DNA from: Sanghuangporus weigelae
Taxonomy: Eukaryota > Basidiomycota > Agaricomycetes > Hymenochaetales > Hymenochaetaceae
Direction: 5' to 3'
Assembly (NCBI GenBank): GCA_033182465.1
Contig: CP137327.1
Location: 744,001-808,000 of the forward strand
Length of the DNA: 64,000 nt
Positions 1 to 64,000 of the stretch are shown here, in pieces (within the stretch, counting starts at the first letter, position 1; each line of letters opens with the position of its first letter). A program made the translations under genes and the position numbers. A model generated the notes under the pieces. That model was not told the origin of the DNA. It saw nothing but the letters and a program-made list of their open reading frames with translations, and did not search any database.

Positions 1-1876
1 GAAATCTCCTTACCAGGTGCCATTGCGGCCATGAACATCCCCGTTCGAGTACCGATCCGCGATTGGTCCTTCGTAATTTGTGCAACGCACGAAGATGCGA
101 CCGAAAGGTATGAGGCGCTCGCGAAGCCGAATCTGTAAATGACTCTTTCGTCACGAGACACGTACAAAAATAATCAAAAATGGTCACAACATACATGATT
201 GCAAATACTAAGGTCTGAGGAACGTGCATGGAAGTGGTCCAAATTGCGAAGACCGCCACGGCTTGTAAACTGGCCAGCGGCACAAGAGTGTTGAAGCGCC
301 CAAACTGTACGGAACAGGTGAGATAACATCTCTCAAGGAGACTAAAAAAGGTCAATACGTACAGCATCCCCGAAATAACCACTTGTTACTCGTCCAACCA
401 TGCCCGCGGCGTTCATGATTGCGATCGAATAGAATGAGAGGCTGGTACTGGACCCGCGGCTCTGCATAAACAATTGAATGTACCAATACGGAGTAAAAAT
501 CCCTAAGTAACGAATAATCAGAATGAAATTCGCTCAGGTCAATATTCCGAACGATCAGCAATGGACTCGAGAGGATTAAATTCTCACCAAAGGCGGAAAA
601 AAACCCGCTCAGGCAGTGGAGCAGGAACGGGATCTCCTTCAGTGCACCGAAATCAAAGTATTTTTTGTTCTTCAATGGAGGGAGCCGTTCCTTGATGAGC
701 GGAATGCTGATTGCCTGAACAACAAACATCAGAAGTGCCATTGCGCGGACAGCCCACGCAAAGCCGATGCTGTCAAATAGATTCGAGAGCATGATTGGGA
801 AGATGATTCCACCGAGCGACGAGCCGGCAACGACGATTCCGACCGCAGCGGCCCGCTTGGCGCGGAACCAGTGAGCAGGAATAACGAGCTGGCAAAACGA
901 ACGCAGAAGACAATCAATTTTTGGATCAGTGAGAAAGTCGACTCAATCGAGAGAATACTCACCAAAGGATAGAACCTGTGTAATGATTCGCAAAGGACCA
1001 ATTAGGGAACTGCATCTGATATACACGAGTAATAGCGAATAGGCGCACTGAAGAGCAACTCCGAGGCCCAAGCCTACCGCCTGGGATAAGAATATCTGGT
1101 AATAGGTCTTCGAGAGTGAGAGCATTAGGACGCTGAAAGTCGAGAGTAAACATCCCGCGATTAGAAGACCCTTGAATTAAATCCAGATAAGATGAAGGTA
1201 AAGCGGAGGAAGAGAATCCTTGTGCATACCCTTGCCCCGTAGATATCGAGGACTCTTCCCAAAAATAGTCCAGAAATGTAAAGTAAAGTGACTTGAACAC
1301 TCCCGATCCAGGAAATATCAGATGCCGTTCGATCGTGTAGTTGACTTTTGGCATATTCGGTTTGGAAGACACCAAACGAGTTCACTTGACCTAACAACCA
1401 GTTTCTATCAGTTTTGATGTTGCATGTAGGATAAATAGAAGGTGATTTTGATTCTGACTGACCAAAAGCGGTCAAGCTGATCAGCGTGCATCCCGCTATA
1501 TTCCCCCATGCCTTCCAACCGCCATCCGGCCAGGTCAGAGCAGGCTGAGGATTTTGATCCTCTTCTTTCCGAGGTCCAATTTCGATGTCCTCGATTTTTT
1601 CGCGTTCTTGTACAGCAGCATTACCACCAAACCGTTCTTCATCCTTGGCAGGGACAACGTCTATTTGCTATAGACAAGAATGTCAATTGATGAGACAAAT
1701 TGGGAGAATCCCTAATTGTTCAATGATCAGTTTACCTCTGCCTCGTAAAAAGACTGAGTCGAATTCGAGGCTGGCGAGATGTCTTGGCTGAGCTTGCGAG
1801 ATTTCTCTGCCATGAGGAAACCGTCAAGGGAGGTCGTCCTGCTCGTGCCACTTGAAGTCGACATCGACATTGACAT
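1..1876 (-). CDS. MFS monocarboxylate-type transporter, 3' end outside window
   Basis: Major facilitator superfamily permease of the fungal monocarboxylate-transporter-like (MCT) group, expected in the plasma membrane; substrate unknown. The start chosen is the ATG at 1876. A polar, Ser/Thr-rich N-terminal tail of about 70 residues precedes the family hallmark DGGWKAWGNIAG that opens TM1. An intron then leads to GQVNSFGVFQTEY and DISWIGSVQ, typical of TM1-TM2 in this group. Further down, around 730-600, is a central loop followed by TM7, then IFTPYWYIQLFMQSRGSS and FYSIAIMNAAGMVGR, the TM8-TM9 signature. Several short introns interrupt the gene, for example the one following the FSAFG codons near 585. 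The reading frame runs off the left edge, so the last TM segments are missing. Family assignment is firm; a substrate cannot be given. Confidence 0.88.
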
Positions 1877-4074
1877 GAGAAGTGAAAGGCAGACGGGAGG
1901 AAGAGACGTATGGTAGGTGCCACGAAGCAGAAATATATACGCCAAGGGAGCAGGCGAATAAGGAACTGGGAGGGAGAAGGCGGCTATGGGAGATTGTTCT
2001 GGATTGAAGAGGGATGCGCGTCAAGAGGAGCGTGGAGTCCGGGATAGGATAGGAAGAAGAGAAATATAGAAATTATAGATACGACCGGAAAGCAGCTGAA
2101 GCAACAAGCGGGGAGGTTCGTATTTGGATGAAGAGTGTGAAGAGCCGTGACGGACGGAGTCAGGAGGGAGAGGAAAAGAGGCCAGCCGCAGAGACAAGTC
2201 GAGGAGGAGAGTACTAATACCAGGCTATTCGAATAATATGAATGCTTGGTCTTCGGTACACGTTCTCATGCTATTAATCCCGCGGTTATTTCCTGTATTT
2301 TTTTTTCTTTCAATTCTTGGTTGCCTACCCTCCCGATCTGGCGTCCGCGCTCTTAACGCGCATATTCTCTTCTCCCTCTCCCACGGACCTCCGCGGATTC
2401 ACTCTGCACAGCTTATTCCTATCAGTCTTCTTTCGCCCAGTTTGGGCATGCCTCGAGGGCGCCGCAACTGATTTCAGCTACGGCATCCCTTAAACAGCCC
2501 TGTCCTTCTGTCTCCATCGCAGAATATTCGCTCTTGCGCTTAAGCCTGCACTTGCACTCGGCGGGAGACACGCGCACGACGCTTCCTCGTCAAAGATAAC
2601 ACATCGGCGAGATTGACTCATTACGAATACGGTACCCAGCCAGGTCTTCTCGAACAAAAGAATTTTAATAAGAACCCCCAAGCGCCATCTGCATCTAGCT
2701 CCAATACGTGTGGATGTATAAATCAGGATCAGAGAGAGAGAATCAGAGCTAGATCCCGACGAACGCACCGCAGGGGCCGATTTTCAATTTGGTCCGGTGC
2801 TCAGACTCTTGTTGCGATGGCCTCATGGAGCGATCTGACCGGGTCGTCCCTTCATCATGTATCCACGCGAAAAGAAGAGAAGACGAAAGAAAGAACACAG
2901 AACACACGCTTTTTCTATCTGGTTCCCGATATGGATGTCCTCCTGGTCACCAACCTCCTTTCTTGTAGGTAGGCAGACAGGCAGAACGTGACAGACAACC
3001 TGAACATCCTTCATACTCGCTCCGGTGGTTATAAACACGCTCAAGGCATATCGATTCGTTTGTGACACGGACGACTCGACATCTCCAAGGAAAGGGCTAT
3101 TCTCTACGGGCGTGGGACCCGGTGGGAGAGTTTACACCAGAGGAATCAAGTACAGATCAAGCAGAAATAAAAAATCGAAACAAGGTCAAAAAAACAGAGT
3201 TCGGCTGTCGTTTGAGTTATAGTAAGCTTTCACATCTGCGACGGGGCTGTGACGATACGGAGAACAGTGAGAGGACTGGACTGGGAATGGCAGATCCACA
3301 GTTTGGAATTGCAGAGACGCAGATCTCCTTTTGTGGAATACACCTGAGTCTCGGGTGGGGTGATGAGTCAGCAGAGTCAGCCTTTCGTACCGATGATTTG
3401 GGACAGGGTCTGAACTTTCATCTCATCTCATCTCACTCGTCGGGAGAAAGAAATTAATTGGTATCTACCGGCTCATTCTCAAGTTCTTTAGACACTACAG
3501 TTGAACATGAGGCGTACGCAATTCATTATGTTGATTAAGTCAAGTATTGTCGTCTCGGCCAGAATTAACCCAGATCACTGGTAAGTCCGTTCCGTAGCCA
3601 AACAAACTTTTATTCATGCACTAACTCTACTTTAATTTCATTATTCATTTTTTTCTTTGGGCGCGCTAGGCGGCGGGAAGAATAATGTACTCTGCGTAAC
3701 GTACGCTCTTTTCTGTCACGATGCCAATAGCAGGAGCGTTCTTCTTCCCGACGGATGCGGCTGTTGAACATTAACAACTCCCGGCGAACGACTTGATGAT
3801 TTGACTAACGGCATTGAGATAGATGCGGGCTATTTGAAACTGTTCTCCTACCACATATTCTTAGAGTCTCTCGACCGCGGTAAGTTCAGTATCGCTGATA
3901 CCTTGTTCGTTGTTCTCAGGGCCCGTCCTATACCGTCAAGTGCAGAACTGCGGTTCATATGAAGTAAATTCAAATTGAAGTGGACGGATTTACTCTGACC
4001 AATAGTTACCAAAGCAGTCACTTCTCGTTTCGTCTCGCCGCGTCTTGTTTGTCGGTAGAGGTGATCATTAAGCG

Positions 4075-4101
4075 CATCTCAGCGCATCTCCCGCTGAGAT
4101 G
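4075..4101. repeat. Perfect 10-bp inverted repeat (hairpin)
   Basis: The arms CATCTCAGCG (4075-4084) and CGCTGAGATG (4092-4101) are perfect reverse complements separated by a 7-nt loop. The left arm also overlaps a direct repeat of AGCGCATCTC at 4071-4080 and 4081-4090. Function unknown; no gene is recognised next to it. Confidence 0.6.
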
Positions 4102-4714
4102 AATCGTCTCCTCGGCTGCGATAGCGCAATTAGCCGCTATAACAGCCATGGCATTGCTCAAAATCAGTATCAGTCCAGTCTCATTCCTCGTATGTGAGTC
4201 TTCTAGGTTGTTCTTCTGTACATGTATTTACTAATCGAGGCTGCTTATAATACTCACCTTCGGCATGTAGGTTCACCGTTTCGAACGGAGAGAAAGGAAA
4301 GAAGAAAATCGTTCTAATTATATCGTACGTACCTGAACATCTCTTCATTTTTTCAACATTTATTCCCACTTGATACTTCATGTCATCCGGCAAATGTCAA
4401 TATCATCCGTCCTCCGGAGGAAACCCGCTTTCGCCACCCGTAGGCAAGTATGCTCAAGAAGTAGAGATTCTAACATAGGTCCGTGTGTTCAAGGAGAAAA
4501 TTCAAATTCAGCATTTCGCTACACTTTTTCTCCTCGCCTTCAAATTATCATCAGGCGCGATTTCATTTTCCTTCCTCTCCTCGGTCTCTTGTTCGTTTCA
4601 TCTCTTCATCTCCGAGGGTATCTTCTTCAATCCACCAGCCGACTAGCTTGACCTACTGTTTCAAGTGGTCGAAACCGAAGTTTCGCTATACAATCTGATT
4701 AGCGAGTTCTTTGA

Positions 4715-6130
4715 GATCGCTGGTCAGATCTGCGCGGAGCGGAAGTCCACAATATTGAGAAGAAACCGATCCGTGGTGACGATAATAGTGATTGTCATCA
4801 TCACCCACCAGGAAAGTACTCGAGTCATAATAATTGGCATTCGTCCATTTCCGCTCTTTTCCCGCTGCATTCGAATTTCAAGCCGTTTCAATCCAGCCTT
4901 CGGGAGAAACTTTTCTGGTCTGGTTCTTCCCGGTTTTTGGATGCCGGACGGACAGGAATACGAAAAGTTTGGAAAGGTCCTTTCTCTGGAGAAGGGAATG
5001 GAAGACTGAAGTCGAATTCTCTATGTTCTCTTGAATGTATATGCGTCCCTTGAGGTACCCGCCGTCCATTCATCTGATGTCATATATAGAAACTTCAGGA
5101 CGCAATTCTAGACGTACTTGCTGTGGCTGTCTCCTGTGGGTATCGTATCCGTAGCCTTCTCAGTGCCAAGCCACTCTGGCGCGAACGGCGAATAACCCCA
5201 AGGTACTCTACCTACATCTTCCATCCTCCATATGATCATCTCCCTAGTCCGGGGTCGTCACCTCCGGTAATACAAGTGATGCCGAAGACGATGAAGTGAT
5301 CAGTGTATTACAATATGTAGCGGCACACGGTATTTGGTATTTTCGGCATGATCCACGGAGTCCACAACGCGTCGGTCGCCCATTCCGAGTCTTACGAGGA
5401 CTTATACCCGAGGGATTCCCATTAACTCTGTAAGCACGTTCTTTCTTATCATTCTAGTATGCTATCATTTCTACAAACTATCCGGAAACGTCGGGTCACT
5501 CGGTGAAAATCTTGTTCAACAGATTGACTTTTTTTTTAAGTTTTACTTCAGGCAAAGACAGGTAGACGAATTTTGGGATATGCTGACGACTTCCTTGTGC
5601 TTACCTGCTGACCTACAGATGGCAGGCGAGTCACAAGCACCTCGAAGTCAAAGCCGGAGCATGATCCGTCCTGTGTACGCATGTCAATATTTTGAGCGCA
5701 TACACCGATACGTAGCAATTGAACAGTGGCTGCTTTTGAATACTTCGACTTTTTGACTGCGGACGTCGGTCTGTGGGGCACTCCGACGATTCAAACGTGA
5801 ACGTATGAATGTTCGACCTGAATTCCTCGTAGCGAAGGCGGTGGCCGTGCTCACGGAATAGTGAGTTTGTGGTCCCAGTACATTTGCTTGATATGTTTTT
5901 CGACGCCGCTTCGGTGTATTCGGTGTCAGTGGCTTCGACTTCGCAAGATATCAATTGCCGTCCACCAGGCTCCCAGCACGTTCGGCGCGTGTAGAGCTTC
6001 TCCATGGAGAAAGAAGGGTGCACATCCGAGTCATCCTTACGGCGTTTCCGTGTGGACACTCAAACGCCACCTAAACGCCAGCACCTGCAGTAGCTCCAAC
6101 GTAAACACAGTGAGCACTAGACTAGAGCAC
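4715..6130 (+). other. Possible unrecognised gene or decayed gene
   Basis: Several adjacent plus-strand frames give protein-like translations without matching any family I know. One frame is open from 4715 to about 5054. Another is open from 5352 to 5753 (134 codons) and contains QVDEFWDMLTTS and YFERIHRYVAIEQWLL. A third, near 5806-5860, reads MNVRPEFLVAKAVAVLTE. Intron-like borders occur (acceptor at about 5100, donor after 5858 with acceptor near 5930), but I could not join the pieces into one consistent frame. Open frames of this length are expected by chance in a window this size, so this is only a candidate. The antisense strand is also open for 142 codons at 5631-6059. Confidence 0.2.
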
Positions 6131-8540
6131 AAGGCCTAAGCCCAAAACTGCAGACGGGCAGAAGAAGCTCGCTACGATCGTCTCTCGTCAACTTCGAGGC
6201 AAAGTCATTCGTCTTCTCTTTCCATTCTCATCCGTATACTTTCCCTTTCTGTCTTCATATAATCTCTCCTTTTTCTCTCCTTCCGTTCCAGTTTCCAAAT
6301 CCAGGTCCTTTCCGCTGCATGGATGGATGTCTGGACGCTTTGGATATACAGCACATGGTAAGTCGAGCAAAGGTTGGGTATAATTACACCCTAGAAATGG
6401 AATTCCACTTCGCAGGTGGCTGGATATGTCTTGTTCTGTTGAGAAAGGCTGTTCGGGCGGAGCTTCCAGTGGCTGCGCTCAACGCACGCGTACCTGGGCA
6501 CAGTGACGATAGGGAAGGAAGGAAGATCATTGCTGATTATTGCTTCCATGCTCGAAATGTCTCGGAATCTCGGGCCTCGCGCGAATTCCGCTGGGCTGGG
6601 CGACTAGAATGCGCTTTACCTCCCGCTTGCCTACCGTTATCGTCCACCTGGTGATCCTAAAAATACTAAGCAGTTTCTCCTCCTCTTATGTATGCTATGT
6701 CCCCAAATCATCTTCCCCGACTCGCCACCGATCCCGCCGCTGCACTCCCACCGCTGGAAAGCCACGATCCACTGGTGAGTACTTCACTCCAACTTTGATT
6801 CGTGATGGAATCCAGAACTGGTACCGACCTACAGACCTATAACCCGAATACCTAGGGGCCAACAGTTCTGTGGAAGCCTTTAATGACTCCCTCTTAACTG
6901 CTTTTGGGCATGATAGACATGATAGCCAATCGATTGGCGTTTGAATCTTTTCCTAAAAATATACAGGGCCTGCCCGCCTGAGTCAGCTTGCCTCGCTGTT
7001 TGTTTGGAGGCTAGGCTTCGAGCACTAATACTGGTACTGGCAGTGGCGTCAAGATGAAGACGGATGAGACGACGTTCCCACTGACCTCGTCTCTCGTTCT
7101 GGTTACCTTCCGCTCGAGGATAATTTAGGCATTAATTTTAGAGCTTGTCTCCCGGGTAACGGCGACAAGTTGTCAAGCTGGAGGAAACTTAAGGTCTTAA
7201 ACCATCTCCTCCAAACTCAGTCTTCATTGTTCCCTTCATACGGGCCGCTTTCCTGGTCCTTTCCGCTCTCTCAGAGGGGACCCCCACCACTGTGCGCACA
7301 TAACCTTTCTCTCTATTCTGTAATGCAGATAGAACGTGTATTCCTGTTGCGGGATGCGCAATGCTTGCGGCGCTCATTATGTAGTGTCCACTTCTTAACG
7401 GACTTCGCGCACCTTGAAGCACCCTCGGTGGCGGCCGCCATGCTAAGACCGCTTCTTTCGTCTCATTCTATCCCATCCTTATTAATAATCTTTTTCGTTT
7501 CGACCCGCTGTATGTCTTTTCACACTTCCTCCCGCCATACACGAAGTCACACAGTAACTCTAGCTTGCGTTCGTTTGTACAAAGCACATGTATATCTTCT
7601 TTCAGCATTTACGCGTTCGATTGACTTTGACACGGCTCCCCTTTCTTGACGTGGACGTGGATTGGCAATGTCAGTTGCCATTATGACTGGCATAATTCTA
7701 TACCTTATACCATCAAATAAATCAGTCCATTCCCGGCAACGGAACAGAAACTCGCAAATAGCCCCAAAGCCAATATTAGGTAATGCCAGTAATTGAAAGT
7801 ATCGAATCCAATGAACATTCTGTTTATCTCGGGACAGGGCGAGAACGCGAGACGCGTGGAACGCCACAACGGAGAAGCATTGATGGCGTGACCCAACACT
7901 AAAATTACTGCTGTTTGTTGACTTGGATCTGTCAGACCGGTGATATTCTTATTATCTGCCCAGCGTACCTTGTCCTGAACAGACCTAATCCAGCCCGCAG
8001 TGATGCTCTGTTGTAGTCTTGCGGGTAATCTACGAGAATCTGGATCGAGTCGTAATAATAATTTCTGACAGATATATACCGAATAATCACGGCGAGTAGC
8101 GAGCGCCGGACCAGCTTCTTACTATAAGACTGAAAGAAGGCGCGAAAGATTCTCCAGAGCTACGCTTGTGGTAAGGAGTCGAGGATAGTGAATATACATA
8201 CAGTAACCATTTCTCTCATGGCTACGCACGTAGCCGACTTAGCAAGTAATTCGAGCCAAAAGCGGGTGAGAAGCAACTTACAAGCCAGGCTCTCAGGCGC
8301 CTAGGAGGGGAAGAAAGCAAATTTAGATGATGGAGTCTATCAGCTTCGCGTGTATCCGACAGCGAAGAGAAGGGAAGAAAAGAGCCGCCACAAGAATCTT
8401 TCCTACGGTACTTTTAATATCTTTTTAAAAGTCTCTTTATGGACGATACTTACAAGTACGGAACAAAGTGGCTTAGATGCTGCACTGTCACTCCGCGATG
8501 AAGAGAGACGGGAGCCGATATAATTTGAAGCACCCCGCAT

Positions 8541-8553
8541 GGGGGGGGGGGGG
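8541..8553 (+). repeat. Homopolymer run of 13 G
   Basis: Thirteen consecutive G residues follow CACCCCGCAT. Such tracts are length-polymorphic and prone to assembly error. Nothing else in the neighbourhood suggests a function. Confidence 0.8.
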
Positions 8554-9417
8554 AGTCCAAGGGAAGAGAGTTTGCGGGTTGAAATAACATTTACATCTGT
8601 ACCGAGATGAGTTCTATTCATATTATTCTCGCTAAGCGAAGCGCCTGTTCCTGTCCCGCGAAGGGATACAATGAGCGATTTAACGAGTCTTTCAACGTTT
8701 ACACAACGAGGTCAGCGCTCGACTTTCGGTTCATGCCGTAGTGTGGCCCGGATCGGTGGTTGCGGGGCGCTTTTAATGTATAATCCTGCTCACGCGTTTG
8801 CCTGAGCTCTCCCTCGCACCCTCTATCGAGGATGATGCCCGAAGGCTCACGTGGAGAGCCGTGTTCATCGAAGTAGACCAGTGGACCACTCTTTCCTTTC
8901 CTCTGCTTATCGCCGCCATGAGTGGTGATTCAACAAGAGCCCAAAACCCAGGATAAAGCGATCTGTTCGCGAAGGATGTGTATGGCAGGCATAGAACATC
9001 GTCTGTGTGGAAAGCTCCGGCTTGGATTTCTCAACGAGCGGGGATGATGAGAGAAATACAATACTGGAGGAAGAAAGAGTGTGAGCAATTCACGGAGAGA
9101 TCCTACATCTGAGTTCGATCAGTCGTAGCGAATATTCTCTGCATTCCCCTTTCATGGAAACAAGGTTGAGCAGCACATGTCGAACAAAGAGCCTTGCGAA
9201 AACGTTCGAGAGAATAGCAACGCGCTCCGTCAGTCCTACTATATGACTTTTAGGAAGAGGCCCCCGCAGTTTGTTCACGATCACTGTGTGAGTGGTGATG
9301 AACTATCTATTAAATCGATTCCTAGATAAGCCAAAGTAAAAGCATGCAGAACACATGAATTTTTTGAGAGTATTCCCACACACACCAGGAACTATTGTTA
9401 TTAGATTTAGTACTAAT

Positions 9418-11023
9418 CTATAATCGTGGCTGTCGCCGCTGAGCCATACGAAGCTTTCGTTCGCGCTCTTCGACTTTCCTTTGCCCATCCGCTACTTTCC
9501 TCCTATACCAGTCTTTAATGAAATTATACGTGTCTTTCATGGTCGGCATTTTTTGACCAGTGATAGGCGGTAGTTTTGGAAGCGATAGTCGCTGACGCAA
9601 GGCGGGAATGCGCAGTATAGCCGTCTGGGCCGAAATGAATGCAACAGAGGCAATGATATTCAAGTTTAGAGCCTATATCATGTTTAATGTCAAGGTTGGT
9701 GTCAATCAGCGTATTTGACTACGAAAATCCTGGTACGCACGGCCGGTAAGAACGCCATTACAGGTATTCCGACTATAGTGACAAAACGCATGATATTAAG
9801 GACGTGCAGGGCATTCGGTGATCCTGTAGCGAGCATGTCACGTCGACTAAGCTATATTCCTCGCGGGAGTTATTCATTAATTTCTCCGTCATATGAAACC
9901 GCGAATGCATCACAACGCACCGACATCTGCAAATTTACCAGGGCAAAGCTTACGATAGGAAGGATGTAGTACGGATCCGCGACGGTCAAATCCATGAACC
10001 AAGCGATTCCGCCGACCTTCAGCTGTTCCACAGGCGCGAGGCACATCCTGCGAATACCAAGGAAAAGTCCAAGCTGTACGGCTACCTGCCCAAGTGACAT
10101 CACTATTTGCTTGAACGGACTGACATCATGCTTCGACAATAGTAACTGTTGTTGTTGCGTTGCCTGTCGCATCCCGAAAAGATCGCCCTCAGCACGAGCC
10201 TTCATAGCTCGGTCTCGGAGCTCAGTGAGTTTCGGCTGAAGCGGCGCAATTCGTCCCTGCATCTCTTGTGCACTGATAACTAGCGGAACGAGAGCCATGC
10301 GTGCTCCCATGGTCGTCAACATGATGACCTGCCACCAAGGCAGGCCTGTTGAGACCTGTACCGATTCCAAAACCCAAGGAGCAAGGCCCGCTGGTGCCCA
10401 ACTGACCAAACCAAGAGCCTCCATGTCACCATACTTCGTTGGCGCTGGACTCGTTGCTATTTGGAGAGCTGCATCTGATAGTGTATCCGAGAACACATCT
10501 GTACTGCTGATGTCAGTAGGCGCAGACACTTCAGCCTGTGTTAAGGCCGAACTATCTGTGGAAGACTGTGAAGCAACCGGCGTAGATGAAGATAAGTTCT
10601 CTTCCGAAATCGGTTGTGGAGAAGCCAGTGCTTCTGGTACGGGAGCTGAAAAGTAGCAGAAGAGTTTTGAGAAGCTGTTTAAAATACCAGGCGAGAGAAT
10701 CATACTTTGTGTCGCGACCTGGGACTTTCCTGATCCTCCGAACGGGTTCCAGGAAAAACTTCTGGATGAACCCAAAGTCCGCAATAAAGGACTAGATTGA
10801 ATTAACGGACTGCCTCGCTATAGCTGTTTCAGACATTTCCCCCACCACAAACAGGTAACATATACCTGAACGCGTGTAACCGAACGAGCTGGCAGCCTGA
10901 GCAAGGCGCTTCTAGCAAAAAAGCTCAAATCATGTTAGTGAACTGGAGAAGACAATCAGACACTCACTTTGTGGCCGCACGGCGAGCAGGTCGTGCCAGA
11001 CAACCCACCAACGAGACGTTCAT
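9418..11023 (-). CDS. OXA1: Mitochondrial inner-membrane insertase OXA1
   Basis: Oxa1/YidC/Alb3-family insertase, which puts mitochondrially encoded and some conservatively sorted proteins into the inner membrane. The ATG at 11023 opens a short Arg-rich exon (MNVSLVGCLARPARRAATK), a typical mitochondrial presequence. A Ser/Pro/Ala-rich spacer follows. The first core segment is GLPWWQVIMLTTMGARMALVPLVI, then the matrix loop with PLQPKLTELRDRAMKARAEG and TQQQQLLLSKHDVSPFKQI, then membrane segments ending in HVLNIMRFVTIVGIPVMAF and LNIIASVAFISAQTAILRIP. The C-terminal matrix tail is basic and Arg/Lys/Gln-rich, fitting the ribosome-binding tail of Oxa1. About six exons; the acceptor choices after residue VNLQM, and around the FLPA region, are not resolved by eye. 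Stop at 9418-9420. Confidence 0.9.
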
Positions 11024-11509
11024 CGCAACCTTGCACGACTGCCACGGTACGGAACGCGTAAAGTCAAAAAACATCTGTCACACGCACGTGACGATGTCAG
11101 CATAGCATCAATATTACGTAATTCAAATCGAGTTCTTGAAATTAATGGACCTCCACCAGCGCAAGAAAATCTGCAAGGTATTATATCAAAATACATCAAG
11201 TTGCCGAGTATTATGTCAATATAAATGCCCTACGTGGTTACAACCTCGTGCAAATTTTTGTGGTGCTCATTTCCACACAGTCTCTTTTAGATCTCGAGTT
11301 GTTTCGCCACCTTTAGTCATTCCCTCGTTTATGAGACAATTGTTGGGAACATGTTGCATTATGTTATGTATTTCTTTGTACTGTACTTCGGTCAAATAAG
11401 AGTAGCTTACATTTGGGACTCAGATAGAGTCATGATGCATGATGAAATCCGATACGGAATACAGATTATCAGCATAGAGGATCTCGGTTCTATCGAAGTT
11501 CAGTATAAT
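11024..11509. other. Intergenic stretch between OXA1 and F-box gene
   Basis: About 490 bp, AT-rich, lying upstream of OXA1 and downstream of the F-box gene. It should hold the OXA1 promoter and the terminator of the gene at 11510. No further gene or repeat was seen. Confidence 0.5.
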
Positions 11510-13869
11510 CTATCTCCTGCGCGCCATCGCAAAAGCACCTTCGTACCCGTGCGTCTCCGCTGGGGTGAGCATGTCGCGCCAACGACCTACGATATAACCC
11601 TTGCTCTCTTCTCCGCCATTTGCACCGGAGACGGATCTTCTTCCGGAAGGTGCTGTCCCATCGCCGACGAGATATCCTCGGTATAACCAGCGGCCGCGAT
11701 CGCTTCCCGTCTTCAGTTTCCGCATTTAGCAGAATAAATTCTTCAGTACAACAAGAAAGATTCAGAATGCTATGAAACACCTACATATTCTTTCATGATA
11801 CTTATGAATCCGTCTACAGGTCTCACCCGACCCAGCATACGGAACTCTCCCCATCCAGAGTGGCCTTCCCCGCTCAGGAGGATATCTACCACTCGGGATG
11901 CATACGATTCTTCGTCTTCTTCGTCCTCTGCAGGCTGGCCATTTGATCCGCAATTGGGCTCGGAAGAGCTATGCCCGTGACACCGAGTGTAGGTATAAAC
12001 TCTCGGAAGGGGTTCCGAATTCATTGAGGGCACCGAGGGCGGTGGGGAGAAAGACGAAGGTAATGTTAAAGTCAATGTTAAATTGTCGACCTGGATCCCA
12101 ACACCGTCCGGGATGTGCGCAAGGATTGCATCGCCTACAGGAAGCGGAACTGGATCTTCGGTCGTACCGTTGAGTTTACTCGCCAACGGGGCAGTATACC
12201 TTGTCTGTGACGAAGGTGATGCGAGCAAGTGGTATTCACGCAGGCGCCAAGTCTGATTATGCTGAGCAACCAAGATGTCTTGCAGCTTTGAGGGCCATGC
12301 ACCAGCAAGAAGATTAGCGAAACTATGGAATTCAGTATACTGTGGTTCCGGAGATCAGTCCGAGTCGATGAAAGTTTGCATGGAAAAGAGTGTAAGGGAG
12401 ATGGCTTACTGTGAAGGGACCTTCCCAAGAACCATCAAGAATACCAGGTTGATAAGTCTCGTACTTTCTTGTTTTTGGTCTTCTCAACACTGGCTCAGGG
12501 CTTGGCATTCCAGTGGACGATGCATATCTGTCGGCCATAGACACGCAGCGGAGCCAGTCATACTCCCAGCGATAGCTATCAGGATATTCCTTTGATCCCT
12601 CTGGTCTTTGCGTACCATCCCGGAACGAAGCATGTCTTTCGTCCCCGACGTCCGCATCAAGGGAGTTTCGCATTCGTTCACTGTCCACATTGGGCACTTG
12701 CTCAGGTAGCGCGATGAATGGTTCCGCAAGTGATGGTCCAAGAAGCTCAAGGAGCTCAAGACCACCCTCTAGAGTATCTGCATTTCGTCTGCTTCTGGCG
12801 TGAAGCGCAAGTAAAGCTAGATTCGCAGGAACAGCAGGCGGTGGGGGCGTCAAGGAAGGAAGTTGACGTCCGAAGTACAGAAACTGTGACGGAGCTCCCG
12901 AAGCTAGATGTTGAGAATGTGTTCTCGCCACTGTCTGCGGATCTAAGGGTTCGGTGCTAGAAACTCCTGGTAACCCGAAATGGATTCGAATCGGTTCCGG
13001 TCTAAATGATGTCCAAGGGAGATGAGATAAGGGGTACTAAATGTAATTATCAAATTATCGTTCATAAAGAAATATACACTGTAAACGTACCAAAGGAGCA
13101 TTGAGTGAGACGAGTTTGAGAATCCTCTCTGCACGACGGTACAAATCTGGGTTCGCCACATACGCCGCTATATGTATATCAACCCATCGATCAGCCATCT
13201 CTTCTGCAAGTCCAAAGAGCTCGCGCACAAACCAGGATTTAGGAAGAACCAAAACAGCCACATCCCAAGCGCATGCCTCGTCTTCTGCACCAAGTCCTTC
13301 GAATACGCAGGCGCTACGGGCCAGAGATCGCCGCTCAGTCTGCGAATCGCTTCAGACGCCCCCTGTCCATCGAACCAGAACACAGCGAGCCATCCTTCTA
13401 TTCGGGCATTCCGCAATTGTGCAGTGTTCCGCCCAGCATCTTCGAGTACCATGAGAAAAACGGTCCATAGCAGTTCGTCGAGCCGTGCGTCTGCTTCGAC
13501 GTACGCAATCTGATTCCGGCTTATATTCTCCCCACTAGACTCGGGTGACCGCGCGTCCAACTCAGCTCGTAAGCGCTTGAGGACGACAAACCTCCGCACG
13601 AGCTCATCTGCAACCGCATTCACAGAGAGAACTGAGCGAGCATCCAACCCGTAAAGATGCGCAAGTCTCCGCCGTGGCGCAGCAAGATCAAACTTGACGG
13701 CAAAGATACGAGCATACAGGTGTGGGTTGCTCAAACGACCCAGGATTGCATTTATCGTACGACACAGCGTAAGCAATGGCACTAAGTCTGATGGTGGTCC
13801 AAGAAATTTATGCGTGCTAGCATAGTATGCGATGTGTTCGAGGACGTCTGGCGGGAGAGTAGCGAGCAT
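11510..13869 (-). CDS. Large F-box-like protein
   Basis: Predicted substrate adaptor of SCF ubiquitin ligases, of a type common in Agaricomycetes. The protein starts at the ATG at 13869 with MLATLPPDVLEHIAYYAS, an F-box-like helix pair; the in-frame codon further upstream is TTG, not ATG. Next comes PPSDLVPLLTLCRTINAILG and NPHLYARIFAVKFDL, the usual continuation in this family. Later exons encode WLFWFFLNP, AAYVANPDLYRRAERIL, YPLSHLPWTSFRPEPIRI, and a long acidic-polar middle. The C-terminal exon (11725-11510) carries GRWLYRGYLVGD and GRWRDMLTPAETHGYEG, which looks like a conserved ligand or cofactor-binding end domain. At least six exons with introns of about 50-70 nt. The degradation target is unknown. 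Confidence 0.75.
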
Positions 13870-14147
13870 TGCGGTTGGGATCAAGCAAGTGAGAGTCAGT
13901 TACTTGCGTCTCGCGTCTGATTATACACTACTCTGGTATAATAAATCACAAATCTTATAACCTCATAGATTCAATTCAATCCCACCCAATGAACAAAATT
14001 CTATTAGATAATTTTATAAACATCATCAAATCGGACAAGATCTAACGTCTGGGGCCATGCCGTCCTGTGCGCAGTATTACCATGTCATCAAGATCTCGCC
14101 GAGCCACCCGATCCCTTCCTCAGCAAAGGTCATTGTGCTCTCCCCGT

Positions 14148-16526
14148 TCAAACGGCTTGGGATTCGAGACCAGGCCTAAAGTTAATTTCGTTCGCGGGTA
14201 CAGATACAAGGTTCTCAAATCTTGCTAAACCCAACTCCTCTGCTTTGATTAAAAGAGCCTGGAAAGGAGAGTAGTAAAGAATCAATCAGTCACCACTGTT
14301 ACTAATAAGTATAAGAAAGAAGACATCGTCGGCGATCTAATTTTATCCAACGGACTCACCAATTGCTTGGACATATATCGAGAGTGAAAGAAATCGCCAG
14401 CGGCGTACCAGAGCTGAAAAATCGGACGTCCGAGATCAGCGCTTCATTCAAAACAGTGGCATTTGTTGTGGCCCAGGAAAATGATAGTGCAGAATGGAAG
14501 AACTTACTCCTGGATGACCGGAAGGTCGATAACAACCTCTTAGCTCACCCTCTTCATCCAGACCCCATACTTCACTTGTCTTTCCGATCGTATCTTTTCC
14601 GAACAACTTCTCCATTGATGGTCGGATGTTCTCGTAACCTGTGCTAATCAAGAAAATACAGACAATTTTAGTAAGAAAGATCAGAGTAAGCACGCAATGA
14701 AGACCTACGCGAAGGTCACTACTTCGACGTCCAGTGATGAACCGTCTGAGAAAACGACTGTCGTCCCATTGTCGTCGAAGCGAGCAATCTCAGCACCAGA
14801 TTTCACCGATACGGCTCCGTTGATTATGAGCTCAGCCGCACCTACGTTAAGCCCTGGAGAGAGAAAAAAACGTATCTTCGATTTCAGAAATGAACGGACT
14901 GAATGATAAGCACTGACAGTAACCTATCATGACGAATTAGCATTCAGTTCAAAACGAAATAAATAAATCAAAACGTCATATAACTCACCCCCAAGGCGCT
15001 CATACACCAGTTCCCTTCTTCCACCACCACTCGGCCCATCCGTGGTTCTGAAACCCTTAGCTTCAAGCCCGGCTCTTAGCCCCGCATCGAACTCCGCTCT
15101 TTTCGCTCGTTCACTAGATGATTTCGCAATTCGACTGGCTAGTCCCAGCGGGGTCGCCGCCATCTTAAAATCGCTCACTTCATACGGAATGCCCTCAGGC
15201 CACGCTTGAAACTCCAAATCCGCTAGCTTGCGGGAGACCACGCATGTCGGATGGCGTTGATACATTGTTATGGACGAAGCTCCGCATGTGTGTAGGTCTT
15301 GCGCTAGATCTGCTGCAGTTGTTCCTGCGCCGATGATCAAGACGCTCTTACCAGAGAACGCTCTCCCGCCTGCGTATGCTGATGCATGCAACGTGACTCC
15401 TCGGAAACATGGGAGAGATGGGATGGAAGGCGTGTAAGGATCGCCGAGAGTTCCTGTTGCAAGAACGATGTGCTTCGGATGTAAGGTAACAAGCGATCCG
15501 TGCTTGGAAAGCGTGATATCCCAACGACGTAACGAATAATCGTATTCAGGTGATGGAAGAGGAAATGCGGAAGTCCATACGACAAGATCCTGAGATTCCG
15601 CGTAATGTTCCAACCAAGATGCAATCTTATCGCGCGGCGTGAAGGTGGGCCAATTGTGCGGATAGGGAGCGTATAAGACTGCAATAGGTTTGTAGATTTT
15701 TTACATAACAATTAGCTTGATGTAGAGCTCGTTGGGATAAGTATACATACGCGTATGGTGCGTCCGAGGCGTGTTCAAACTAAGAGTCGGATATCGCTTG
15801 CGCCAGTTATCTCCGACGCGTTCGCTACGTTCCACAACGACTGTTCGTATATTCATCTGCTTGAACCGAGCAGCTACTTGCAGACCTGTTTGTCCAGCTC
15901 CAACTAAAAGAACGTACGATATTACAGATCACCGTAAGCATCACAGCTAGTTGTAGAGACGTACTAATGAGAACTTGCGGATCTGACTCTATCGCCGCTC
16001 GACGAGCAGTAGTGACTTCAGACCACGCTACCGTATGTCCACCGTACAGCCCGAGTTCATGTCCCGCCTCTTCGTATCCCTTGATATCATGTGCAGAGAG
16101 GTACACCGACAATGCCTTCCAACGAGTTTCTCCGCTGTTCTTGAGTTCATCCTCGTTCAAATGAGACAAAGCATCAGATTGAAGGCGAACAAGCCCACTT
16201 CCACAAATCACCGGCGCCTCAAAGACAAAGGCAGCCTCTACACCCCTCACCTCGTCCGAAAGTGAAACCACCACAGGCACGAGACCGTTCTCCTCATCCA
16301 GCTTAATACTCCTCGGATCGATCAATGCACGAGGCAAGCGTTCACTCAAATATCGCCCGATTCGCTCACGACCCTCGAGACAGCGTACATCCCAGCTGAA
16401 GACGAGACAATCTCGAAGCCACCCGTCAGGAAGGAAAAGATTGCATATCGCTTGAACGTCCTTCCGTTCGAACGCGTTAGAAAACTCGGAGATCCAATCC
16501 AATGCTATTTGACGAGGAGAATCCAT
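14148..16526 (-). CDS. FAD-dependent monooxygenase with N-terminal NTF2-like domain
   Basis: Flavin-containing monooxygenase of the class B type, expected to use FAD and NADPH to oxygenate small molecules; substrate unknown. The start is the ATG at 16526 (MDSPRQIALDWISEF); an in-frame GTG lies two codons upstream. Residues about 10-150 look like an NTF2/SnoaL-like domain with alternating strands. The FAD Rossmann motif VGAGQTG opens the second exon near residue 188, followed by VVVERSERVGDNWRKRYP. The FMO-identifying pattern FxGxxxHxxxY is present as FRGVTLHASAY, and the NADPH motif is IGAGTTAADLA. The C-terminal exons contain ATGYENIRPSMEKLFG-type sequence and end at a TGA at 14148-14150. 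About five to six exons. Its neighbours give no pathway clue. Confidence 0.82.
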
Positions 16527-17200
16527 TTTCACACTCGAGAGCAGTATCTCACTAGCTTCTAGCCAGACTCAAGAAAGCAACGAAAGCCATTTCCGAAATC
16601 GCCCACGAACTGATTCGTTCCATATGGCGTGCTCTTATGCAAACTGTGCACACTGGGAAGAACCGGATACAATCCATATTGTCGATACCTGAAGTGCGGT
16701 TTGTACCGACCTTAGAAAAGCAGTAGGGAAGCTTTTAAGAACACCGGTCGATGGTAAGTAAGTGTACAGGAGACGAAATGAGTGTACGGGTACGGGAGAC
16801 GAAATGACAGGAACGAGAAAGATCGACAAACTCAAAATTCGGACTCAGCGATATCGCCGATCGTTCATTGAAGATCGTTCAGTCCAGCCAGACTTGAGGT
16901 CAACAAAATTTGTTTTGAAGCAGATTGATCGGAAGGATAGCATATATATGTACAGAATGGTGTATAAGTATTTCAGCTTCTCCCTAAGGATATTTTATGC
17001 TTTCTACGAAATCGTGTAGCTATCGACGGATTTCTTTTTTGTATGGAAATTGTTCGTTATTTGATGTAAGGCCAGTCCATAATTGATCCCCATCCTCAAG
17101 AAGTTGTTACGTCTGCCGTTCATTTACTCTGCGTGCCCTGCAAAGCGCAGCGACTCGATCTCTAGTCCTCGTTCTAGTTGTATCGGGAACATTTATGCGT
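16527..17200. other. Intergenic stretch
   Basis: About 670 bp between the start of the monooxygenase and the end of glycogen phosphorylase. It should contain the monooxygenase promoter and the 3' UTR of the phosphorylase gene. An imperfect direct duplication (GTACAGGAGACGAAATGA, then GTACGGGAGACGAAATGA) is present at about 16763-16808. No gene was seen. Confidence 0.45.
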
Positions 17201-20200
17201 TTACGACGAGACCTTGCAGGGTTCGATGTTCCAGTACTCGTCGGCGTAGTTCATGATCGCTCGATCCGAACTGAACTTGCCCATCTATAAGTGTTGATAG
17301 AATCAACAAACTTGTCAACTAAGGCAAGGATGATGATCATGCATACTTTTGCGCTGGTACGGATGCTCTTTTTGATCCACTCCGTACGATCCTGGTACGC
17401 TTCATCCACCATCGCCAAAGCTTGGATATCTTGATCATGAAGATTGTTAGACCAAAGTCCCACCTTTCATACTCTAAGTACAATACGTACAAGAATCGAA
17501 GTCTTCCGTAATCAGGTAGTAGTCTCCCTGCCTGATGGTATTGAGAAGTCTGGGGACGGGAGAGGGTGAATTAATATAATCAGAAACTTGAACGGTAATG
17601 GTGACAACGTACGGCTCGTAGATAGAACCATCACCGAAGCGTCCGGACGAAATTTCATTAAGGACGACAGCAAGTGCAGGAGACTTCTCCTCGACTGGAA
17701 CGGGGTGCTGAAAAGGTCGAGAATCAGCCCGAGGATTCCTTGGGTTCCCTGTGGAGCTTAGGAACACGTACGTAGGTGTGCTGGTAGCGCAACTCCTCAA
17801 CTGCCGGTGTCAAGTGACCAAAGAAGACTATACATCAAGACAACAGTGAGTGTATAGTGCGCATATATGAGGCCAGGTCACTTACAGACGTTGCTCTCGC
17901 CGACCTCTTCCGCAATTTCAATGTTGGCGCCATCGACAGTACCGAGAAGCAGGCCGCCGTTCAAGCAGAATTTCATGTTGCTGGTACCAGAGGCCTCAGT
18001 TCCCGCGGTACTGACTATGAAACAGATCAGTCCTCGGGCATTGTAATAGATATCGGTCGGCTTACTGTGCTGAGATAGATCAGAAGCAGGGATGAGAATC
18101 TCTGCGACGGAGACCGCATAATCAGGCAAGAAGAACATCTCCAGGTATTCCTTCGTATCAGGATCCGCGTTGATGACGCGCGCAACGTTAACGATCAAGC
18201 GAATGGTTAACTTGGCGATGTAATATCCAGGAGCAGCCTTTCCGGCAAAGAAGACAACACGAGGGTTGACTTTCTTCCTCTCCTCCGGGGTCATAGCCTT
18301 GAGGGCTAAATAACGCTGTGACAGAGTAAATGATTGCACTTCATGCTGTTTTGGAAGAAGTTTCACTCACATGAACGACACCGAGAAGATTCAGAGTTTG
18401 ACGCTGTAGAAAGGGAGTAGTTCTTTTCAGAACGGGCCAGAAACATAGCAGAAATTGCTTACCTTGTATTCATGGAGACGCTTTATCTGGACATCGAACA
18501 TAGCCTTTGTGTTGACTGTAATCTATTCAAGACAAATTCAATAAGTATTCTGAATCCAGAGTTAAAGTGAAAACGTACACCCAAAGTACTCTCGACGTAG
18601 CGAGCAAGACGCTCCTTGTTGCTCTGCTTGACAGCCGCCCATCTCTTCTGGAACTGCGGATCATCAACATGCTTAAGTAGACCCTCAAGCTTGTAAAGGT
18701 CCTTCAACCAGACTTCCTTCTTGATCTTCAGTGTCTCAGTGATGAGATCAGACAAAAGCGGGTTGCATTGGTCGAGCCAGCGACGCGGTGTGACTGTCAA
18801 TGAACAGTTTCTCAGATGTGAAAAGGCGCGGAGTGAAATTATGCTACTCACTGCCATTGGTGACATTGGAGAACCTGTGACGAGTCAAAGGAGCCAAAGC
18901 TTAATATCAATGCAAGGACAGAGCGCACCACTACTTACTTGCTAATGCCGTAAAATTCAACGAAATCTTTCAAGATCGTTGTCCTCACGAGCTCACTGTG
19001 TAGCTCAGCGACTCCATTGATCTTGCGACTACCGATGCAAGCAAGGTTTGCCATGCGCACGTACTGGGGAACCCCCTCCTGGATAAGCGACATGCGCGCG
19101 AGCCTATCACGGTCGCCAGGGAATTTCTTCTCGACCTGCTGAAGGAAGAACATGTTGATATCGAAGATGATCTGCATGTGACGCGGCAGCAGATGCTGGA
19201 GGAGCGGAACAGGCCATTTCTCCAGCGCCTCGGGCAAAACAGTGTGGTTCGTGAAGAAGAACGTATTCGTAACGATCTTCCAGGCTAAATCCCACGGAAC
19301 GTCCTCCTCGTCGACGAGGAGACGCATCAACTCCGGAATGGCCAAAGTTGGATGCGTGTCATTCAGCTGAATGGCGACGTAGTCGGGGAATTCCTCAAAG
19401 GACTTTCCAAGGTTCTTGAACCGACGAACAATGTCGCTCAGACTGGCTGCTGTCCAGAAATATTGCTGCTTAAGACGCAGTTCTTTCCCGACCATGGTGT
19501 TATCATTCGGGTAGAGGACCGACGTGATGGTCTCCGCATCATTTGATGCTTGTACAGCTCTCTCGTAGTCACCGGCGTTGAACGAGTTGAAGTCAAAGCC
19601 GCGAATGGGTTTGCTTTCCCAGAGACGCAAGTTATTCTACCGGGATTGAATGAATACTATGAAAATAAAATCAACAGTGAAATAATTACCGTGGTCTTCG
19701 TATGATACCCGGGAATTGGCAGATCATAAGCGACGGCTACAACTTCCTGTCCACCGGTCCAGATTGCCTTATTGCTTTCAATGCGCTCGGCATGTCCGTA
19801 GAAACGGACATCTACGGTCACATCAGAGCGTTGAAGCTCCCACGGATTCATGGCGTTGAGCCACGGATCAGGCGCCTCGAGCTGCGAACCATCGGAGGCG
19901 ATCAATTGCTGGAAGATACCATACTTGTAGCGTAGACCATAGCCCCACACGGGCAGCTCCGCGCTTGCGCTAGAATCAAGATAGCAGGCAGCAAGACGGC
20001 CAAGACCACCATTTCCCAAGCCAGCATCGCGCTCACATTCTAAAACGAGCCCATGTTATGTTATATCTTCAAGGCCAGCGCCGGATTAAGAAACTCACCA
20101 ATTAGGTCTTCAAAGTTAAAGCCCAGCTTGTCGGCGGACTCTTTGAACTCATCTTTGAGTCCGAGGTTTAGCACTGCATTATCGAGCGCGCGGCCCATGA

Positions 20201-20766
20201 GGAACTCCATAGACAGATAATAAGCACGCTTCGGCGCAGTACGCGTATATTGAGACTGGGTATCATTCCAGTTTACCTGTCAAGAACAAATCAAATCAGA
20301 ATAATAGACTATATGCGCGTTATTTATGGGGGCATACGATGAGGTCATCGCGCGCGGCTAATGCGACCGCTCGATATGCGCCTGGATCATCGACGTTGTA
20401 TGCCTGACGAGCAAGCGATGTCTGGACATGATTCACTATGGACTTTGTAATGGATGCCACATCTACAATCCCAGTGACAATGTAAGAAAACGAGCCAAAA
20501 AAAAAACGTAGAAGTTCGGCGTTGCTAACCAAGGTCGACGCCTCGCAGATTGTCCTTCCATGTCTTCTCATCGCCGCGAGGCCAAATCTCTTTTCCAGTC
20601 TCGTCCTTATCGCCAATGAAACCTGGGTAGATGAGAAGCTTCTGTGAGATAATCGCGAACACTGATCAGAGTGTGGCGAAAGGGTATTACCCGTCAGACT
20701 GCGGACATGGCGGCGCGGGCGTGGACGCGGCTGGCCGATTTTCTTAGTGTCGATCGTGGAGGTCAT
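17201..20766 (-). CDS. GPH1: Glycogen phosphorylase
   Basis: Releases glucose-1-phosphate from glycogen by phosphorolysis using pyridoxal phosphate; cytosolic. The ATG at 20766 begins [19 protein letters not shown], a basic regulatory N-terminus. Core landmarks in order: VHTVQTSLAR-like helix region ([13 protein letters not shown]), [90 protein letters not shown] after splicing, [17 protein letters not shown], and the PLP-lysine site [15 protein letters not shown]. The protein ends [16 protein letters not shown]. About a dozen exons; one, near 18875-18853, is only 23 nt. All key motifs are intact, so an active enzyme is expected. Length is close to the usual 870-900 residues. Confidence 0.95.
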
Positions 20767-21142
20767 CGTTCAAAACGCGTAGGAATGCAACAGTCAACGC
20801 GTCTAGTATAGTGAGGGATCAGGTCGAAGGACAGTATCAGTAGAATGGTATTTCAGGACGCGACGCGATGCTTAGAGGGTCCGTGGCGTGGACTCAGATG
20901 ACAGTTTCGGAAACCCTTATTTAGAAATTATACTTCCATATAAAGGAAGAAGCAGATAAAGTTCAAGTTCTCGCCACCGCGTGTGACCGCCATGTCTTCG
21001 TACTTATTCATTCCTTTTTACATGATAGAACCCCCTTGGAGCATCCGCTGCGGCTTCGTCTCCGTTCACGGGACCTGACGAACATTTCTGCATCCCGCGC
21101 CTCCGATCCGACTCGCCACTTTCGAAGCGAAACACGTAAAAG
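20767..21142. other. Promoter region of glycogen phosphorylase
   Basis: The 376 bp upstream of the phosphorylase start. AT-rich motifs such as TATACTTCCATATAAAGG near 20930 are present but no specific element can be assigned. The short minus-strand frame at 21004-21219 has no family resemblance and is not called. Confidence 0.35.
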
Positions 21143-21691
21143 ATGCAAAGAATCCGTTCAAAAGAGTTCAGCAACAATCCTTCTTCGCAATCAATAGCGT
21201 GCCCGATCGGTAAAAGCACTATAGAAATACAGCGGAAAGATCAGGATGGATACATCTTTGTGAGCATTTCCAAGGGGAAATCAACGAACTTCCCAAATAT
21301 CTCCGAAGCACGTTCGAAAGCACATAACTCTCCAAAGCATGCTATCGGGCCTACGCCACAGGCTCGAATTCTGGCCGAAACAGTTCTCAGGAAGTGTAGA
21401 TTGGGTTCTGCAAGACGAGAAGTACAAAGTTGGCGGGGCAATACAATTACCAAAGACCCACCAAACCACCATGCCAAGGAACTATATCTTCAAGCATCTA
21501 GGCCAAGACTTTCATTTAGAAGTTCTTCATCCGCCCGAGATTCTTCCGGGCAAGACTTTCCCAAACGAAGTGTGCCACTACCACGTACAACGACGGTCGA
21601 GGCTCTGCAGATCTCCAGACAAGGCTCCGTTAGAACGATCCCCTTGATAAGACAAGAGCGGCTATTCAATGAGGAACAATGTACACAGTAG
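21143..21691 (+). CDS. Hypothetical Ser/Arg-rich ORF (weak)
   Basis: A single 182-codon frame from a true ATG to TAG, rich in Ser, Arg, Lys and Gln, with no domain I recognise. It contains RSKAHNSPKHAIGPTPQAR, then a Ser/Arg-rich segment RLSFRSSSSARDSSGQ and PLPRTTTVEALQISRQGS. It would be divergent from glycogen phosphorylase and convergent with the gene at 21793. The opposite strand and another plus frame are also partly open here, so coding status is doubtful. It could equally be non-coding sequence between two minus-strand genes. Confidence 0.25.
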   Translation: MQRIRSKEFSNNPSSQSIACPIGKSTIEIQRKDQDGYIFVSISKGKSTNFPNISEARSKAHNSPKHAIGPTPQARILAETVLRKCRLGSARREVQSWRGNTITKDPPNHHAKELYLQASRPRLSFRSSSSARDSSGQDFPKRSVPLPRTTTVEALQISRQGSVRTIPLIRQERLFNEEQCTQ

Positions 21692-21792
21692 ATAACTGCA
21701 AGTGAGTCCCAGTTAGAATGCTCTTCATTAGAAGATTTTTTCGACATGCAGTCTACAGAGATCAGATGAGCAGAGTAAGAACGTTAAGTTAA

Positions 21793-22475
21793 TCAAATGT
21801 AAGCACGTCGAGGGAAGTCATCCAAGTCAGGACTAGTATCACTTCTACTGCTAGACCAGCGCCGATTTCTGACGAAAGCAGGATCCAAATAGGCTGCACC
21901 AAACTCATCCACACTCAGTCTGCTCGGATCAGATTTGCGACGAGACTTGACACGGCCCACCCACTCCGTACGTGATTGGTAGCCAAATGCCAGTTGTAGG
22001 AGCTTCCTAATGAGATCCATAGCTGAAGACATCGAAGATACAACGGAGCGCGGACGCGCCTGTTCTCGATGTCCATCAGGAAACTCAAACACAACTCGAC
22101 GTCTCCCCCCTCCGAGTCTTGTAAACCTAGTCATATTGGACTTCTTGAGGCATGATTGTAAAGGTCGAAGAGAAGGTCTTGCGAAACGATGGTGTTGGGT
22201 AGTAAAGAACGTCGGTGTAAAGAATGAAGAAAGGGAGCTTGAGCTCCGACTCCGACTGAAGCTTGTTGGACTAGTGCTCGACGAGTCCCGAGGGATTTGT
22301 TCTGGTAGTTCGAAATTCACGACAATGGAAGACCATCTAGTCTCTTCCCACTCCCACAAGTCATCTCGGCTGCGCTGGAGAGGCCTCAACTCGGGCCTTC
22401 CACTCCTTTTAGAACAAGCTTAGCCATTCACCTCGAGTTAGATGCGCATCCTGCTTACCATTCATCGTCGGACAT
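21793..22475 (-). CDS. Small hypothetical protein with RVxF-like motif
   Basis: Exons 22475-22459 and 22405-21793 join through a 53-nt intron with good GT-AG borders and give 209 residues starting MSDDEWSGRPEL. No family is recognised. The N-terminal third is acidic and Trp-rich (DDLWEWEETRWSS), then a Ser-rich linker, then PLQSCLKKSN followed by GGGRRRVVFEFPDGH. RVVF fits the RVxF consensus used to dock protein phosphatase 1. The C-terminal part is helical (MDLIRKLLQLAFGYQSR) and ends with YLDPAFVRNRRW and a Ser/Asp tail. It lies directly upstream of glycogen phosphorylase on the same strand, though no glycogen-binding CBM21 domain is visible. Probably a regulatory, largely disordered protein. 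Confidence 0.6.
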
Positions 22476-22747
22476 CCCGCCAACTTAGAAACGAGGCCAA
22501 GCCGACGTTTAGGCTTCTTCACTGCTAGAAGGTGCCTGGCGTTTGCAAAGTACTCACCCCGCATAAGAGCAATTCTGGTAACAGTAATTTGAATGGGAAA
22601 GCGTTTTTGCTCTCGAATCGAAAACAGTAGCTGTCAATACTCTTCTTGAAATGAGGTAATCACATATAAGGAGCAAAGGGAGAACGTTGTAGAACACCAC
22701 TGTGCAATGTAGAGCTCTGCTTGTTGACACCAAATGAACTTTAACTC

Positions 22748-23285
22748 TCATGACTGCTCTTTACGGATCGCATCCAAGATAGCGCGCACGCCGTCAACGT
22801 CACCAACACTCGCACGACCCCCCATCCAGTCAACAACTATCGGCCATTTTAACGCACTAGGGTTCGACCGTGCAAGTTCTGCCAAAGTCTTCGACGTCAC
22901 TTGACTCTCAGCCCCAATCCCCGAACTCGAAGGGTGGGACGAGATGAATGTAGAAGGTCCCGCGGACGACGACGGCAAGTAAGAAAGAATAGTCTTGACT
23001 TGGTCTGAAGTTGGAGCGGACTCGACGACCTCTAGCTCAAAATCGAGCGGTCCGGATTCCGAGCCTGGTGGATATGGATCGACCAGCGCTGAGCGTAGCA
23101 GCTCAACTGCCCTTGACGATTGGGGAGATGAAGGATGGTGACTGAAATCTCATCGGTAAGGTACCCTCAGAGACCAGAAACGACGAACAATATGGACACA
23201 GCGGGCTACTCATGTCACGTTTAGCAATTTGCATGAGACCTGTGAAAGACGGATTTACCCTGCTGCGGAGAAATCCTCGAAACAT
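22748..23285 (-). CDS. Fmp46-like mitochondrial redox protein (DUF1687)
   Basis: Putative thioredoxin-fold protein of the fungal Fmp46 type, of unknown substrate and probably mitochondrial. Exon 1 (23285-23260) encodes MFRGFLRS; a 118-nt intron follows; exon 2 (23141-22748) starts SHHPSSPQSSRAVELL, the family's N-terminal pattern (usually FHNPSSPxSxRALxLL). Later landmarks are LDFELEVVESAPTSDQVKTI, a Ser-rich loop, and the C-terminal signature NPSALKWPIVVDWMGGRASV. Total 139 residues, with the frame maintained across the join. The first beta strand looks shorter than in relatives, so the exon 1 join is the least certain part. Stop TGA at 22748-22750. Confidence 0.68.
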
Positions 23286-23537
23286 TGTGAGTTACAGTAG
23301 TTTGGGACAGTCAGACTTAGCCCGGCTGAGTACGCAGACGCAGCAATGGCCCGTACTCATTACGTAATTCTACCGTGCTTAATTCAGAACCAGAACCAAA
23401 CCTTAAGCTCTTACTAACCAACCAACGATGAAATGCATAGTGGATGAAATAACAGATCCTCCGCTTTAAGATCATTAAGTCTGGTAAAGCTTTTAGATCA
23501 ACACATGCTTAATACCCAACATCGACAGCAGTCGATT

Positions 23538-24488
23538 CTACGATCTAAACGAATGCGACATCGTGTCTATATCCGAGTTCCCAATCACGACCTGTAAACT
23601 CGAATCTACTCTAGCCTCTCCCGAGTCGCGTTCTACCAATTGCGAGAGGACACCCATCATCTCATCGTGCAATATCCTCGCCCTCCTCGAGCTCTTGGCC
23701 GAAATCGGCGACGAAGGAAATAATGAAAGCGAATGTAAGGTCCGGGGCAGCTGAGAGGCGAGCACGGTCGCTTTCTCCTTCGTAGTAGCGCGCTTCGAAC
23801 TTTCGTCCCGTTCCGCAACAGCTTCGGCCACCTCGCGTGCAAAGGACAGCGCACCACGTAAACCATGTATCTCGAGACTCGTAAGTCTAGGAAATGCGTT
23901 GGCTAGAATGCCGTGGGTTAGGAGTCCCGACGGATTTGGGATACCATCGAGTGACAGGTGCTCGAGGCGCGGGAAGTTCAATTTCGAAGACTTTACATCC
24001 GATGGATTCGATAACGAAACCGCGAAGCAATAGTATCCTCTAATCGACAACGAGACGAGGTGCGGACAGCGACATTGCCAGAAAAATGCGAATAAACCCG
24101 TCGCATATGCTGGATCCCCCAAGTGCAGCTCGAGCATGAATAAAGAGGGCGCCACTAAAGCTAGTAGCCGACTGATGTCCGACTTCCGCTGGTACTCAGC
24201 TCGATCGTCAGATTGATCCTCAGGCTGAAAATTGTCGGAAAGCGAAAAATATCGGACTCGTCGCTCGCATTCCGGAAGCCTATCGAGGTGCCGAAGCAGC
24301 TTAGCGATGCCACTCTCCCCCGCAACTCGTAGAGAATGGTATCTGAAGGGCCTCGCGATCAAATTCCAATAAGAGGAAACGAGGGACAAGACGCGCGCAG
24401 TCGAGAGCTCTGATGGTGACAGGATCTGGGAGCATGATAACGCAACAATATGGGCATGAAGCTCAGGCGGCAAGTCCGATATAGGCAT
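23538..24488 (-). CDS. F-box protein with LRR-like body
   Basis: Single-exon gene of 316 residues, a likely SCF ubiquitin-ligase adaptor. The ATG at 24488 opens MPISDLPPELHAHIVALSC, an F-box; the frame stays open upstream to a GTG at 24617, but no ATG is available there. RVLSLVSSYWNLIARPFRYHSL completes the F-box region. The body has irregular leucine-rich segments such as FPRLEHLSLDGIPNPSG and FPRLTSLEIHGLRGALS. The C-terminus ends in a beta-like SSLQVVIGNSDIDTMSH. Only 252 bp separate its stop from the start of the Fmp46-like gene. The target is unknown. Confidence 0.72.
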   Translation of the reverse strand: MPISDLPPELHAHIVALSCSQILSPSELSTARVLSLVSSYWNLIARPFRYHSLRVAGESGIAKLLRHLDRLPECERRVRYFSLSDNFQPEDQSDDRAEYQRKSDISRLLALVAPSLFMLELHLGDPAYATGLFAFFWQCRCPHLVSLSIRGYYCFAVSLSNPSDVKSSKLNFPRLEHLSLDGIPNPSGLLTHGILANAFPRLTSLEIHGLRGALSFAREVAEAVAERDESSKRATTKEKATVLASQLPRTLHSLSLFPSSPISAKSSRRARILHDEMMGVLSQLVERDSGEARVDSSLQVVIGNSDIDTMSHSFRS

Positions 24489-25294
24489 CTCAGAGCGACT
24501 TGAATTTCCAGCTGGCAGGAACAGGAGGTGGTTTAACAGCAACGAATGCCCCTGCAGAGTCGGCAGCTGGCTCACACGCGATCGGAACAGGCAAGATAGC
24601 GCAGAGGAAGGCTGCACCCATTTTGACTCTTGGTTTATGGGATATTTTACGATTGGATTGCTACAAATGACGGAAGAGCTAAAGTTGAAGGCGTGCTTGC
24701 GGGGGGAGATCGGCGCAAGATCAGCGCGACTGAAAACCCCGAAACGTTTATATATGTAGTATGTATATGTATGTATGTATACACTCCGAACGAATAAAAG
24801 ACGACAACATAACTAAATCCATGATTCAGGTGCGTGTATTCAAGCCAAAAATGGTGTGCCTACTGATCATCTCATGAGTCCGTAATCAGCTGAGCAGCTA
24901 GGACTTCTCTGACTCCTGGCGATATAGCTGGATGTAACAATAATATACCTAAATTATCATACGGTAGATCATGGTGGTTTATAAACGTAAGGTAGCACTA
25001 AGTTTACCATGCATGTGTTGTGTCAGTCGGGTTGTATGAGAAAGCTAATAATAAGGATAAATTTCCGTCTGTAACCTCATGGAGGAACGAAGCGAAATGG
25101 ATTAGTCCTTAAGCAAGACTCTTGACATGACTACCTCCCTGGAAAGCTTTAGACAGATGACTCACAGCGCGTGTAATCCAAGACTCTGGGTCCTGAATAG
25201 CTTTTAACAACAAATCGTAGAATGACTATTCACTGATGCCATAAATCGAACCAGACAAGAAGGAGAAAGTGATAGGGCAGATGCCCTGGACTCA
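24489..25294. other. Intergenic stretch with microsatellite
   Basis: About 800 bp between the F-box gene and the next minus-strand gene. It holds a TATG-type microsatellite at 24749-24784 and otherwise shows nothing supportable. Confidence 0.45.
24749..24784 (+). repeat. Imperfect TATG microsatellite
   Basis: An imperfect run of TATG/TATA units about 36 nt long, 260 bp upstream of the F-box start codon. It is likely to vary in length between strains. Confidence 0.7.
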
Positions 25295-26626
25295 TCAACA
25301 GTCAAATGTATCGTCAAAGTTCTTGAAAGAATCCTCAAGTTCCTCCCTCTCCTTCCTAGCTCTTTTCGCCGCCTTCTTCGCCTCCTTGTGTGCTCGTTCT
25401 TGCTCCTTCTCCTGTTCTGTCTTTATATATGGAGCAATCAACGAACGGAAGAATCTCTTGATTCTAGCAGAGAAGGGCTCGTAATAAGGCGTTGGTCGGC
25501 GCTTCATGGGGGGATGTTGTTTGTGATCTGGGGGAAGATCAAATTTAACAACTTTGCGTCGTTTTGTACTGAGCTCCGTTTCAGAGTTGCTCTTGCGCTT
25601 TGATGACAAGCGTGTAGGTTCTGGACGGTCGGGTGTTGTCTTCAGTGCAGAGCGACGTTTGAATGTCGGGTGCCAGGATAGCCGACGTGATGATATATTA
25701 TTCTTTGGTCCAGTTTGCTGTTTCGTAGAAGCCGATTGGGTCACGATCCCGTCCTTGTTCACTATAGGAAGTGAAGGAGGAAGTGGGAATTCACTTGGAG
25801 ATGGTGTCCCGGATGGGGGGGAGAACGTGAACGATTGACGGCTTGGAAATTGTCTGCTCTTCCACTTATGATCTAGCTCATCGACGATAGGTGGTGTACG
25901 CCTTCCACGAAATGTGTTTCGCGGAGTCAGCGGATAGCCTTGGTATGGCACATCTTGCGAAAAGGATGTACGGAGAGTCGGCGTCGGAAGTGGCGTCGGA
26001 GGCTCCTTGAAGAAGTTTTCGGACTGGCGATCGGTCTGCGTTGAGCTCTTCTGCCGAGAAGCTAAGTCGTCCTTATCTCCTTCACCGGTATCATCCTTCA
26101 CGCTTCCCGGAGTATAGAATAACTCCTCATCTGATTCATAGCTGGTGGTGGAATTTGGCAATACTTCTTGAACATGAGTTGCATGCACAGCCGACGGAGC
26201 TTTCCTGGGTACGAAGCGTAGAGGAACGTTACTCTGAACAGCAGACGTACGAAGTCGTCGAGGGTCTTTCTGAGTTGATGGATTTGTGTCTGGAAAAGAC
26301 CCTTTGCTCTTAAGTATGGGCTTTATCGGTGAAGATGACTTGTGCGCTGGCTCGGAAAGCTTCCGAAAAACCCGCTTCAGAGGAGGTGTACTGGGAGACA
26401 CTGAATCAATAGGCCTTCGGGCAAGTGCTCTAGCTGACTCGTCATTCTCATTGATGAACTTCAGGACATGAGGCTCAACCCTAAAAGGACACTCATTATG
26501 ATCATCAGTGCTACGAGAGTAGTTATGCACATACTGAATATCGTCAGAAGACATCTCTGTTATTGGCCTCGTAGCAGATGAACCTCCGTCTTCACTACGT
26601 TCTGGGGCAACGAGAGATGGAGCCAT
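25295..26626 (-). CDS. Disordered hypothetical protein, basic C-terminus
   Basis: Single exon, 443 residues, starting at the ATG at 26626 (MAPSLVAPERSEDGG). No known domain. It is rich in Ser, Pro, Arg and Lys, with many S/T-P sites (VSPSTPPLKRVFRKLSEP, PPTPLPTPTLRTS, SGTPSPSEFPLPPS), suggesting a CDK- or MAPK-regulated protein. A basic segment SSKRKSNSETELSTKRRKVV looks like a nuclear localisation signal and runs into KVVKFDLPPD, a possible PP1-docking RVxF variant. Near the C-terminus RIKRFFRSLIAPYI is amphipathic and precedes a Lys/Glu-rich coiled coil ending ELEDSFKNFDDTFDC. It is divergent from the UBC15 gene. Function cannot be given. Confidence 0.68.
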   Translation of the reverse strand: MAPSLVAPERSEDGGSSATRPITEMSSDDIQYVHNYSRSTDDHNECPFRVEPHVLKFINENDESARALARRPIDSVSPSTPPLKRVFRKLSEPAHKSSSPIKPILKSKGSFPDTNPSTQKDPRRLRTSAVQSNVPLRFVPRKAPSAVHATHVQEVLPNSTTSYESDEELFYTPGSVKDDTGEGDKDDLASRQKSSTQTDRQSENFFKEPPTPLPTPTLRTSFSQDVPYQGYPLTPRNTFRGRRTPPIVDELDHKWKSRQFPSRQSFTFSPPSGTPSPSEFPLPPSLPIVNKDGIVTQSASTKQQTGPKNNISSRRLSWHPTFKRRSALKTTPDRPEPTRLSSKRKSNSETELSTKRRKVVKFDLPPDHKQHPPMKRRPTPYYEPFSARIKRFFRSLIAPYIKTEQEKEQERAHKEAKKAAKRARKEREELEDSFKNFDDTFDC

Positions 26627-27376
26627 CCTGTTCGCATAGTTTAAGATATTTGTAAGACCAACTTGGCGGACAGATATCGAGCAATAGTCTTAGAGCAAAG
26701 TCCCAAATGAGGTGATTGGATAGTTTGCATTCGTGCCTAAAGCAGACGGGTCTGATGAGATGGCATTACAGACTCTGACAGCCGATATCTGGCACGAGAG
26801 GCGGATGATTCTTCGATTTTACACATCTCTTTCCATAGTAGCTGGAAGAAAATACGAAACAACTTGAAGCAATAATTCGTAATTATAATAAGCAAAGGTG
26901 ACGTGAGCGGCAGTAAACGGCAGGCTGCAAAGTAAACGGGCCATCAGTAGGAGTCCAACGTCGCTCAAGAATTTCTGTGAGACATATCTGCTTTCGCATA
27001 AAAAAGTGTATAGTGATATGAAAGAACAATGGTCCTTCTGGACGGACTGGTAATAAGATGAGCCTCTGAGGAAACGTGAGCCAGTCCGGAAGTTGCCGGA
27101 TTATCGTTTCCCTTACCCTCTCACCACACCTTTGCACAGTCTCTCCTCGTACTACGCCTACTGGTTGCTCTATTATATCGCGTATCTCTCTTTGCTTCTC
27201 TTTTCTCGTGCTTTGGAACATTAACTATCGGCTATCTCGACCACTGGCCAACGAGTTTAACATTTGTGACTCCTCATTGAAGCTGCACACGCTTCTCGAA
27301 TCGTCTGCCTGTGCGAACGGCTTTTAGGATTCAAGTTTCCGTAGAAGGAAGGAATAATAGGAAGGAGTAGTAAGAT
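26627..27376. promoter_or_regulatory. Divergent promoter region
   Basis: The 750 bp between the minus-strand gene starting at 26626 and the plus-strand UBC15 gene starting at 27377. It must hold promoters for both. A 112-codon minus-strand frame at 26883-27221 shows no family resemblance. No specific element was recognised. Confidence 0.4.
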
Positions 27377-28629
27377 ATGGCGGGTTCTACAGCACGCAAT
27401 CTGCTGAAGCGGGAACTTAAGGAACTCACTCAGCACCCAATTGAGGGCTTCTCTGCCGGTGAGCGTCTTCTTCAGAATTCTCTGCAATTGCCTTTCATTT
27501 CTTCTCGGCATACATCGGCGGCCTTGCTTTTGCATGCTATTACTGCGTTACTCGTGGCTGCTGTGAAGAGCCGGTACGGCCTTGGTCGTCCTGAACTTGT
27601 CGAGTGTCTTCTCCAGACATGTGCCTATCGGATCGGGCGCCGCATGGAGTCGCTATGACTCGTTGGATCTTCCGTCGCTGAAGATGCAACCTTATGTTTC
27701 GTAAATTTTAGTTATACTTTGTTTTCTTTCGCCACAAGTGCCGTATAGATATGCTTTGACACGTCAATCGCATTTTCTATTGTGCTGCTGTTGAGAATAA
27801 TTAAACTGACCCTGTAATTTATCATAGGCTTGATCAAAGATGATCTTCTCCAGTGGAGAGTGGTCATCATCGGGTGGGTGCATGAGGTGGGCTCATGATG
27901 ATTTCAACTTATCTCGGCTTCTTTTCCTCTCCTTCAGACAACCAGATACGCTTTAGTGGGTTCTATTCATTTCCGTGTTCTTGCGTGTGACTCTTAACCG
28001 ATGGATACAGTTCTGAGGGCTTCTTCGTGGCGGACCTTATCTTTACGGAAAATTACCCGAATGAACCACCAACGATGAAATTCATCACGCCGATGTGGCA
28101 TCCTAATAGTCAGTGTCTGTTTCTTACTTCCTGTTTAAGCAATCTAACATTTGAAGTACAGTCTATCAGGACGGACGAGTCTGCATATCTATTCTTGTGC
28201 GTTTCCTGACTGCTGACTGTTGGTATTTTAACTAATTTGCTTCATCAGCACCCTCCCGGTGAGGATCAGTACGGTTACGAGGATGCCGGAGAGCGGTGGC
28301 TGCCCGTACATACCGTCTCGTCGATCGTAAGTGATCATTACACGTAGTCAGGACTATGGCATCTGAGATGACATTTTCGCTTCCTTCATTCTAGATGTTG
28401 AGTGTCATCTCTCTTCTTTCATCGGATATCCCGAATACGGATAGCCCGGCGAATGTAGATGCAGCGGTCAGTGACTGTTTTTATTGCATTTAGCGCGGAA
28501 TGTTGTACTTACAAACTATTATACAAACAGAAGGAGGTTAGAGAGAATCTTCCTGCGTACCAGAAGAAGGTGCGACGTCTAGCACAGAGGAGTGTAGATA
28601 CATACTTCGAGCTCATGGGCGAAGAGTAG
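27377..28629 (+). CDS. ubc15: Ubiquitin-conjugating enzyme E2, UBE2G1/Ubc15 type
   Basis: E2 enzyme of the UBE2G1/fission-yeast Ubc15 group, linked with K48 chains. Eight exons join cleanly: 27377-27458, 27828-27873, 27938-27955, 28011-28108, 28162-28196, 28249-28326, 28396-28466, 28531-28629. The N-terminus reads MAGSTARNLLKRELKELTQH then PIEGFSAG, matching the UBE2G1 NPVEGFSAG motif. The HPN motif lies in PMWHPNIYQDG, and the catalytic Cys in GRVCISILHPPGED. The acidic loop QYGYEDAGERWLPVHTVSSI marks this E2 class. SPANVDAAKEVREN and a helical C-terminus complete the fold. Exon 3 is only 18 nt and supplies part of the QPDTLY strand. Intron 1 is 369 nt and stays open in frame for another 66 codons. 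All catalytic elements are intact. Confidence 0.94.
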
Positions 28630-29035
28630 CATGCATCTGTTCGCTCCTTTGCGATGTTGGCGAAAATCTTGTCTACGCGTTTCAGTGTTTTCCACGGATC
28701 TAACAGCTCTTGCCTCAAGTTTTTGAATGCGCTGGGGTTACATGCTCAACGACTGCTCTCTATCATGAGGGTTTCATGGTTCCCTACCTACCTCTTTCCA
28801 CGTGTCCTCTTTTCGCTCATCGACTTTCCATCCTTCCACGCTTTGTAAGTCATTAAAGACTATTAACTTAAAGACAAAGAAAAGTGTTGTACGAAATAGA
28901 ATAGAATCCATAACCTCTTCTGACAAGTTCTGTTCTTTTTGCTCGAGTACCAATCCTGTAAGAGTCTCATGTGACGTGATTGGGATACTTCGCGTCGCCG
29001 CGTCTTGCGTTCTTGAAACCTTCTGTTCAGTTAGA
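28630..29035. other. Intergenic stretch between UBC15 and METTL14
   Basis: About 400 bp between two plus-strand genes. It contains the UBC15 3' UTR and the METTL14 promoter. The METTL14 frame is open upstream of the chosen ATG for 78 codons, but those codons read like non-coding sequence. Confidence 0.4.
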
Positions 29036-31370
29036 ATGAGCACTGCTGAAGTGCTTTCTTCCGCGAGTGACCTCCTTGCGTCTCATGCTTCCCTACTCGA
29101 GCGCGTACGCTCAACGCAACGGGCAAATAGACGTGCTCTGCGTGAATACACGAACAAACTGGGCACTTCAACTGACTCTACTGAACCCCTCAACGCTCTC
29201 TTATCTCTACCATTAATACAGACCCCGCCTCGTTCACCGACTTCGTCTCCGACTCCTCCTCATTCTCCTAATGACTCACCGTTTCGAAGAGGAGCTTCTT
29301 ATGTCGTCCGTCCGAATCCTCGAGTGGTTCGTTCGGATTTACCTCCTGCGAAGAAAGCCAGATGTGCTCGGTATATGAATTACATTCCAGAAGAAGAGAC
29401 TATAAGGAACGACTACAGTCAGCGATATGTCGATGGTGGCGAGTGGCCGCAGAACTGGGTTGTTGGTGCTGAGATGGAACGTAGGTTCGAAGAGTGCGTA
29501 TAATCGCTTCATAATAACAGTGTACTTTACAATCCCGACACAATCTATTGTTTCTTTTCAGATATCCTAAGCAACAACGCTTACTGCAATGCAAGAAAGC
29601 CGCAGTTTCAGAGCACGCAGTTTCGTCATCATATTTATCCTTGTCAGCTTCGCAAACTGCATTACAAGGTCTCAAATTCGATGTGATATTAATTGATCCC
29701 CCCTTTTCATCGTCATTCACTTGGGAACAACTAGAAAACTTGCCAATAGCATCTCTAGCGGCAGACCCTAGTTTTGTATTTCTATGGGTTGGGAGTGGTG
29801 CTGGCGAAGGCTTAGAGCGTGGCCGAGAGATTTTAGGCAAGTGGGGTTATAGACGATGTGAGGACATTTGCTGGGTGAAGACGAATAAGGATAATAACAA
29901 GGGGCCCGGTGTGAGCTCTAATAAAATGCTTCACTTATCTGCACAAGAGCTCATGCATGGAAGTAGACTGATCCTCCTACAACTTCCCTTTTGACGAGAA
30001 CGAAGCAGCATTGTCTTATGGGAATTCGTGGTACTGTTCGTCGATCTACGGACAGTTGGTTTGTTCATTGTAACATTGGTGAGTCTTACTTTGCCTTCCT
30101 CTCGGATCCACCCTTAGTTGATACCACTCCATATAGACACAGATGTGATATTCTGGGAAGGAGACTCTTCTGATCCAACGCGAAAGCCACCAGAGATGTA
30201 TCAGTTGATTGAAAACTTTTGTCTCGGTACTCGCAGGTTAGAACTATTTGGACGATATCATTCATTACGGAGAGGCTGGGTGACAGTCACCGCTGATGAG
30301 CTCGAACTATCGCCGGAAGAAGCTCATGAAAAGGACGATGCCGTACCTTTTGATCGCGAAAGGTGGGAAAATAATATCAAAGAGCTGGCCCAAGGCGGGA
30401 AATGCGTAGTTCCAAACACCTCTGGTAGGTTATGATACAGCCATGCTTTCTGTGAAAACTCCAACGACTTTTTCTAGAAATTGAGAGCCTGCGACCGAAA
30501 TCTCCAACGCCTCGCGGTCCTGGAGTCAGCAACAGTGTCAGTGCACCGACCGTGACTGCAGTCCCTATGGCAGGTTCTTCCGCCGGTCTTCCGAGCAACC
30601 CCATGCGAACTTCGAGTAGTTTGGGCGGGACAAGTGGCGGTGTCAGCTTGGGTAGTGTGAAATCGAACCAAAACGCTTTCCGGCAGATGAACATGATGAA
30701 CTTTGGCCCATCCATGCCTGGGGGTAACATGGGCGTGATGGCGAGTAGCATGGGAGGTATGGCAAGTGGCATGAACAGCATGGGGAATATGGGGAATGTA
30801 TTGGGGATGGGCGGAATGAGCGGCGGCAACTCCATGAACATGGGCATGGCCACAGGCAATATGGGAGTCGGTGAGCCGATAATGAACCAAATGGGCATGT
30901 CCATGAACCCTATGATGGGCGGTACCGGTCAAGGTGCGTTCAACTTCGGCTTCGACGGCGGCGCCTCGGGGACCGGCAACGTGATGCGTCCAGCCCAAGG
31001 GATGATGGGAATGGGCATGGATATCAACAACATGAACATGGGTGGTGCTGGTGGCGGCATGAACCGCCCCATGGGCAGCGGGATGAACCAAATAGGTCGC
31101 ATGAACATGAGCGCGGGTACGGGTATGTCAGGCATGGGTGGACTCGGTGCGGCAGCATTCGACGCGGGACAAGGAGCTTGGATGGGCGGCGGAGGTGGTG
31201 CTGGAGGAAATATGGGCCAGCAGCAATTCATGGGTGGAGGCGGAATGTGGAATGCCGGAAGTGCCGATGGACAGTCTGGCATGAGTGGCATGGGTATGGG
31301 CATGGGTATGAATACTGGAATGGGCGGAATGGGGATGGGTCAAGGAATGAGAAACTGGAGAGGTTTCTGA
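29036..31370 (+). CDS. METTL14/KAR4: METTL14/Kar4-type m6A methyltransferase subunit
   Basis: MT-A70 family subunit that, with METTL3/Ime4, forms the nuclear mRNA N6-adenosine methyltransferase; the budding-yeast ortholog is Kar4. Five exons join in frame: 29036-29493, 29562-29910, 29967-30078, 30137-30424, 30478-31370, giving 699 residues. Human-like landmarks: [35 protein letters not shown] (DPPF at 198-201; human METTL14 has EPPL), [72 protein letters not shown], and [14 protein letters not shown]. The N-terminal 130 residues are polar with S/T-P sites. Residues from about 425 to 699 form a Gly/Met/Asn-rich low-complexity tail ending RNWRGF, where animal METTL14 carries RGG repeats. It faces STE12 tail-to-tail. 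Confidence 0.95.
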
Positions 31371-33949
31371 CGACTTTGATTCGTTCTTCGTTCTTGTCGC
31401 TTTCATCTTCAGAATCGTTGCAGTGCACAATTCATGCTGTACTAATATATTGTCATTCTGCATCTCTTCATTCTAACTTTTGTACTACAATTCGGCGGCA
31501 TGTACCGATGGCCTTGAATATCGAAATTCATAGAGCTCTCCGAATATTTGTAACGGACAAACCGTAAATACGAACAGGATTTGGGTTGAGCTGTCAATGA
31601 ACTGCTAGTGAGTGCTGGATTGTTGAATACCCTTACCATAGAAATAGAAGAACAATTTTGGGAAAAGCCCGCTCTTTATTCACGCAAATATTGTCACTAA
31701 GATGAGGTTGCTAGTTCTGATTGACCCAAACAAGCTCAAGGTCTCCTCTCACCCCACGATACTATCACATCGGATGTACATTCCAAAGGTCTTTCTCCGT
31801 CGAGGGTTTCTTCTTTACATTGGCCGGCGAACTTATGCATTCACATCCTCTAAAATTCTGCCGGCTATTGATGGCATTCATGGACGCTTTCAATTTCAGC
31901 CGTACATATTTTGTCTCCCTTGCTATGATCATTATGATCTATCACTCCATCGGTCTGTCTCGGTCCGCGTGTTCTAACCGATGGAGATACGCAAGTAATA
32001 ACAAACGGACACTTTTACTTTCCGTGATTACCGAGGATGCTTGATCGCTCGTCAGATTGTGTACTCCTCAAAATCTTAGATTTCCCTGACAAAAAGATAT
32101 CTCTAAGGAAATGACCTATTCAATCTGGATCATCTTGTGCACTAGCTACAGTAGTTCACGCAGCTATATGTGCACACAACGTTTATTTATAAGGTCATTG
32201 CGAGGCTAGTGACCGCAATTTTGATATAGCGCAAACAAACTTCAATAATTTCAAAATAGGGAGATCCTCGATCCGATGTCATTCATTCAATGCATAAGCA
32301 CCGGGAGCAAATTCGTGAATACCTAATCCCCCCCAGTGTTTTCGGCGCTTTCCTAAAGCCAAGTGACTCAATGCAATGCAATGCAACAAGGATCTGCCAA
32401 GAACTTTGTCAACACTGACAGACAGAAATTGACAGAAGTCTCCGGGAGGCAATAGGAGTTGGATGTCAAGCGCTTCTTCCGTTCTGGACCGGTGCCAAGA
32501 TCTCAATCTCGAAGGAAGGGCTCGATTTCAAAGAAGTTTAGATCAATCTCGTGGGAAGTGGTGGCCACAACCACTATCACAGCTATCCCGAAAATAGCAG
32601 TCTTAAGGACCAACTCAAATAAAATTGCTGCTTGATTGGTCGAGCTCTGTCGGAGCGGCGCCAGGGCTCGAACACGGAGCTGAATAGGGATGGCTGGGTA
32701 AGTGATGCCAATGCCTGCCTGTCAATATGGGCGCCAAACTGGCAAACATTTTCATTCTTCTATCATTCTACAAGAGACTCGTGATCGGACGTTCAACCGG
32801 ACAGGGACAGGGACTCACAATTACACGCAAGTGTGATCGGCGCCGGGGACGTTGCGGAAGGAAATCCTCTCCTCCCTTTGCCGAATGGTTCAGTGGCCGT
32901 CTCTTGAGGTTAGTACCCTATCTCGATGTCAATTTCAATCAAAAACCCCAGCCAGGTAAACAGAGAAGGAAAAGCATATGGCATAACTCATATTCACCCA
33001 AGAGCCTTTTTCAGTATTACTAAATTACATGATAGCATATATGTATATCACACAAAAGATGTCAAACTACTTTGGTCAACAGGCCCGAAAGGAGACGGCC
33101 ACAGCGAAGGGAGGGAGGGAGGAATGCAAGGGTGGATAGGTGGGTGGATATTATAGGTAGAGGGATAAGAGGAGGTAGGGCGGACAGCGAAGAAAGGGAA
33201 GGAGGAGAGACAAAGCAGCTACAATGGATTTAATAACTCAGCGTCCGTAGGGCTATATGTACTACTACTACTACTACGTAGATATGCAACACGACGCTAA
33301 GCCGTCGGAAAAAAGGGAAAAACAGACAAGGCCATTAAAGCGGAGGGAAAAGAATTAATCGTGTCGATTGCAGTGTAATAAAGGATGGAGGAGGGAGAGA
33401 GGATGTAAAGTAGTAGTAAGGAGAAATGCCGAAAGGGAGTTAGAGTTATGCGAAAACAGAAAGGTAGATGGGTCGATGAGAAAGCCGAGACACAGACAAG
33501 ACGAGTAATACGAAGGAGATGGGATGAGATGGATGGCAGCCAGGCACAAGAGATGCGGACTCAAGAGGAGTACTATAGATTCGTTAAGAGATTAGGCAAT
33601 AGATGGGTAATGTAGCAAATTTATGAGCCAGCCAATCGAATAAAGATGGAAGGAATATCGAATGAAGAGGAAACGAAATAGAACACAGACAGCATTTTGA
33701 CACAATCATGCATTATATGAAGGAATACTGTAAGGTCGATGGTGAACTTTTGCGAAGGAGAACAATTGGGAAGGTAGGTTCCGACTCAGATCCAGATTGA
33801 TGACATTGAATAGAGAGCGCGCGCGCGCACCGCGAACAAAATAGGCGCTTTGGAGATTAATGATGCTCCGATGCACATACTGCATGCAAGGAACAACAAC
33901 AATGGCGTCGCGACGGTCAACGCAGAGACGCGATCTCATCGCCGCGAGA
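31371..33949. other. Intergenic stretch between METTL14 and STE12 tails
   Basis: About 2.6 kb between two convergent genes, so no promoter is required. Frames reach 107 codons but none has a recognisable motif. From about 33080 to 33560 the plus strand is strongly purine-rich, so the STE12 transcript would carry a pyrimidine-rich 3' region. Short simple repeats are present: ACT triplets at 33261-33277 and alternating GC at 33817-33829. Confidence 0.45.
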
Positions 33950-36900
33950 TCAGGACGCATAGGAGTACGACTGCTCCGAATATTGCGCGGTTCCGTTAAG
34001 GTTATTCATATCCGCATAGTAATTCGCCGTCGCCGCCGCTGCTGCGGGATCTGCCGTGGTGGAGTTGAACTGCCCCTGCGCCGCCGTAGATTCTGAATAG
34101 ACATCCCCGGCGTACGCCGTGACACCCGATGCAGCCGTCATTGAACTATTTCCGTAACTCCCCAAGGTAGCTACGTCCAGACCAATGAGAGTCTGTAAGT
34201 CATCTTGGTAAACGGTCGAGCCCGCAGGTGAATTTGTCTGCGTTCCCGGAGTCTGCTGTGTGTAGTCAAGCTGAGCTTGGTAACCTGCAGGGCTGGAATG
34301 CTGCGAGACGGAGCTATACTGCGGAACTGAATAAGGGTGGTACCCGCGCGAAGCAGCGGCGCCCGGTCCGAGGGGACTCGCATCAAGTGTGTTCGCAGTT
34401 AACGGACGGCGGATCTGCTCGCCTGTGCGTGCGATGGTCGGAGTGACGCTTCGGTAACGGCGTATCGGTCCGACGGCGCTCGGGGAGAAGCCTTGCACAT
34501 TGCCAAGCGAAGACGGATAGAGCACTGCGTGATCGAACGTCTGTTTGTGCGCAGGCGCGGACAGCGAGCCAGCTGAAGACGGTGCATATGACGAAGTAAC
34601 GTCATTTTGCACAGGGTAATTTGAGTTCCCGTATGCAGTCGCGTAGCGCGAGGAAGGCGCGCTAGCGGTACTGAATGCTGGTGATGGGTGCGACGATACA
34701 TAGTCATATCCGGCTGGTAACGAGTTTGAGTGGCCATGCGCAGTAGCCCAGTTACTTTGCGCATCGGTCAACCGAGGTGAATTCTCAGGACTTGTCACCA
34801 AGTTCGCGAACTGCGGTGTATCACTCCCAACAAGACCATTGTACGCCGCGCCATTCGCACCGGAGTGAGCGCCGTATGCACTGGCGTAATCATCATCCTC
34901 AAAGCGCATCGAAGGGTGATCCGCGACCTCAATCTCGCATGCGTTCAGATCGTACTGTTCTCCCGGCGCATACATCACCTGATCAACGCCCTCATCTCCG
35001 TCAGCATCACCAACCGGCACCGCGTTGCTCATGTTAGTAGCATCGCGCGAGTGGATGCGCATGTGCTGACTAAGGTTATCAGCGCGCGAGAACCGGCGCT
35101 GGCACACTTCGCACTGGTGCGGGCGCTCCATCGTGTGCATCCTCACATGGCGCTTCAGATGCTCGAATCGCTTGAACAAGCGCTGGCAAGAATACAATGG
35201 GCACATATACGCCTTTGTCTTGCGTACAGAATCGAGGTTAGCTGGAAGTGAGTTACTGTGGAGCGGCGAACCACTCATTGAAGGGTGCATCCCACGACCA
35301 GGGATTTGTCGTGCTTTAGGCATTGCACTCGAGCGATGGATCATCGCAAGTCGCTGCGCCTGAATAGCGCGCTGGCTCTCGGCCTGGCGTTGCGCTCGTG
35401 CTTGGTGACCTGCTCCGCCACCAAGGCCGGCTTGCGCATCAAACATCGCCGCTGCGCTCATCTCGCCGTCGAGATCGTCAACGACATCAGTGGAACCCAC
35501 ACCGTTGTGAGTCTCGCGCTCCTCTTCCGAAGCAGAGTCGCGTCCAAGTCCACTTCGTCCTGTGCGCGGACCCTTCTTGCGGCGTTGCTTGTAGTTAGGA
35601 GAGCCCTCGAACAGTGAGAACATATTGAAGATCGTGCTAGGGGCAACATCGCGCTCGGAACCGGTCGTCGGAGCTGCAGCAAGTCTGCGTGCCTCGCTCT
35701 CTTGCTCCATAGCCATAGCTTCCTCCGCGCGACGCACGGCGGACTCAAGCTCACCCTCACCCTCTTGGATGCCCTGCGCCTTCGAGAACTGCTCATACAG
35801 AGACCGCTTGCTGTCATACGTAAACGACAAAGCAGGTTCGCCGACTACAACCGTCGTCGGTTCTAGACCCATCTTCTCGCGCTTCAAATCGCGCTCGAGC
35901 GCATCAAGGAACAATCGGTCGTGCGGTACAGAGAACCTGCAGCAGCACCGCAAAACATCCGGTCACATTATTAGGTCCGGAGAAGCGAGCGGGTGGCGAT
36001 AGCACATATCAAAGCGCACAAACGCCATCGTCAAGGACGATCAAACAGTACCGACGTTAGCCCGTCAACCAATAGGCAAAGATAACAGGTGGATCGAGGA
36101 GCAAGAAAAGGGTATAGTCAGTAAACGTTTCATGATAGTTATCGTGAGATGATAGAGATGAGACGGTAGAAGCACGATGGTGAAGTCGGAACAAAGTTCA
36201 GAAGCAACGGCACGGCAGAGATAGCAGGCATAGAGCGGCCGAGAGCCAAAAGCTCTTGATGACGAGCTAGATAAGGCTGCGATCGAAGACACCGAGCCTG
36301 CCACGGATACACGCCGCTGGCGTGAAGAGTACAGCACACTGCACGTGCAGAGGAGAAAGGGAGGCGGGAAGCCGAAGAAGCAGATGTAAACTTACCAATA
36401 GAAGACCTTCTGCTTCTTTTGCGTCCTGATGCATTGATACTTGAAGAGAAGATCAAGGAAAGGAGACTGTAAACGGTAAGGATATAGTTAGCATCCGTTT
36501 TAGCACGCCCCGTGCCAGACTAAAGTAAAGGGAGGTCCCAGCGGCAATGTATGAAAGAAGGGGGATGGCTGTGAACCTGTGAATAGGAAGCAAAGAAGCC
36601 TGATGCCAGAGTATGACGCTCATAGAGGGATATGAAACAAACAAGGGGAGCGAGTAATTGTCAAGCTGGAAAGATGTTATGGGTTCTGAGCTCCACTGAA
36701 CCAGAATGTGCTGTGGCAACCTCTGGCAACACCGCCGGAGAGAAAACAACGCGGGTAAAGTTGCACAGTTTTTCGACAACACGAGGGGGTACGAAAAGAA
36801 AGTAGGGAAAGAGAACGCAAGAATGAAGAAAGAAGACGAGAAAACCGTACCTTTGGTTCCTCGAGGCAGGCATCTGAGCCTGGCTTCAGGTTGCGGAGAT

Positions 36901-39147
36901 CGGAGAACACACCTTCCTCAAACTTCTTCATGTTGCGAACTGGGCGACCTGTTATCCGCAGTCATTTTGAAACAGTAAGCGTTGGTCAAGACGGAGCCGC
37001 CGTCAGCCGTTCAGCCAGTTCATTGACCATACGTGGACAACCGGTGAAGAAGTCCCGCAGGGACGAGAGCGTCACGAGGCAAACCGTGACGAACGAGCAC
37101 CCCATCGCACCGAAAGCGGATAGAACGGGTAATCGTGTGAGGATGAACGATAGGTAGTTGCCGGCAAGAAGATAGAAGATCGATGAAGAACGTGATCCCG
37201 CATTTCGTGGAAGCAAGGTGCGGGAATGAATACGGGATACCACAGGATAATCCAGCACAGTCCAATCCAAAGGCGTATCCCAAAGCACGTTGAATCCGAG
37301 ACAGATGGGATATGAAGCCGGAGCGAGAGGATGATAGGGGCGTTGACGTTGATGGGGGAGGAGGTAGGAGGATGGCCACCGAATCCGAAGGTTAAGATTT
37401 CAAAGTCGAGCATCGATAAGATGAACGTCGAATGGAAGACAGAAACATCGGCATGATTTCGATTCCATTTGAGTCGGTAGAGGGTCCATGTCGAGATGTC
37501 GAGATCGATGTCAAGAACAATCGAAGACGCAGAAGTTAGCGTCATGTGTGCAAACCAAGAAGGTAAAGAATCAGTCAGATAATAATGTTCCAATCATTAC
37601 TGTAAGAAAAGAACGCACCGAAAGCCTCGAATCGAAAAACGAGTGCACGAACGATATCCGTTCCAGTGATATGGTACAAACCTGACCAGAGTACACAGGT
37701 CACGTACTCACCTAAAAATGCAACATTCATAGGTCAGTCATTCTGAATCATGCAATATTGAACCAGTCAGGAAAGAAAAAGAAAAAACAGAGAATTCGAT
37801 GTCAAAAAAAAATCAGCAAAAATTTTTTTTTTGCTAATTGACCAATTCGGTCTCCCAGAATCAACGGCAACTAAGGCATCTTGGGTGCCTCTGCGCCACT
37901 GATAACGAGTGATTAAGTCCCCAACCGAACGACTACCTTATCGTCATGACAAATGGAGCACAATCGCATTTCACAAGTTACCCGTGGACCATCGCGAAGA
38001 CAATCAGGCTTTCTCTACCAGGGAAAGCTTTGGGCAATGTCCCGGGTGGAGGACAGATTTTCTGGTCCCGGGAAAACTAGCTCCATCAAGGAACTGATAG
38101 GCAGGGCGGACCCAAAAGCGACAAAATAAAACTGCCATTTCAAATCAGACGATTGCCCCGAGCATCAATTAGCATCAATCGACGTTCGTTGGCATAAGCG
38201 ACGGGCGGGACGGACGTAAACGCGTGGATCTCGCGTGCGGGCCCAGTGGCCTATGATGATGAACTGCCAGCAGCAAAATTTCTCGCTGGGCCTCGTGTTC
38301 AAGTGGGAAAGAGAAAGTAAAAGCCAAAGGGCAGAAGTCGCAACGAGGAAAAAAAATGAATCTGCCTGTGAAAAAAATCCTTACCAGAAGGCAACAAGAA
38401 GCGATTCAGTGCGGGATGGGTGTTAGGATGAGGCATCATAGGCGTTCCTTGTTGCATGCGTCCAGAAGACATAGTGCCGTTGCTAAAGGAGCCATCTGAT
38501 TCGTTCACCCCGTCGCCGTCTGCAGTTGCCCAGCGGCTCGGCGCGGTTGCAAGGAAGAATTTGAGACGATCCAAGTGTGCGAGCATCTCTTGCTCCTTGT
38601 GGGTCAAGGGGCGAGAAAGAGGTGTGCCGTTGAACGTCACTTGGCTTGGACTCCCATTTGATAGTGAAGTGCTCTTAAGAGGTTGGGAGGTTCGAGGCGA
38701 GGAGCTAGCGCTACTCGACGCAGAGGCATTTGGCGAGCGTGACTGAGAGTGCATCGGTGGGCGTAATTGCTGGTTAGCAAGTGCGGATGCAGAATTTGAT
38801 GGGTAGTCAAGGGAAGGACCAGCGTCAGGGGATGAACGGACGCTACTTGCCGCGCTATGGCCACCTTCTCCCGCTGCAAAGCTACCGCCCAGAGAGGACT
38901 CGGTACTCTGAGCTGGCAAGTTATATCCCAACGTGCGCGACTCAACTGAGTTGAAGCCGGAGTTGCTGCCACTGTACGGAGATTGTGATGCGTAGTCGTA
39001 CGAGGGGTATGCGGGGGACGGATAAGCAGAAGAAGAGGCGGAAGCAGATGACTGGAGCCCCGGGGTGTAGTACGAAGATGCGTACGAGTGCTGGTCGTAC
39101 TGGACATGCGGGGGCGGATGGGTACGAGGGTCGTACGCGTCCATCAT
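33950..39147 (-). CDS. STE12: Ste12 homeodomain/C2H2 transcription factor
   Basis: Transcription factor at the end of the mating and filamentation MAPK cascades; nuclear. Five exons: 39147-38385, 37711-37619, 36948-36851, 36466-36396, 35936-33950, total 1003 residues with frame kept at every join. Residues 1-180 are Ser/Pro/Tyr-rich. The STE DNA-binding domain runs from about 182 to 385: LKFFLATAPSRW, a 40-residue Ser/Gly insertion, RFLLPSGEYVTCVLWSGLYH, ITGTDIVRALVFRFEAFG, KKFEEGVFSDLRNLKPG, CIRTQKKQKVFYWFSVPHD, and GEPALSFTYD. Two C2H2 fingers follow, with ligands C587/C592/H605/H609 and C617/C620/H633/H637. The last 360 residues are low-complexity. Introns are 673, 670, 384 and 459 nt, far longer than others here. 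The start is ATG 39147 (or 39144); the frame upstream opens only with GTG. Confidence 0.96.
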
Positions 39148-39201
39148 CGTCGGTGTCGGAAAGGGAAAGGGAAGTAGTATTATATTGGCAGTAGAATTCG
39201 A

Positions 39202-39212
39202 GTTTATATAAG
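39202..39212 (-). promoter_or_regulatory. Candidate TATA element of STE12
   Basis: On the minus strand the sequence reads CTTATATAAAC about 55-65 nt upstream of the STE12 ATG. It fits a TATA box by sequence, but the distance to the ATG would leave only a very short leader, so its use is uncertain. Confidence 0.3.
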
Positions 39213-39330
39213 CAATAGACGGAGTGGTACACAGGAGAGAGCGGGCCAAGTGCTGGTTATCGATTGGTCTTGCCGGAAAATAATGTATAGGATACACGGG
39301 ACCAGAACGAGCGTCTCTTCTCTTGGTGAT

Positions 39331-39378
39331 GCTGCTGTTGCTGTTTCTGTTGCTGTCTCTGTCGCTGTCTCCGTCTCC
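39331..39378 (+). repeat. Imperfect CTG/CTGTCT repeat
   Basis: Imperfect GCTGTT/GCTGTCT units over about 48 nt, 180-230 nt upstream of the STE12 start codon. Its length may differ between alleles. Confidence 0.6.
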
Positions 39379-42300
39379 TTTCAGAGCTGCTCTCTCGAGA
39401 CTACCTTAGTCCTGGCGTCGATGCCCGCGGGGGTGAGCGGACAAAGTGTTTGAATCGTCGCGTAAGATCGCTCAGCGAAAGATGGGGACGGAAGATGATG
39501 ATGATAGGCTAGTTGAAAGGGTAAGTTGGATGGTTACGAGATGTTTTACGAGCGAATATGAGCGACAAGGACGACTGGAAGGACGAGAGGGCGAGAGCGA
39601 CGTGCAGAAAGTACTTCAAGAAAAAGAGAGGAATTAAAAGAATTATATGAAGAGGTAGAGGTAGATGATGGAAGACGGGGAGAGAGCTGAGTGAGAGGAT
39701 GGGATGGAGACGGACACACAGAGCACAGCAACAGCACGAGATCTGATCCCGCTCTCGCTATTTGCCGGACTCGTCCTCCTCCTTAATCCGTATTTAATAT
39801 CATTAATGGCAGCATCATAGGCACATAATAACAATATTTTACATTCGTCTCAATGCTGCTTGCTTCATTGTCGTCTATCCTCCATACATCCTCTTCTGAC
39901 ACGGCCTAATCATCCTCGCCACCTCCTGCCCGAACCTCACTTACTCGATTTTCATTTCCAACTATCACACCGTAGATATCATTCGGCCTAGCCATGCCGT
40001 GCGCTGCATTCGCTGTGAGAGCTAGCTTCCCTAATCTCTCTCTGGCCTTCTCTTCCTACACGTGAGCCCGAGTACTTTGCTCTGCGGGGCAGCCCAGTCT
40101 CCGAGTCCGAATCAATCCTCTCTCGTAAGTGAGCATCCATATCGATCAAATCGCATTCGCCACTACCCTGTGGCACTCAGAGACCAGAAAAAATGCATAA
40201 TCTACTTCTTCCCATCCCGGGAGGAAAAAATTGCATCGGAGAATAGAGCCGTATGCCAGGAATACTTTTCTTTTTTCATCACTACATCAGGCCATCAGGT
40301 CATCACCGATCGACCCACGTCCAACGAGATCGAACGGGCGGCCTATGGGCCAGTGCTGGCGACACCGCCGCAGGGCGCGCGCTCCTCCTAGCCGAGTCCA
40401 ACGCTCCCCACTCTAAGGGACCAATTACACATGGTCTCGTCGTTCTCAGCATCTTAATAATGATCGGTCGAGTTCTCACCACCACTATCCGTCCATTCTT
40501 CTCCGTCCACCCAGGTCCACCCGAGGCGATATATCCCTTTTGGGGTAGTCGGACAACTTTAACTGCGATCGATCCTTTGTTCAAATTCCTTGTTTTTATT
40601 CCCTTTCTCCTTCCTTTCCGTATGATTGTCTGCTTCCGCAGTCGCCGGCATATCAATATTTCAAAGAATGATGCGTAAGTACTTTGACCCGCGTAACGCC
40701 ACCGATGACTCTCACAAAGGAGGATTATGGCAGTACTTTGCGCCTCTCCAAGAAATGCAAAGCGCGCGCAAGGGTACTACACGGACACGGAAGTGATCGC
40801 TGTCACGTATAGAAGGAGAAAGCTAGCTTTGCTCTTGACGTAAACGCAAGAACGAGGCACTAACATACACTAAGGCACACGTACGGTCAGACTCAAAGAC
40901 ATCCGGAGGGGAAGACCAAAGGAATATATCAATGACGAGATCATCGCTGAGTTGTATACACATCAAAGACAAAAGAGCGCTCAGCATTGACAATACTGGC
41001 GAACATAACGTTACTCCAGAGTCAATACATACGTACGTACTTATTCATTCACTTTGACGTCCCTTCCATGCCTGGGGGACCAAAAAGGGTAAGAAAGTCT
41101 GAATCTCCTAAAAGCACGGATTCAGCGTACTGACTTCACTGCATTCCATGTCATAACTTCCCGCCAGATGCAATATCATACCGACGACGACGCGACCCTG
41201 AGTCGGTGGACTCTAGTCTGCGACCACTCTGACTCCGCCAGCACTTTTAAAAGCTCTCCTCTAAATGCTTTGGGTAGTTTGACTTAATCCCTCTACCCGA
41301 GAACCGACGAGAATCGAGCGACTCCGCACTTAGCGGAACCGAAGCATTGTCTCTCGTTCGCTTGTCTTGCATTCATTCGCTTATTTGTGAGGCCTCGATC
41401 TATCATGATTATCCTTCCACACGCACGGGTTCCGGTCGAGATCCCGACCGACCGACTCCCCGGCTGATGCGATGCGATGCGCGTCTTGGTGGCTGGATGG
41501 TTTCTTTGTCTTTCTCAGGCTCCGGTGAGCACGCATTCACGCTCGTGTTCGGGATCGCGCGCGGATAAAAGTACTAGTAATTCTTACAAGTTCTTGTTTT
41601 TGTGTTTCTCCGTGGATCGCTTCCGCTTGACATGAATTTTCAGCTCGCTCGTACCTTACCGGTGCAAATGTAAATGTCGCTCGCTCGCGTAGAGGTAAAT
41701 AATATCTATATCCGAGATTCCTCCTAGAATAACGGCATATAAGAAAGAATGATATAACGGCATCGGTGCGGGTCTTGGATCTTATATCTTATACAACTCC
41801 GCGTCAGATCCGGACTGCGACTCGGCACGTCCATGCAATGCCGATTCCGATCAATATCAATATCAACAATCTCCGCGAGTCTGTCTCCATGTCCCGGACC
41901 CCTTCTCTCCAATGAAATCCAGATCCGTTCGTTCGCGTCCCTAGCCCGCTAGCCTTAGCCCCGTCATCTCCCTTTGTTAGTCTCGCATCTAAAATCTCTC
42001 TGTGTGCATTTCCGTGAGTCCGGCGTTCAGATAATAGAGCGGCGCAAGCTGCCTTGGTTTGGATTAGAACGGGTTGGAATGATCGATTAGGTCGGTGATT
42101 GGGTGATCAGATTGAATTGAATTGGGATTTGGATTGGGTATAGACTGGTCGGTGACCAAGCTCCCGGAGTATGTGTAGTAAACAAGCCTATCCAGCTTGC
42201 ACGGGGACACTCTACTCTGCATTCGGCTCTGCACGAATTGAGAGCTGTCGAATCTGACTCTGATTCTGATTCCGAGTTTTTTGTCTTTTCTTTTATTGTC

Positions 42301-42435
42301 TTTTTGTGATTGCGTACCAGTCCTTCCACTACATAGACTAACGGCTTGAGAGCTCTTGAATCAGATATTACACTTCATCCAAAATCCCGTTGTTGCTTTG
42401 TTTTTCCCGAGGACCAAGGCTTCTTACATATCCTC

Positions 42436-42458
42436 TTTTTTATTTTTATTTTTATTTT
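42436..42458 (+). repeat. TTTTA short tandem repeat
   Basis: Several TTTTTA units in a row within the gene-free stretch upstream of STE12. No associated gene. Confidence 0.6.
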
Positions 42459-45368
42459 GCATGCACGGAGCCAATGCATACCTGCACCGGCTTCGCCGGC
42501 CTATCCGACCTATCCGACTTCACCGAGCTCGCTCATTCACCGCAGTTGCCTTATTGCAAGCCAGGGTGATCACTTCTTCGATTTGAGACTGGCAGCACGT
42601 TCTTCATGTTCCTGTTGATGAATGCGGCGGATTCGACGATCACCGAGAGTCAGACGAGACTATACCGCCTTTGCCTACCGGCTGAGATTATGCTCCTACA
42701 GTACTGGAACGCACTTCGTCCCACATATTCAACTGATTACTTTTTCTTTATCAAGAGTCATTCGCTTTTTCTATTGAGGTGCTTGATGCTAAGTAGTTAC
42801 GATCAGTTCAGAGAATGATTTCATACACCAGACCGAGACCTGAGGCTAAGCATACAGGCGTTACAGGTGGGATGCCGGTCTCCCCTCTGCCTGCAAGAGC
42901 GTTCGCTCCCGAGTAATCATCGAGAATCAAGATCAAACATATTAATCTCTTCTCTCTCTTCCCGCCGTGAAGTTCCATCATCCATTCGAAATTTACTTCT
43001 CTAATTCGAATACTTATCTTTATAGTCCCAGTAATCCCTCCTTTCCGGTCATTCAACTTGTTCTCTTTTTATATTTTCATTCTTCTTATTCGGAGATACA
43101 AGAACAAAAAAAAAGAGATCTACGAAAAATATGCAAGCAGTCTGACTTGTGAATGATCGTCCGGAGAAGATACTCAAAACAGGCTAGCTAGGCCTCCATT
43201 GGAATCCTGTGTGCTTAATCCCTTCCGTTCATTGTCTTCGGCCTCGGTCACACATGGCGCGGATCGGATCAACTACTTATTCAAGTTGATCTAAGTTGAT
43301 TCGGCTCGCTTGTTCAGGGTTTACTCCTGAAGATCAGAGATCGTTACGCGTGGCGAGAATATAGATTTTGCTTCCGGCCGTTGTGGCCACGCCGTCGAGT
43401 CCTTCCTACTTAGCAACCGGCCACCCAAGGACATTACAATCACCGCTGCGGATGAGCAAGCAAACCCCTGAACGGAGATGAGCGCGATGCCTATTAAGTT
43501 TCTTATCATTCCCTACTTTGTCGTACTTTAGCTTACACACACTTACGTATTTCCAATGTGGTCCACGATGTCTTCGAGCAAGGATCATACTGTTATTCTC
43601 AATCCTGTTTATAGCGCATTTTCGTACACGAAAGACGATTCACCGAAGCAGCCAGAATATGTACGTACGTAAAGCTCGCCTCGGGCAATTGAGAGGGGAA
43701 AGAGCATTGGCTTACTACCGGTCCAGTTCATCTCACCTCGCCTCGGGGCTATCTCGGATTGGTAGGTAGCCCTATTTCATACCACGCATCTCGACCTAAT
43801 TATTCTTGGGAATTTCAACTATGTACTATGCTCGGCCGGAAAAGCTTTCTAGTACGATACTTACCTTTTAATGCGGGAGCGGGCGAGTCGGGTCACAGTT
43901 TGATAGATACTGTGAAGATGAAGCTACTATATTCGCAATTCACTGAAAGTGAGCTTTGGGCGCATTTACAGCCTCAATCCTGCTATGAAGGAGAACAGAC
44001 CTTATTTTATTCACGATTGTTCAGTCATGGATTGCAGTGCAGCCACAGCATCCTCGCTCGTTGACAAAGCCCTCCAATATATCATCTCATTAGCTCAAGT
44101 CTCCCAGTCAAGCAGTATACGGTACCAGCAACAGCTATATATCATTGTATCAAATTGTTATCGTCAAGGTATCTCCTCTGAAATGTTCCGCAGTCAGTGG
44201 CTCTTCCGGAACATCAAGAACATCGCAACCGAAGTCGGTTACCGGGTTTTGTTGTAGTGATAGAGTGCGTTTCTCGGTCTCTAGATGAATGAACATATTT
44301 CCGGTGGTACCAGCCGAAAGTCACGTTCGTACCGTTATATCCCATCCACAATCTGTGTCTTGCTTAGATGGGTACCAGGGGAAGCGAAAGCATCTTGCAG
44401 TGCTCCTCTGTCAAATTAAATAAGTTTCCCAAAAGCAATCATTCAGAGGAATTTGTGGGGATCGGGACAATTCAATCTTCCGCTATATCGGAAGTCGGAA
44501 GGAGCGTTATAAGCTATTACTGTATCTCCGAAATGGGGTCAAAAGAGCAGTGCTTTTTTTTCAGTGAGCTCCACCGAGCCATGCTCTATGCCACTCGTTT
44601 ACAAGAAGGCATAGGAAAAATACTTTGACTCGACTCGACTCATTGGTTTTTCATCATTCTCGCATTGCCGTTGTTCTTCGCCAGCGAACATGGCCAGGTG
44701 GACCTCCGAGTCAGAACTCTTCTTCGGGGGGAACAAGATTTCAAAGCAAAGAATGCCGCGGATCCAAGTGCGGTTCCTGATTCCTGAACCTGAACAAACG
44801 TCCGATCCTTACGTACTGTGGCCCGATTTTCGTAAGTGATCTTGTAAGCAAGCGAACAAGTGCCTAATAGGTTTTCTTCTCCCGTTCCCCTCGCATTCGG
44901 TTAGGGGTCTAGGCACGACCCAGTGTTAATCGCTATTATCAGTAAAAGAGAATGACAAAAGAGAATGCCGTGCATACGTATGGTTGCATGTGCTTTATTG
45001 CTGACAGTAGTAGAAAGGCCGGGCGCTCGTACGCCACGATCTAAGATGACTGCAGGAGCAAAGCGTCACGGAGGGTAAGTAAACTCTCACACAAAGTCCC
45101 CGCCCGTGCGGGAGGGGGGGGGACGAAAGTCAACGGGACCGATGCCCCGAACGTCTTGCCCCCGAAGCAAAATTCTTCATGCAATGGACCTGAACTTCCC
45201 GGCGGAGAGAACTTCCGACAAGCGAGCTTTCATTCATAAAAGAATTCATTGCAGTGGAGAGCCTTCATCTCGGAGTCGGCGGTTCAAAGCAGTAATGTAC
45301 AAAGGTTGTTACAAAAGGGTAAGCAGGAGTCGATAAGAAGGACCGGGACAGCGCGTACGGATGACTAA

Positions 45369-46318
45369 CTAAGGATCAAGTCTCGTAGGAACTCTCGTTG
45401 CGCCAGTAAGATGAATGGTTCCCCCGTTAGCATATCCGCACTTGATCAGGAACTTTACAGCCTGGGCAAACTCATGACCAACTCCGAAACGATTTGGGAA
45501 AAACAGCTCTCTATTGAAGCATTCGCGGGCCTTCTCGGGCAACGAATCCGTCATGCCGCTTGTGAATGGTCCTGGAGCGATGCAGTTAACTCGAATTCCA
45601 TACTGCGCTGAGTTCGTTCCCTGCATCAGATGCAAACTATTTGTGGAATATAGACTAGAATACACACCGAGATCGCGAGCGAGAGCAAGAGTAGCGCTTA
45701 AGATACCTCCTTTGCTTGCTGAGTACGCGACGAAGCCAACTGTGCCTTCGGTCTAGGAAAATTTCAGTCATATTTTGTCTCAAGTTGAGCTGAACCCACA
45801 GCTGCGACACTCGACACTAAGACAATCGACCCTCGCTCGCCATCAGGCCCTTCCGGCGGGACCTTGGTAAGATACTTGCAAGCAAGACGTGTCAGATTGA
45901 ATGCGCCAGTTAAGTTGACTCCAATAATGCGATTCCAATTCTCAAGCGGATGAGGATTTCCTTCATCGTCGATCGTTCGGCAGAACGGCGAGATTCCTGC
46001 TGCAGCTATGATGCCACCAAGCTGGGCGCGCGTTGATTGCGTCCAGGCTATTGTTCCCTCTACTGCATTGCCGACGTCTGATTCATTCGAAACATCGGTC
46101 TTGAAGAATTTAACATGTGTATCGCTCTTCGAGAATAGGTCGCTATTTTCTTGGATGTCAAATACCGAGATAAAAGCTCCTGCCTCGAGGAGTGCATAGG
46201 CAGTTGCTAGTCCTAGTCCTGATGACCTGCGACACGGTAAGATGGTTATAGTGTCTCGAAGGAGCTATGGAAGTAATTACCCTCCAGAAATGATAAATGT
46301 TCGATTCTCAGGCTTCAT
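45369..46318 (-). CDS. Short-chain dehydrogenase/reductase
   Basis: Classical SDR of the 3-hydroxyacyl-CoA/HSD17B10-like kind, using NAD(P)H; substrate unknown. The ATG at 46318 begins MKPENRTFIISGG and, across an 54-nt intron, forms the cofactor motif SGGSSGLGLATAYALLEAG. Further landmarks: FKTDVSNESDV, GIIAAAGISPF, NWNRIIGVNLTGAFNLTR, SIVLVSSVAA, catalytic YSASK, and GIRVNCIAPGPF. Exons 46318-46281, 46226-45800 and 45752-45369 join in frame. Within the last exon a 45-nt segment has good intron borders (donor after ARDLG, acceptor before GTNSAQYG), so the protein is 282 residues unspliced or 267 spliced; relatives lack the extra residues. Divergent from the Cbp6-like gene by 745 bp. Confidence 0.88.
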
Positions 46319-47063
46319 GCTTGAGTGTCAAGGTAGCGAAAAGAGTGGTAAAAGTGAGAAGAAGGAGACAGTGAAATTTTGTCCCTTTCAATCCCGTGCT
46401 AAATACGCCATCTGACCAACAACTTTGAAATGATTCAAACTAAGCGATAAGAAAGAAGTCAAAACCAGGGATAGTGTTTTGACACAAACATGCTTACATC
46501 GTTTACATCGATGTCTACCACGACAAGTCCCTGCATCAGTTGAAATATGCCATATTCAGTTCTTCTTCTCACGGCGAGAGGGACGTTCGACCAATAAAGC
46601 AGGATAGAGACGTGGTTTGAAACGGATGTATTTCACCAAATGAGAAGAATTTCAAATTTTTTGAGTCCGTGCATGGCCACAATAAGGATTCGCAGTTAAG
46701 GACCCGGGGATACTAAATTGATTATGTTTGATAGCAGTTACAAGGTGTTGAGCCGAGCCCTCGTCCACAGAATATTCATGCTCCCGACAGGGTCGCTCAC
46801 CTTCCCACTATAGTCTCAGCAAATCCGGAGACAACTGCACTGGCAGCAGACGTAAAAGAAGACACCAGGTCAAATAAGATGAATTAGTTAGACGAAGGGC
46901 AGAAAGTATGTTATAAAATAGGGACAACATGGGAAGAACAAACTGAGGTGATTTGATTTGCGACGAGCTGATGAGCGTGTGCAAATATTACCAAAAATAA
47001 TCCTCCTTTTCATGCTGAACCTCACACTCTTAACTGAAAACTCAGCAGCACCTCCACTGAGCC
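46319..47063. promoter_or_regulatory. Divergent promoter region
   Basis: The 745 bp between the dehydrogenase (minus) and the Cbp6-like gene (plus). AT-rich, no recognisable gene. It should carry both promoters. Confidence 0.4.
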
Positions 47064-47478
47064 ATGGCTGGCCCATCTTCGAAAGTAGCCGCGCAACTTA
47101 AGGCTATAGCCCATTCATGGCCTCAAGATCCATTCCGGCCAAACATGCAACTTCAAAATTTCTTCCTTTCGCTGTCTGCTCACCCTCGACTTACTCTCAA
47201 CGCCGTACGAGCGGTTCAGGCACTTCGAGCCAATGAGCTCGCTAAAAAGGTACGTATTTATGTCCTTCTGTCCTTCTGTCGCAACTGATTCGTCCTTACG
47301 AACGGTTCTGTTCTCGGATTCTATAACGTTCTCCTGGATCTCGCAGTATCCTTTGTCCGAAAAGATGCTCAAACCCGCATCTCGGCCGTTGCATTACAAT
47401 CAGATCGTCGAGGGATTCCAGAAGAGTGTACAGGGAATCGCAAGGCCGTGGTGGAAGCGTTTCCTCGAGATATGGTGA
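47064..47478 (+). CDS. Cbp6/UQCC2-like complex III assembly factor (probable)
   Basis: Small basic protein of 105 residues from exons 47064-47249 and 47347-47478, joined in frame across a 97-nt intron. The N-terminal helix AAQLKAIAHSWPQDPFRP resembles the short helical start of UQCC2-type proteins. The C-terminal segment MLKPASRPLHYNQIVEGFQK matches the Cbp6 pattern KLYKPAGNPQYYQRLI as I recall it, and the protein ends PWWKRFLEIW. Cbp6/UQCC2 helps translation and early assembly of mitochondrial cytochrome b. The match is by short motif only, so the assignment is tentative, though a conserved small mitochondrial protein seems likely. Its stop lies 225 bp from the stop of NOC2 on the other strand. 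Confidence 0.6.
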
Positions 47479-47703
47479 CCAATATGTCGCAGTGTCTCGT
47501 TGCTGTTCGAAGTAAAGTTCGTCGTGATTCATTTGTAATTCTTGTATCTAAAATAGCACCGCGAATTCTGCTTAATTTTTAAAACAGACTGTGTCATTTC
47601 GCAAAACAATGCAATATACTAGTGTGTGAAAGGACAATGTGTTCGATGTGCCTCAAGAGAGCTGAGGTACACACAAACGCGAAACAGTAACAACAAAAGT
47701 AAT

Positions 47704-50365
47704 TTACTCCTCGAGATACTCTTCCTCGCCAGTCCTCGCCTTGTCAACCAATTTTCTGCGCTTCTCTCTCAACTTCCTCTGCGACTTGACGTACTTCCCA
47801 AGAGGCGTCTCTTCGATCTTCACATCTCTCTCCCACGCTCTCACAGCGTCGACGTCTTTTGGCCCAAAGGAAACACCTTTCCGGCGCTCTGACACCCACG
47901 TAGCACCCTCGTTCACACGTTCCACCAATCCCTTCACGACCCCCGCTTCTTTTGCTCCCGATGCCTTTTTGAGACTCCGGCGCAGAGTTGCTAATAAGGG
48001 GACGACGAACTCGGGGAACGCGATGCTCTCCTGCACGTGCGGACATGCCGCCCATTCTGCTAGTAAGAATACTGCCTCCTCCAGGATGACGCTGTTGTAC
48101 ACTCGGGTCCGCACGTATTGCGCTGGGGCACGCAGATGCGTCTCGAGGTCCAATGGTTTGAGCGTCGATGCTTTGGGACGTGACGAGGGTGAGAGGGCCG
48201 CGGTTATTATTGGTAGCAGGTACGGAGTTAAGGGAATATATGTTTTAGTGTGTCGAGAAAGATGTATTAGAGAGGCGATGATGTGAAGATGGAATGGATA
48301 AGAGCGTGAACTTGTTATAAGTCTGTCGAAACAACGATAAGCCATTGCCTGTTGAGCTGTCAAGTGTAAGAACATACTTGATGGAGCCGAGTGCTACTTG
48401 AGTCAGGGGGTAGATAAGTGCCTTAAGTTCGCTTTCCTCGCCGCGCATCGCTTCAGCTTGCGCATCACAAGCTTTAGCAAGAACAATAGACCAGAAATCC
48501 ACGCAATGGACGAATTGCCAATTGTGGACTTGCTTATAAGCATCCTGCATTGAAGGCCAAATTCCAAGACGACGTCAACCTGATGAAGAGAAACAAAAAG
48601 AGAACCCACCTTGCTCTTCACCTTCATGCTATTCCGCAAATGCACCGCCAGCTGCCTGATGTAAACAAACGCATGCTGGTACGCAGCCGCATGATCCTCA
48701 CAAAATAACTCCGAAGCTGAGTTCTTCATAAGATTGATGGACGGTAGCGTATGCACGCTCGTCGACTTTGCATTCCGCAATAAACTAAGGTACGTGCTCT
48801 GATGTAGGGGGAGGACATTGGAGATAAGAATATCGCATCTCGTGAACGCGCTCGCTGGCTATGCTGCTTACTTTGAGCGCCATGTCTTTGATGGCTTCAT
48901 CTCCGGACGACGACAATCGCCTAATCGACAAGAATGCAGAGATGCGCGCTTCGTCCCTAGCGGAAGACCAGAGTTTCAAGCAAGTCTGTAAATGAGCGGC
49001 ATTGTATCAAATTTAAATCCTAAGGAGATGATGTTGCTTGCCTTAAGGTACGCCTTGACGGCTTTCCGGCTACTCATAACGTACGGCAGAAGCTTCGCGC
49101 TCTCGATGACTGCGAGGACCTGCATATCGGTCGCGGACAGTTGTTCGATGAGCTGTAGAACGTTATGGAAGAATGAAAGTATGAGTTTTTGGATTGTCGA
49201 GAGCTTCGGCGTCTGTGCTGGTGGTTTGCTACACCGTAGTTGAATTAGCCGGGAGAAGGTTCAATAGCCAGGAGGGACGACACTGACAATCTCCCACTAG
49301 GAAGCTTTTTATACGGAACGTGATGATCTAGCACGATGGGCGTATATCGCAGTGCTGTCGTAACCAGCTTTTCGTATACTACGAAGTTAGAGCAGTCAGA
49401 AATACACTTCAAGAACGGAGATAAATGAAGACATCTCACCTGAAGGGCTATCGATGGTCCAAACAAGGGCCTGGTCTTCGTCATTCATATGCACCGCTGC
49501 TCGGAAGGCGATGAGCAGTCTCCGAAGTGCACGCAACGATCGATGCTTTCATTACAGTCAACATGTCAATACCAAGTGCGTGACTGAACGGACTGACGGA
49601 CTAACCTCCAGAATGGCTTTTTGCCATCTTTTCAAGATTTCCTTTGTGAGCGTGGGCGCCTTCATCTCATCATCATCATCATCGCCTTCCACTGCATCGT
49701 CGTCATCCATTTCTTCGTCCCCATCTTCCATGACGTCGAAATCAAGCAATTCTCGGTCGTTTTCCTGAAGATATTTGAAAAACTCAGGATCTTGTTTTGC
49801 GAGCTTCTCTAATTCGAGCTTGTGCGCAGCGGCCTCATCCTCGAGGTCATCCACGGACGCGAAAGAGGCATTGTCATCATCGTCTTCTCCATCCGAGGCT
49901 TCTTCACCTTCCTCTTCACCGTCCTCCTGTAATGAAGAGTTCAACATAAGAATAAAAAGGAAATGCAGGCTAGTAAACACACATCAGAGTTTTCTTCCAT
50001 AAACCCGCCTTTGAGAAAGTCGTCCACGCTCATCCCCTTGAACCTACGAAAAGACAGTTCAATCTGCTACAGTTTCTCTCATATTATAATGGTAATACTC
50101 ACTTGCTAGTTTCCTCATCTGACATATCCTCGCCTCCTTCACCAACAACACTGCCCTCTTCATTGTCCTCGTTTTCTTCTATTGGATGTCTCTCTTTAGC
50201 AAGTTTAGCGTCCTCCAAGCCTTCTCTCTTCCCTCGTCCCTTCCCAACTTTGCGCTGTTCAATTTTCCGCCTTACTTGTTGGTGCTTCTTGCGGGATTGG
50301 ATCTCCTTTTTGAGCTGACCACTAGCAGCATATTTTCTCGAGGCTTTATTCGCCTTTTTGCCCAT
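47704..50365 (-). CDS. NOC2: Nucleolar complex protein 2 (Noc2)
   Basis: Nucleolar/nucleoplasmic factor that pairs with Noc1 and Noc3 to move pre-60S particles through maturation. The ATG at 50365 starts MGKKANKASRKYAASGQL, a Lys-rich nucleolar-targeting N-terminus. Exons then encode KFKGMSVDDFLKGGFME, a long acidic block with many Asp/Glu, and KQDPEFFKYLQENDRELLDF, a hallmark of Noc2. The helical-repeat body includes TKEILKRWQKAIL, DHHVPYKKLPSG, LPYVMSSRKAVKAYLKA, HTLPSINLMKNSASELF, HAFVYIRQLAVHLRNSM and WQFVHCVDFWSIVLAKAC. The C-terminal exon has FHLHIIASLIHLSRHTKTYI and ends with basic KSQRKLREKRRKLVDKAR. About eight exons with short introns. All parts of the family are present in order. 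Confidence 0.92.
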
Positions 50366-51146
50366 AATGGGTTTTTGTAGCGGGACAGAGGAAATTGCGA
50401 GATTAACTTGCAAGTATGGCAAAAAATGTATTTATTTTATTTTGAGTTTGACGATGAGCGTCGATCACAGTGAAAAACACGTGACGGACAAGATAAAAAT
50501 ACGATACACGAGACTGATCTTCTTCCTTGCCCTTCTACCACCACCATCATCATCCGTGTTTCATCAAATGAGTCAAGACTTCACTCATCTCATGCTCTCG
50601 CAATTTCTAGGGAGGCTCGCGCTTCAACGACTCTCAAGTAGTAATACGATTGGTCCTGTTTAGAGGTAGCGATCGTGTTTGTGTTCTCTCTCGGATTGAA
50701 GCTCGTCTCCCCCTCCCCCCTGCAGAGCTACCGTGACATGTGCGACTTCGATGGAAGTGTACAATGTTTACGATTATCTGCCTTCGCTCGACTTGTACAC
50801 GTGTCCCAGATGCGGATTGTGCTTTACAGGCGGGAAACCGTGCTGTATCTGCCCGGTTCAGATTAGAGTCCATTTGATCTCGGGACACGTGGACGGTATG
50901 AGAGGATGGGTTGGATGGAAGGATGGAATGATGGCGGTGACGACGATAACTATCGCATGACATTGATCATAGCGTAGTGTCTTTCAAACGAATTCCGAGC
51001 AAAAAAAAGTTCCTAATACATTGTCCGTAGATCAAATAAATTACACATCGTCGTGAAAGTCCATTTCGTGATTTGTCGTAAAAATCTGTCATGAAGAGTC
51101 GTAAAAGTCCCATGAGGAATTGTCATCTCGCTCCATTTTTTGCCCA
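50366..51146. other. Region between NOC2 and the GPI-type gene
   Basis: About 780 bp containing the NOC2 promoter and the 3' region of the next minus-strand gene. A short Cys-rich plus-strand frame lies at 50751-50960. Apart from that nothing supportable was seen. Confidence 0.4.
50751..50960 (+). CDS. Short Cys-rich ORF, possible zinc-binding protein (weak)
   Basis: A 69-codon frame from ATG 50751 to TGA at 50958-50960. It reads MEVYNVYDYLPSLDLYTCPR and continues with a cluster of six Cys in 17 residues (CPRCGLCFTGGKPCCIC), which could bind zinc. The rest is unremarkable. It may be the last exon of a longer gene, as an acceptor-like CTGCAG precedes it at about 50722. No family is recognised and chance is possible for so short a frame. 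Confidence 0.25.
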   Translation: MEVYNVYDYLPSLDLYTCPRCGLCFTGGKPCCICPVQIRVHLISGHVDGMRGWVGWKDGMMAVTTITIA

Positions 51147-51942
51147 TCAAACGAGGCAAGCGGTGAATCCAAGAACCAATCCGACCAGCAATCCGTTCCA
51201 TCTATTTCCGAATCCAAGCCCCAAAAAACTATAATCTCGAGGCGTTGAGCTGGTGAGCGAACTACCGTCTGTAGGCAGCGCTGCGGCGTCTGAAGCCGAT
51301 GACGACGGAACCTCGCCATTCGTAGCAGACACATTTCCGAGGAGGGTGCTCTCGATGGCGCAGATGCTCCGAATTCCCGATATGATGCTGGGAAGTTGAT
51401 CAGAGTCTGCAGAGAGGAACTCAGTTTGATTCGTCCGGGTGAAGCTGGATGAGCAGTATGCAATATTAATGAATAAGAAGCGATGATGAACAATGATGAC
51501 CCGTGAATTGATATCGAGCGCATGTACGAATAAAAAATTGATGTAAGTCTACATCTGAAAACAATAATTATATAAGATATACGGACCAATCGACGCATTG
51601 CGGGTAAGCAGCCTGGAAGGTATCCGTGCACGCGCACTTGATGACATCTATGAATGCGCCTGGGTTAAAGATGATCATTGAGACGTTTGCGAGGACTGGC
51701 GCGGCCGCAGCGCAGCTATTGATGCTTCCGAATGATTGCTCGCATTTTGGGCATGACGGTGGGTCAGATGGGAAGGTAGGAGCTGCTGCGTCTTGACGCG
51801 CTTGGATGGGGATGAGAGGCGAAGAGATGAAGCGCGGATTTGGATTTGGGTTTGGAGATAGTGCGCGAGCGTGTATGCGTAGAGATTGAAGCAGTGAAAT
51901 GGCGAGTGAAGATAAAATGAGGGTATACGAGCGAGCGAACAT
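51147..51942 (-). CDS. Secreted Cys-rich protein with C-terminal membrane/GPI anchor
   Basis: Two exons (51942-51587 and 51444-51147) join in frame to give 217 residues. The N-terminus MFARSYTLILSSLAISLLQS is a signal peptide. A Cys-rich core follows: PPSCPKCEQSFGSINSCAAA, VLANVSMIIFNPGAFIDVIK, and CACTDTFQAAYPQCVDC across the splice, then FTRTNQTEFLSADSDQLPSI. This core recurs in Agaricomycete surface proteins of unknown function. N-glycosylation sequons are present (NVS, NQT). A Ser/Thr-rich stretch leads to the hydrophobic C-terminus WNGLLVGLVLGFTACLV, fitting a GPI-anchor signal or single membrane span. Divergent from the membrane-protein gene, with 271 bp between start codons. Confidence 0.72.
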
Positions 51943-52213
51943 GGCAACTCGTCGAGTGAGGTGAAACCGAGACCAAAGACACGAGAAATGCGCATGAGAG
52001 TGCTAATTGATGTGCTCCTGGTGGGAAATATAGACCCTCTGCAAAAGGAACGTCGATCCGTCGCGTGAACGGACGCGCCTCGTGTTTTCGAAGCGCGAAA
52101 GGGTCACATGATTGGTCACGTGCATTTCGGAGGCGGATCCGCCACAACGAAGCACTGCCATTCATCCATTCTTTGGACTTAAATACCTCCAGACAGCGTC
52201 CGGACTTCACAGA
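51943..52213. promoter_or_regulatory. Short divergent promoter
   Basis: The 271 bp between the start codons of the GPI-type protein (minus) and the polytopic membrane protein (plus). Both promoters must lie here. CACGTGACCAAT-type sequence around 52106-52122 (minus-strand reading) joins a CACGTG E-box to a CCAAT box. Confidence 0.5.
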
Positions 52214-53883
52214 ATGCTTGTTAGAGGTATCCTTGCTGCAGCTGTTGGCTCCGTCCTCGGTCGCCAGTATAAAAGTAACAAGACGGCGTCTGATAAGAAG
52301 GGCAAGGCTGCTGTTAGCGCGGCTGCAATGGCTGCGACCATGTCTCCGACGCAGGCTCGGAGAAGTTACGGGAGCGTTGGGAAGTTAGAGACGCCGGTTT
52401 CATTTCCGGGTTCACGTTCCAGAGAACGATTGGATAGCGTGCCTGAACATCTGGACGATGTCGAGGGTGAGCCGTCTGCATGGAATGATATCCAGGAAGG
52501 AGGGAGTGAAAGTTGTAATGACGACGACGAGGATGAATGGGATAGACCACATTGTGAGTAATTTATGATCTTCACAACTCGATGCCTTAGTAGATGTTTG
52601 TATCTTTCTATAGATGACTACAGAAAAGCTGTTCGACTATATGCAATCGTACCTATCGGATCCGCTCTGTTCTTGCTTTTTGCTGCGCTACTGCCTAAAC
52701 TCATAGCGCCGAAACCGCTTCCATCGTCACCGTCAGCACTGCGTCTAACGCTTTCTACAATCTTATCAGCAGCACTTTGGTGTTTGGCTCATCAACTGCG
52801 CGTTCCTCTGTACTCAATATTACACAGCATGCTATCCAGTATCTCAGCCGCACTTACTTTCTCTTGTTGCTCAACATCCCGACGCACTACGCACCGGCTT
52901 TCACCGGACGCCACGGCTTACATTGCTGCACTGACGTCCATAATCCACGCACTCGTTCTTTCCTTCCTACAAGAATCTTTACGAATCGCATCCTTCGCGA
53001 TACTGGACTTGCATTGGTTTCAACCAAACGGACCCCCAACGTCTACGCGACACCCACGTGCTCACGACGCGGCTTTCCGTGAAGTATGGGCTCTCGCATT
53101 GGGTTGGGCACTCTCAGAAGTATGTGCGGGGATCATGCAGGGGTACGAGCAGCTCGCCCTCTACGCGGACACCGGCGATAATCCGAGCCCTCGGGCTTCC
53201 GAGGGGAGTTCGAAAAGTGGCGACGAGGCACTCGCGGGCAATGGCGTAGATAACGCAGCGGTGTTCGACGAGGAGGCTGCTGACCTCGTCAGGTGGAGCA
53301 TGCCCTGCGTTGGTCTAGCGGATGACGAGGACGTAGAAGGTGCGAAGAATCTGACGCAGATGGAAATTGATTCGGCGCTTGTGAGGCTTGCGAATGTGCG
53401 TGCGCGGGATGAGCTTGAGGAGCTCTATGGACAGCCTTACATCGTACGTATTCATTTTCTTTTTTCTCTTTTATTGAATCCTAAGTACTTTTTGCTGACT
53501 GGCTCTCCTGGATCGGATTGTAGGAGATCCCAGTATTCGTCGCTCTCCTGCAGCGACTCGACTCGATCCTATTCTCGCTCGGGAACACGCTCCTCCTATC
53601 CGCGGCGTTCCTTCCACTACCGCCCTATGTCTCTCCTCTCTTCACTCCTTCAGTGCCTTCGTTGTCATCCTCATGGAATTCCAGAGAATCACCCTCGCAT
53701 ACTCACATGCTCCCTCTGGTCCCTGCTTTCTTCATAGTAGCATTTGTACATGCTGCACTCGGCATTTTACACGTTCCTCCTGTTCTAGCTCACGTGGGAC
53801 TCCCTGCTGCGGCGTATGCGAGCTGTATCGTCGGCCTAGGGCTTACGTTTGCGGGTGTGGGCGTTTGGATTGGTCTTTGGTGA
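52214..53883 (+). CDS. Polytopic membrane protein, function unknown
   Basis: Exons 52214-52553, 52614-53443 and 53524-53883 join in frame to 509 residues. The N-terminal 125 residues are polar and end in a very acidic block before PHYDYRKAVRLYAIV. About seven or eight membrane segments follow, including AIVPIGSALFLLFAALLPKL, TLSTILSAALWCLAHQL, ALTSIIHALVLSFLQESLRI, REVWALALGWALSEVCAGIM, SILFSLGNTLLLSAAFLPL, LVPAFFIVAFVHAALGIL and ASCIVGLGLTFAGVGVWIGL. A 120-residue acidic loop sits between the fourth or fifth and later segments. Faint resemblance to APH-1 (LQExxRxA in the third span, a His in the penultimate span) is noted but not enough for a call. The frame upstream opens only with TTG, so ATG 52214 is chosen. 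Confidence 0.75.
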
Positions 53884-54789
53884 TTTCTCGCTTTCTTTGT
53901 ATTGAACTAATGCTTTGCTTTGATATGCCTGTTCTTCATTTTCAATGGTTTATCTTCGTTCCTGGGACTACTACCGGTCGGACTTATTTAGTTCGAAGAG
54001 AAAGAAAAAAGTTAGTGTACATATTGTATTGATACACGTTTGTCCCGTTTGTACGTGCGCACGTTTCTTCTACGGTGTCCACTGAATTAAAGGCTTCGAC
54101 CTAACTTCGATCCTTATTACCGAAGATAGTCAACACCTTTTAGTCTGAAGTTAAATTGCTCGCGGGTATCCCTTGTGCCAATCTGTGCTTCTGACGCGAT
54201 CGGCCAACTGGCAGATGTGATAGTAAGGAGTGAGTTAGATCTTTTGATACACTGTGAACAGCCTTTTAGCAGATTGTGCCTCATATGCGTTGCCTTACTG
54301 CCCGGGATTGAGGCTTTATGGCTTCAGTTGAGGCTGCGGCTGGATATATGGTCTGTCAACTTGAAGCAAGTGCACATTTATTTCATAATTTTTTTTTTGA
54401 CAGATCAACTGTTAAGAATACAGTGAGTTTGAATAACTGTTGCTTCTGCTTCCCCGATTTTGTGGATATAACAATTATAAGTATAAGCTTTCGGTTCGCG
54501 GGCTGCTTATCTAATGGAATTTTACCTTCTGTTCGCGAGACTCGCCCGCAACACGTTCCTCCTGCGTCGCATCGTCTCTCCTTCATCCCTTGCGGGCGAC
54601 TTCACTGTGCGATACCTCTTTCACTCATCTTCTGGGGCAAAGTTCGTACGTCCGCTCGTCGTTGTACACACGCTCAGAACGTTGTGTGAAATTCCAGTTA
54701 GCCGACGGCGTGCACGCTTTGCTTGTGACGTCCTCCCCGCCGTCTATTCGTCCAGCCACTCCTTTGACGTACAAATCTAGCTCTTCCGA
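53884..54789. other. Intergenic stretch upstream of the MSB1-like gene
   Basis: About 900 bp between two plus-strand genes. It holds the 3' UTR of the membrane-protein gene and the promoter of the MSB1-like gene. Short frames of up to 123 codons show no motif. Confidence 0.4.
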
Positions 54790-57700
54790 ATGCCACCATT
54801 TTTCTCAAAGGTGTTCGCAAGGGGCAAGGAGAAGGAAAAAGAGAAGGGAAAGGATGGCTTGAAAGAGCCCTCGTCGCCGTCTGCCAAGCAGGCAAAGCGC
54901 TTCTCGCGCACATCCGCGACGTCCTTGCTCGAGGGCAAGTTCGAGGCAGTGTCCCCCTCGATTTCGCCAACAGCAGAAAAGTATGGAGAAGTGGATCAGA
55001 CGACGCCGAAGAAGGACAAGGAGAAGGAGAGGAGCGCCGGTCTGTTTCGCCCCAAATCGCGCACTATGTCCGGAAGTGACGCGTCGCGGAAGCAGGAAGA
55101 GGTACCCCAGCTGAAGCTGGACTTGAACCTCCCGAATCCGAAGCTCGACTCGAAGAAACGCAATTTGAGCATCGTGTACGAGGGCGACGCTGTCCTGGAC
55201 GATGATGTTATTGGAGAGAAGAGACTCAGCCCGGCTGAGGCTCTTAAACTTATGCGCGCGTGTTCCTCCGTCCTAACCAGCCGAGGTGCGTAATTCTCAC
55301 TTCTTCCGTCCCTAATATCTAATTCATATCATATCGACATGCCGTTCTAGGCCTGGAGACACTGGGCATTATGCATCCGCATTGGTACTCTGCGTCACCT
55401 GCCGTTCAGCGCAGGATCATCTCACTCTTCCTCTCTTCGCTTACCGCTTCCTCGGAAGCCGCTGTTTCGGCGGCTTCTTCGTTCGACTCGGAACTCGAGT
55501 TCGCACGCTCGCCGCACGATGTTGCTGCCGTTTTCCGATGGGCATTGCGTCATTTGAGGCTGGAAGGGGATGCGTTCGACAACGATAACTCGCCCTCCCT
55601 TGCTTGGTATGATAGTTTCAAGGAGAAGGAGAAAGCATCGGAGTATCCGAGGACTGCATATAGCGATCTGTTATTGCCTGCCGTGAAACCTTCTCATGTG
55701 GAGCTGCTCGATTCCACTCTCAGTCTCGTGTCTCGACTGGCGAGCCATTCTGAATGGAACGGGACGTCCGGGAGCAAGCTGTCCATGTCCTTTGGACACT
55801 ATCTACTTACAGAGAATCAGGTTGACGGTATAGAGGATTGGGTTTCATTTTATTCTCATTGGGAACGCGCAGGAAGGGCTTTGGAACATATTTTCTTATC
55901 TTCTCTCCGGTGAGTTTTGGTGCTCTTACTTATTTTATTCGAATCTTAAAGGTCGTTCAGTGATGAAGATGCCAAGACGGGAATCCCGAAGCGACTGCTA
56001 GAGCTCGTCGCGAACTATCCATATTCCAAATCTGCCGACGACAGTCAGTTCCCTCGACCAACGCGCTTTGCAACTCGAAATTACGACGCTCTTTACGTTC
56101 GTGTCACGGCAGAGAAAATTCCTGACAAACGGTCCCGGGAAGAAGCGTATTTGCCTCTCCAGCTCATTGAGAACGCATTGAAGTCGGATCTTTCAGGTGA
56201 TTTGGATGATAAGGAGCTCGTTGCGTTATGGGATGAAGTCAGAAAAGTGGCCGATGCACCGAAAGAGGAAGCAGAAACTACGGAGGGCAAGACTTCCGAG
56301 AAGTCCTTAGGAAACATATTTTCTGATGACTCGATCCGTCTTATGTCGCTAAAGTCTGACAGCGTAGAGAAGGGCACTCCGACAATATCAATGTTCGCAC
56401 CAGTACCTGATCATGATGCGTTGTTCGGGACCCCGACAGCGAATGGCAGGGCGAAGGCTGCTAATGGCTCTACGTCAGTATCTCGGCAAACGTCCGAAGC
56501 GACTGCCTCAAGTCCCATCGCGGCTGATTGGAATGTCTTCTCGTCAGCAGGCTTCGGGGAGTCGGCGGCCGGGCAGAGTCTCGCTGCTACGCTTCTGGAC
56601 AATGACGTCGAGAAGACGGACCCGCCGAAGCTCGCCGCTCGGCGATCGCTGAAGAAGAGCCGATCGCCAGGACGCGGCGCACGCGGCGAGAAGGCGGCTG
56701 CAGCGGGCGAACAACCTTCTTCGCCCTCTGACGCTCCAGTTCGGTTCAAGACCTCACGTGTCTCGCTCGTCAAGATCGACGAGGCGTTCGTCGACTTTTG
56801 GAGCGACGCGCTTCTGGACCCGATCTCGGACGCATGGCCGAACTTCGTCGTGTGTCAGCTCAAGTCGGACGTTGTGCGCACGCATGGGGACAAGAAGATC
56901 GCGTGGCTGGTGATCGAGCAGAAGTTCGTTGCACCCTCTCTGCCTCCGCCGCCATCACCGGGCCGGCGAGCAAGTTCGCCGCGCCCGAGTGTACGGAGCG
57001 ATGGCGAGAGCCGACCTAGCGTCGTCAGTCGTGTTAGCGCGACGTTCTCGCCGCGAAAGCGCTTCAACTTCTTTGGAAGTCAGACACCTTCATCGCAGAC
57101 CGTTTCCGGCGGCGAAAAGAGGGAGAGCAAGGCGATCGGCAAGGGCCAGAAGGTGAACGAGCTTGGAGAAGTGATCCCGGAGAAGGAGAAACCTCCACCA
57201 CCAACACCGAAGACGGCGGAGTCAAAGGCAGCTCCAGCGGTCCCGGAGAAACCCAAGGAAGAGGATGTTAAACAGCCTAGTGATGTCGCTGCGGGTACTG
57301 CAGCTGTTGCTGTCGGAGCAGGTGCGTTGGCGGTCGCAGCAGATGCTACTGCGGAAGCTCTTGCGCCCGAAGAAGAGAAGCCCGAACTTCCTTCCAAGGA
57401 GGAACAAGAGAAACCAGAAGCTCCACCTAAGGATGAAGAGACGACGGAGCCAGTTAAAGAGGAGGCTGTAGATGTTCCCGTGAAGGCCGTCGAGCGGGAA
57501 CCAGAGGCTATCCCTGCCCCAGAGAAAGCTGCGATTGAAGAGCCAACTGACGAGGTGCACGTTGAGGAAATTCACGTTGCTGAACCTACGATCTCTCAGG
57601 TCGAAGAAATTGCTGAGGTTCCTACGCCTGAAGCGCCACCTGCAGTAGAGCCGCCATCCACAACGGCAGTTACCGAAGAGCCATCTCCGTCCGTACAGAA

Positions 57701-58433
57701 AGAAGAATCCATCGGGGAACTTACAGCCGCCGAGCCTCATGCAGAAGAAGCAGGAGAAACCGAATCCTTTACGAGCCAACATCACGGTGCTGGGGACTCT
57801 CGGTTCGTCGAGCATATTGAGGCCACTCCTCCTGAAGAGAAACCCGTAGCGCTTGAGCCGATTGCGGAGCCGGAGGCTGCTAAGCCGACTGAGGAATGCG
57901 CACCCGCGGAACCGGCTTCTGAGGCTGCACCGGAGGTGAAGGCCGAACCTGAATCTATAGTCGAAGAACTGCCCTCGCCGGTGGTTGAGGAAACTGCTGA
58001 GTCTGTCGCACCAGTCGCGGAAGAGCCGAGTGCGGAATCTATCGACAAACCAGCTGAAGCGATTGAAGAAGTCCCTCCTGTTGTCGAAGAAGATGCTACT
58101 TCTGCGCCGATTCCTGAAGAGACCGCTGTTCCCGTTGAAACGAAACCCGAGGTTGAGACTTCTCCGGCTCCAGCGGAAGAACCTGCGGCCCCAGCCGCCG
58201 TTGAAGAGCCAGCATCAGTTGCGGACAACCCGAAACCAGAGCCAGCTGTGGAGCCCTCTGCTCCAGCCGCTGCGGAGTCCATCGAGAAGACCAATGGCGT
58301 GGCGGACTCACATGCTGTTAAAGAGGAGGAGGAAGCGAAGGCTGATGACACGCACGCGAAGCCGGGCGAAGAGCCTCTCGCGGAGGTCGAGGAAGCTCCT
58401 ATAAAGACTTCAACACACGCTCCAGATTCCTGA
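54790..58433 (+). CDS. Msb1/Mug8-domain morphogenesis protein with long acidic tail
   Basis: Fungal protein of the Msb1/Mug8 (DUF1708) group, linked in yeast to Cdc42/Rho1 polarity and cell-wall growth. Exons 54790-55285, 55351-55909 and 55952-58433 join in frame to 1178 residues. The start MPPFFSKVFARGKEKEKEKG is typical. The domain spans about 150-500: LSPAEALKLMRACSSVLTSR, ETLGIMHPHWYSASPAVQRR, DVAAVFRWALRHLRLEG, SFGHYLLTENQVDGIEDWVS, and YPYSKSADDSQFPRPTRFAT. A second conserved piece at about 620-680 contains KIDEAFVDFWSDALLDPISD and IAWLVIEQKFVAP. Residues from about 745 onward form a 430-residue Pro/Glu/Ala/Val-rich tail. The middle is rich in Ser and S/T-P sites, as expected for a kinase-regulated scaffold. 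Confidence 0.82.
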
Positions 58434-60107
58434 GGACTTCCGCGAATTTTCTCACATTAGAAACTCGGAACCGGCATTAGCCACGCAGCTTCGTATGCCA
58501 ATCAAGCTACCTCCTCAAGCTTCTTTGGCATGGTCTGTGGAATCTAACTGTGCAGCAATAGTGCCCACGCCTTTATCTGACTTCTTGCCCTTGTATTATT
58601 TTCCCTTCAACCGCTTTTTATCTTTTTATCTGAATCGCGACTATTTATCGCGGGTCGCTGCCGCTCCTTGATCAATGTGCCCTATTTTGTCCCCATCTAA
58701 CTCTCGTTACCTTAGTTCCAGTTCCTTGCTCCCCATACATTCATAGGAGTTGAACCATCGCTACTTTCCAGCTCTTTCAGTTCAGATCGCTTGCCTACGG
58801 CTAGCAGACATATCTAAACCCAATGTCAAAGGTCCCTCCGACTGCTTTTCATTCTCCATCTTAGTCCTCGCCGTTATTCAAATATTGCTTTGGAATGGAT
58901 GCAATCATCTTTTTTTTTTACTTTTCTTCCTTACTTTTTCGAGTAGTATTGAAATCTACACGCGCCCTGCTCTCGCTCAATCCGACGTTGGCTCGACGTT
59001 TCTCGTTTCTCGAATCGAATCTCCTTTTCTGTCTATCGCATCTTGCCTGACGCACCTATACCATCCATTTGTCCCGTCCGGCCTTCCTATACCGTCTATG
59101 TATGCATTTCCCCCCCTTTAAGTCGTCCTTTTAGGTCTAGCTTTACCCATTTTGTCCGCACTAGGTGGTGGTGCGGGCGTTACACTATCTCTAAGACGTC
59201 ATTGTGCTTTACATATATCCACTTGTCTTCTCTTCTTGTTCTCGTTCTCGTTCTCGTTTCGTGATGATGGTTTGGTTTGGTTTATCTGGACTCTTAATTA
59301 GCGCGCTTTTCTTCTTTCCTTTCGTCTACAGTGTTGTCTTTAGCTCAGCTAATATAGTTTTCTTCTTGGTCGACCTTTCTACCGCTCCAAAGCATTTTCT
59401 TCGGAAATGTGAAAAATCTTGAGCGAAGGAAGAAAAACCCCTACGAGACTTTGGTGTACATCCATGGAACGACTTCGACTTCAGATTCAGCTTGACTTGC
59501 GATTCTACCTATCGTTCCGAGACTGGACTATACAAAACGTCGTCAGAAAGGTCGCATATATTACGCAGTGCATGTCCAAGGTGGGGATGCGATAGGGGAT
59601 GCGATACGTCGACCTTCCAAATTTCCGATGTATGAAATATCAACGGCAGCGAGAATATACTTACAGTTCTTCAATGTAGCGGCGCTGCACCGTGTCTCGG
59701 AATCCGCATGCTTGGTTTCGACGGGATCGAAACGAATGGTACAAGGAGACAGGTTCAGCATAGCAATGCCTAGATCCTGTTGGTTTACGGTGCATTACTT
59801 GAAGGTACTATTTTCCGAGAATGTTTCTCGATAGATGTCGATAGAATAACAGCAAGTAAGCCAAACTCATGAGCCCCAGATATCAGCAGCCCTAAGAAAT
59901 GAGGTCATCGTCATGGAAAGGATTAAAAAAGGTCCAGGCCGCATAACCTTCGAAACTATGTAACTCTGTGCAGGCCTTATGGCAGCGCTTGCTCTTCAGA
60001 AGGGCGAGGTGCGCAAATTGATATTCTATTAGTGCTATGCTGATACCGATAGCAAGAAAGCAAAGACAAATTAATGCCGACTTAATGCTGGTCATGATAA
60101 AGATCTT
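58434..60107. other. Convergent intergenic stretch
   Basis: About 1.7 kb between the convergent MSB1-like and PUS3 genes. The plus strand is pyrimidine-rich from 58500 to 59400, as in a long 3' UTR. A short GTTCTC tandem repeat lies at 59238-59258. A 123-codon frame at 58750-59121 is low-complexity and not called. Confidence 0.45.
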
Positions 60108-61751
60108 TCACTCGTCTTCCACATCCAATTGCTCCACTCGTCTCGCAGCTCTTCGCTCGCCCTTCCCTTTTCGCCATCTCTCGTTGACGATATCAACGTG
60201 TGGGCTTCGTTTTCGGCGCAACAGAGGAACGTAGGTCTTAGCCGCGGCCCTACGTGTCATACCTCCTCCCAGAGGAACATTCAAGATCACTGACGGGTTA
60301 TTACGAAGGAACTCGTCCCTTGAAAAAGGATCTAAGGGAAATGGATTGCGCGATGGAGGGTGTAGTTTCGCAGCCGCTTCAAGGAAAGTTGCGTCCAGGG
60401 TACTATGGATGAGTGAACGTGTATGGATTGCAAAGAACTGGTCATATAGGGCATTCGACTCAGCATTACCCCCACATTCAGAGCCGTTCGTGTCCGTTTG
60501 CCACTTTACGTCTTTCTCGTCGTAACTGCATTCCCAAAGCACCAAAGGCAGGGGATCGGCGATTTGGTATTCAGGTTTGCACGTTACGTGTTCCGGTGGA
60601 GCTTCGCCTTCGCGAAAGGGCGGTTCTGGTCGCTCGGGGTCGGCGTTAAGCATTGCAGTTACGATAGAAGGTGGTTCTAAGCCTGTCCCTACGAGGAAGA
60701 GAATAGCCAGGATATGCCGTACTTGATTGTACAAGAATGCGGTTCCTACAAGGTCCAGTACACACATATGTGGCTGATCGCTCGTGACAACACCGTTCGC
60801 CAAGATGGACGCAGGACTGAGCCCAGCTCGAATTATTCTTCGTCGAAAGTTTGTGACCTGCTTGGCTGGGTCAAGCTTACAGAGGTTTCGGAAGTCGTGC
60901 TCTCCAACGAGACGGGCAGCAGCGTCTCGCATGGCATCTAGGTCCAGACCGTCCGGACTGAAGAAATATTTGTAGTGTCGGTGGAGACAATTGAAGCGGG
61001 AGGAGAATGATGTCGAAACAGGAGACCAAGCGAGGATACGTATACTGGGCGGAAGTATTCCATTGAGAATTGTCACGTATCGTAATTCCTGCTTTTGCCT
61101 GTCATCCGATAGGACAGGCGCTGGAGCAGTCTCGATCTCCGAGGCATCAAGCTGTGGTAACTCACTGTCGAAGTCAGGGGCAGGGTAATCCGAGTCTGTG
61201 ATTTCTTGGACATTCTCAACGACGTCCACTGAAGAGTTCGATGCACCTTCGAGATGAGATGGCGTTTCTCCTTGTCCTATATTGCTTCGCACCCAAAGTG
61301 AAACGACCTGAGCTGCGGAACTGACCCCGACATCGGTACGACCACAACGCTCCCATCCGCATGCCTGTGGTCCAGCAGCACCGTCGATTAATTTACACTC
61401 GGAAAGAGCATTGTAGAGTGTTCCTTCCACGGTAGGAAGTCGAGTCTTGTCGCTTTGAAAGACAAGTCCGTTGTACTCCCAACCGGAGTAGCAGAATTTA
61501 AGCGCTATCTTCCTCCGCGGATAAGAAGAGATGTCGAATTTTCTTGGAGGCCTTGCTTCTGCTTTTCGTGGGAGCACGACACGAGAATGAGAATCGACCG
61601 AGGCAAGTTTCGCGTCCAAATGCCGGAGGCGAGCTATGAGCTCTTCCTGTGGCCAAGTTTCGTACTGCGGAGATGACATCGCGCGTATTATCAGTCTCTT
61701 TGCGACCTTGTTAGAAAAAGGCAGATATTGCCTGCCGATTCCAGGAAGCAT
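60108..61751 (-). CDS. PUS3/DEG1: tRNA pseudouridine38/39 synthase (Deg1/Pus3)
   Basis: TruA-family enzyme that makes pseudouridine at positions 38 and 39 of tRNA anticodon arms. Single exon. ATG 61751 gives 547 residues with an Arg/Lys-bearing, mitochondria-like leader (MLPGIGRQYLPFSNKVAKRL); ATG 61679 gives 523 residues starting MSSPQYETWPQEELIARLRH. The upstream extension of the frame begins with GTG. Landmarks: ALKFCYSGWEYNGLVFQ, CGRTDVGVSSAAQVVSLWV with the catalytic Asp (residue 140 from the first ATG, 116 from the second), NGILPPSIRILAWSPV, SSRFNCLHRHYKYFF, GEHDFRNLCKLDP and GTAFLYNQVRHILAIL. The usual GRTDKGVSA reads GRTDVGVSS here. A 55-residue acidic insertion follows the active site. 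The C-terminus is very basic. Divergent from LeuRS. Confidence 0.93.
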   Translation of the reverse strand: MLPGIGRQYLPFSNKVAKRLIIRAMSSPQYETWPQEELIARLRHLDAKLASVDSHSRVVLPRKAEARPPRKFDISSYPRRKIALKFCYSGWEYNGLVFQSDKTRLPTVEGTLYNALSECKLIDGAAGPQACGWERCGRTDVGVSSAAQVVSLWVRSNIGQGETPSHLEGASNSSVDVVENVQEITDSDYPAPDFDSELPQLDASEIETAPAPVLSDDRQKQELRYVTILNGILPPSIRILAWSPVSTSFSSRFNCLHRHYKYFFSPDGLDLDAMRDAAARLVGEHDFRNLCKLDPAKQVTNFRRRIIRAGLSPASILANGVVTSDQPHMCVLDLVGTAFLYNQVRHILAILFLVGTGLEPPSIVTAMLNADPERPEPPFREGEAPPEHVTCKPEYQIADPLPLVLWECSYDEKDVKWQTDTNGSECGGNAESNALYDQFFAIHTRSLIHSTLDATFLEAAAKLHPPSRNPFPLDPFSRDEFLRNNPSVILNVPLGGGMTRRAAAKTYVPLLRRKRSPHVDIVNERWRKGKGERRAARRVEQLDVEDE

Positions 61752-62017
61752 TAGAGAGAGAACAAGAAATTGAGGTTTAACTTTTGTTTTGACTTTATGG
61801 TAGAAGATCACGTGCCACAATTTTTGACGAGTCACTGTCAGTTCTGGCCAAGTGAAGTCTACGCGCAGTTGACTCTATCTTGCTATTTGCTGTCATCTTC
61901 ATCTAATCTGCTTTGTGAGAACGGATCACAATTCTTGTTCAGAGGTACTCACTGGGTCTCTTGCGATATCGTCGCATTGTACAATACTGTAATTTTACCA
62001 ACCTCAACTTTCGTCAA
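61752..62017. promoter_or_regulatory. Bidirectional promoter of PUS3 and LeuRS
   Basis: The 266 bp between the outer ATG of PUS3 (minus) and the ATG of leucyl-tRNA synthetase (plus). No other sequence is available for either promoter. It contains AT-rich stretches and a CACGTG-like hexamer (GATCACGTGCC) at about 61806-61816. Confidence 0.6.
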
Positions 62018-64000
62018 ATGGCAACAGTCACTGGAGATGGCCCGATAGCACTTCAGCAGGTAAAGTACATCGTCGCGATTCTCATGGGATACAATCGTAA
62101 TGGAACAGTAGACAGGAAAAAGAGACGCTCTAAAAGCGATAGAGAAAAGGTGCCAGCAACGTTGGGAGAACGAGCATTTGTTCGAAACCAATCCCCCTAC
62201 GCCTGAAGAAATTTCTCAGCTTTCCCCTGCCGAGATAAAAGGGAAATTTCCGAAATGGTTTGGAAACTTCCCGTATCCTTATATGAACGGATCACTTCAC
62301 CTTGGCCATGCGTTCACGATATCGAAGATCGAGTTTGGGGCTGGATACCAGCGATTGCTTGGAAAACGCGCATTGTTTCCTCATGGCTTCCATTGTACGG
62401 GGATGCCCATCAAGGTCAGCAGATCCTCGATAAAATGTCTATTCTGTAAATATGAACATGCGTTTGCTTAGGCTGCTTCGGATAAAATCATCCGCGAGAT
62501 CGAATTGTTTGGACCCGATTTTGAAGGGTACAAGGAACCCGAAGATGAAGGGGCTTCTGTTTCTCCTGCGCATGTAAACAATGCGATTTCTCCTCCAGAT
62601 AAAGCGAAGAAAGGAAAAGTGGCAGCGAAAGCGACTGGCCATACGTATCAATTCCAGATCATGGAATCGATCGGCGTACCATGCTCAGAAGTGAAGAAGT
62701 TCGCAGACCCTCAGTATTGGCTGAAGTACTTCCCCCCCATCGCAATGGAAGATCAGAAAGCACTTGGAACTCGTATTGACTGGCGCCGTTCATTCATCAC
62801 TACAGATGCGAATCCGTACTACGATGCTTTCGTCCGTTGGCAGACAAACAAACTCTACAAACAAAACAAAGTAAAATTTGGTGAGCGATATACTGTTTAC
62901 TCTCCGAAAGACGGTCAGCCATGTATGGACCACGATCGATCTGAGGGAGAGGCTCTCGGTCCCCAAGAATACACTGCGGTGAAGATGGAAGTCGTCGAGT
63001 GGTCGGAGAGCGCTAAGGGCTTGCTCGAACCCAACACTAGTGGACGGAAGATATTCTTGGTGGCGGCGACCTTGCGTCCAGAGACCATGTACGGTCAGAC
63101 GAATTGCTTCGTTGGCACGTCAATTAAATATGGCTTATATGCGGGCAAGAACAACGAAGCCTACGTATGCACATATCGAGCCGCGCGCAATATGGCGTTC
63201 CAAGGGATTACGGAGACTGCAGGACAAGTAAACCAGCTTGCAGAGATTGATGGTAGCCTTCTTGTCGGAACAAAGGTCAAGGCAGCCTTTTCAGTCAATC
63301 CTGAGGTGTACGTGCTTCCCATGGAAAATGTGTTGGCAACCAAGGTATTGGTTATCTTCAGTTGCTTCGATATCTGATCTGACCACTTTGCAGGGCACAG
63401 GAGTAGTCACTTCCGTGCCTTCTGATTCGCCGGATGACTACGCCACGCTTGCGGATCTTAAGAAGAAACCCGAATTCTATAAGATTAAACCGGAGTGGTG
63501 TGCACTTGACCCAGTTCCGGTCCTCTCGACTCCAACGTTCGGTGATCTCACCGCTCCTGTCCTCGTAAAAAAGCTCAAGATCAACTCGCAAAAAGATGTC
63601 AAGCAACTTGCGGAGGCGAAAGAGATTGCATACAAGGAAGGCTTCTATAGCGGGACAATGCTTGTGGGCGAGTTCAAAGGACTGAGCGTGCAAGAGGCGA
63701 AGCCACGTGTTCGGGACGCGATGATCAATGCAGGCCTCGCATTCGCTTATGCTGAGCCTGAAGGATTCATCCTTTCGCGCAGTGGTGATGAGTGTGTGAT
63801 TGCGCTCATGGATCAATGGTACCTCGACTATGGCGAGCCAACTTGGAAAGCTCAGGCTGAGAAGTACGTGCAGTTTCCAATCTATCTAAGCCGTATTCTC
63901 AACTTTGTTCTTGTAAGGCTACTTGCAAGGATGAATACCTACAGCGTAGAGACCCGCAATAACTTCGAGGGGACCCTCGGTTGGCTCAACAAGTGGGCTT
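62018..64000 (+). CDS. CDC60: Cytosolic leucyl-tRNA synthetase, 3' end outside window
   Basis: Class I aminoacyl-tRNA synthetase that charges tRNA-Leu in the cytosol. Exons 62018-62059, 62112-62414, 62472-63344, 63394-63863 and 63918 onward join in frame, giving 590 visible residues of about 1100. MATVTGDGPIALQQ is followed by TGKRDALKAIEKRCQQRWEN. The HIGH signature appears as HLGH (residues 77-80) in PYMNGSLHLGHAF. Then HGFHCTGMPIKAASDKI, IMESIGVPCSEVKKFADPQY, IDWRRSFITTDANPYYDAF, and the editing-domain region with LVAATLRPETMYGQTNCFV. Near the edge LARMNTYSVETRNNFEGTLG is the eukaryotic continuation. The KMSKS loop lies beyond the window. The archaeal/eukaryotic type rather than the mitochondrial type is clear. 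Confidence 0.95.

Follow-up and report, generated by a model that had tools for sequence, protein, structure and literature searches.

Gene pair at the locus

The window, which is the whole 64,000 nt stretch of Sanghuangporus weigelae contig CP137327.1 that was analyzed, contains a METTL14/KAR4-family gene on the plus strand (29036..31370) and a STE12 gene on the minus strand (39147..33950). The two are direct neighbors and convergent, with 2,579 nt separating the stop codons of the spliced gene models. The start codons at 29036 and 39147 lie 10.1 kb apart in a tail-to-tail orientation. A shared promoter was excluded by the convergent layout and by this distance between the starts, and the pair does not have the shared or divergent promoter expected of linked genes. 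The original prediction had placed the end of a METTL14-family gene at 31370 on the plus strand and the end of STE12 at 33950 on the minus strand, with about 2.6 kb of gene-free DNA in between. Both ends were reproduced by splicing, and the identities were backed by MT-A70 and PDB matches for the first gene and by STE and C2H2 matches for the second. The adjacency was upheld, the gap containing no ORF beyond chance and no Rfam or tRNA match.

The METTL14/KAR4 gene

The METTL14/KAR4-family gene has five exons (29036-29493, 29562-29910, 29967-30078, 30137-30424 and 30478-31370) and encodes 699 amino acids, from an ATG at 29036 to a stop codon ending at 31370. Its four introns are 68, 56, 58, and 53 nt long. 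The protein matched the Pfam family MT-A70 (PF05063, 6e-43, 147.2 bits against a cut-off of 23.9). Against the PDB it matched METTL14 chains with up to 224.8 bits (1.7e-65) and METTL3 chains with up to 88.7 bits. Because the score for METTL14 chains exceeds that for METTL3 chains, the encoded protein is assigned to the METTL14/KAR4 subfamily on its sequence matches. A 244 aa stretch of the protein had no relatives in viral or genome contig collections, neither of which includes eukaryotes.

The alignment to human METTL14 spans residues 124 to 415 of the window protein. At the position of the catalytic tetrad, in the exon at 29562-29910 on the plus strand, the window protein has DPPF where human METTL14 has EPPL. 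The METTL3 tetrad is DPPW, and DPPF is thus between the METTL3-type motif and that of human METTL14. Loss of catalytic activity is not proven by sequence alone.

The last exon (30478..31370, plus strand) encodes a segment common with human METTL14 (EIE-LRPKSP-P), of which LRPKSP falls within the alignment, followed by a Gly/Met/Asn-rich tail. The C-terminal 227 amino acids are of low complexity and include 73 G, 50 M, 23 N, and one RG. Animal METTL14, human included, carries an RGG tail instead. A hexamer coding scan gave no signal in this exon, and the case for its being coding is therefore made by the long open frame and the match at LRPKSP.

The STE12 gene

The STE12 gene also has five exons (39147-38385, 37711-37619, 36948-36851, 36466-36396 and 35936-33950, minus strand), and its spliced model encodes 1003 amino acids from an ATG at 39147 to a stop codon ending at 33950. 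Pfam identified the STE domain at aa 247-353 (PF02200, 2e-53, profile positions 3-109 of 109) and a C2H2 zinc finger at aa 615-637 (PF00096, 5.2e-08, above the cut-off). The STE domain had no match in the PDB up to E 1, and a 150 aa stretch of the protein had no relatives in the viral contig collection. Two C2H2 fingers are present at approximately aa 585-637, the first of which was read by eye from the translation. Yeast Ste12 is not known to have C-terminal C2H2 fingers, and differs from the window protein in this. The C-terminal pair is of the filamentous/basidiomycete type, and the finger read by eye resembles the motif printed for Flammulina (PMC10192742).

The four introns, with the short exons between them, occupy 35937..38384 on the minus strand. 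They are 673, 670, 384, and 459 nt long, a total of 2,186 nt, compared to 53-68 nt for the introns of the adjoining METTL14 gene. All four split the STE domain, following codons 254, 285, 318, and 341. Each contains an in-frame stop, and keeping any one of them would therefore truncate the protein within its DNA-binding domain. The ste12-like gene of Flammulina filiformis likewise has five exons and four introns and encodes a STE domain and two C2H2 fingers with similar motifs, as given in the available text of PMC10192742. Its product is 908 aa compared to the 1003 aa of the window protein. The gene size of 2,957 bp would leave about 230 nt of intron in total if it is genomic, the paper wording this figure as coding sequence (PMC10192742). 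The number of introns in the window gene is ordinary and their length looks unusual in the two comparisons made, with METTL14 and with Flammulina.

The intergenic region

The convergent intergenic stretch (31371..33949, 2,579 nt) contained no recognized gene by an ORF length test, the coding scan, Pfam, Rfam, and ARAGORN. The longest frame free of stops runs to 109 codons, a length that 108 of 200 first-order Markov resamples also attained. Six of the nine gap ORFs of at least 75 aa were searched against Pfam and gave nothing above the cut-off; one sub-threshold match was seen (E 0.021, 15.4 bits, cut-off 28.9). No Rfam match at gathering scores and no tRNA match by ARAGORN was found in the whole window. 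The hexamer scan was trained on 13 window sequences, namely 11 long ORFs together with the two genes, METTL14 lacking its last exon. It marked four of the five exons of each gene, missing the 71 nt STE12 exon and the last METTL14 exon, a recovery which is partly by construction because the genes themselves were in the training set. Within the gap it gave two weak segments only, of 13.1 and 14.2 bits (listing threshold: 12). The coding scan, the ORF test, Pfam (six of nine ORFs), and Rfam revealed neither a hidden gene nor an RNA family in the gap.

The purine/pyrimidine bias switches sign in the middle of the gap. A purine excess of 0.14-0.44 was present on the plus strand in the five 200 nt bins from 33001 to 34000. 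The STE12-proximal 0.95 kb of the gap (33001..33949, minus strand) is accordingly pyrimidine-rich on the STE12 sense strand, where the pyrimidine fraction of the STE12 introns is 0.62-0.65 for introns 2-4 and 0.57 for intron 1. Since it shares this pyrimidine richness with the bulk of the STE12 intron sequence, part of 33001..33949 may be a long STE12 3' UTR, as judged from composition. Repeats in the gap and STE12 intron span were limited to short two-copy families and one 18 nt imperfect inverted repeat.

Apart from the end of a dehydrogenase frame near its far edge, the approximately 6 kb upstream of STE12 (39406-45763) had neither a coding-scan segment above the threshold nor an ORF beyond chance, the length of its longest being reached by 52 of 200 resamples. 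Pfam covered one of its 24 ORFs of at least 75 aa. This stretch may be a large regulatory region or may give rise to a non-coding transcript.

Neighboring genes

Thirty of the 48 window ORFs of at least 150 aa were searched against Pfam at E 0.01 or better. No pheromone-receptor, homeodomain, MAPK-cascade, METTL3, WTAP, VIRMA, or YTH match was found among these 30. Five of the remaining 18 ORFs are pieces of the METTL14 and STE12 models, and a scan of this kind could overlook pheromone genes as well as the small exons of intron-rich genes. The ORFs recognized by Pfam included a transporter, an Oxa1-type protein, a monooxygenase, glycogen phosphorylase, a dehydrogenase, NOC2, Msb1/Mug8, and a pseudouridine synthase. 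An F-box-like match was below the cut-off (E 0.0028). NCBIfam, run on 10 ORFs, gave a partial leucyl-tRNA synthetase match under the whole-protein cut-off. Downstream of the reading frame with the Msb1/Mug8 domain match (55323-55913, 3.9e-10) comes an open frame of 827 codons that neither Pfam nor NCBIfam matched, the two together lying in 55323-58433 on the plus strand.

Identification of the window as a mating-type locus was unsupported, as receptor, MAPK-cascade, and homeodomain genes all went unrecognized in the 30 of 48 ORFs scanned, a scan that pheromone genes lie outside. The STE12 of Pleurotus has likewise been reported away from MAT (PMC13108863, available text).

Search for Ste12 sites

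Ste12, Tec1-like, and Prf1-like sites were sought over five regions in 35 tests, with the Tec1 and Prf1 motifs in their presumed forms. The exact yeast Ste12 site TGAAACA occurred seven times in the window compared to 10.05 expected. None of these fell in the gap or in the upstream region of either gene. Two exact sites were inside STE12 introns, where 0.55 were expected for the span (8% of resamples). The core TGAAAC occurred three times upstream of METTL14, with 1.57 expected (19% of resamples). A single Prf1-like site was located in 41148-45300, far upstream of STE12, with 0.03 expected (3% of resamples). The lowest tail fractions were those of the Prf1-like site (0.03) and of TGAAACA in the STE12 introns (0.08). 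As 35 tests were made, no motif excess was given weight.

Discussion

METTL14 and STE12 are known kinds of gene, and the pairing of Kar4 with Ste12 has been described before in yeast. The background given with the original prediction was correct: Kar4 is the yeast METTL14 homologue, a mating partner of Ste12 and a member of the m6A writer (PMC10470960, PMC12712937, PMC10393049). Yeast Ste12 induces a KAR4 transcript specific to mating, after which Kar4 joins Ste12 at genes with weak sites (PMC10470960). Eight of 11 mating-defective kar4 alleles tested had reduced interaction with Ste12 (PMC10470960). An AlphaFold3 prediction placed Kar4 and the Ste12 DNA-binding domain in a continuous beta-sheet, and the effect of Kar4 on expression was, according to the authors, not explained by m6A-writer activity (PMC12712937). 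The same two gene families, whose products interact in yeast mating, are present in the window. Cph1 is the Candida albicans homologue of Ste12. KAR4 of this species is induced by pheromone and was unresponsive in a cph1 mutant, in an account that cites partly unpublished data (PMC2745568). From its regulation in these two yeasts, KAR4 in Saccharomycotina is tied to Ste12 by transcriptional control.

Pezizomycotina retain STE12. Nearly all of them have MTA1 as their sole MT-A70 protein and are missing KAR4, and Basidiomycota typically possess both IME4 and KAR4 (PMC10826363, available text). The partnership is thus not obligatory, as STE12 is kept in a lineage almost entirely without KAR4. STE12 of Cryptococcus and Kwoniella belongs to an inferred ancestral four-gene P/R core with MF, STE3, and STE20 (PMC12510652). 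Linkage of STE12 with other mating-pathway genes at the P/R or MAT locus is therefore a feature of those genera, the partners being STE3, pheromone genes, and STE20 (PMC12510652). No STE3- or STE20-type gene was recognized in the scanned part of the window, and pheromone genes fall below the size that the scan could pick up. The words KAR4, METTL, and methyltransferase are absent from the main text of that paper. The position of STE12 varies in Trichosporonales (PMC6730849), and a KAR4-related gene exists in Ustilago maydis (PMC4917244). Among the papers listed in searches of the open-licence PMC literature, no title or abstract opening dealt with METTL14-STE12 linkage in basidiomycetes, and the available text of PMC5604158, PMC8161036, and PMC8893723 contained nothing about the location of either gene. 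In the published lineages, as far as the available accounts go, METTL14 and STE12 are separable (Pezizomycotina; Cryptococcus and Kwoniella).

The best explanation, and the probable one, is that two ordinary intact genes are neighbors through inherited gene order or chance. From family membership, METTL14 would most likely serve the m6A writer by binding RNA, as the non-catalytic partner of METTL3/IME4. STE12 would most likely be a MAPK-responsive homeodomain and zinc-finger factor for mating and development, again as expected of its family. Each gene would be transcribed from its own promoter, the convergent layout offering no common one.

Passive microsynteny is a sub-case of this explanation. 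Here METTL14 and STE12 would lie side by side in several related genera because the order of the block was never disrupted, without selection for the pair, and the likelihood of this was put at a little under even. It needs no extra assumption, and the genes recognized nearby are unrelated ones of housekeeping or metabolism (phosphorylase, NOC2, pseudouridine synthase, leucyl-tRNA synthetase-like).

Some observations count against inherited order or chance. In meaning the pair is not random, since physical and functional partnership has been reported for the yeast orthologues. Two genes named beforehand would rarely be adjacent, with a probability of about 2/N, or approximately 1.7e-4 for an assumed genome of N = 12,000 genes. 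The excesses of TGAAAC and of TGAAACA in the STE12 introns were counted in the same direction, both being weak. The figure of 1.7e-4 is inapplicable because the pair was chosen after the window was read. A post hoc estimate was made from about 20 genes per window (not an exact count), or about 19 adjacent pairs, of which 0.5-1% were assumed, not computed, to be partner-like. Under these assumptions a pair of this kind would turn up in one of every five to ten windows, and a single adjacency is therefore weak evidence.

Conserved functional linkage in mushroom-forming fungi, with METTL14 as a Ste12 co-activator like yeast Kar4 and selection favoring joint inheritance or a common chromatin domain, was considered improbable. 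The STE domain of the window STE12 is intact and strongly matched, and the typical presence of IME4 and KAR4 in Basidiomycota would fit such a role. However, the orientation is convergent with no common promoter and the full Ste12 site is absent near either start. No further partner genes were recognized in the scanned part of the window (30 of 48 ORFs), and KAR4/METTL14 is unmentioned in the account of the STE12 neighborhood in Cryptococcus and Kwoniella (PMC12510652). A linkage of this kind is also opposed by the location of the two genes in Saccharomyces cerevisiae. There KAR4 and STE12, adjacent in the window, are unlinked and presumably on different chromosomes. The evidence from promoters, Ste12 sites, partner genes, and published lineages leans against adaptive linkage. 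The more specific proposal, that mushroom-forming fungi conserve METTL14 and STE12 as a mating or dikaryon module and that METTL14 has a second role there as Ste12 co-activator, like Kar4 in yeast, was considered a shade less probable again.

Coupling of METTL14 and STE12 by read-through antisense RNA over the other gene would suit the tail-to-tail layout and the transcript-like composition of the STE12 side of the gap, but is very improbable given a 2.6 kb gap in which the mid-gap change of bias fits two separate transcript ends.

Two ordinary genes brought together by inherited order or chance is thus the preferred reading, and the adjacency described here is one unreplicated case. Conserved adjacency alone would not prove selection because gene pairs can persist by inheritance. 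It would suggest that the Kar4-Ste12 transcriptional partnership is older than the split between ascomycetes and basidiomycetes. If METTL14 and STE12 do form a mating module, the role of Kar4 outside m6A would be ancestral to Dikarya and not a yeast invention.
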